In this document: one piece after another, positions 1-29,659 of the stretch
Layout: each line of letters begins with the position of its first letter
Numbering within the stretch: position 1 is the first letter of the stretch
Source of the DNA: a virus
Strand: one strand, 5' to 3'
Virus record (IMG/VR): IMGVR_UViG_3300009164_002986
Coordinates: 1 to 29,659 of that record
Length of the DNA stretch: 29,659 bases
Made by a program: the position numbers and the translations under genes
Notes under the pieces: generated by a model
The model's database searches: none
The model's input: the letters and a program-made list of their open reading frames with translations, nothing else
Told to the model about the DNA's origin: nothing

Positions 1-6
1 AACAAA

Positions 7-162
7 ATGCTAGCCATTCTAGAACGTCTATCCGAAATGTTCCCAGGATCTAGCTATCAAAGCAGTTTAGACGCTTATCTAAGTACAAAAGGCATTACCG
101 ATGCCGCACAATTGGAAAACTACATCCAACAATTCAACTCCCAAAAGGAAAGATATCTATGA
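7..162 (+). CDS. Small phage protein, possibly 5'-truncated
   Basis: The frame encodes 51 residues from the ATG at 7 (MLAILERLSEMFPGSSYQ...). It is rich in Leu, Glu and Gln, has no Cys and no membrane segment, and is probably a small helical protein. The frame is open to the window edge, so the true start could lie upstream. The stop overlaps the next start as ATGA (159-162), which indicates translational coupling. I do not recognise a characterised function. Confidence 0.6.
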   Translation: MLAILERLSEMFPGSSYQSSLDAYLSTKGITDAAQLENYIQQFNSQKERYL

Positions 163-278
163 AAACTATTATCAACTCAATCTGGTCATTTTTAGAAGCA
201 TTTGGGCAAGCCCGGGCTGCCGCTAGTCTTGCTCGTCAAGGCCGTGTAGCAGAAGCCAAAGCAGTTTACGGCGCTTAA
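159..278 (+). CDS. Small basic helical protein (39 aa)
   Basis: The ATG at 159 overlaps the previous stop. The product is 39 residues with an aromatic N-terminus (Trp9, Phe11, Phe15) followed by an Ala/Arg-rich helix ending near EAKAVYGA. The amphipathic pattern suggests membrane-surface or protein binding, but this is inference only. Function unknown. The coupled overlap and lack of internal stops make it a likely real gene despite its size. Confidence 0.6.
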   Translation: MKTIINSIWSFLEAFGQARAAASLARQGRVAEAKAVYGA

Positions 279-284
279 TAAATA
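277..284 (+). promoter_or_regulatory. T4-late-like promoter box AATAAATA
   Basis: AATAAATA matches the T4 late consensus TATAAATA at 7 of 8 positions. Only 5 nt separate it from the ATG at 290, so a transcript starting about 6 nt downstream would be leaderless. It overlaps the stop codon of the preceding small gene. Confidence 0.4.
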
Positions 285-289
285 TTGGC

Positions 290-865
290 ATGAACTTAGT
301 GTACATTCACGGGGCAAATGCCACTAGCGAAAGCTTCAACTATATCAAGAGCAAACTGGGAGACGGGCTAGACCTTAACTATGACAGTCGTAATGGGTTT
401 CAAAACAACCTAAAAGACATGCGGTTGACATTACAGGACCATAAGGACCTAGTGTTTGTTGCACATAGTTTGGGAGGTATCTATAGTTTGCATTTGGCCA
501 ATGACATGCCCATGACTGTTAAGGGTGCTGTTACATTGAGTACTCCATATGGTGGTGCAGAAGTAGCGGACTATGCTCAATACTTCTTGCCATTCAGCAG
601 ACTAATGCGTGACATTGGTCCTAGTTCGTGGGTAATGAAGCAGGCTAAACGTATTAAGATACAGCACCCTTGGACTAATATTGTCACAGTCAAGGGACAA
701 AGTCCATTCATGCATGAGCCCAACGATGGTGTAGTAACCATTGCTAGTCAAAAACATCATGAGGATATGGAGTTAGTGGAAGTAGCATGTAACCACTACG
801 AAGTTGTACTCAGTGACCAAGTGGTTGAACTTATTAAGGAACGAGTGAACAAGTTTAAGAAATAG
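290..865 (+). CDS. Alpha/beta-hydrolase (lipase/esterase-like)
   Basis: The product (191 aa) has the order expected of a compact alpha/beta-hydrolase. An N-terminal strand and oxyanion HG motif (VYIHGAN, residues 4-10) comes first. The nucleophile elbow AHSLGG follows, with Ser60, in a GxSxG-like site where the first Gly is Ala. The likely acid is Asp146 (EPNDGVVT) and the likely base His169 (CNHYEVV). STPYGGAEVADY after strand 6 resembles bacterial lipases and PGAP1-like esterases. There is no signal peptide, so it should act in the cytoplasm or after lysis. The substrate cannot be read from sequence; lipid or acyl-ester turnover during lysis is possible. Confidence 0.8.
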   Translation: MNLVYIHGANATSESFNYIKSKLGDGLDLNYDSRNGFQNNLKDMRLTLQDHKDLVFVAHSLGGIYSLHLANDMPMTVKGAVTLSTPYGGAEVADYAQYFLPFSRLMRDIGPSSWVMKQAKRIKIQHPWTNIVTVKGQSPFMHEPNDGVVTIASQKHHEDMELVEVACNHYEVVLSDQVVELIKERVNKFKK

Positions 866-875
866 TTCATTCAGC

Positions 876-904
876 TTTACAAACAGTTTGTAACACTGTA
901 TAAT
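876..904 (+). promoter_or_regulatory. Sigma70 promoter with operator-like palindrome in its spacer
   Basis: TTTACA (876-881), a 17-nt spacer and TATAAT (899-904) make a near-consensus promoter. A perfect inverted repeat with 8-bp arms, TTACAAAC-A-GTTTGTAA (877-893), fills most of the spacer and overlaps the -35 box, as expected for a repressor operator. An AATAAATA late-like box overlaps the -10 (902-909), so the site could serve both early and late transcription. Confidence 0.75.
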
Positions 905-913
905 AAATACATG

Positions 914-931
914 GACAGCAAAGTTGCTGTC
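914..931 (+). other. 5'-UTR hairpin
   Basis: GACAGCAA-AG-TTGCTGTC is a perfect 8-bp inverted repeat just downstream of the predicted transcription start (about 911) and about 20 nt before the Shine-Dalgarno of the next gene. It could stabilise the mRNA 5' end or bind a regulator. It has no U-run, so it is not a terminator. Confidence 0.6.
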
Positions 932-962
932 AATACAGACATTAAACACACAGGAGATTATT

Positions 963-1166
963 ATGTCATTCGAACTACCAAAAACACCAGAAGTTAAATT
1001 CAGCAAGAACGGTTACGAGATCCGTACAGACGTATTGGCCATGGCCAAAGACGCTGTTATGGAAGAATACCACTCAAAGTTCCGCGGCTGGGAAATGTCA
1101 GTGGCCAAAGATGAAAAAACTGGTCAAGTTGTTACCAGAGTAGATATGCCAGAGTTTCCGGTCTAG
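963..1166 (+). CDS. Small protein gene with an apparent frameshift at its 3' end
   Basis: The start at 963 is set by AGGAG at 952-956. The product as read is 67 aa (MSFELPKTPEVKF...MPEFPV). Shortly before the TAG at 1164-1166, the reading frame one base back stays open and continues as LEKIMEAAEKFYGFVNTGTKK to a TAA at 1226-1228. This reads as the natural helical C-terminus of an ~88-aa protein. It may be a one-base indel, a sequencing error or a -1 ribosomal frameshift; no classic slippery heptamer is seen. The gene has its own sigma70 promoter, 5'-UTR hairpin and terminator, suggesting strong independent expression. Function unknown. Confidence 0.7.
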   Translation: MSFELPKTPEVKFSKNGYEIRTDVLAMAKDAVMEEYHSKFRGWEMSVAKDEKTGQVVTRVDMPEFPV

Positions 1167-1228
1167 AAAAGATCATGGAAGCAGCTGAAAAGTTCTATGG
1201 GTTTGTTAATACAGGCACAAAGAAGTAA
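1160..1228 (+). pseudogene. Out-of-frame C-terminal continuation of the 963 gene
   Basis: In the -1 frame the codons from 1160 give G-L-E-K-I-M-E-A-A-E-K-F-Y-G-F and then VNTGTKK, followed by TAA. The segment directly abuts the in-frame stop of the 963 gene and ends 35 bp before the terminator stem, so it fits the expected 3' end of that gene. It is listed separately because only resequencing or proteomics can tell a mutation from programmed frameshifting. Confidence 0.5.
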
Positions 1229-1262
1229 GCATAGCTTTAAGTAGGTTGATACTATAAAAACA

Positions 1263-1290
1263 AAAGGACTCTTTGGAGTCCTTTCTTATT
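1263..1290. terminator. Bidirectional intrinsic terminator
   Basis: AAAGGACTC-TTTG-GAGTCCTTT (1263-1284) is a perfect 9-bp stem with a 4-nt loop. It is T-rich on the plus-strand exit (CTTATTT). On the minus strand the exit reads TGTTTTTATAG. It ends the 963 gene and also the convergent minus-strand operon, whose last stop codon lies at 1286-1288. Confidence 0.85.
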
Positions 1291-2098
1291 TGCTTTTACC
1301 AGCCTTCATGTTAGCCATCCAATGTGCTAGTTGTCCTTTGCGGCCACCTTGTTTGGCAGTCTTACGTAAACTACTTACTGATGCTTTGGTATTCACACCG
1401 TGACGCTTGGCATCACCTTTGTCTTGTGGATTCTTGCCATCAGCAAAGTTTTCATTTTCTATACTCTCACCACCACCATCTCCTCCGCCAGAGTCGCCAC
1501 TATAGCCTGCATCATGACCGTACCAACCGTAAGGGCCTGGACCATAGGCAGCATTTTTAAGTTTACGTTTCTTTTTACGTTCTTCTAATTCAACCTCTTC
1601 AGTTTTATTCCTACCTTGACAGTGAGCACGTTGACTAAAGCCTTTGGGGTTAGCACAGTTGATACTGCTCTTATATTTTTTACTCCAACCTTCGGCCAAC
1701 AACGCTGCTTTTTGAAATAGTTCTGGATTCATTTTGCCCCACAAGCGCATGACTACTGCGGCTTTGGCATTGGCTTCATTCTCATGTTCGCTGCCATCTT
1801 TGCCGCTGCCATCGTGCAGTCTACCATCAACATCTTGTTTGTGGTGAACCATCTCATGCGCCAGTGTGCGTAGCACATCCATGATGTGTCTGTTGCCAAT
1901 GGTAATCTCAATGCCGCCACCTGGCATGTAACCACCAAAGCTTCTACGTTCACTGGCCAGTTTGGGATCACGTATCAGTTTAATTTTGGGAGGACGTTCC
2001 AAACCAATACGGTCACAGGCAAAGTCCACAAAGGCTTTGATGATGGACAAACTGCCGTCATCTCTAATTGGCTCTTCAGTTAACTCGTTGAATCTCAT
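1286..2098 (-). CDS. HExxH metalloprotein with MRxxEL tag and Cys/His cassette
   Basis: The start at 2098 (MRFNELTEEP) is chosen because its ATG overlaps the upstream stop as ATGA. The product is 270 aa. Residues 81-85 (HEMVH) form a zincin HExxH site, with Glu104/106/108 in the segment SEHENEANA as candidate third ligand, as in small phage and SprT-like metallopeptidases. Residues 138-162 carry a cassette (KYKSSINC, PKGFSQRAHC) found again in the 10813 gene. The C-terminal third is low-complexity, Gly/Tyr- then Lys-rich (KKNAAYGPGPYGWYG-like, then GGDGGG). The N-terminus with LTE at residues 6-8 resembles a T4 capsid-targeting sequence with a prohead-protease site. Probably a virion or late protein; substrate unknown. 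Confidence 0.7.
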   Translation of the reverse strand: MRFNELTEEPIRDDGSLSIIKAFVDFACDRIGLERPPKIKLIRDPKLASERRSFGGYMPGGGIEITIGNRHIMDVLRTLAHEMVHHKQDVDGRLHDGSGKDGSEHENEANAKAAVVMRLWGKMNPELFQKAALLAEGWSKKYKSSINCANPKGFSQRAHCQGRNKTEEVELEERKKKRKLKNAAYGPGPYGWYGHDAGYSGDSGGGDGGGESIENENFADGKNPQDKGDAKRHGVNTKASVSSLRKTAKQGGRKGQLAHWMANMKAGKSK

Positions 2099-2997
2099 TC
2101 TTTTGGTACACAGTTGGGAACTTGTTTGCCGTTCTTTGTTTTCATGCCCACTTGCTTGTATTTCTTCCAGCATGGACCTTTGGCTTCAGGCAAGTTCCAT
2201 TCCTTACGCTGTTCTTCTCTGCGTTTTTTGCTGTGTGAAGTAACTGTGAATTTTTGATTTGGAAACTTGTCTTTCATTTCTTGATAAGCATTACGTGCTT
2301 CTTGATAGCTGTCAAACTCTTTGATTCTAGTCCACCCCTTGGGTGTCATTTCTTTTTCAATATCATCTTTGGTTTGGTGTCGTAACACATGATACTCGTC
2401 TGGATTCTCGTAACCTTCTACAGTACTATCGTTGACTTTAATAGACGGCGGCATAAGGGCAAATTCTGTTTCCAAGTCATAGTCTTTTTTTGCAAGCTCG
2501 TATGCTTGTTGATATGTTGGAATTTTTTCAAGTGGTGGATCGATCTCACCATCACGCGGAGTCCCGGTCAGTGTGATATTTTCTCTGTTATATGTAATTG
2601 TAAAAGTACCGTCTGGTGCTTGTGTGATTGAAGCAAAGTTTTCGTTTGGTGATTTGAATTGTTCTTCACCTTGCTCACCAATGTTGCGATCAATACCTCT
2701 GCTACCTACTCCGCCTTGCTTGCGCTTGGCTGCAAGTTGTTCAATACCATGACGTACTTGTTCCAAGTTCTGTGCCAGACCCATGAACATGCCACCTTTA
2801 TGTAGCTGTGTAATCTTTTCCCAAACAACCAACTCATCACTTTCAGCTAACTCAGCCAATTCTTTTAACTGTGCGCGAGCACTCATGATGCGTCCTTTAA
2901 GACTCATTGGGTTGGCTCGTTCGTGACCGTAGACAGTGGGATCGTTTGGATCACCACTTGGTTCAATTGGCATTTCCAGTAGTTGATTAATTTTCAT
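2095..2997 (-). CDS. Late protein of unknown function with NCVPKE C-terminal cassette
   Basis: The product is 300 aa and starts MKINQLLEMPIE, which resembles the MRxxEF-type N-termini of its neighbours (LLE at residues 6-8). A helical N-terminal third (MSARAQLKELAELAES) is followed by a beta-rich middle with ITYNRENITLTGTP. The C-terminus is GPCWKKYKQVGMKTKNGK then QVPNCVPKE, a Cys-containing motif repeated in the 10813 gene. No Shine-Dalgarno is obvious before 2997. The stop overlaps the following start, so it is coupled to the HExxH gene. Likely structural or packaged; function not recognised. Confidence 0.7.
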   Translation of the reverse strand: MKINQLLEMPIEPSGDPNDPTVYGHERANPMSLKGRIMSARAQLKELAELAESDELVVWEKITQLHKGGMFMGLAQNLEQVRHGIEQLAAKRKQGGVGSRGIDRNIGEQGEEQFKSPNENFASITQAPDGTFTITYNRENITLTGTPRDGEIDPPLEKIPTYQQAYELAKKDYDLETEFALMPPSIKVNDSTVEGYENPDEYHVLRHQTKDDIEKEMTPKGWTRIKEFDSYQEARNAYQEMKDKFPNQKFTVTSHSKKRREEQRKEWNLPEAKGPCWKKYKQVGMKTKNGKQVPNCVPKE

Positions 2998-3008
2998 ATA
3001 TGTACTTA

Positions 3009-3800
3009 TTAGAATCCGTTGGTAGTAGTTCTGTAAAAGATCTTGCCGGTAAAGTCCGATGTCTTGGCCTGTCCAGGATGCGAATAACTAACAATCAATA
3101 TACCAGGGCCGCCATTGTTACCAAAGGCCACACGTAACGGAATATAATTACCAGCAGTTAGATTTACAGTGCCAGCGACTTCTTGTTGGCCATGCTCGCC
3201 GCCATTGTTAATATCGTAGTTTATGAGGGTACCTTCTGTGTCTTTCCAATTGGTAATAGCATCATCACCAAACCACATGTATGCTCCATCATCACAGTCT
3301 AGATAGAATGTATAGGTGCCTGTGTATGTCACTTTCATGTAGCCTTTCAACATTATGGAGGTGAATTCTGGTAGATCTGGTATGCTGATGTCACTGGTTG
3401 GGCCATTGTAGGCCGCACCACCAGTTTTCAATGCCGCGGTGTCAAAAAAGGTTCCACTTTCAAAATAGTAGTTTTGATAATTGGTGCGCCATATACCCGG
3501 ACTTACTTCAAGAACTTCACCGTCGTAAAATGCTTCAGTGTTTGGATCGTACCAAGGACGACCTTGTAATAGTCCACTAGTGTTGGCATTATCATCAGCA
3601 TTGGTGGCATAGGTATCTGGCAATAGTGTTAAACTGTAAGTATTGTTAGCACGGTAGTAAGGTTTAGTAGTATCTATAGCGCCACTGATAGTTCCATCAA
3701 GTGCTACAATTTTACCTTGACGTTTAGCCTGTGCTATATCAAGTTTGGCTGTTTGTCTTGCTAGTTTAGTTTCTAATGTTGATATTCCGTTGGCGGCCAT
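3009..3800 (-). CDS. Structural protein with PA14/GLEYA-like lectin domain
   Basis: The product is 263 aa. The N-terminus ([20 protein letters not shown], then [10 protein letters not shown]) is of the kind seen in T4-like environmental phage neck/tail proteins. Residues about 140-260 carry a PA14/GLEYA-type pattern: [19 protein letters not shown] followed by [20 protein letters not shown] and [10 protein letters not shown]. Such beta-sandwich domains bind carbohydrate in adhesins, so receptor or glycan binding on the virion surface is plausible. It is the first gene of the minus-strand block, behind a late-like box at 3821-3828, and its stop lies 12 bp before the next start. Confidence 0.75.
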
Positions 3801-3820
3801 TGTTTTTATCCTGTATCCTA

Positions 3821-3834
3821 TATTTAGTTAAATA
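3821..3834. promoter_or_regulatory. Back-to-back late-like promoters (palindrome)
   Basis: TATTTA-GT-TAAATA reads GTTAAATA on the plus strand (3827-3834, 7 nt before the ATG at 3842). On the minus strand it reads ACTAAATA (20 nt before the start at 3800). Both resemble the T4 late box TATAAATA at 6 of 8 positions. One 14-bp palindrome could therefore serve two divergent genes. Confidence 0.5.
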
Positions 3835-3841
3835 CTCCACT

Positions 3842-5041
3842 ATGACAATTAACACTGAACCATTCAAAAAACTAGTAGATAACTTGAAAGACTCGGGCAA
3901 ATACCGTGTGTTCAACGATATCCTACGTGAAAACGGCAAGTTTCCCAATGCTATTTGGTACGGGCCTTACAACATCAAGACTATCACCAACTGGTGTAGC
4001 AACGACTACTTGGGCATGGGTCAGCACAAAGTTGTCCTAGATGCCATGCACACAGCATTGGACATGACTGGGGCTGGATCTGGCGGTACTAGAAACATTG
4101 CGGGTACTAGCCACTATCATGTAGCCTTAGAACACGAGCTTGCTAGTCTACATAAGAAAGAACGAGCATTACTGTTCTCTAGTGCCTATGTGGCCAACGA
4201 GTGGACACTAATTGCCCTAGCCAAGATCATTCCCAACATACACTACATCAGCGACAGCAAGAATCACAACAGTATCATTGTGGGAATTAGTCATAGTAAG
4301 GCTGCTAAAAGCATATTCAAACACAACGACATGACCATGCTGGAAGAAATGTTGCAAGCAAGTGTGGCAGCTGGACACACTCCGTGCATTGTGTTTGAAA
4401 GTGTTTACAGCATGGATGGCGATGTGAGTTTGATTAAGGACATTTGCGACCTAGCAGACAAATATGCAGCCATCACATACATTGATGAAGTACACGCTGT
4501 GGGCCTGTATGGAGAGAAAGGTGCTGGTAAGTTAGAGGAGTTAGGTCTACAAGACCGCGTTGACATAGTTAACGGAACCTTGGGAAAAGCGTTCGGAGTT
4601 CAAGGCGGGTACATTGCTGCCAATAGCATTGTAATAGATGCAGTCCGCAGCATCGCAGCTGGCTTTATTTTTACAACGTCAATGAGTCCAGTTACTTGTG
4701 CTGGTGCATTGGCAGCTGTTAAGTATTTGAAAGCACATCCAGAACTACGTGAACAACATCAAGACCGTGCAAGTAAACTAAAGCAGTGTCTACAAAAAGC
4801 GGGACTGCCAGTAATGGCCAGTACCACACACATTGTGCCTGTACTGGTAGGAGATGCCAAACGTGCTAAGGCCATGAGTGATGCATTGATGAGTGACTAC
4901 AACATCTATGTACAGGCTATTAACTTTCCCACTGTGGATGTAGGAACGGAGCGGTTGCGTTTTGCGCCCACTCCGTTACATGATGATGGTATGATTGAAG
5001 ACTTAGTTCAAGCGTTGCAAAAAGTCTTTAGCACATACTAG
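3842..5041 (+). CDS. hemA: 5-aminolevulinate synthase (ALAS)
   Basis: ALAS condenses glycine and succinyl-CoA to 5-aminolevulinate, the first step of heme synthesis by the Shemin pathway, using PLP. The product is 399 aa, full length for the family. Diagnostic segments are [11 protein letters not shown] (51-61), [13 protein letters not shown] (77-89), FKHND (159-163), [10 protein letters not shown] (185-194), [10 protein letters not shown] (215-224), [13 protein letters not shown] with PLP-lysine Lys249, GFIFTTS (274-280), and [11 protein letters not shown] near the C-terminus. These favour ALAS over BioF or KBL. It is very like the alphaproteobacterial enzyme. The start at 3842 is chosen for family length and its late-like box. 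It is the only plus-strand gene in a minus-strand late block and its end overlaps the convergent gene by 14 bp, so it looks like an acquired metabolic cargo gene. Confidence 0.93.
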
Positions 5042-5267
5042 CAATTTGTGTAATGCCAAATACCAATGCTGCTCTCAATTGTAGGTCAGCACCTTCTGCT
5101 TCTAATTTCTCTGTATCGATCAAGTCAGCTAATATTTCCTTAGCTTCACTTGGACTCATTTGTCCAGACTGCAATGCTTCCTGAACTTGCAAGGCCATCT
5201 GAGCACGATCAGTTGCCCATGGTTGACCTGCATTAATTACTTCGTGTAGTATGTTACCTTGTCCCAT
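5028..5267 (-). CDS. Small acidic helical phage protein (79 aa)
   Basis: The product begins [20 protein letters not shown] and is largely helical and acidic ([20 protein letters not shown]). A strong AGGGAG lies upstream, and its ATG overlaps the lipoprotein stop as TAATG. The 3' end overlaps the ALA synthase stop by 14 bp in convergent orientation, with no terminator between them. No characterised domain is recognised. The operon suggests a late, particle- or lysis-related role. Confidence 0.65.
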
Positions 5268-5650
5268 TAGAATCTCCCTTGTACTGCGCCAGCAATTATT
5301 TCACTTTGCTGAATAATTATTTTCTTTTTAAGTTCACAATACAAAGGACTCACAGGTCCTTTACTGGCACGATCTTTAAACTCGTTCACAGTATCCGCCA
5401 TTGTCTTTGTTAATTTTGCCACGTCACGTGTGGGCTTGGTCTTGGCATAGATATCAAACCATTCAACGTCTCTATCTAATGCTGTTAGTTGTGCTAGTTG
5501 ATCACCCTTGCAATCAAAACGCTTGGCGCCTTGTTGTATGTCAGTGACTACCTTTGCTTGATTCACATCCCAACGACTGGGGAACTTTTCAAGTAGTCCT
5601 GCACAGCCCGTTAGTGTTACAACCAGAAGTACTGCGACTACTTGTTTCAT
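5267..5650 (-). CDS. Predicted lipoprotein
   Basis: The start at 5650 is chosen because AGGAAT lies just upstream and it gives a clean lipoprotein signal: MKQVVAVLLVVTLTGC, lipobox LTGC with Cys16. The mature ~112 residues are mostly helical with two further Cys (FDCKGD, LYCELKKK) that could form a disulfide. It should be exported and lipid-anchored. Phage lipoproteins of this size can act as outer-membrane spanin subunits or as surface exclusion factors, but nothing here decides between them. It lies two bases after the Dps gene and overlaps the next start. Confidence 0.8.
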   Translation of the reverse strand: MKQVVAVLLVVTLTGCAGLLEKFPSRWDVNQAKVVTDIQQGAKRFDCKGDQLAQLTALDRDVEWFDIYAKTKPTRDVAKLTKTMADTVNEFKDRASKGPVSPLYCELKKKIIIQQSEIIAGAVQGRF

Positions 5651-5652
5651 TT

Positions 5653-6090
5653 TTATTCCTTGGCGCTTGCTCTCAACATCCAACCGTGTTTGCTGTGTGC
5701 ATCAATACGCTCTGCGATAAAGTTGCTGAATCCAAATTCGTTGTTGGCTTCGCTTTGTTGATAGACTAACTTAAGGATCTTAATAGTTTTCTCATTGTCT
5801 TCCAACAATGTTTGAACCATTACAGACTTGGGTAGTATAGCAGTCTCATCTTCAATTTGTGTTAGCATACTGAAACGAGTATAACTGGCTGGAACATAAG
5901 TTCCTAACGCACGAATTTGTTCTGCAAATGCATCTATGCTTGCATAAACTTCTTCGTATATTCCACCAAATAGGTCGTGATATTGTTTGAAGTCTGGGCC
6001 TTCCACGTTCCAGTGAAAGTTATGTGATTTCAAATAAAAGCTGAACTCTGTAGCAAATGCTACTTTTGCCGCTTGTTGTAATTCGTCCAT
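5653..6090 (-). CDS. dps: Dps-family ferritin-like protein
   Basis: Dps proteins form 12-subunit shells that bind DNA, oxidise Fe(II) with peroxide and store iron. The product is 145 aa, slightly short for Dps. The dinuclear ferroxidase signature is complete: His26 (with Trp27, NFHWNV), His38, Asp53 and Glu57. The spacings of 12, 15 and 4 equal those of E. coli Dps (His51, His63, Asp78, Glu82). It lacks the long Lys-rich N-terminal DNA-binding tail of E. coli Dps. A GATAAATA late-like box and a TAAGGAT ribosome site precede it. Possible roles are oxidative protection of phage DNA, iron handling alongside the heme gene, or a packaged nanocage. Confidence 0.88.
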   Translation of the reverse strand: MDELQQAAKVAFATEFSFYLKSHNFHWNVEGPDFKQYHDLFGGIYEEVYASIDAFAEQIRALGTYVPASYTRFSMLTQIEDETAILPKSVMVQTLLEDNEKTIKILKLVYQQSEANNEFGFSNFIAERIDAHSKHGWMLRASAKE

Positions 6091-6108
6091 GATATATCCT
6101 AAGTCAAA

Positions 6109-6116
6109 TATTTATC
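6109..6116 (-). promoter_or_regulatory. T4-late-like box GATAAATA
   Basis: On the minus strand GATAAATA (7 of 8 to TATAAATA) lies 18 nt upstream of the Dps start, leaving room for a short leader with TAAGGAT as ribosome site. It overlaps the stop codon of the upstream nuclease gene. Confidence 0.55.
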
Positions 6117-6930
6117 ACTCAGCACGACCACACTTGGCTCTCTTTGCATTAGTCAATGCTCCAAAGTTTACTGGCCACTCTGATCCAGGTGCTATTTCTT
6201 GTGCGTTTTTAGGATATGCGTACTTAACTCCAGCTGCTGCCTCAATTTGGGCTATGGGTAAACGAAACTTGGTTAAATCATTACCCAAGTTTCCGTATGG
6301 TTTATTGTGCGGAAACGCCCAACCAGCTACTTGACCAGTAGCATTGTTGATTACAATCTTATAGTAACCATGCGGAACAATAACACCGTTGCCAATTGTT
6401 GGGTTTGTGGGACCATATACTGCACCCACATAGATAGTGAATGGCTGATTAAGTTGAACTGCCCAACCTCGAACGCTAGTTTCTAATAGTTTCCAAATTC
6501 CTCTGTTCAATGAACCGTGCTGTGGATACATGTTGGTCATAAGGAATGACTCATACTCAACTTGCTGTGTCCAAGACAAATCACCATCTGGTGCTGCATG
6601 TCCTTTGTCGTATCCTGTTCCAGCATAGTCATCTGGTCGGGCGCCAGTGCCGCCTAAGCTGGCATCAGGAACAAAAGCGTTTGTGCGTGGAAAGCATCCT
6701 AGTGCGTTTTGTGGTAATAATGTGTAAGCTACATAAACTGGTATCTTGGCTGGAGCATCATATGCTACTAGATAAGCTTCACGGCAAATTGGAACGGCTG
6801 TGCGTTGTGTTGTAGCAAAGCCGTATGGGCTATGTACTTGACAGTCTTGCGGCGGTAACGGAGCACGTTGCTCCCAGGCTTGCACTAGACCTGTAAAGGC
6901 TAATAGTACAAGTAATAATAACTTCTTCAT
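6115..6930 (-). CDS. Secreted DNA/RNA non-specific endonuclease (NucA/Serratia type)
   Basis: The family cleaves single- and double-stranded nucleic acids with a beta-beta-alpha-metal site. The product is 271 aa with an N-terminal signal peptide (MKKLLLLVLLAFTGLVQA, cleavage near Ala18). The active site is YDKGHAAPDGD, with His111 in place of the DRGH motif base. Downstream, MTNMYPQHGSLNRGIWKLLE carries the metal-binding Asn142. Cys at 30, 49 and 79 could form disulfides. It should act in the periplasm or outside the cell, perhaps digesting host DNA on lysis or nutrient DNA. A GGTAAATA box and AAAAGG site lie upstream. Confidence 0.88.
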   Translation of the reverse strand: MKKLLLLVLLAFTGLVQAWEQRAPLPPQDCQVHSPYGFATTQRTAVPICREAYLVAYDAPAKIPVYVAYTLLPQNALGCFPRTNAFVPDASLGGTGARPDDYAGTGYDKGHAAPDGDLSWTQQVEYESFLMTNMYPQHGSLNRGIWKLLETSVRGWAVQLNQPFTIYVGAVYGPTNPTIGNGVIVPHGYYKIVINNATGQVAGWAFPHNKPYGNLGNDLTKFRLPIAQIEAAAGVKYAYPKNAQEIAPGSEWPVNFGALTNAKRAKCGRAE

Positions 6931-6959
6931 TCAATAGTACCTTTTAATTTAAGTACTAC

Positions 6960-6967
6960 TATTTACC
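6960..6967 (-). promoter_or_regulatory. T4-late-like box GGTAAATA
   Basis: On the minus strand GGTAAATA (6 of 8) lies 29 nt before the nuclease start at 6930, directly over the end of the preceding gene. A leader with AAAAGGTACT would follow. Confidence 0.4.
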
Positions 6968-7386
6968 TAGAAGCTATTGTTGAACCAACCTATCTTACGA
7001 CCTTCTTCAATACGTCGATCGTGTTCTTCTACACTGCTTGGAAAACGCCAAGCCCATACTGCTACACAAGCCATAAAGACTGCTGTGCTGATTACCCCAA
7101 TAAGTTTAACACCTGAGAAGAACATAATGCACAAACTTAGTGTCATCATGCCCAACATAAAGAACTTCATCTTGTGTGGGAATACACGTTTAGTATTCCA
7201 GTTAGTTAGGAACGGGCCAAACAGTTTGTGATTATAAATCCACTTGTGCATACGCACACTGCCCTTACTAAAGCAATAGGCAGCAAATACTACAAAGATA
7301 CTATAGGGCAACCCAGGAGTGATAACTCCCAAGTATGCCATACCCAAGCTGAGAAATCCCAATGAAGTCCATAGAAACTTTCTCAT
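6967..7386 (-). CDS. DUF454 (YbaN-like) inner-membrane protein
   Basis: The product is 139 aa. Family features are the opening hydrophobic hairpin with LGVITPGLPYSIFVVFAAYC, then CFSKGSVRMHKWIYNHKLFG and a NW..K...HKMK segment. Two further hydrophobic spans (FFMLGMMTLSLCIMFFSGV and an ISTAVFMACVAVWAW stretch) follow. It should be an inner-membrane protein with about four spans. The biochemical role of DUF454 is unknown. Its ATG overlaps the HNH stop as ATGA. Confidence 0.85.
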   Translation of the reverse strand: MRKFLWTSLGFLSLGMAYLGVITPGLPYSIFVVFAAYCFSKGSVRMHKWIYNHKLFGPFLTNWNTKRVFPHKMKFFMLGMMTLSLCIMFFSGVKLIGVISTAVFMACVAVWAWRFPSSVEEHDRRIEEGRKIGWFNNSF

Positions 7387-7895
7387 ACTTGTAGGTAATC
7401 CAACCAGCTGTCGTGTCTAACATGAAACGGCATCTGCTTGCGTTTGTTTATCAATTCGTAGTAGTCAGGCTTATATGGTTTGATCCTTGGAACAATCTTC
7501 TTGTTTGCACCTTTGTTAGCATTACATGGGCCGCATGCGGTTGTAGTGTTTTCAAAGGTTGTCTTACCACCCAAGCTGGTTGGTAGCACGTGGTCTAGTG
7601 TGCAGTCCTTCTTGGTCAAATGGATATTACAGTATTGACATGTGTAACGGTCACGCAGAAACACATTACTCTTTGAGTAACGAATGCCTGTTTTTGGTTT
7701 CATGTATTCACGCAACATGATAATAGCTGGTACTTGTGTTTCCCAACGGGCTGATCTCACGACCCAATCATCATGCCATGTGATTACTGCGGCCTTGTCC
7801 AAGACCATATATCGAATAGCTTCCTGCCAATCTACTGTGCTCAATGGCAAGTAGTTTACCGGCATACCATCAGCATTAAGTACTAAGGTATCCAT
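7383..7895 (-). CDS. HNH endonuclease
   Basis: The product is 170 aa. The C-terminal HNH module has a zinc ribbon CQYC (86-89) paired with CGPC (121-124), around the catalytic DHVLPTSLGG (Asp101-His102) and FENTTTACGPCNANKG (Asn116, Asn127). The N-terminal 80 residues (ADGMPVNYLPLSTVDWQEAI) are typical of phage-borne HNH proteins. It may be a free-standing homing-type nuclease or a DNA-processing enzyme. Unlike its late neighbours it has a strong sigma70 promoter (7944-7972), so it is probably expressed early. Confidence 0.88.
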   Translation of the reverse strand: MDTLVLNADGMPVNYLPLSTVDWQEAIRYMVLDKAAVITWHDDWVVRSARWETQVPAIIMLREYMKPKTGIRYSKSNVFLRDRYTCQYCNIHLTKKDCTLDHVLPTSLGGKTTFENTTTACGPCNANKGANKKIVPRIKPYKPDYYELINKRKQMPFHVRHDSWLDYLQV

Positions 7896-7937
7896 TTTTT
7901 AACCTCTTTTGATTGTGTTACAGACCCAACCTATGAA

Positions 7938-7972
7938 GTATAAATTATACTTTCAATTTATATTTAAGTCAA
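7938..7972 (-). promoter_or_regulatory. Sigma70 promoter with palindrome over the -10
   Basis: Minus strand: TTGACT (7967-7972), a 17-nt spacer, TATAAT (7944-7949). A perfect inverted repeat GTATAA-A-TTATAC (7938-7950) overlaps the -10 and may be an operator. The -35 lies over the end of the YqgE/AlgH gene, so the HNH gene can be transcribed separately. Confidence 0.75.
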
Positions 7973-8515
7973 TATTGATTGAACGAATTCGTTTCCGGAA
8001 CGCTCTACGGAAGAATTCCATTGATCTTTGAGATCGTTGTCAAATACAATTTCATGATCGGCTGAAGCAGTTAGCCAACTGAAACTGTGATCTCGTTGTG
8101 ATGTGCCTTTGAGTTCTTCTACCAGTTGTCTTGGTGCCCAGCCGCACAAACCCAAAAATAATCTAAACTGTTTGGGTGCATCTCCGTCACCCAATCGAAC
8201 CAACAAATCTTCTGCACTGCTGATTGAAAAGTCTTCGTTGATTTGCATGGTGTTGGTGCAAGCCCATTCACTGCTGTGTAGCATACTAAGAGCTTTGATG
8301 TTGACTGGGCCACCCAAATAAATGTAGCCAGGTATATTGAGTCGAGCAATACCCACTTGTTCACTGAACTCAGACACAGTCATTTCACTGCGCTTGTTCA
8401 ATATAAGTCCCATGCTACCATTAGCATGGTGTTCAGTTACGAAGATTACACTCTTGTACCAAAAGTTGCTTTTTAGTTTTGGGGGTGCAATTAGTAGTGT
8501 CCCAGATAGATCCAT
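7964..8515 (-). CDS. YqgE/AlgH family protein
   Basis: The product is 183 aa, normal family length. Family pattern: SGTLLIAPPKL, VIFVTEHHANGSMGLILNKR (17-residue core of EH..NG.MGLI.N), YLGGPV, and FRLFLGLCGWAPRQLVEEL. YqgE/AlgH proteins are small conserved bacterial proteins once linked to alginate regulation; the molecular function is unresolved. There is no signal peptide. The start overlaps the upstream lysin stop as TAATG. Presence in a late module suggests a conserved phage use of this host-type protein. Confidence 0.88.
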   Translation of the reverse strand: MDLSGTLLIAPPKLKSNFWYKSVIFVTEHHANGSMGLILNKRSEMTVSEFSEQVGIARLNIPGYIYLGGPVNIKALSMLHSSEWACTNTMQINEDFSISSAEDLLVRLGDGDAPKQFRLFLGLCGWAPRQLVEELKGTSQRDHSFSWLTASADHEIVFDNDLKDQWNSSVERSGNEFVQSILT

Positions 8516-9858
8516 TATGCCACATTCATTGATTGTTTAAAAGCGGCATAACGCATTTTACGATCATCTAATCCGTTATAACCGCCGTTTATTACTTTAG
8601 TTATAGATGTAACATCATCCCAGTTACTAACTTTGGATTGCACATACGTTTTCCAAAACAGTATAGCTGTCTTGGCTGCTACATCTGGTTTTTCAACTAA
8701 GTCTGGGTTTTTTTCTAAAGGTAATCCTAATTTAGCTCCTGCATCTCTATAATTAGCACGACCAGTTAGGCCAATGTATCCACGGCCTCTATATCGATAC
8801 CCGTCACCTTTTTGTAAATTACCTAAATCTCTACGACCTTCGTAGCCTTGTTGTGCAGTACTTGGTCCCCATATTTCACTTAGGTACCTAAAGCCTCCAC
8901 TCTCGTGACTGCATTGTGCAAGGAACGCTGCTAGCTCTTTGCCTTTAATGCCTTGTCCCATTGCTTCCTTAGCCAGCAAGTCTCTCGATTCTTTATCACC
9001 CAATGCACTTACTGCAATCTTACCTTTAAACTCTTCTGGTTTGGCTTTTTCTAATTTGCTTGCTTTTGGATTCTCTGCTACTACTTTATTCAATGCTTGT
9101 ACTGTTTCAGGTGTTGCAGTTCCTGTCGCAGGCAATTTATTATCCGCTTGAAACTTTGAAATGCCAGCAGCAGTATACTTGCCTATGATACCATCGTCCT
9201 TTGTTGGGCCAACATCATAGCCCAATGCCATCAATGCACGTTGTAAGTTAACTACTTCAACACCCCTACTGCCCATCTTAGGACCAGTTGGTACTAGAAT
9301 GTAGCCAGCACCAGCATTGTCTGACGTAGCTGTTTTGTCTGCGTCTGGTGTAGCTGCTTGTCCAGGCTTTGCGCCAGCTTTTACTTTTGCAGCAGCAGTA
9401 CCATACCAGCCCATAGGAGCATGAATACCATCGCCGCTAGAAACACTTAGTTTGCCCATGTCAATAACTTCAACTCCGCTTGGTATACTTGCCTGTACTA
9501 GTTGTCTTAATTGGTTTTTGTCTTGAGCAAATTTAGGATTGTCTGTTTCAGCAAATAGTACATAGAACACTTTGCATTTCTTTTGTAGCAATTCACTAAG
9601 CATACTGTCAATTTTGCTTACCACTTGTTGTTTGTTAGGGTTTAACATGTCGTTAGCGCCAGCACTTAGTACCACTGTACTTCCAGGACTAACTTTTGCA
9701 ATAGCATCATCATTGGCACCGTTCATTGCACTTCGGCCGTTAGTTGCTAGGCTAATAAATTTACCTGTACCGGCAATAGCTACTGCATGGCTGTCGCCAA
9801 TAGCATATATTTTTGTAGCTGTTTCTGGTTGTGTTTCTTTAAATTCAAAAAATCTCAT
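8515..9858 (-). CDS. Three-domain lysin: SGNH hydrolase + PG-binding + GH19
   Basis: The product is 447 aa. Residues about 15-155 form an SGNH/GDSL hydrolase: GDSH with Ser23, GAND with Asn69, and DGIH with Asp143/His146. Residues about 195-260 are a peptidoglycan-binding-1 repeat (VVNLQRALMALGYDVG, DGIIGKYTAAGI). Residues about 280-447 are a GH19 lysozyme/chitinase-like domain with catalytic Glu319 (CSHESGGF) and RGRGYIGLTGRANY. It should bind and cut peptidoglycan, and the esterase may deacetylate it. The N-terminus MRFFEFKETQ shares the tag of other late genes, arguing for a virion-packaged enzyme rather than a simple endolysin. A strong AAGGAT site precedes the ATG. Confidence 0.88.
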   Translation of the reverse strand: MRFFEFKETQPETATKIYAIGDSHAVAIAGTGKFISLATNGRSAMNGANDDAIAKVSPGSTVVLSAGANDMLNPNKQQVVSKIDSMLSELLQKKCKVFYVLFAETDNPKFAQDKNQLRQLVQASIPSGVEVIDMGKLSVSSGDGIHAPMGWYGTAAAKVKAGAKPGQAATPDADKTATSDNAGAGYILVPTGPKMGSRGVEVVNLQRALMALGYDVGPTKDDGIIGKYTAAGISKFQADNKLPATGTATPETVQALNKVVAENPKASKLEKAKPEEFKGKIAVSALGDKESRDLLAKEAMGQGIKGKELAAFLAQCSHESGGFRYLSEIWGPSTAQQGYEGRRDLGNLQKGDGYRYRGRGYIGLTGRANYRDAGAKLGLPLEKNPDLVEKPDVAAKTAILFWKTYVQSKVSNWDDVTSITKVINGGYNGLDDRKMRYAAFKQSMNVA

Positions 9859-9866
9859 TTTTATCC

Positions 9867-10511
9867 TTATGCTAGCGGGTTAACTTGTTGCCCACTACTT
9901 GCGTATTTTTCCCAGTGCAAATGATTGCCTGTACTAAATCCAGTGCTACCAACACGGCCAATTACATCACCCTTCTTAACCACATCTCCTAACGTTGCTT
10001 CTATTTTAGACATGTGCATAAATCTGTGTCGTTGTCCATCTGATGTGACCATCTCAACGTAGTTGCCTGCTGAAGGATTGTTTGGTTGAACTAATGTAAT
10101 CTTACCGTTGTCTGGAGCAACAATCGGTGTACCTTCTGGTGCTGCAATATCAACTCCTGGATGCGGGATTTTGTCACCTTTAGGTCCAGTTACCACACGA
10201 CCATACTCGCCAGTTAGTCTACCTTTAGTTGGTACTTGGTCATTACCAGTAGCTGGTTCAGGAGATTCACCTGAGTCAGCATCAAACTTTTGTAGTGCGG
10301 TTGTGTCTGGCTTCTTAACATCTTTAGGATCAATTCCTTTCTCAGCAGCATCCTTTGCCGCTTGTGTGTAAGGTCCCATGATGCCATCAATGCCATCTTC
10401 CTCAGGACCATATGTGCCCAAGTCGTAACCTTTGGCTTTTAATTCTTTTTGTAGTTTGACTATTTCTGGATCGCTTTGCGCTTCAACCACACGGAACTCT
10501 CTGAATCTCAT
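9867..10511 (-). CDS. M23 (LytM-type) peptidase with PG-binding-like N-terminus
   Basis: The start at 10511 (MRFREFRVVEAQ) is chosen over an upstream in-frame ATG because it overlaps the preceding stop as TAATG and restores the shared N-terminal tag. The product is 214 aa. Residues 15-60 resemble a peptidoglycan-binding repeat (LQKELKAKGYDLG, DGIMGPYTQAA). The M23 domain has HPGVD (His117, Asp121), His166 (HRFMHMS) and HLHWE (His197, His199), a complete LytM zinc site. It should cut peptide cross-links in peptidoglycan, complementing the GH19 lysin directly downstream. Confidence 0.9.
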   Translation of the reverse strand: MRFREFRVVEAQSDPEIVKLQKELKAKGYDLGTYGPEEDGIDGIMGPYTQAAKDAAEKGIDPKDVKKPDTTALQKFDADSGESPEPATGNDQVPTKGRLTGEYGRVVTGPKGDKIPHPGVDIAAPEGTPIVAPDNGKITLVQPNNPSAGNYVEMVTSDGQRHRFMHMSKIEATLGDVVKKGDVIGRVGSTGFSTGNHLHWEKYASSGQQVNPLA

Positions 10512-10816
10512 TATTGATTCCCCTTCCATACTGGTAGTGGGCCACCATAGTTGCCGCCTTTGACTTTTTTGCCTTTGACCTTTTGACGTTTGCGATTGAT
10601 AGTAAACTTCTTCTCAGTTGCTCTCGCTCTGAATCCTTGACTGATACAACTGCTTAACTGACTAGCGCCTAATTCGCCTGCGGGTTTGGTGCTCTTGCAC
10701 AACTTGCGACTGGCTTTGCCTGACTCGGCCAAACTGCCGCCACACACTTCACAAAATTGTTCTGTGCCTTCAGCTACATCTTGCCTGGCCCTTGAGGTAA
10801 ATTCGTTTGCTCTCAT
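10511..10816 (-). CDS. Small zinc-ribbon-like basic late protein
   Basis: The start at 10816 overlaps the upstream stop as ATGA and gives MRANEFTSRARQDVAEGT. The product is 101 aa. A CEVC pair (FCEVCGGSLAES) with later Cys (KLCKST, SSCISQGF) suggests zinc binding. The C-terminus is strongly basic (KRQKVKGKKVKGGNYGG). Nucleic-acid or head-core association is plausible. It shares its first six residues with the gene upstream. No named family. Confidence 0.65.
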   Translation of the reverse strand: MRANEFTSRARQDVAEGTEQFCEVCGGSLAESGKASRKLCKSTKPAGELGASQLSSCISQGFRARATEKKFTINRKRQKVKGKKVKGGNYGGPLPVWKGNQ

Positions 10817-11766
10817 TTCATAATCCATGTATCTGGTATTTGGTCGTACTCTTTGACCCACATGTCATGTAGTTTTTGTCCACTTATACCATGCGACTTG
10901 GCAATGCGTGTCATTAGCTTGTCAATGATATCATACACATCATCTTCGCTGGCATTCTGTAAAGTTGTCTTCTTGGCTAGCAATGCTGCTTTAAGTTCTG
11001 GAACTGCTTGATTGTCTTTGGCATGATCCATATTCTCTATGATCATGTCCACCATCTCTTCTACACTCTCACAATTCCACCTACGTAATGCTAATGCTTT
11101 AGGAGTAGGTTTCCCAGTAGGAGTTTTCATAGGCCCTTTGTTGCCTGACATGCGGGCACAAAAACTCTTACGACGTTTAGCTGCTTTACTTCCTGGTTTT
11201 AGTTTACTGGGCTTAGTAGTTACTGCTGTTTGTAATTTGCTACCTGGATGTTCACGACGATAAGCATTAACGGCTTTTTGACTAAGTCCGTTTGTTTTAT
11301 CTTTATGATTGACTTTATTCCAGTCTTCGTCTATTGCTTTCTTAAAACCTTTGTTTGGGATCCATCCTGCAATGGGTTTACACTTACAAGTGCCTGGCTT
11401 ACAACTACAGTTGGTCATGCCACATTGCTTACAGCGTTGTTGAGATTCTTCAATGCTTTCATTAGGCACACAGTTTCTTACCTGTTTACCTGTTACACTA
11501 GATTTCTTTGTGCCTTCAGCATGTTTTCCAGGCCAACATTTAGTATAGCCATTACTGTCTTTTTGACCTTTTTTGATCTCGTTAAGATTGCCGTGTGTTT
11601 GACACATGCCGCAGTCTTCGCAGACCATTTCCATTGAAATGTATTCGGTGTGTTTCTTCTTGCCGGCACAATGGGCTTTTTGGCTGAACCCTTTAGGGTG
11701 GCTACAGTTTATACTCTTTTTGTATTTTTGAGTCCACTGTTCGGTGATAAATTCGTTTGCTCGCAT
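10813..11766 (-). CDS. Cys-rich multi-cassette late protein with MRANEF tag
   Basis: The product is 317 aa and starts MRANEFITEQW, where ITE at residues 7-9 fits a T4 prohead-protease cleavage consensus. It strings together short Cys motifs: KYKKSINCSHPKGFSQ/KAHC (14-33, also in the 1286 gene); CEDCGMC (49-55); CWPGKH...QVRNCVPNE (77-103, related to the 2095 gene C-terminus); CKQCGMTNCSC and CKCK (112-129); a basic block LKPGSKAAKRRKSFCARMSG; then a helical C-terminal domain. Multiple zinc-binding or disulfide modules on a basic backbone suggest DNA or core binding inside the head. Function not established. A GTTAAATA box lies 4 nt upstream. Confidence 0.7.
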   Translation of the reverse strand: MRANEFITEQWTQKYKKSINCSHPKGFSQKAHCAGKKKHTEYISMEMVCEDCGMCQTHGNLNEIKKGQKDSNGYTKCWPGKHAEGTKKSSVTGKQVRNCVPNESIEESQQRCKQCGMTNCSCKPGTCKCKPIAGWIPNKGFKKAIDEDWNKVNHKDKTNGLSQKAVNAYRREHPGSKLQTAVTTKPSKLKPGSKAAKRRKSFCARMSGNKGPMKTPTGKPTPKALALRRWNCESVEEMVDMIIENMDHAKDNQAVPELKAALLAKKTTLQNASEDDVYDIIDKLMTRIAKSHGISGQKLHDMWVKEYDQIPDTWIMK

Positions 11767-11770
11767 CTTG

Positions 11771-11778
11771 TATTTAAC
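11771..11778 (-). promoter_or_regulatory. T4-late-like box GTTAAATA
   Basis: The minus strand reads GTTAAATA then CAAG and the ATG at 11766. With 4 nt between box and start codon, a late transcript would be leaderless. It overlaps the stop codon of the epimerase gene. Confidence 0.45.
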
Positions 11779-12604
11779 TTTTTTCGTAGTCTAACCATTC
11801 ATAAACATTAAGCCACTTACGTGTACCCACAGTTTCCTTTAAATGATGCAAATCTGCACAGGTTTTGTTACGCATACGGGTCTGTTCTGCAAACGGCACA
11901 GGTTCTACTTCTACTGGTACGCCTTCTTGTTCTGCGATATACTCGGCAATGTCCAGAAACGAGTGCGGTAAGCCGGATCCCACGTTCCAAATCCCGCTGC
12001 CTTTTACGGTATTAATAAAGTCTAATTGAAGTTGGCAAATGTCGCCAACCCATGTCCAGTCACGTTTGACTAGCTCTGCATTGTCCCATACAGTGACTTT
12101 ACCTTCCTTTTTGGCTTGTTGGCGCCATTTGTAGATAGCATTAGCACGTTTTCCGCGTAGGTGCATCCATTTACCGTAGACATTAAAGTAACGGAAACCT
12201 TGCACAAATGCTTTATGATCTGGCTGTTGGAATACCCATCGGTCAAATAGATACTTGCTCCATGCGTATGGTGTTTGAGGTTTGCATGCGGCAGTTTCCT
12301 CAAAGTCTTTGGTGTTACCGTACACACTACTTGAGCTGGCATACTGTAGGTTAACTGCATGTTTTTGGCATTCTTCAAAAAGCCAGCAACTAAAATCAAA
12401 ATTCTTCTGCATAACCAAATCAACATCAGTTTCAGTCATGTCGGCAATTGCGCCCAAATGTATGACCCAGTCGTACTGTTTAACATCTGGACGTTCTTTT
12501 GAATCCCATTCGTACCCGTCAACTAGCCAATCTTCTTGTTTACTCAAAAACGAAGTCATATTCCTACCAATAAACCCTTGGTGGCCTGTTACTAGTATTT
12601 TCAT
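11774..12604 (-). CDS. NAD-dependent sugar-nucleotide epimerase (HldD-like SDR)
   Basis: The product is 276 aa from the second ATG, which lies 5 nt after AGGAG; the tandem ATG at 12607 would add one Met. The Rossmann signature TGHQGFIG, catalytic Tyr113 and Lys117 (YAWSK), and the Ser run in SSSSVYG mark an extended SDR. RYFNVYGKWMHLRGK, RDWTWVGDICQ, GIWNVGSGLPHSFLDIAEYI and TCADLHHLKE resemble ADP-heptose 6-epimerase (HldD) more than GalE. It may remodel LPS precursors or decorate phage glycans. An AATAAATA late-like box (12620-12627) precedes it. Confidence 0.85.
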   Translation of the reverse strand: MKILVTGHQGFIGRNMTSFLSKQEDWLVDGYEWDSKERPDVKQYDWVIHLGAIADMTETDVDLVMQKNFDFSCWLFEECQKHAVNLQYASSSSVYGNTKDFEETAACKPQTPYAWSKYLFDRWVFQQPDHKAFVQGFRYFNVYGKWMHLRGKRANAIYKWRQQAKKEGKVTVWDNAELVKRDWTWVGDICQLQLDFINTVKGSGIWNVGSGLPHSFLDIAEYIAEQEGVPVEVEPVPFAEQTRMRNKTCADLHHLKETVGTRKWLNVYEWLDYEKS

Positions 12605-12619
12605 CATAACTCCTTTTGA

Positions 12620-12627
12620 TATTTATT
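12620..12627 (-). promoter_or_regulatory. T4-late-like box AATAAATA
   Basis: AATAAATA (7 of 8 to TATAAATA) on the minus strand lies 15 nt upstream of the epimerase start, followed by AAAAGGAG. It faces the sigma70 promoter of the plus-strand module, so 12605-12670 is a late/early divergent control region. Confidence 0.55.
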
Positions 12628-12635
12628 GATGGGGG

Positions 12636-12664
12636 TTGACAAGTAGAAAATTATAGCATATAAT
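12636..12664 (+). promoter_or_regulatory. Perfect consensus sigma70 promoter
   Basis: TTGACA (12636-12641), a 17-nt spacer and TATAAT (12659-12664) match consensus completely. The ATG at 12671 lies 6 nt after the -10, exactly where transcription should begin, so the mRNA is predicted to be leaderless. It probably drives the first early-type genes. Confidence 0.92.
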
Positions 12665-12670
12665 AGCAAC

Positions 12671-13147
12671 ATGAACAAATATAATGACTTCCCAGAACAG
12701 CCTCGGATTATGTCTAATGCCGAAGGCGAGCAACATTACAAAAATATGCTTGCTCAAATTGCAGAGTTCAAACCTACAGAGATTGTAGCGGTCGCCCGCA
12801 GTGGCTTTAGTTACGCTATGTGGGTTGCTCAAGAACTCAAACTGCCGTTAGGTGCTTACTGGCCCAACTTGTCCGATATGTTTAACACACAGGATCCAGA
12901 ACGGATTGTGTTTGTTGACGACAACATCTTACAAGGCACAACATACAAAGCCACCAAAGAGTATATGACCAAATACTATCCCAATGTGGAATGGCGATGG
13001 GCTGTACTGTTTAGTGATTGGCATACGCCAGAACAAGTTCGTAACGAAATTATACAAGGCACACGCTTGCCTTACTTTGCTGAAGAGCCCATGTGGGGCA
13101 GTAGAAAAATCAGTGCAGATTATGGAGTGAGGTATCGAGATGAGTAA
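12671..13147 (+). CDS. Phosphoribosyltransferase-like protein
   Basis: The product is 158 aa with the type I PRTase fold pattern. EIVAVARSGFSYAMWVAQEL (38-57) resembles the pyrophosphate-loop strand and helix, and RIVFVDDNILQGTTYKA (78-94) is the PRPP-binding loop (VDDxxxxGxT). It may salvage a nucleobase or, like other divergent PRTases, serve a phage-specific nucleotide pathway; the base is not predictable. The start follows the promoter with no room for a ribosome-binding site. It overlaps the downstream HAD gene by 8 nt. Confidence 0.8.
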   Translation: MNKYNDFPEQPRIMSNAEGEQHYKNMLAQIAEFKPTEIVAVARSGFSYAMWVAQELKLPLGAYWPNLSDMFNTQDPERIVFVDDNILQGTTYKATKEYMTKYYPNVEWRWAVLFSDWHTPEQVRNEIIQGTRLPYFAEEPMWGSRKISADYGVRYRDE

Positions 13148-13535
13148 AATTGCTTTTGATTTAGATGGCGTGTTTGTTCCAGACTGCCTTAATATTCCCA
13201 ATGTGGGAGGGCTTACTGCATTCTATGCACTTACATATTACATGAAGCCCGTGTTCAGACCTGGTGGAGAGTGGAGTATTATCACTGCTCGAAATGCTGA
13301 ATACCGAGCGCAAACAATGGCTTGGGTTAATGAACATTTTGAAAACAAGCCCGTTCGAGTTTGGCATGAATTGATTGATCAAACTCCTGGGGAGTACAAG
13401 GCAGAAGTAATTAACCAAAATGGCATTGAGTTTTATATTGAGAGTGATATGGACATTGTGCAATACTTAATGGACAATACTCAAGCTCAAATACTTCACT
13501 TTGATATGATTTGTCGAAGAAACTTTGCAGTTTGA
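13140..13535 (+). CDS. HAD-like phosphatase/nucleotidase
   Basis: The product is 131 aa. The N-terminal FDLDGVFVPD (Asp7, Asp9) is HAD motif I, and SIITARN is motif II (the T of TAR). YIESDMDIVQYL is a likely motif IV equivalent (acidic ESD). This minimal HAD layout is common in phage nucleotidases and polynucleotide 3'-phosphatases. It overlaps the PRTase gene by 8 nt, so the pair is probably co-translated and may act in one nucleotide-salvage route. Confidence 0.8.
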   Translation: MSKIAFDLDGVFVPDCLNIPNVGGLTAFYALTYYMKPVFRPGGEWSIITARNAEYRAQTMAWVNEHFENKPVRVWHELIDQTPGEYKAEVINQNGIEFYIESDMDIVQYLMDNTQAQILHFDMICRRNFAV

Positions 13536-13536
13536 C

Positions 13537-13565
13537 TTGACATAATACATATTTGAAGCTATAAT
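13537..13565 (+). promoter_or_regulatory. Perfect consensus sigma70 promoter
   Basis: TTGACA (13537-13542), a 17-nt spacer and TATAAT (13560-13565) match consensus in all 12 positions. Transcription should start near 13572, giving a ~25-nt leader with GAGAG before the ATG at 13597. It drives a long run of overlapping small genes. Confidence 0.92.
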
Positions 13566-13596
13566 TGTGTTATCGTAATTACACAGAGAGATTAAA

Positions 13597-13809
13597 ATGC
13601 GGACTTGCTTGTTACTTGTAGCGGTTTTGGTTACTGGTTGCAGTTCATACCGTCCATTGTGTCCAGGTACACGCCATTATGATCCGCAGGTCTGCCGCGG
13701 TGAATCTTTCCAACGTCTAAACAATTTCAAAAACGAAGCATTACAACGTGAAGCCAAATGTGATGCCAACATACAGCCTGAAATCAATTGTGTTTGGGGT
13801 CGTCCATGA
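13597..13809 (+). CDS. Small predicted lipoprotein
   Basis: The product is 70 aa. MRTCLLLVAVLVTGCSS is a clear lipoprotein signal (lipobox VTGC, Cys15). The mature 56 residues have three more Cys (PLCPGT, VCRGES, KCDANI) plus NCVWGRP at the end, enough for two disulfides in the periplasm. Being the first gene after a strong early promoter suggests a host-envelope role such as superinfection exclusion, but this is inference. The stop overlaps the next start as ATGA. Confidence 0.8.
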   Translation: MRTCLLLVAVLVTGCSSYRPLCPGTRHYDPQVCRGESFQRLNNFKNEALQREAKCDANIQPEINCVWGRP

Positions 13810-14153
13810 AAATAAAAATCCGTAACACCATGTGGGATAGGCGCAGTTCCTACTTCTTTGAGATTGCTCAGTTCAATGAGTACGAAGGCGACGAGGTCAA
13901 AGTCAAGTGGTGCAAGCCTGAAGAGATTGCTGTCAGCACAGACAATCCTGAATTCCCTTTCCGTATTTTACAACGTGCCAACATTGTAGAGATTGATGGC
14001 TTGCCCTATGCATATGACGTTAAACCCAAAGTGGATAAAGTTCGACTGGTACAAGGTAGTAATGGCAAAGTGTATGAAGTGACTTCGCATAGTTGCACAT
14101 GCCCAGGATTTACCTTTAGAGGTGCTTGTAAGCATATAGGAGTTGAGAAATGA
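13806..14153 (+). CDS. SWIM zinc-finger protein
   Basis: The start at 13806 overlaps the preceding stop. The product is 115 aa. The C-terminus has Cys97, Cys99, Cys108 and His110 in SCTCPGFTFRGACKH, a CxCxnCxH SWIM finger, which binds DNA or protein. The N-terminal 70 residues are beta-rich and uncharacterised. A small early SWIM protein could modify host transcription or recruit a DNA-processing complex. The 4-nt overlap with the next gene continues the coupled operon. Confidence 0.75.
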   Translation: MKIKIRNTMWDRRSSYFFEIAQFNEYEGDEVKVKWCKPEEIAVSTDNPEFPFRILQRANIVEIDGLPYAYDVKPKVDKVRLVQGSNGKVYEVTSHSCTCPGFTFRGACKHIGVEK

Positions 14154-14533
14154 ACATAACAGTTTTTAGTCGGGATCGATTATATAGAACATTCAAGCAA
14201 TGGGAAGTCCCTAACGACTTTGCTGACCCTGTGGCTAACTATTTGGTCTATGGCTACGAGCCAGGATCATGCTTTACTGCTGTGTTAGCCAATGACTTTG
14301 GTGCGGCTATGTTGAGCAGTCACCCCAATAACTCAGTTGAAGCATTTAAAGCACTAGTGGGTTGGATGCGTAGTCACGTACCGCCGCAGGCATATGGAAG
14401 TTATGAACATGTAAGGGCTTGGCTAGACCTTAACCCAGATGCACGTAGGTCTATATTGGAACGCAACAGGCTAATATACACAGCCCAAGAAGAAACATGG
14501 CTAGCCCTCAAGGGCGAAGAGGAACTAGTATGA
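14150..14533 (+). CDS. Unrecognised 127-aa early protein
   Basis: The product starts MNITVFSRDRLYRTFKQWEV and has a mixed alpha/beta pattern with a Trp/Tyr-rich centre (GWMRSHVPPQAYGSYEHVRA). No catalytic motif, membrane segment or zinc site is visible. It is coupled on both sides by ATGA overlaps, which supports its start and reality. Function unknown. Confidence 0.65.
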   Translation: MNITVFSRDRLYRTFKQWEVPNDFADPVANYLVYGYEPGSCFTAVLANDFGAAMLSSHPNNSVEAFKALVGWMRSHVPPQAYGSYEHVRAWLDLNPDARRSILERNRLIYTAQEETWLALKGEEELV

Positions 14534-14751
14534 GTGAGTCAACTGGCATAACAGGTTTTATTGAAATCTTCGAAGGCCGTCTTCAAAAAATGAAGCTACA
14601 TCTTAAAGAAGAACTAGATAAAGCCAAAAGCGATAGAGACCGTAAAGCTATACGCAGGATCACTGCTGATGCCCGTAAACTCAACAAAACACTTAAAGAA
14701 ATGCGTAATGCTAGTGCTAAGAAATGTCCACATTGCGGAGAGAAGTTATGA
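14530..14751 (+). CDS. Coiled-coil protein with C-terminal CPHCG zinc knuckle
   Basis: The start at 14530 overlaps the upstream stop. The product is 73 aa. Residues about 10-62 form a charged helix or coiled coil (KMKLHLKEELDKAKSDRD), ending in KKCPHCGEKL. A single CxxC suggests a zinc site shared between subunits of a dimer. It is a plausible small nucleic-acid or protein-binding early factor. No named family. Confidence 0.65.
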   Translation: MSESTGITGFIEIFEGRLQKMKLHLKEELDKAKSDRDRKAIRRITADARKLNKTLKEMRNASAKKCPHCGEKL

Positions 14752-14924
14752 ACAAATACCTATACACTATCAAATGGACACAGCCTTATGCAACAGATTG
14801 GCAGCGGCCATATCTGCGTGGGCTCCAACAACAATTGGAACAGACTATTGAGAACTTGCTTGAACACAGTAAATTTGAAGAAGCTAATGAAATTATTAAT
14901 AACATCAAACGCACAAGTATTTAA
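14748..14924 (+). CDS. Small helical protein (58 aa)
   Basis: The start at 14748 is set by the ATGA overlap. MNKYLYTIKWTQPYATDW is followed by a single long helix (LRGLQQQLEQTIENLLEH). The YTIKW opening may be a strand like the KW/RW endings of the small-protein family nearby. Three base pairs separate its stop from the next start. Function unknown. Confidence 0.55.
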   Translation: MNKYLYTIKWTQPYATDWQRPYLRGLQQQLEQTIENLLEHSKFEEANEIINNIKRTSI

Positions 14925-14927
14925 AGT

Positions 14928-15128
14928 ATGAAAATGGAAAGAGTTGAAGTGGGCATGTTCAAATTGCCAGGCGTAGTTCTTGACAAAGAAGAAATGACCG
15001 AAGAGAAGATTGCGGAGATGGATGAATGGCGACTGACTGAACAAGGAGTTGGCACACGCATGACTGATCTGTTGTGGAGTTTTCGAAACGAAAGTCAAAG
15101 GGACTGGTTTATTCTAAAGTGGTCATGA
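14928..15128 (+). CDS. Small protein of the WF.LRW family (member 1)
   Basis: The product is 66 aa; the start could also be the ATG at 14934. Its C-terminus FRNESQRDWFILKWS carries the motif shared by several neighbours: aromatic strand, acidic/polar turn, WF-x-L-R/K-W. The N-terminal part (VGMFKLPGVVLDKEEMTEEK) is unique. The stop overlaps the next start within TCATGA, a junction sequence repeated through this family. Function unknown. Confidence 0.65.
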   Translation: MKMERVEVGMFKLPGVVLDKEEMTEEKIAEMDEWRLTEQGVGTRMTDLLWSFRNESQRDWFILKWS

Positions 15129-15343
15129 TAACAGTTATAGTCAAAGATCGAAATCCCAATGATGTATTGGAAATAGTTCGCGAGCTGAGATCTCAGGGAC
15201 TTGTACAAGGCACTGACTTTGACTTTGCTTACAACAAAGCACAATATGATAACTTTGGTTACGAACCAGCAGTGGAGAGACACACAGTATTTTCGTTCCA
15301 TACTGAAAAGTATGCTACACTATTTGCATTGAGGTACGCATGA
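15125..15343 (+). CDS. Small protein of the WF.LRW family (divergent member)
   Basis: The product is 72 aa from the overlapping ATG at 15125. It begins as a strand-helix unit (MITVIVKDRNPNDVLEIVRE) and ends TVFSFHTEKYATLFALRYA, a clear variant of the F.F..EKD..WF.LRW ending with Leu-Phe for Trp-Phe. The alternation suggests a compact alpha/beta (possibly ferredoxin-like) fold. Function unknown. Confidence 0.65.
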   Translation: MITVIVKDRNPNDVLEIVRELRSQGLVQGTDFDFAYNKAQYDNFGYEPAVERHTVFSFHTEKYATLFALRYA

Positions 15344-15606
15344 CTCAAGGGGAACATGCTATTCATGATTGGGAACGAGAGAAAAAATCCAAAAGATTTG
15401 AATACTGGCATCGACTGCGTCTTGCCAAAGAAGATTACTATGGCATTTATGATAGGCTAACTGAAACTACTCCAGAATTTTATCAGCATTTGAAAAAACA
15501 ATACGGGATCAAACTGGATTTTGATAGTAGTGGAAACATAACTGACACTTATCAAATCGTAGATGAAAAAAAATACATGCTTTTCATTTTGAAATACCCA
15601 AAATAA
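15340..15606 (+). CDS. Small protein of the WF.LRW family (divergent member)
   Basis: The product is 88 aa, coupled by ATGA to the previous gene. The N-terminal half is a charged helix (HDWEREKKSKRFEYWHRLRL). The C-terminus IVDEKKYMLFILKYPK matches the family ending loosely (LF.LKY). Followed by a 16-nt gap with AAGGATTGAG as ribosome site for the next gene. Confidence 0.6.
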   Translation: MTQGEHAIHDWEREKKSKRFEYWHRLRLAKEDYYGIYDRLTETTPEFYQHLKKQYGIKLDFDSSGNITDTYQIVDEKKYMLFILKYPK

Positions 15607-15622
15607 TATAAGGATTGAGAAA

Positions 15623-15820
15623 ATGACTCTTGAAGACTTACAATATATCTTTGAATATCAAATTGAAGAAGGCACAGAAAAGCTGTACTTCATGACGACT
15701 GATGGTGATCGTCATCCCCTAATACAACGACATCCTGCTGGGGATTTGGCTGGCCTATTGCCCATGCTGGATTCTTTTCAATACACAGGACACAATGTGA
15801 TGCCGAGGTTTGTGAAATGA
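15623..15820 (+). CDS. Unrecognised small acidic protein (65 aa)
   Basis: The product begins MTLEDLQYIFEYQIEEGTEK and has a YFMTTDGDRHPLIQ strand-turn segment. An AAGGATTGAG site precedes it, the only clear Shine-Dalgarno in this stretch of overlapping genes, so it may be a re-initiation point. Stop overlaps the next ATG by 4 nt. Function unknown. Confidence 0.6.
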   Translation: MTLEDLQYIFEYQIEEGTEKLYFMTTDGDRHPLIQRHPAGDLAGLLPMLDSFQYTGHNVMPRFVK

Positions 15821-16089
15821 ATGAACGGATTAAAGAACTTTTAAATCAGGCTACTACTGATGCCTTGTATGAAACTAAAGATGCTATTGACTTCTTAGAT
15901 AATCCTGTGTCAAAACAACAACGTGAATTACAGTTAGAAAAGTTCGCCGAGTTGATTGTGCGGGAATGTTTGAATGTTATGAGCAAAACCTCAGAAGAAG
16001 CTAACAAGAGGTTTACTTATATGGGTGATGATGTTCCTACAGTAGTGCATCAAATGAACATTGAGAAACATTTTGGAGTTGAACAATGA
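15817..16089 (+). CDS. Conserved-type small phage protein (90 aa)
   Basis: The product begins MNERIKELLNQATTDALYET. The central KFAELIVRECLNVM and C-terminal IEKHFGVEQ match a type of protein I associate with many environmental T4-like phages; no function is established. It is mostly helical with one Cys. Coupled by ATGA overlaps on both sides. Confidence 0.7.
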   Translation: MNERIKELLNQATTDALYETKDAIDFLDNPVSKQQRELQLEKFAELIVRECLNVMSKTSEEANKRFTYMGDDVPTVVHQMNIEKHFGVEQ

Positions 16090-16322
16090 CCATATTCATA
16101 CCCGTGCTGTTTATTTGCCTTAACGGCAACTGCGAGTTCATGCAGGCAAAAACATACTACAAAAACGAAGCACAATGTAGAGCCAGCCTTGACGTGCAAA
16201 AACAGCACATGCGGAATCTAGTGGAAAAGGCCGCAGAGCAAGGTACCAAAGGTGAAATTACCATTTTGGAAGGTACTTGTATAGATGCTGAAATCAAAAC
16301 GACCCAAGGCAGAACAACATGA
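16086..16322 (+). CDS. Small Cys-containing protein, possibly exported
   Basis: The product is 78 aa. A short hydrophobic opening (MTIFIPVLFICLNGNCEF) could be a signal or simply a buried strand; it lacks a basic n-region, so export is uncertain. Four Cys (CLNGNC, QCRASL, GTCIDA) suggest paired disulfides or metal binding. Coupled to both neighbours by overlap. Function unknown. Confidence 0.6.
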   Translation: MTIFIPVLFICLNGNCEFMQAKTYYKNEAQCRASLDVQKQHMRNLVEKAAEQGTKGEITILEGTCIDAEIKTTQGRTT

Positions 16323-16825
16323 ATATATTTTTAGATATGGATGACGTGGTGGCCGCTTGGCAAGAACGGGCACAGGAGATACTGAAGCTACGTGTTAACA
16401 AAGACAGTGATCGTATACCACAGGCGGAATGGGACAAGCTCAAAGAAGACTTGCGCTTCTATAGAGACTTGCCCTTGATGGAGGGCGCACATGAACTGGT
16501 AGATATGTGTAAGCAGTACATTGCTCGTAACCCACAGTACACCTTGAGATTCCTCACAGCATTGCCGCATGACTACTCCATGCCATTGGCCGTTTACGAC
16601 AAAGTTCATTGGGGAGATCAACACTTCCCAGGCATACCAGTTACAATTGGTCCATTCAGCTACGACAAATGGCGACATTGTAAAAATGCGGGAGACATAC
16701 TAATTGATGACCGTGTGAGCAACTGTGAAGAATGGGAAGCTCGCGGCGGTGTTGCACACAGATATACCACTTGGGAGGCATGCGAGCCATGGCTGAACTC
16801 TGTCCTTACCAAAAGCGAATCTTAA
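16319..16825 (+). CDS. 5'(3')-deoxyribonucleotidase-like HAD enzyme
   Basis: The product is 168 aa. MNIFLDMDDVVAAWQERA carries HAD motif I with Asp6 and Asp8. The NT5C-type layout follows: FYRDLPLMEGAHELV, a TLRFLTALP segment (motif II Thr), YDKWRHCKNAGDILIDDRVSNCEEW (motifs III/IV, Lys and Asp pair) and a C-terminal substrate strand. The family dephosphorylates deoxynucleoside monophosphates, tuning dNTP pools. Coupled upstream by ATGA; its 3' end overlaps the next gene by 37 nt. Confidence 0.85.
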   Translation: MNIFLDMDDVVAAWQERAQEILKLRVNKDSDRIPQAEWDKLKEDLRFYRDLPLMEGAHELVDMCKQYIARNPQYTLRFLTALPHDYSMPLAVYDKVHWGDQHFPGIPVTIGPFSYDKWRHCKNAGDILIDDRVSNCEEWEARGGVAHRYTTWEACEPWLNSVLTKSES

Positions 16826-17193
16826 ACGGCGTTAAGTACGGTGAGGTGAATATCATGATGGCTGGTAGACAAATGGGCAAGAGCATGTTTAGTAGTCAAG
16901 CCATCAAACGACTAATGGACGACATAATGCTTAGGCCTGTGGAAGATCTTGTACTTAGTGAAGGCACTGTGTACGGCTCACGTTATTATTGTGTAGAGCC
17001 TTTTGGCGGTAATTGGCGAGAAATGGAAGACTGGTGCATTAATACATTTGGTTCGAGTACTGGCAGTATCTGGGCTGAAGAGGTTGATAAAGTAACTCCG
17101 CAACCCAGTGAACGTTGGTATGGCAACAATCGTAAGTTTTGGTTCCGTACAGAGAAAGATCGTAACTGGTTTGTATTAAGGTGGCGATCATGA
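16789..17193 (+). CDS. Orphan Walker-A segment fused to a WF.LRW domain
   Basis: The start at 16789 is 10 nt after GGAGG; an ATG at 16780 is too close to it. The product is 134 aa. The first ~45 residues (CPYQKRILNGVKYGEVNIMM, then AGRQMGKSMFSSQAIKRL) look like the N-terminal ATPase motif of large terminases (RQ.GKS P-loop), but no Walker B or nuclease follows. The C-terminal half is the small-protein family domain: WCINTFG...RKFWFRTEKDRNWFVLRW. This is a domain fusion or a relic P-loop protein. It might bind nucleotide, but hydrolysis seems unlikely. Confidence 0.7.
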   Translation: MAELCPYQKRILNGVKYGEVNIMMAGRQMGKSMFSSQAIKRLMDDIMLRPVEDLVLSEGTVYGSRYYCVEPFGGNWREMEDWCINTFGSSTGSIWAEEVDKVTPQPSERWYGNNRKFWFRTEKDRNWFVLRWRS

Positions 17194-17453
17194 ATGATTC
17201 ATTAGAAGATTATTATGCTACTGCTGCTCAAGTCATAGCCAACGACATTGATCGAGAAGTCATGTGGGGTATGCTAGAAGGTATAGGTTGGACTCGTGTT
17301 ATGCTACCTAGACTTATAGACAATAATCATGCTATAGATATCACGCACTGGTTAGCAATTAACTGCAAGCATCCATTTGAACGTAGTGGTAGAGACTTTA
17401 TGTTTGAGAGTCAACAAGATGCCAATTGGTTTATATTAAAGTGGATGTCATGA
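17190..17453 (+). CDS. Small protein of the WF.LRW family
   Basis: The product is 87 aa from the ATG overlapping the upstream stop (a GTG at 17181 is less likely). The N-terminus is acidic and helical (MNDSLEDYYATAAQVIANDI). The C-terminal domain reads THWLAINCKHPFERSGRDF then MFESQQDANWFILKWMS. Trp, Cys and Phe positions align with neighbours. Function unknown. Confidence 0.7.
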   Translation: MNDSLEDYYATAAQVIANDIDREVMWGMLEGIGWTRVMLPRLIDNNHAIDITHWLAINCKHPFERSGRDFMFESQQDANWFILKWMS

Positions 17454-17647
17454 CACTACCTCACAATATTGAAATTGATCACGAGTATTCTGTTATTGAT
17501 GTGGATGGCAGTTCTGAAACTCTCAACAATGCCATTGCTTGGTGTACGGAATGTTTTGGTCCTGCTGGCCATAGATGGTTCTATACATTCAAACGATTTT
17601 ATTTTAGAGAAGAAAAAGATTCTCTTTGGTTTGAATTGCGATGGTAA
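17450..17647 (+). CDS. Small protein of the WF.LRW family
   Basis: The product is 65 aa and nearly only the shared domain: DVDGSSETLNNAIAWCTECF, GPAGHRWFYTFKR, then FYFREEKDSLWFELRW. It is the clearest minimal member, so it best defines the unit: strand, helix with WC..xFG, aromatic strand, F.F..EKD turn, WF.LRW strand. The start overlaps the upstream stop as ATGA. Confidence 0.7.
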   Translation: MTLPHNIEIDHEYSVIDVDGSSETLNNAIAWCTECFGPAGHRWFYTFKRFYFREEKDSLWFELRW

Positions 17648-17883
17648 TACGCCCAGTGAAAACCCGAAGGAGCCTTGAGTATGAGGTATACATTGATGCA
17701 CATCGACACGGTGAAGCTGGGAAGTGGTGTGAGCAAGAGTTTGGCCAACGATGGGAAGCAATAGGTCATACTGATGGGTTATGGTGCATGTTCTGGGCGG
17801 GTCGTGATGCACACGATAAGTATAGATTTTGTTTTGCAGAAGAAAAACAACGCATGTGGTTTTCATTAAAATGGTTATCATGA
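17641..17883 (+). CDS. Small protein of the WF.LRW family
   Basis: The product is 80 aa and overlaps the upstream gene by 7 nt. It shows the full domain: YEVYIDAHRHGEAGKWCEQE, FGQRWEAIGHTDGLWCMFW, then KYRFCFAEEKQRMWFSLKWLS. Its size is unchanged relative to the 17450 member except for an inserted loop. Four closely related members in a row (16789-17883) imply recent tandem duplication. Confidence 0.7.
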   Translation: MVIRPVKTRRSLEYEVYIDAHRHGEAGKWCEQEFGQRWEAIGHTDGLWCMFWAGRDAHDKYRFCFAEEKQRMWFSLKWLS

Positions 17884-18251
17884 ATAAGAACGACGAATTT
17901 TATAATCGATATGATATGCAAGTGCGTACAAGCCAACGCAAGTTACGTAGGATTGATCGTGCTAGCCAAAAGGTAAATGCTTGGCAATACACAGTTAGTG
18001 ACAGCGCATTGTATCAAGACTATCACATGCATGTTGAAGATGTAGAGTGTGTAGAAGTATTGATGCCCAAAGACAGATTAGAAAGTATTGTAGCATATAT
18101 TGAATATGCCGAGCATGAGTTTGATCAGCATCAAACAGACAAACAATTGATAGCACGGTTTGAACGTGATAGGATTGTTAGACTACAACATCCTGCTGTG
18201 GAAAAAGCCTATCAAAAATATGTAACATTATTGGAGTTGTGTAGAAAATGA
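17880..18251 (+). CDS. Basic helical protein with PAVEKAY C-terminal motif
   Basis: The product is 123 aa from the overlapping ATG at 17880. It is charged and mostly helical (YDMQVRTSQRKLRRIDRASQ; MPKDRLESIVAYIEYAEHEF). The C-terminus HPAVEKAYQKYVTLLELCRK resembles the ends of the 18248 and 19328 products, suggesting a common docking or oligomerisation motif. Function unknown. Confidence 0.65.
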   Translation: MNKNDEFYNRYDMQVRTSQRKLRRIDRASQKVNAWQYTVSDSALYQDYHMHVEDVECVEVLMPKDRLESIVAYIEYAEHEFDQHQTDKQLIARFERDRIVRLQHPAVEKAYQKYVTLLELCRK

Positions 18252-18622
18252 TTAAAGGATTAACAGGCACATTGGGCGTAACAATTGCTGGAGGCAGTAC
18301 TACTATGCCTTATGTGCCACAAAACGCTAGTAACCCTATCCAAGGTATGATACGAGTCAACAACCAAGACTTGGAAGTGTTTACTGGCAGCAGTTGGCAA
18401 GTCATGTCCACCAGTTATGCCAGTGTGGGGCTGGATCAAGATGTATTGGATATTATACAATGGGCACGTAAGCAACGTGATAAACAATTGGATAGAGAAC
18501 GTCGTATACAAATCAATCCAGCATTGCGGAAAGCATATGAGGCAATTGAACGTGCCGAAGCAAATTATGAAATACTGGACAAGATAGTAGGTGAAGATGT
18601 CATTCAAACAACCCCAGCGTGA
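18248..18622 (+). CDS. Structural-type protein with glycine-rich N-terminus
   Basis: The product is 124 aa. The N-terminus (MIKGLTGTLGVTIAGGSTTM) and PIQGMIRVNNQDLEVFTGSS-type segment are beta-rich and resemble small phage tail/baseplate-associated proteins. The C-terminal half is a charged helix ending NPALRKAYEAIERAEANYEI. Two-part organisation (beta tip, helical stalk) fits an adaptor or decoration protein. Its place in the early-type module is unusual for a structural gene. Confidence 0.65.
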   Translation: MIKGLTGTLGVTIAGGSTTMPYVPQNASNPIQGMIRVNNQDLEVFTGSSWQVMSTSYASVGLDQDVLDIIQWARKQRDKQLDRERRIQINPALRKAYEAIERAEANYEILDKIVGEDVIQTTPA

Positions 18623-18959
18623 CAAAGGTTATTTGGGTGAGGAACCCAAAAAGATCACTTGCGATTTTGAAATGATTGGAGATCGAGTTGAACGTGTGCA
18701 TACCGTTTTGGTACACAAGTTCAGAATAAGTGACTCTGAAGATCCTGATCTGTATGCTGCCCAACCGCTTTGGGAATGGCAAGAAAGTGAAATTGGTACA
18801 TGGGTAATGACTCACGCCGTTGAGCCACCAACTTGGCACAGACAAGCACACAACTATTTGTTATGGGGACACGAGTATGCTATCACTGCAAAATTAATGG
18901 GCAAAGATTACACATATTGGATGCTCAAATACGATAAACCACTTGACAACACCAACTAG
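18597..18959 (+). CDS. Unrecognised protein with WMLKY ending
   Basis: The product is 120 aa from the ATG at 18597, overlapping the upstream gene by 26 nt. It has a beta-rich, Trp-rich middle (AAQPLWEWQESEIGTWVMTH) and ends KDYTYWMLKYDKPLDNTN, distantly like the WF.LRW endings. No catalytic motif is seen. Its last codons overlap the -35 box of the next promoter. Function unknown. Confidence 0.65.
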   Translation: MSFKQPQRDKGYLGEEPKKITCDFEMIGDRVERVHTVLVHKFRISDSEDPDLYAAQPLWEWQESEIGTWVMTHAVEPPTWHRQAHNYLLWGHEYAITAKLMGKDYTYWMLKYDKPLDNTN

Positions 18960-18971
18960 AGAATGTATAAT
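18943..18971 (+). promoter_or_regulatory. Perfect consensus sigma70 promoter
   Basis: TTGACA (18943-18948), 17 nt, TATAAT (18966-18971). Again the ATG (18978) follows the -10 after exactly 6 nt, predicting a leaderless message. It lies over the end of the preceding gene and drives the next small gene plus the tRNA. Confidence 0.92.
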
Positions 18972-18977
18972 ACACAC

Positions 18978-19229
18978 ATGGAAAACATTAATCTCAATCA
19001 ATACCTCATCGATCTCAAGTGTCAAATCCTTGATATCCTCCACAGCTATAAACTTCAAGGACAAGTAGAAGTTCCTGTAAGGACCTTGCTTGAAGAATTG
19101 GGCATGGATGACATGTCCAATGCAACTGGCCTTGATCCCAATGACACCATTGTACTAACCAGTACAACACTGTCCAATGTCGAGGCTGCAAAGGCCAAGA
19201 TCCGATCAACTAATTTTACCCTTCAGTAA
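18978..19229 (+). CDS. Small acidic protein from a predicted leaderless mRNA
   Basis: The start at 18978 is chosen because an upstream in-frame ATG (18963) lies within the promoter. The product is 83 aa, acidic and mixed alpha/beta (ENINLNQYLIDLKCQILDIL; VRTLLEELGMDDMSNATG; NDTIVLTSTTLSNVEAAKAK). No family is recognised. It is co-transcribed with the tRNA 8 nt downstream, which must be cut out by RNase P and 3' processing. Confidence 0.65.
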   Translation: MENINLNQYLIDLKCQILDILHSYKLQGQVEVPVRTLLEELGMDDMSNATGLDPNDTIVLTSTTLSNVEAAKAKIRSTNFTLQ

Positions 19230-19237
19230 CACATAAT

Positions 19238-19312
19238 CTGCCGATAGGTAAACGGATATACCAGTAGCCTTCTAAGCTATTATTCCAGGTTCGATTCCTG
19301 GTCGGCGGACCA
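19238..19312 (+). tRNA. tRNA-Arg (anticodon UCU) with encoded CCA
   Basis: A full cloverleaf is present. The acceptor stem CTGCCGA (19238-19244) pairs with TCGGCGG (19302-19308), with one G-T pair. The D-arm is GGTA/TACC and the anticodon stem GTAGC/GCTAT, with loop CTTCTAA giving anticodon TCT. The T-arm is CCAGG-TTCGATT-CCTGG. A is the discriminator and CCA (19310-19312) is encoded. It reads AGA/AGG, codons common in this phage and often rare in hosts. Confidence 0.95.
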
Positions 19313-19327
19313 TCATTTAGGATTGCT

Positions 19328-19801
19328 ATGGAAACAATTTTCTATATCAAAAAAGGTCGCAAGTACATTCCTCACAGCACATACTCAAGCGAGTTTTGTG
19401 ATAGCTTTCCCAAAGGAACACATTTGGTTGATGTGTATCCCGGTGGATCTAGCCGTCGTTACAATATTGATCCTGCTCTAGCACCTATGATTGCCGCGGG
19501 TCGTGTGGCCGAAGATGCTATTAGTAAAAGCATTATGGATGCAAGCGCATTACGAGTACCTGCTCGAGATCAGCCATTAACTCCTGCACAGTTGAAAGCG
19601 TGGAAGGCTTTGGCTAAAGCCTTCGGCAAGGAGCAGTATGCACTTGAATGGTGTAGCTACCGAGAAGCGGCTGAAGCCGGTGTTAAGGCCATGCAAGCGG
19701 AAGCAGATAAATTATTAGAGAACCCCAGTGTGCGTAGAGCATATGATAGGTTCTTATTGGTTGTAGCACTAACAAAGGATCACAATGAAAGAACTGATTA
19801 A
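19328..19801 (+). CDS. Conserved-type phage protein with NPSVRRAY C-terminus
   Basis: The product is 157 aa, preceded by TTTAGGAT. It opens METIFYIKKGRKYIPHSTYS with a YPGGSSRRYNIDPALAPMIA core and a helical second half (AQLKAWKALAKAFGKEQYAL). The C-terminus ENPSVRRAYDRFLLVVALTK shares the PAxxxAY motif of the 17880 and 18248 products. I associate this protein type with freshwater phages; function unknown. It overlaps the next gene by 17 nt. Confidence 0.7.
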   Translation: METIFYIKKGRKYIPHSTYSSEFCDSFPKGTHLVDVYPGGSSRRYNIDPALAPMIAAGRVAEDAISKSIMDASALRVPARDQPLTPAQLKAWKALAKAFGKEQYALEWCSYREAAEAGVKAMQAEADKLLENPSVRRAYDRFLLVVALTKDHNERTD

Positions 19802-20054
19802 CTTTATTAAATGGCAGTGGGGGAAATGGGAATTTTGGCAAAAGAGTTTTATCTTTAGCTCTGTGTTCTTTGGTGCGGGCATAACTGCTGACGCTCCCTA
19901 TTCAACTTATTTGTTTATGATTCCTACTGGAGTCATGTTCTTTTGGATGACCAAATGGTTTGTGTGGGATGGAGCCAAAACTGCTTGGCTCAACTACAAG
20001 AAAGAAAAAGCGAATCTGTTTAACACTATTAAGGATGGAAAACAAAATGGATAA
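19785..20054 (+). CDS. Small membrane protein (two spans)
   Basis: The product is 89 aa. Two hydrophobic segments (SFIFSSVFFGAGITADAPYS region; TYLFMIPTGVMFFWMTKWFV) are flanked by Trp/Lys-rich ends, typical of an inner-membrane hairpin. The tail YKKEKANLFNTIKDGKQNG is basic and probably cytoplasmic. Early expression suggests modification of the host membrane. A holin role cannot be excluded. Confidence 0.7.
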   Translation: MKELINFIKWQWGKWEFWQKSFIFSSVFFGAGITADAPYSTYLFMIPTGVMFFWMTKWFVWDGAKTAWLNYKKEKANLFNTIKDGKQNG

Positions 20055-20226
20055 GGTGACAGTTGGTTCACGCTGGCAAGGCAGCGACCGAAGTGAATTT
20101 GTTGTACGTTCAATTGAAGTTGAGGACAATGGTACTTGGGTGCGCTACGGACGTCATGCTCAGGACACCACGTACAGTTGTTTGATTGATGCATTCTTGC
20201 ATCGCTTTACACAAATTCTAAATTAA
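20047..20226 (+). CDS. Small beta-rich protein (59 aa)
   Basis: The start at 20047 sits after AAGGATGG and overlaps the previous stop by 8 nt; an ATG at 20035 is an alternative. The product (MDKVTVGSRWQGSDRSEFVV... DAFLHRFTQILN) has the alternating pattern of a small SH3-like or Tudor-like barrel. No family assignment is secure. The gap to the next gene is 9 nt with AAGGAA. Confidence 0.6.
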   Translation: MDKVTVGSRWQGSDRSEFVVRSIEVEDNGTWVRYGRHAQDTTYSCLIDAFLHRFTQILN

Positions 20227-20235
20227 GGAACTATC

Positions 20236-20607
20236 ATGGACTTATTTGATGTTGGTCTTGTTGCTGTTGTAGCATTTACTATTGGATCCGTATACGGCGG
20301 GTTCAGACAAAATATGCGTTTTATTCGAAAAGTCAGTACTGACCCACAAAACATGATTGACTTATTGACCAAACTCAAAGTAGAGTTGGAACGTATTAAG
20401 GAAGCAGAAGAAGCTGGTGCTGACGAAGATGCAATTGAATTGAGATTTGAACAGCACAACGAAATTTACTACTGTTATCGTAAAGATACCGAACAGTTTA
20501 TGGGTCAAGGTAATGATATTGAGACTTTGATTAAACAAGTCAATGACCGCACTGGTTTGAATGTTTGGGCGAGGAAGCCTGAGCAATCTAACCAAACGGC
20601 TTGCTAA
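20236..20607 (+). CDS. Membrane-anchored coiled-coil protein
   Basis: The product is 123 aa with an N-terminal anchor (DLFDVGLVAVVAFTIGSVYG) and then a cytoplasmic helix (LTKLKVELERIKEAEEAGAD). A small C-terminal domain follows with FEQHNEIYYCYRKDTEQFMG and NDIETLIKQVNDRTGL. AAGGAA precedes the start. The layout fits a membrane-tethered adaptor or regulator. Function unknown. Confidence 0.65.
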   Translation: MDLFDVGLVAVVAFTIGSVYGGFRQNMRFIRKVSTDPQNMIDLLTKLKVELERIKEAEEAGADEDAIELRFEQHNEIYYCYRKDTEQFMGQGNDIETLIKQVNDRTGLNVWARKPEQSNQTAC

Positions 20608-20632
20608 CTAGTATGCAAGATAGTATACTAGT
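20601..20632 (+). promoter_or_regulatory. Sigma70 promoter with operator-like palindrome
   Basis: TTGCTA (20601-20606), 17 nt, TATACT (20624-20629). An inverted repeat ACTAGTAT (20607-20614) / ATACTAGT (20625-20632) spans the spacer and -10, like the operator arrangement at 876-904. The 5'-UTR then contains GTTGGTG-ATACG-CACCGAC (20639-20657), a G-T-containing hairpin, before AGGA and the ATG at 20682. Confidence 0.65.
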
Positions 20633-20681
20633 AACACGTTGGTGATACGCACCGACACATTTTATTATATAGGACATAAAA

Positions 20682-20954
20682 ATGAAATTATTCAATCCAG
20701 AAACTAAAACTTTTAAACTTTTCTCAGCACTTTACAAAGGTGACAAGATCACTGCTTCAGACGCTAACAAGCGTTTTGGCATTAAGAACTTGGCAGCTGA
20801 AGCTAGCCGTGTACGTCACATGGGCTATGCAGTTTATACAAACAGCCGCAAAGCTGGTAACGGTGTTACTGTTACTGAGTATGTAATGGGTAAGCCAAGT
20901 CGTGAAATCGTAGCATTGGGCTACAAGGCTAAGGCATTAGGCATCAGCCTTTAA
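20682..20954 (+). CDS. Small winged-helix/HTH-like DNA-binding protein
   Basis: The product is 90 aa and basic. KITASDANKRFGIKNLAAEA (helix-turn-helix-like) is followed by SRVRHMGYAVYTNSRKAGN and a GVTVTEYVMGKPSREIVALG segment that could form the wing, giving a compact winged-helix fold. It is a stand-alone transcription unit with promoter, operator-like palindrome, leader hairpin and strong terminator, so it is likely abundant and perhaps autoregulated. It is a candidate regulator of early/late switching; targets unknown. Confidence 0.7.
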   Translation: MKLFNPETKTFKLFSALYKGDKITASDANKRFGIKNLAAEASRVRHMGYAVYTNSRKAGNGVTVTEYVMGKPSREIVALGYKAKALGISL

Positions 20955-20971
20955 TCCGTTTAACGGATTAA
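20951..20971. repeat. Perfect inverted repeat over the stop codon
   Basis: TTAATCCGTT-T-AACGGATTAA has 10-bp perfect arms and includes the stop codon of the DNA-binding protein gene. With the adjoining terminator it forms a double hairpin. It may protect the mRNA 3' end or be a protein-binding site. Confidence 0.7.
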
Positions 20972-20972
20972 T

Positions 20973-21000
20973 CAAAAGCGCCTCCGGGCGCTTTTGTTTT
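20973..21000 (+). terminator. Strong intrinsic terminator
   Basis: CAAAAGCGCC-TCCG-GGCGCTTTTG (20973-20996) has a 10-bp GC-rich stem with a 4-nt loop and is followed by TTTT. It ends the transcription unit of the DNA-binding protein. The short gene pair downstream has no clear promoter of its own. Confidence 0.92.
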
Positions 21001-21014
21001 GACTAATTAATAGT

Positions 21015-21503
21015 ATGATAAACATTGGATTTTTTGGAACATTTTTAGGCAGCAAACAGAATTACGGTACCGTACAAACATTTGCTGATATTATTAGGAT
21101 TCATTACGGAGCAACTGTTGTTGCGCAACCTGCTGGTGGTAAAGTTCAAGAAGAAGAAATTTTAGCATCAATTAAGGCTTGCTCCAAATTGGATTTAGCA
21201 ATCGTATGTCATATAGATAAAATACGTGCTGTCAATGTAACCGCTTATGATACCGCTGTCAAAGCCATTGATCAATATTTGTTGAGTCATAATATCAAAT
21301 GCGTTCATTTAATATTTGAAAGAGATGTACCTGAAGAATGGAGTTTCACTTCAGGCCCAGTCAATTTTGAAATACCTAGATTCCAAGTGCCAAGTAAGTA
21401 TCGAACACATACTACTCCAGAGGAAAGCGATAACTGTATTGGATTAGCTGGCAATCTACTTGCTGGTGATATATTGATTAAACTAATAGATAGTACACTA
21501 TGA
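21015..21503 (+). CDS. Unrecognised 162-aa alpha/beta protein
   Basis: The product opens MINIGFFGTFLGSKQNYGTV and later has KLDLAIVCHIDKIRAVNVTA and KCVHLIFERDVPEEWSF, an alternating alpha/beta pattern resembling a Rossmann-like or SGNH-like core but without a convincing catalytic set. The region after the terminator has no Shine-Dalgarno, so its expression is unclear (read-through or a weak promoter). Coupled to the next gene by ATGA. Confidence 0.6.
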   Translation: MINIGFFGTFLGSKQNYGTVQTFADIIRIHYGATVVAQPAGGKVQEEEILASIKACSKLDLAIVCHIDKIRAVNVTAYDTAVKAIDQYLLSHNIKCVHLIFERDVPEEWSFTSGPVNFEIPRFQVPSKYRTHTTPEESDNCIGLAGNLLAGDILIKLIDSTL

Positions 21504-21787
21504 AATTTATCAATACCACGTTAGAATGGATTAAACAAGATTGGCAGTCAAATCCGTGGAGGCTAGCTGCCGAAACTTACAATGCGTTTACAGCATTGGC
21601 CACTGCTATTATTTTTGCTTCCATGGCTCCACATGTTCCTTATGAAATAACTTATCCTTTATGGTTAAGCGGAACATTCCTTATGATATTCTGTGGGATC
21701 AGTCGTGGCAGTGTTGGTATGGTAACCATGAGCGTCATTATGACAATTATTGATACTGTTGGCTACGCTAGATTATTGATGTCTTAA
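21500..21787 (+). CDS. Small membrane protein (about three spans)
   Basis: The product is 95 aa. NPWRLAAETYNAFTALATAI begins the first hydrophobic run; further spans are PLWLSGTFLMIFCGISR and VGMVTMSVIMTIIDTVGY. It belongs to a type of small phage inner-membrane protein I associate with T4-like environmental phages. Its 3' end overlaps the convergent radical-SAM gene by 15 nt with no terminator between them. Confidence 0.7.
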   Translation: MKFINTTLEWIKQDWQSNPWRLAAETYNAFTALATAIIFASMAPHVPYEITYPLWLSGTFLMIFCGISRGSVGMVTMSVIMTIIDTVGYARLLMS

Positions 21788-23074
21788 ACTTTGATAGAAT
21801 AACACTAGTTCTGGAAATACTTCCATAAAGTTTGTCTTTCGTTTTGCATCCAATGCTTCAACTCCTTTGACAAACTTTGTTTTAACTTCAGTATAATCAA
21901 AAGTTTGATTTAGAAGATTTAAACAATTATCTATACTTGCTGTCCAAGCTGGTGATGGCAATATAGTCTTGCTGTCACCTAAAGCTATTTGGATCTTTTC
22001 TCTAAACTCGTCGTGCATAGTCAAGTTTAAAAAGTTCCACACTAACGGATTCGAAACATAAGTTAATTTCATTCCAGCTCTTTTGGAGATGTTGTTGTCA
22101 ACATACCATTGGGATAATTCATTTAGTGTAAATGTATTAAACAAAGTAAAGCTAGTCTGTATGGTCATTTCAATTCCAGCATCGTGGAAGCGATCAAAAT
22201 TTTCTAACCATTTACTTTCGTGATATCCATATCTAAAGTATTCACCTCGACGACCAAAGTGATCATGGCTCATGGTAATCTTACAGTTCTTACCCCACGG
22301 TCCCAAGTAGTCCTCTACAATATCTACACCCTTGTAGGTTCTGATACTGCCGTTAGTATGGAACCATAAGTTGATCTGCTTATTGAGTCCTCGCTTTATT
22401 AACTCATCAATCAACTCAAACGTTTCTTCTTGCATTAACGGCTCGCCACCATTAAAATGTATTTGGTCTATCTCATTGCAGTTGTCCAAAACGTATTTCA
22501 TTTTGGAACTGTTGTCAACTACTGCACTAGTCTTATAATTGTCGTAGTGAGATAATGCTCCCTTGTCTAACCAAATTGGAAATACTTCTTTGTAGTTGTC
22601 TGCCACTGCACTACTAATGTCTGGCTGGCAATGTAAACAGGCTAAGTTACATTTGTTGGTCCATATCAAATCAACAAATTTAAGATTGTGTTTGTGTAGT
22701 TGCCCATCACTGTCAGTATGAGCTAAACTATCTTCAATAACATTCTTACCTTGCTGATTGCTTAACCATCTTGGGTTGCCAATTGCCGGCCCTCCGCGTT
22801 CAGTTTCCCAGCAGCTTTCACAACTATTAGGTCGCTGCTTGTCCATAAACTCTTTACGTATACCTTTAGCAACATCATTGTTCATAATGTTAATTACAGT
22901 ATCAGTCTTAATGTTACCCAATATTTGATTACTGGCACAACAGAACTTGACGTTGCCGTCACTGCTGGTCCAAACTGTATTCCAAGGAGCACAGCAGAAG
23001 CTTTCCCCGTACTCTTTGATTACAGGATGCTCTTTCATTTCTTCAAATTTTATTGAGTTATTAATTTGTACCAT
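21773..23074 (-). CDS. Radical SAM protein with Cys-rich auxiliary domain (1)
   Basis: Radical SAM enzymes use a 4Fe-4S cluster to cleave SAM and start radical chemistry. The product is 433 aa. The cluster motif CxxxCxxC is CNLACLHC (Cys142, 146, 149), with GGEPL at 209-213 for SAM binding and HTNG about 20 residues later. Before it, Cys27/28 (CCAPW), Cys45/46 (FCCA) and Cys85/88 (SCESCW) form an N-terminal twitch/SPASM-like set that may bind a further cluster. The substrate is unknown. It overlaps its upstream partner by 25 nt and is the last gene of the operon. Confidence 0.88.
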   Translation of the reverse strand: MVQINNSIKFEEMKEHPVIKEYGESFCCAPWNTVWTSSDGNVKFCCASNQILGNIKTDTVINIMNNDVAKGIRKEFMDKQRPNSCESCWETERGGPAIGNPRWLSNQQGKNVIEDSLAHTDSDGQLHKHNLKFVDLIWTNKCNLACLHCQPDISSAVADNYKEVFPIWLDKGALSHYDNYKTSAVVDNSSKMKYVLDNCNEIDQIHFNGGEPLMQEETFELIDELIKRGLNKQINLWFHTNGSIRTYKGVDIVEDYLGPWGKNCKITMSHDHFGRRGEYFRYGYHESKWLENFDRFHDAGIEMTIQTSFTLFNTFTLNELSQWYVDNNISKRAGMKLTYVSNPLVWNFLNLTMHDEFREKIQIALGDSKTILPSPAWTASIDNCLNLLNQTFDYTEVKTKFVKGVEALDAKRKTNFMEVFPELVLFYQSLRHQ

Positions 23075-24246
23075 GTGGGTTCTAGTTTTTCAAATATTGT
23101 AAAATTCTTATAGATAGTCAATGCTTTGGCATCTCGTCTGTCCATATACTGTTTAGTCGTTTCAAGTAGTGGTCTTGGTTTATTATCATTTAAATATTTG
23201 ATAACAAACTGCATCCTAGGATCATCTAGGTATAGATCACGTAAGTAATCCTTTGCTTGTTCGTTTAGATTGTCTACTGCCAGTTCTGCTGGCCAATGAA
23301 CAAATTGATAATGCCATTGTATTCTGTGGTCTTCTAAAAAGTCTACCATTGGTGTTAGTTTATGTACATTAAGAACACTGATAGTAATTCCAACTTTGTG
23401 ATAAAACGGATCTCCGTTAGTCATCCCTAGTTTAGCCATCTCTTTGTATTGTAACATATTTTTCACCCACAAATTCCAGTTACCCCTAGTCCTAATATAT
23501 TCACTCAATTCTTCTGTAGCGTCCTGACTCACATCAAACTGAATTGATTTAAAACTACGTAACATTGTTATTTGTTCAGGCTTTAAGTTTACTGTGCCAT
23601 TAGTATTAATACCCAAATTGATATTTTGAGCATAGCCATTTGTTACCACATGCTCCATTAGTCTCCAAAAGTATTCATTAACTAGTGGTTCTCCCCCACT
23701 TATCTGTAGCTTAACAATGTTTGCAGTTAATTCTAATAGTTTATCAAACACTCCTGGTCGTGTATACCATTCTAAATCCCCGTAACGTTTATTCTTTATG
23801 GGAGTAGCGTAAAAAACTTTTCGATCACTAATATATTGCACTTCAAATTCTTTTTCTAATAAACTACTGCTTTCTTCACTACAAGTTCTACAAGCTAGAT
23901 TACATAAGTTGCCAAACTTGATGTGCATACTACGTATCATTGGAGTTTTATAATACAATAGTGTAGTCTCTGGAGCAAATCGATCAAACATATTTTCACG
24001 CATACTTTTTGTGCCTGAACGTTCGTGATTGATACACTGACCACAATCGGATTCGATCATGTCTCTGTGAGTTCTAAAGTGATCTCTAATGCCTTTTAAG
24101 TCTGGATGAGTATCCCATTTATCAAGGTCTTCTGCTGATTGGATTATGTAATTGCTGTCTTTACGATACATGGCACAGCAAGGTCCCACAGTGCCTTTGG
24201 GCTCAATATATAAATGTGTAAATGGGAATAAACAATCTTTGGTCAT
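23050..24246 (-). CDS. Radical SAM protein with Cys-rich auxiliary domain (2)
   Basis: The start at 24246 overlaps the carbamoyltransferase stop as ATGA (a TTG two codons earlier is unlikely). The product is 398 aa. The core motif is CNLACRTC (Cys115, 119, 122), SGGEPLVNE follows at 183-191, and NTNGT later. N-terminal Cys5, 23/24, 68 and 71 (CGQC) repeat the auxiliary pattern of the downstream paralogue. Two divergent radical-SAM enzymes in tandem suggest sequential steps on one substrate. Coding is noticeably AT-rich compared with the genes upstream in the operon. Confidence 0.88.
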   Translation of the reverse strand: MTKDCLFPFTHLYIEPKGTVGPCCAMYRKDSNYIIQSAEDLDKWDTHPDLKGIRDHFRTHRDMIESDCGQCINHERSGTKSMRENMFDRFAPETTLLYYKTPMIRSMHIKFGNLCNLACRTCSEESSSLLEKEFEVQYISDRKVFYATPIKNKRYGDLEWYTRPGVFDKLLELTANIVKLQISGGEPLVNEYFWRLMEHVVTNGYAQNINLGINTNGTVNLKPEQITMLRSFKSIQFDVSQDATEELSEYIRTRGNWNLWVKNMLQYKEMAKLGMTNGDPFYHKVGITISVLNVHKLTPMVDFLEDHRIQWHYQFVHWPAELAVDNLNEQAKDYLRDLYLDDPRMQFVIKYLNDNKPRPLLETTKQYMDRRDAKALTIYKNFTIFEKLEPTWYKLITQ

Positions 24247-25721
24247 GAACAAACTTTAACTCCATATAATTTTTCAAAGCGGTCAGCATCAGCTCTGTTA
24301 TTGACCATAGGCTCGCCTCTAATATTGAGACTGGTGTTTAACAACATTGGACATCCAGTTATTGCGTACCACTGTTCAAGTAGCTGTCGTATTCCTGATC
24401 CATCTTTTGGTACTGTTTGTACACGACTAGTCCCGTCCCTATGAACGATAGCAGGAAATAGCTCAGGCACCCTACAACGAGCGACTGACTGCATATACCT
24501 GCTAGTGTGCCAAGCCCTAGGCATGTCAAAGTAAGTATCAGCCAGCTCTTCCAAAATAACAGGCGCAAATGGTCTGAAATGTTGTCTACGTTTAATGTCA
24601 TTTACTTTCTCCTTAATTTCTGTACCCCTTGGGTCAGCCAAGAGTGAACGATTACCCAAGGCTCGCGGCCCGTATTCTGCTGGTCCGGAAGCCACTCCCA
24701 CAATAGACTTATCAAGTAGCTGTACCATAATGTCATCAACAGGATAAGAGCCAGGTATAATATGACCGAGGCTAGCACTATGCCAGTTAACTCTACGCCC
24801 ATAACCCAAACAGGAAGCACCAAGGCTACTACCAGCATCACCAGGGTTAGGCATAATCCAAATATTTTCATAGTATTCTCCTAATAGTCTATTAGCCAGA
24901 CAATTGAGGGCTACCCCTCCGCCATAACACAAGTTTTTGCTAGGGCTTAGGGTCTGGGCTCGTTTCATGATAGCCCCTATGTACTGCTCGGCTATGCTTT
25001 GGGTAGTGGCTGCTATGTCAAAATCATCAGCCCCATGTAGGTAATTGGGGTTGACCCCTGTGTGCATGTTCTGTTTAAACGTTGTGTGTTCAATGCTGGC
25101 CACTAGGTCATTGTTCATAACAGGCTCTAGTTTGGTATTGCCATACGCAGCCATGCCCATGAGTATGTATTCCTCATCTAAAGGACGTAGTCCCACACGC
25201 TGTGTCATAGCTGTATAAAATAATCCCACGCTGTCGGGGTATGTCTGACTCCATAGCCTTTTATAACGAGCAAAACCGTTGGCATCGTAATGAGCCTCCC
25301 ATATGGTGGCTGTATCAAACTCTCCTATGGCGTCTATGACTACAACTGTGGCTTCTTCGTAGGGTGAGGTTTGAAACTGTGCCGCGGCATGGCTGAGGTG
25401 GTGCCCGTGAGTATACAGTTTGCGGCGATCTAATATATCCCACTGACTTTGACCTAACAAGTTTTGTGGTCGGGTTGATGGTCTTGCTTGGCCGGTACGT
25501 AAGGCTCTTAGCCAACGTAGCCAAGGACGTTCATAGTAGTGTAACTGATACACTCCATCAGTATGTGCTAGAGCATCCTCTATCAAATAAGGGCTTAGGC
25601 TTTTGTCATGTTTGATGCCACTGTAACGTTCACTGTGAGCAGCAAAGGCAATATCACCTTTATCTGTAATCACAGCCATAGCGGCATCATGGAATCCTGC
25701 GCTAATTCCTATGTAGTTCAT
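24243..25721 (-). CDS. Carbamoyltransferase (NodU/TobZ family)
   Basis: The family transfers a carbamoyl group from carbamoyl phosphate to a hydroxyl via carbamoyl-AMP. The product is 492 aa, short but complete: MNYIGISAGFHDAAMAVITD, the metal-binding HHLSHAA (107-113), IDAIGEFDTAT (129-139), CYGGGVALNCLANR (265-278), and the C-terminal YrdC-like domain with GPRALGNRSLLADPR (351-365) and LLNTSLNIRGEPMV near the end. It is coupled both sides by ATGA. The acceptor may be a sugar, nucleoside or polyketide-like moiety; in this operon it is presumably shared with the radical-SAM and SGNH proteins. Two same-strand ORFs are nested within it (24359-24871). Confidence 0.92.
   Translation of the reverse strand: MNYIGISAGFHDAAMAVITDKGDIAFAAHSERYSGIKHDKSLSPYLIEDALAHTDGVYQLHYYERPWLRWLRALRTGQARPSTRPQNLLGQSQWDILDRRKLYTHGHHLSHAAAQFQTSPYEEATVVVIDAIGEFDTATIWEAHYDANGFARYKRLWSQTYPDSVGLFYTAMTQRVGLRPLDEEYILMGMAAYGNTKLEPVMNNDLVASIEHTTFKQNMHTGVNPNYLHGADDFDIAATTQSIAEQYIGAIMKRAQTLSPSKNLCYGGGVALNCLANRLLGEYYENIWIMPNPGDAGSSLGASCLGYGRRVNWHSASLGHIIPGSYPVDDIMVQLLDKSIVGVASGPAEYGPRALGNRSLLADPRGTEIKEKVNDIKRRQHFRPFAPVILEELADTYFDMPRAWHTSRYMQSVARCRVPELFPAIVHRDGTSRVQTVPKDGSGIRQLLEQWYAITGCPMLLNTSLNIRGEPMVNNRADADRFEKLYGVKVCS
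24359..24601 (-). CDS. Nested putative membrane protein (2 of 2)
   Basis: Within the carbamoyltransferase gene, in another frame of the same strand, lies an 80-codon ORF starting ATG at 24601, 7 nt after AAGGAG and directly after the stop of the preceding nested ORF (TAAATG). It has two hydrophobic spans (SWLILTLTCLGLGTLAGICS and SLVVGCLSYFLLSFIGTGLV) with an amphipathic tail. It may be a real overprinted small membrane protein (holin-like?) or a frame shadow; the Shine-Dalgarno bases also encode Lys-Glu of the host frame. Confidence 0.3.
   Translation of the reverse strand: MTLNVDNISDHLRLLFWKSWLILTLTCLGLGTLAGICSQSLVVGCLSYFLLSFIGTGLVVYKQYQKMDQEYDSYLNSGTQ
24602..24871 (-). CDS. Nested putative membrane protein (1 of 2)
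   Basis: This 89-codon ORF lies in the same alternative frame. Its ATG (24871) follows AGGAG with a 6-nt gap. The product MKIFGLCLTLVMLVVALVLP continues hydrophobic for two more spans (GIVLASVILYLALILLMTLW, then SYLISLLWEWL) and ends in a basic tail (QKLRRK). The signal-like start, spans and charged tail look like a small inner-membrane protein. The chance of a hydrophobic shadow frame is considerable, so confidence is low. Confidence 0.35.
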   Translation of the reverse strand: MKIFGLCLTLVMLVVALVLPVWVMGVELTGIVLASVILYLALILLMTLWYSYLISLLWEWLPDQQNTGREPWVIVHSWLTQGVQKLRRK

Positions 25722-26626
25722 ATGACCTTGATGTATTCTCTAGCCCAGTTGGCTTGGGTAACAAGGCCTGGGTGGTGGTCATCTCTACCAACGTCCGTCA
25801 TAGGACACCACTGAGCTATTTTTAAACTGTCATCGTCATCTTTCATTTGTCTCAACACTTGACAAGTTTGATCGTTCCATGAGCCCAACACCACTTCTAT
25901 ACCACGTAGTTCTGCCACATATAAAATAGTTTGAACTACTTTTCTAAACGAATCCATATGTTCAACCCCTGATGTCCTAAAGTGCGCATCGTGTGCGTCC
26001 CTTATGTTTCTTGAATATGCATCTACGGCGGTGTATTTCTTCCAATTGTCATTTGCCAGCAACTGCCAATATATGCAGTCCGTTTGATTGTTCTCACGGC
26101 CAATACACACAGTCTTTCTATGATAGTCTGGAAACATGAACACAGCACGTTTCATCTGCACTAACCAGCTAGTGGCCATAAACATGAGCATACACTCTTC
26201 GGCACTAGTACCGCCAATGCCAAAGTTATTAGACACAGTACCCAAGACTTGATCTAATTGTTGAGACCACGTGGCATCATGGGGGACACCCTCACCCCAT
26301 GTCATACTGCACCCATAGTAACAATGATCCACTTGATCTAAAACTTCGTGCGTGTCCCTAAATCCCAAGCTGTTGACTTGATACTCAAAGTCAGGGTATT
26401 GCGGCCACAAGTCATTGAACTTGGCAACACGGGCACGTTCCCAATCATCACCGTGTGGACTTTTGTTGCCACTCAAACCCATGCCATGTGTTTGATATCG
26501 TAACTTTATCTCAAGGGTCAGTTGATCCCATGTGCGGGCGGCAAGTATGCCCTTGCCAGGGATGCCCACAGGGTAGTTGATTGTTCGCCAACTTTGTTCT
26601 ATATTGGGTGTAGTTTCAAATGCCAT
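25718..26626 (-). CDS. SGNH-hydrolase-like protein (1)
   Basis: The product is 302 aa. NSLGFRDTHE precedes the nucleophile block CYYGCSMTWGEGVP with Ser107. Next is VSNNFGIGGTSAEE (Asn134, the SGNH Gly/Asn block) and, near the C-terminus, RDDHHPG with Asp282 and His285 as the D-x-x-H pair. The order and spacing fit SGNH/GDSL esterases or acyltransferase-like proteins acting on carbohydrate. No signal peptide. It is a paralogue of the 26729 gene (shared FMATS, QMKRAVF.FPD, DAHFR segments). The start is preceded by a micro-gene ending TAAC-ATG. Confidence 0.75.
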   Translation of the reverse strand: MAFETTPNIEQSWRTINYPVGIPGKGILAARTWDQLTLEIKLRYQTHGMGLSGNKSPHGDDWERARVAKFNDLWPQYPDFEYQVNSLGFRDTHEVLDQVDHCYYGCSMTWGEGVPHDATWSQQLDQVLGTVSNNFGIGGTSAEECMLMFMATSWLVQMKRAVFMFPDYHRKTVCIGRENNQTDCIYWQLLANDNWKKYTAVDAYSRNIRDAHDAHFRTSGVEHMDSFRKVVQTILYVAELRGIEVVLGSWNDQTCQVLRQMKDDDDSLKIAQWCPMTDVGRDDHHPGLVTQANWAREYIKVI

Positions 26627-26627
26627 G

Positions 26628-26729
26628 TTAATATATAAAAGGATCTCTCTTTTTTAACTCTTTGAGCCTACGTCTATGTGCCCGTTCACGCTGCCAAGTG
26701 ATGTACAGTTCTCTAATCCAAGCAAACAT
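26628..26729 (-). CDS. Basic microprotein (33 aa), paralogue of 27621 gene
   Basis: The ORF encodes MFAWIRELYITWQRERAHRR followed by RLKELKKRDPFIY. It sits exactly between the two SGNH genes: its ATG overlaps the upstream stop as TAATG and its stop is followed by C-ATG of the next gene. The basic, Trp-rich helix and -DPFIY end match the 31-aa ORF upstream of the other SGNH gene. Two matching copies in the same position argue that it is real and conserved. Confidence 0.65.
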   Translation of the reverse strand: MFAWIRELYITWQRERAHRRRLKELKKRDPFIY

Positions 26730-27619
26730 TATAGCACATCCCTTATGCTTTCAGCAATGGCCTTGTGAGTTTGCACCCCAAAGTGCAGGTCATCACGTGC
26801 TATGTCTATGAGAGGACTGACCCAAGAGGGCAAGCGCCAAGTAGTCCCAGGGTAACGATTAAACACCATGAGTGCTTCATAACAGTGTTGAGTCCAAGAA
26901 GTCATCACAATGTCTATGCCTTTGAGAGCACCTATGTAGGCTATCAACTGTACTGTATTACGCATACGATCAAACATGTAATCGGCAGGCAGTCTAAAGT
27001 GTGCATCATAAACTGCATCAATACTCTGCCTATGATTCTTATACAAAGGATCTGTCATGTAGTGTTTGGTAAACATCAAGTTGTAGTAAAGTGTACGTCC
27101 CGTGTTATCGTCATCACTAAAGGGTGCTATGTGGCGGCTGATATCGGGAAAGTTGAACACAGCCCGCTTCATCTGTATACAGTTGCTGGTGGCCATGAAT
27201 AGCTGTAGAGTTTCATCTATGCTGTTGCCACAGATGCCAAAGTTGTTGCTGACTCCCCCAATCATGCTGTCCAGCTGCTCGCCATAGCGTCCAGCTACAG
27301 GCACTCCCATGGCATAGGTCTGACTGCATCCATAGTAGCAAGTGTCCACATGCAGCAAGGGTTCATGACTTCTAAATCCCACGCTGTTGTGTTGATAAGT
27401 GTGTTCTCCCCATTCACTCCACATGCGGGCAAACTGATCTACATTGGGTTCTTCAGCACGACTCACATTGGTTTGATTCATGTGGGGTTTGGCTTGAGGG
27501 TAACGAATGCCAACTTCTCTGCGTAGGTCTTCAATACTGCGTACATGAGCCATGCCAGTACTGGTGCTCAAGTGTACATCAAATAGTCTAAGTGGTAGTA
27601 GTGTCTCGGGATAAGTCAT
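26729..27619 (-). CDS. SGNH-hydrolase-like protein (2)
   Basis: The product is 296 aa, paralogous to the downstream gene. Blocks: NSVGFRSHEP, CYYGCSQTYAMGVP with Ser99, VSNNFGICGNSIDE (Asn126) and RDDLHFG (Asp276, His279). Conserved between the copies are also QMKRAVFNFPD and DAHFR, while the N-terminal 40 residues differ. A duplicated, diverged pair may recognise two related substrates or form a heterodimer. It begins one base after the 27621 micro-gene stop. Confidence 0.75.
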   Translation of the reverse strand: MTYPETLLPLRLFDVHLSTSTGMAHVRSIEDLRREVGIRYPQAKPHMNQTNVSRAEEPNVDQFARMWSEWGEHTYQHNSVGFRSHEPLLHVDTCYYGCSQTYAMGVPVAGRYGEQLDSMIGGVSNNFGICGNSIDETLQLFMATSNCIQMKRAVFNFPDISRHIAPFSDDDNTGRTLYYNLMFTKHYMTDPLYKNHRQSIDAVYDAHFRLPADYMFDRMRNTVQLIAYIGALKGIDIVMTSWTQHCYEALMVFNRYPGTTWRLPSWVSPLIDIARDDLHFGVQTHKAIAESIRDVL

Positions 27620-27620
27620 G

Positions 27621-27716
27621 TTAATAGTTGTAAGGGTTTTCCTTGCGCATCCGCCTCATGTGGCGCCTCCACTTGTATTCTCGTACAAGCCAACGATAAA
27701 AACGTATAATAAACAT
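27621..27716 (-). CDS. Basic microprotein (31 aa), first gene of the operon
   Basis: The ORF encodes MFIIRFYRWLVREYKWRRHM then RRMRKENPYNY. It aligns with the 26628 product: MF start, R/W-rich helix, R-R run, and a -(D/N)P(F/Y)xY end. ATTAAATA and ACTACT precede its ATG. It leads the carbamoyltransferase/radical-SAM operon. A small cationic amphipathic helix could bind membrane, RNA or the SGNH protein encoded next to it. Confidence 0.65.
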   Translation of the reverse strand: MFIIRFYRWLVREYKWRRHMRRMRKENPYNY

Positions 27717-27722
27717 AGTAGT

Positions 27723-27730
27723 TATTTAAT
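27723..27730 (-). promoter_or_regulatory. T4-late-like box ATTAAATA upstream of the modification operon
   Basis: The minus strand reads ATTAAATA then ACTACT and the ATG at 27716. The 6-nt gap predicts a near-leaderless transcript, suggesting late expression of the whole cluster. The stronger GGAGAGG lies too far upstream to serve this ATG. Confidence 0.4.
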
Positions 27731-27787
27731 CCTCTCCTGGGAACATGGCCTGATTTGTGCGCGAAGCGCCTGCGCGATGAATTTTTG

Positions 27788-27922
27788 TTAGAACTCCACA
27801 CGTATAATGGGCACAGGTCCTATGCGTATGTTATCCCGTACACCGTTAACTTCCACTGTGGTACACGCATTAAGCAAACATGTCAGCAACAATGAGATCA
27901 ATATCTTCACGAGTAACTTCAT
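27788..27922 (-). CDS. Predicted small lipoprotein overlapping 27870 gene
   Basis: The ORF encodes 44 aa: MKLLVKILISLLLTCLLNAC is a signal with lipobox LNAC (Cys20), followed by TTVEVNGVRDNIRIGPVPI and IRVEF. Its first 53 nt lie inside the 27870 ORF in another frame. This nested arrangement of a lipoprotein over a small membrane-type gene is reminiscent of Rz/Rz1 spanins, though the partners here are very short. It would be outer-membrane anchored. Confidence 0.6.
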   Translation of the reverse strand: MKLLVKILISLLLTCLLNACTTVEVNGVRDNIRIGPVPIIRVEF

Positions 27923-27992
27923 CAGCAATGCCCGCTAGTCCCATGCCAAAAAGGCATAATCCATAAATGACATTACCAATAAAATGACGCAT
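27870..27992 (-). CDS. Small hydrophobic protein (40 aa) overlapping a lipoprotein gene
   Basis: The ORF encodes MRHFIGNVIYGLCLFGMGLA then GIADEVTREDIDLIVADMFA. One short hydrophobic helix precedes an acidic tail. A sigma70 promoter (28016-28044) lies just upstream. It may be a small membrane protein paired with the overlapping lipoprotein. Function unknown. Confidence 0.5.
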   Translation of the reverse strand: MRHFIGNVIYGLCLFGMGLAGIADEVTREDIDLIVADMFA

Positions 27993-28015
27993 AGAGTAAA
28001 ATCCATATAGTTATG

Positions 28016-28044
28016 AGTATAGCATAGAAGATGATGTGTTGCAA
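28016..28044 (-). promoter_or_regulatory. Sigma70 promoter
   Basis: Minus strand: TTGCAA (28039-28044), 17 nt, TATACT (28016-28021). Transcription would begin near 28009, 17 nt before the ATG at 27992. It starts directly after the stop of the 28046 micro-gene. Confidence 0.55.
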
Positions 28045-28045
28045 G

Positions 28046-28147
28046 TTAATGTTCACCGTATGGCGTAGTCTTATGATCTTGCTCAGTGGGAGTGGGCAAT
28101 ACGGGATACCTATTGGGATTAGTAGTTTGTTCAGTAGTATTGGTCAT
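28046..28147 (-). CDS. Thr/Pro-rich micro-gene (33 aa)
   Basis: The ORF encodes MTNTTEQTTNPNRYPVLPTP then TEQDHKTTPYGEH. It is hydrophilic and disordered-looking, with no cysteine. It is reported because its ATG sits 4 nt after one copy of a duplicated 79-bp box unit, the other copy of which lies upstream of the 28248 gene. No clear ribosome site. Moderate to low confidence. Confidence 0.45.
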   Translation of the reverse strand: MTNTTEQTTNPNRYPVLPTPTEQDHKTTPYGEH

Positions 28148-28151
28148 AGTA

Positions 28152-28230
28152 GTGTATATAGCAATGGTCTAGCTGTGAGGTTTAGCCAATTGAGTGTGAG
28201 TTGTGCGTATACTGTAAAGAGCTAGCTGTG
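28152..28230. repeat. Duplicated 79-bp box unit, copy 1
   Basis: The unit has a 26-nt box A (28152-28177) and a 23-nt box B (28208-28230) exactly 30 nt apart; the second copy is at 28469-28547. Box A matches at 23 of 26 and box B at 22 of 23, while the 30-nt centre differs. Read on the minus strand both boxes begin CACAGCTAG. The unit lies 4 nt upstream of the 28046 gene start, so it is probably regulatory. Confidence 0.75.
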
Positions 28231-28247
28231 AGCTTCTACACATACAA

Positions 28248-28454
28248 CTACAGTATATAATCTTCCCGAGGTATTCTCTCTAGTGTGGGATCAATCAACA
28301 AGGCAAGGTCTACACACTGATTGGGTATCCAAAACAGCATGTGAGCATATCGATCTCCTATGAAACCTTGTTTAAATTGGATTAAACGCCACAACTGTTC
28401 GCGTGTCGGTTCGGAGGCGGTGCATTTGTAACATGGTATACGATCATTGAGCAT
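28248..28454 (-). CDS. Small Cys-containing protein (68 aa)
   Basis: From the ATG at 28454 the product is 68 aa (MLNDRIPCYKCTASEPTREQ... LERIPREDYIL). A CYKC pair suggests a metal or redox site; the rest is Trp/Leu-rich helix (LWRLIQFKQGFIGDRYAHML). An extension to an ATG at 28520 is possible, but it would run through the repeat unit. A CGTAAATA late-like box lies 7 nt upstream. No family recognised. Confidence 0.55.
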   Translation of the reverse strand: MLNDRIPCYKCTASEPTREQLWRLIQFKQGFIGDRYAHMLFWIPNQCVDLALLIDPTLERIPREDYIL

Positions 28455-28461
28455 AGTTGAG

Positions 28462-28469
28462 TATTTACG
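28462..28469 (-). promoter_or_regulatory. T4-late-like box CGTAAATA
   Basis: The minus strand reads CGTAAATACTCAACTATG, 7 nt from box to ATG at 28454. Compare GTTAAATACTCCACTATG before the ALA synthase: the two sites are almost the same from box to start codon. Confidence 0.45.
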
Positions 28470-28547
28470 TGTATATGCAAATGGTCTAGCTGTGGGTCCT
28501 ACAGTATATACAGTAGACATAACATATACAGTAAAGAGCTAGCTGTG
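28469..28547. repeat. Duplicated 79-bp box unit, copy 2
   Basis: Box A (28469-28494) and box B (28525-28547) with a 30-nt centre containing ACAGTATATACAGT. Same geometry as copy 1, 317 bp away. It ends 14 nt upstream of the 28454 start codon. Confidence 0.75.
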
Positions 28548-28928
28548 GGTCTGGAGGAGGATAAGGTAGGCTGGGTAGAGTGGCTGGAAATGGCATGTTT
28601 GCTGCGCAGAAATGGGGCGAATTTGAGTATTCTAGCATAGCCTCTCGTCACCAGACTCGTCAATTTTTTTTGACCCTATAAAACGCGGTACCCTGGCCTT
28701 GATTTTGACGTGTTTGAGCGATTCTGTTGCACTATTCAACACTTTTTCACACTTTTCTACATGGTAATCACCGTGTTAGACCGTCCTACAACGGTGGTAA
28801 CGGTGGCCCTACTCTATCTCTACTGAGCGTATACTGGGAGTGGAGCTGCTCGCTGTGCTGCTGCTATATACAGTATATACAGTGGGTAGTGAGCTTGAGT
28901 CTTATGCTGTATACGCTAGGAGCACTAT
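28548..28928. other. Intergenic region without a convincing gene
   Basis: No ORF with a start and ribosome site stands out. It holds a possible minus-strand sigma70 promoter (TTGACG 28658-28663, 18 nt, TATGCT 28634-28639) that would feed the 28248 gene, and short direct repeats (ACGGTGG twice near 28791-28806). Stacked TATACAGTATATACAGT motifs (28866-28882) are similar to the centre of repeat copy 2. It looks like control DNA. Confidence 0.5.
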
Positions 28929-29123
28929 ATGGATCATGACTACTACGCTGCGTATATACGTAGACAACTGAGTCGTATACAGTACGATAGCAAGAGTGCT
29001 ACTAGTAATGCTCATTATCAATTGGGTCTGCTTACGGGTATCATCGCTCAACAGGCGGCTCAAGACAATAAAATAATGGATCTTGTTCAGGCGAAGCTGG
29101 AGCAGAATCCATATAGAGTTTGA
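28929..29123 (+). CDS. Small helical protein (64 aa)
   Basis: The start at 28929 has AGGAG 6 nt upstream (28918-28922), the best ribosome site of this region. The product (MDHDYYAAYIRRQLSRIQYD... LVQAKLEQNPYRV) is a predicted helical hairpin with GLLTGIIAQQAAQDNKIMDL. It is isolated from other genes and on the plus strand. Function unknown. Confidence 0.65.
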   Translation: MDHDYYAAYIRRQLSRIQYDSKSATSNAHYQLGLLTGIIAQQAAQDNKIMDLVQAKLEQNPYRV

Positions 29124-29345
29124 CGGCGGATAGGAGGCGGAGCCGATACCGTTTTCGTTCAGAAGGGTCCGACAGAATGTCAACCGATTTTTGGAGGAGT
29201 CGTTGTTTTTTCGTTTTCGTTTCCAAACCAATCAAGTTAGTAAGCGCCTACTTACTCAGAACCTTCCGCGCAGCCTCCACGTCCATCCCGGAATTTTAGT
29301 CCTTCGAAGCTATGGTCGGTCTACCCGTTTTCTTATTATGTCATT

Positions 29346-29374
29346 AGTATAGCACCACTCCTCCAAAATGTCAA
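29346..29374 (-). promoter_or_regulatory. Sigma70 promoter with no obvious gene
   Basis: Minus strand: TTGACA (29369-29374), 17 nt, TATACT (29346-29351). Downstream only an 11-codon frame (ATG near 29294) and TTG-start frames are open, so it may make a small RNA or an antisense transcript across the 28929 gene. Confidence 0.65.
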
Positions 29375-29431
29375 CCAATTTAGGCCAGAATCTTTGTTGT
29401 GAAAATACAACACAACGAGTGCGGATTTTGG

Positions 29432-29460
29432 TTGACAAATCGGCTAGGTTCGCTTATACT
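29432..29460 (+). promoter_or_regulatory. Sigma70 promoter of the GIY-YIG gene
   Basis: TTGACA (29432-29437), 17 nt, TATACT (29455-29460), then AAGAAC and the ATG at 29467. The 6-nt gap from -10 to ATG predicts a leaderless mRNA, as at 12671 and 18978. Confidence 0.88.
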
Positions 29461-29466
29461 AAGAAC

Positions 29467-29659
29467 ATGAAGACACAGACACGCAGAACTCCACGCAAGG
29501 ACAGCTCATACGTCATATACGAGATGACTAGCGAGCTGGGACATTCATATATTGGGCTTACCCGCAAGGGCACTGTGACCCCGGTTAAAGCTGTGGCAGA
29601 GCGGTGGCGCAAGCATAAGAGCCGCGCTCGTAACGAGGATCGCAAGTGGGCTCTATATG
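29467..29659 (+). CDS. GIY-YIG endonuclease domain protein (3'-truncated by the window)
   Basis: The visible 64 residues begin MKTQTRRTPRKDSSYVIYEM. YVIY (15-18) and YIG (28-30, in HSYIGLTRKG) are the two halves of the GIY-YIG motif, and ERWRKHKSRARNE supplies the conserved Arg and His (His50). The catalytic Glu would lie beyond the edge. Such phage proteins are homing endonucleases or DNA-repair/restriction-like nucleases. Arg/Lys-rich and independently promoted, it is probably expressed early. Confidence 0.88.
   Translation, partial: MKTQTRRTPRKDSSYVIYEMTSELGHSYIGLTRKGTVTPVKAVAERWRKHKSRARNEDRKWALY

Follow-up and report, generated by a model that had tools for sequence, protein, structure and literature searches.

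Two microproteins encoded on a viral DNA fragment belong to a new family which, judged from gene content and sequence conservation, probably comprises small partners of phage class III O-carbamoyltransferases belonging to a single clade, with a C-terminal tail as the dock. The near-constant co-occurrence of both genes points to an unrecognised working partner of the carbamoyltransferase. The fragment, referred to as the window, is an IMG/VR viral record that was analyzed over its whole length of 29,659 bases. The genes of interest form a tightly packed operon on its minus strand, in the following order.

27621..27716, minus strand: microprotein 1 (31 aa), a diverged duplicate with the tail ENPYNY, kept in the contigs L003 and L004
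26729..27619, minus strand: SGNH/GDSL hydrolase-like protein 1 (SGNH1, 296 aa), with block I GCSxT, NFG and D..H conserved
26628..26729, minus strand: microprotein 2 (33 aa), with the canonical tail RDPFIY and a match to the family profile
25718..26626, minus strand: SGNH/GDSL hydrolase-like protein 2 (SGNH2, 302 aa), with the catalytic blocks and an AF2 model matched by Foldseek to GDSL hydrolases
24243..25721, minus strand: O-carbamoyltransferase (492 aa), with Carbam_trans_N and Carbam_trans_C domain matches, the constant companion of the microprotein family
23050..24252, minus strand: radical SAM protein with an N-terminal SPASM-type cluster domain, in the same operon as the carbamoyltransferase
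21773..23074, minus strand: second radical SAM/SPASM protein, likewise in this operon

Several adjacent genes of the operon share one or a few bases. The start of microprotein 2 overlaps the SGNH1 stop by 1 base, and the start of the carbamoyltransferase gene overlaps the SGNH2 stop (ATGA). Both radical SAM proteins (21776-24252, minus strand) gave weak matches to prokaryotic viperin profiles, which most likely reflect general radical SAM similarity.

The initial annotation had described two small basic ORFs at 26628-26729 and 27621-27716, each directly upstream of an SGNH gene. Both were confirmed on the minus strand; microprotein 1 has the sequence MFIIRFYRWLVREYKWRRHMRRMRKENPYNY and microprotein 2 the sequence MFAWIRELYITWQRERAHRRRLKELKKRDPFIY. 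A TAAC-ATG junction common to both pairs had also been reported. It is present in the window, where both SGNH genes begin at TATTAAC-ATG, but does not extend to L003, another IMG/VR contig, where the junctions read TAA-T-ATG and TGA-TATT-ATG. The four genes, two for microproteins and two for SGNH proteins, are arranged in L003 as they are in the window. Identity between the two contigs amounts to 30/31 residues for microprotein 1 and about 79% for microprotein 2, and the L003 copies match the profile of the wider family at 47.6 and 60.4 bits. The proposed dN/dS check was performed pairwise and gave values of 0.044 (microprotein 1) and 0.169 (microprotein 2), each of them rough when taken alone, given such short sequences. 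The SGNH genes showed a similar dN/dS of about 0.11. This synonymous-biased divergence supports translation of both ORFs. Homologous loci without the ORF, or with frame-breaking indels in it, had been named as evidence against a gene; in the SGNH-bearing relatives examined the microproteins withstood this comparison. Conservation in L003, the dN/dS values and the matches to the wider-family profile together argue that both ORFs exceed chance and are genuine genes.

The assignment of the neighbouring genes as SGNH-like was borne out. S107, N134-G136, D282 and H285, which represent the catalytic Ser of block I, block II and the D..H of block V, were invariant in 11 sequences. The AF2 model of SGNH2 (pLDDT 82) gave the GDSL lipases 4rsh and 3p94 as best Foldseek matches (probability 1.0, E 3e-5). 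SGNH1 and SGNH2 can be placed in the SGNH/GDSL superfamily by their catalytic blocks and a predicted flavodoxin-like alpha/beta fold, the latter taken from the SGNH2 model. The two microproteins are about 35% identical, in agreement with their description as paralogs, and SGNH1 and SGNH2 group as sisters in the tree (support 1.0). Thus, microprotein and SGNH gene were duplicated in this lineage as one unit, as had been proposed. After the duplication copy 2 apparently kept the canonical tail and copy 1 drifted (NPYNY).

When viral contigs were searched with a profile of the microproteins, at least 366 confirmed relatives were obtained, and 80 microprotein loci from this search were read. The family consensus comprises about 34 residues, a basic helix followed by KELRKRDPFIYK at the C-terminus. 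The helix ranges in character from basic to aromatic and has a Pro-Tyr kink. DPFIY was found in 206 of the 224 distinct sequences collected over all loci, and the motif always ends at most 3 residues from the stop. The microprotein is single-copy in 20/20 large records of up to 360 kb; two copies occur, as exceptions, in the window, L003/L115, L123 and L142. Nearly all members stem from uncultivated contigs, and the family was also found on three bacterial or archaeal MAG contigs which are probably viral. The expectation that genes of this size escape notice agreed with the catalogues: there was no match to the family in Pfam, the best NCBIfam value was 0.028, and the best PHROG (0.0039) was unannotated and hit by only 2 of 59 members. 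No PDB chain showed similarity to the microprotein at meaningful E-values, and a literature search for RDPFIY returned no paper. The 50,697 phage records searched with natural unmasked queries contained no convincing family member. A divergent member is present in the single-cell virus record MH319727; the absence from isolates therefore means that no close relative occurs there. As far as conservation tells, the microproteins are an uncatalogued family under protein-level selection across hundreds of uncultivated phages.

In order to identify the gene that accompanies the microprotein, 197 distinct contexts were compared. The next gene encoded a carbamoyltransferase in 111 and an SGNH-like protein in 44 of them; the remaining next genes include those for SAM synthetase, a nucleotidyltransferase, a hydroxylase and methyltransferase-like proteins. 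To avoid circularity, loci were fetched again by the carbamoyltransferase alone, as a near and a far set of 80 loci each. The microprotein was located within 5 kb of the carbamoyltransferase gene in 76/80 loci of the near set and 65/80 of the far set. Four further far-set loci carried a divergent microprotein and nine loci a microprotein elsewhere in the record, which brings the total to 154 of 160 loci with both genes in one record. In the other direction, exactly one carbamoyltransferase of the clade was present in 25 of the 26 microprotein records that were tested, in some of them at a distance of tens of kb. Eighty loci were also retrieved through the neighbouring DnaB-like helicase: both genes were present in 52, the enzyme without the microprotein in 4, the reverse in none, and neither gene in 24 (Fisher P=1.3e-16, a value which ignores phage relatedness and so overstates independence; some contigs recur between the samples). 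All four enzyme-only loci lie on contigs of 4.5-6.9 kb, which are perhaps truncated. Of 32 whole records of 30 kb or more, all those with the clade enzyme (25/25) and none of those without a carbamoyltransferase (0/6) contained the microprotein; the seventh microprotein-negative record encodes carbamoyltransferases only of another, longer type. Against a partnership stand the complete genome of phage C48C1, in which the clade enzyme is present and the microprotein was undetected, and the wide separation of the two genes in some records.

These counts bear on the reading given in the initial annotation, which regarded the microprotein as a functional partner of the adjacent SGNH hydrolase. The 44 SGNH-like next genes and the joint duplication in the window speak in its favour, as does the L222 genome, in which the microprotein adjoins an SGNH gene and lies 17 kb from the carbamoyltransferase. 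However, the carbamoyltransferase is the commoner next gene, and over whole records the presence of the microprotein follows this enzyme even when the genes are far apart. The family occupies two types of operon, modification clusters with SGNH, radical SAM and sugar nucleotide enzymes, and replication operons, where microprotein and carbamoyltransferase genes lie between those for DNA primase and DnaB helicase and SGNH is absent from the recurrent neighbours. The carbamoyltransferase is thus a better predictor of the microprotein than SGNH, which is an optional neighbour. The proposed partnership was mostly wrong, and a specific role with the hydrolase is very unlikely. In some replication-operon loci (L204:4728-4985 and similar) a gene for a small DUF2061-like membrane protein stands between the microprotein and carbamoyltransferase genes.

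The carbamoyltransferase of the window (24243-25721) matched PF02543 (E 7e-34) and PF16861 (E 4.5e-46), both above the cut-off. Its best PDB sequence matches were the novobiocin carbamoyltransferase, GdmN and TobZ. Two His and two Asp residues of the metal site (H107, H111, D130 and D295) are invariant in alignment A5 and, by their motif, would correspond to H133, H137, D156 and D333 of GdmN (PMC9633730). By these features the companion is a recognisable class III (TobZ/GdmN-like) O-carbamoyltransferase of predicted activity. In the tree the microprotein-associated enzymes form one clade with a support of 1.0, and the enzymes of P-SSM2, HTVC008M and Mosig fall outside it. Of the 56 enzymes in the loci fetched by the helicase, 36 are reduced to the N-terminal domain (Carbam_trans_N match, no C domain; mostly 317-347 aa). 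The HHxSHAA, D-x-IGE and NPGD motifs are intact in these forms, one of which gave a weak match to HypF_C_2. The microprotein is retained alongside these short enzymes; consequently, it goes with the transfer domain. Such N-domain-only carbamoyltransferases were observed in L288-L350 (e.g. L294:4431-5396 and L349:4980-6002). All five N-domain-only records of at least 78 kb (G057, G068, G072, G074 and G082) encode a second, full-length carbamoyltransferase of about 600 aa elsewhere, which perhaps supplies carbamoyl-AMP.

We propose that the Kae1-like N-terminal domain, which would transfer the carbamoyl group, is the docking site of the DPFIY(K) tail. Such binding is suggested because the tail stays constant while the remainder of the microprotein varies, because unrelated products of genes adjoining that of the enzyme end in it, and because it persists with enzymes lacking the C-terminal domain. 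The fusions lie at or just upstream of the enzyme gene: the tail is fused to a GatZ/KbaZ-like aldolase in L225, L228 and L233, and caps SnoaL-like or similar small proteins in L255 and L123. AF2 modelling of a read-through microprotein-DUF2061-carbamoyltransferase chain, with neither a deep nor a paired alignment, gave a lone helix, a disordered tail (pLDDT <50) and no docking; this is weak evidence since no paired alignment was possible.

The fusions and the codons of the tail also bear on a reading at the RNA level, in which the ORF is a translation-coupling leader for the next gene and the peptide has no role. This would suit the overlap of the microprotein stop with the next start in about 72% of the contexts. 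However, the tail is conserved as protein while synonymous codon choice varies freely, with all 6 Arg, 4 Pro and 3 Ile codons in use. It is likewise preserved in front of other genes and at a distance from the enzyme, and other proteins carry it at their C-terminus. Since both codon usage and the fusions contradict it, a translational leader was rejected and is hardly credible.

A RiPP-type precursor would likewise be a short peptide with a conserved C-terminus; the DPFIY tail would form the core, and the radical SAM/SPASM neighbours would mature the peptide to a small molecule or cofactor. Radical SAM genes adjoin the microprotein in many loci; a radical SAM/SPASM gene is, however, a frequent and not a constant neighbour of the family. 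Constant pairing with such a maturation enzyme was not found among the replication-operon loci, which keep the microprotein while radical SAM is absent from their recurrent neighbours, and the tail caps folded enzymes as well. A precursor role is therefore improbable.

The main rival of docking is that the carbamoyltransferase modifies the tail itself, for instance at the invariant Tyr, so that tail-bearing proteins are its substrates, much as HypE is modified by HypF. DPFIYK would then be a transferable tag recognised and carbamoylated by the phage Kae1-like carbamoyltransferase, and the microprotein a carrier or a regulated subunit. The invariant C-terminal motif with its fully conserved Tyr is consistent with this idea, as are the tagging of unrelated proteins beside the enzyme and the cases in which the partner enzyme is reduced to the transfer domain and retains its metal site. 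On the other hand, the residues after the Tyr vary (K, R, D, N, none or KNF), and nothing separates a substrate role from docking. We consider carbamoylation of the tail unlikely; if true, a peptide-tag carbamoylation system is spread through uncultivated, including very large, phages.

For the docked microprotein, the variable basic/aromatic helix might tether the enzyme to a negatively charged place, either membrane or nucleic acid. Alternatively, it might tether the enzyme to SGNH and the other modifying enzymes of the operon. Carbamoylation could then happen at the tethered place. The amphipathicity of the helix was no higher than that of composition-matched shuffles (median p 0.35); thus, tethering to a membrane is unsupported beyond charge.

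Carbamoyltransferases occur widely in phages of aquatic habitats, and few have a known substrate. A near-obligate partner of 30-40 aa with a fixed C-terminal motif would offer a handle on the binding targets of these enzymes and on their site of action, and the N-domain-only enzymes that keep this partner narrow the interaction to one domain. In addition, the microproteins represent a widespread phage gene family that is absent from the standard family libraries searched.

Further features were observed elsewhere in the window. At 14925-17883 (plus strand) at least 7 short ORFs in tandem have the common C-terminal motif WFxL[KR]W or a close variant, as in DRNWFVLRWRS, DANWFILKWMS and DSLWFELRW. 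The gene at 8515-9858 (minus strand) encodes a lysin-like protein with PG_binding_1 and GH19 and an N-terminal stretch resembling an SGNH hydrolase (IYAIGDSHA); an M23 peptidase gene (9867-10529) adjoins it. An apparently non-coding region at 28152-28547 holds four 26-nt repeats with the core AGCTAGCTGTG/GGTCTAGCTGTG at spacings of 53, 264 and 53. At 3842-5041 (plus strand) a PLP-dependent aminotransferase of class I/II is encoded which resembles alpha-oxoamine synthases such as ALA synthase, the subfamily being judged by eye.

Among known systems, the 5-hydroxymethylcytosine carbamoyltransferase from viral metagenomes is also phage-associated and belongs to a lineage which co-occurs with thymidylate synthase homologues (PMC8670742). 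It shares its Pfam domains with the companion enzyme, although by inspection the enzyme sequences differ. A corresponding role in DNA modification was ranked low by us: thymidylate synthase (PF00303) co-occurs in only 8/23 records, and for this reason the present system is not that of the 5hmC carbamoyltransferase. TobZ, GdmN and NovN likewise combine PF02543 and PF16861, as does the companion enzyme. Of the studied enzymes TobZ is a monomer, whereas GdmN is a homodimer with a C-terminal dimerisation domain (PMC9633730). In comparison, enzymes of the phage clade are shorter, at about 490 aa, and some consist of the N domain alone, and a partner of 30-40 aa was not found described for these carbamoyltransferases within the limits of the literature collection searched. 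Small partners that aid a Kae1-like transfer domain are known for Kae1/TsaD, namely Pcc1 and Gon7 of KEOPS and the bacterial TsaB/TsaE. This is an analogy only; the microprotein lacks sequence similarity to these proteins at meaningful E-values and offers a short linear tail instead of a folded subunit. HypF carbamoylates the C-terminus of HypE. There, too, a Kae1-like carbamoyl-transfer domain acts on a conserved protein C-terminus; HypE, however, is a folded enzyme ending in Cys, whereas here the DPFIY(K) tail is carried by a microprotein.
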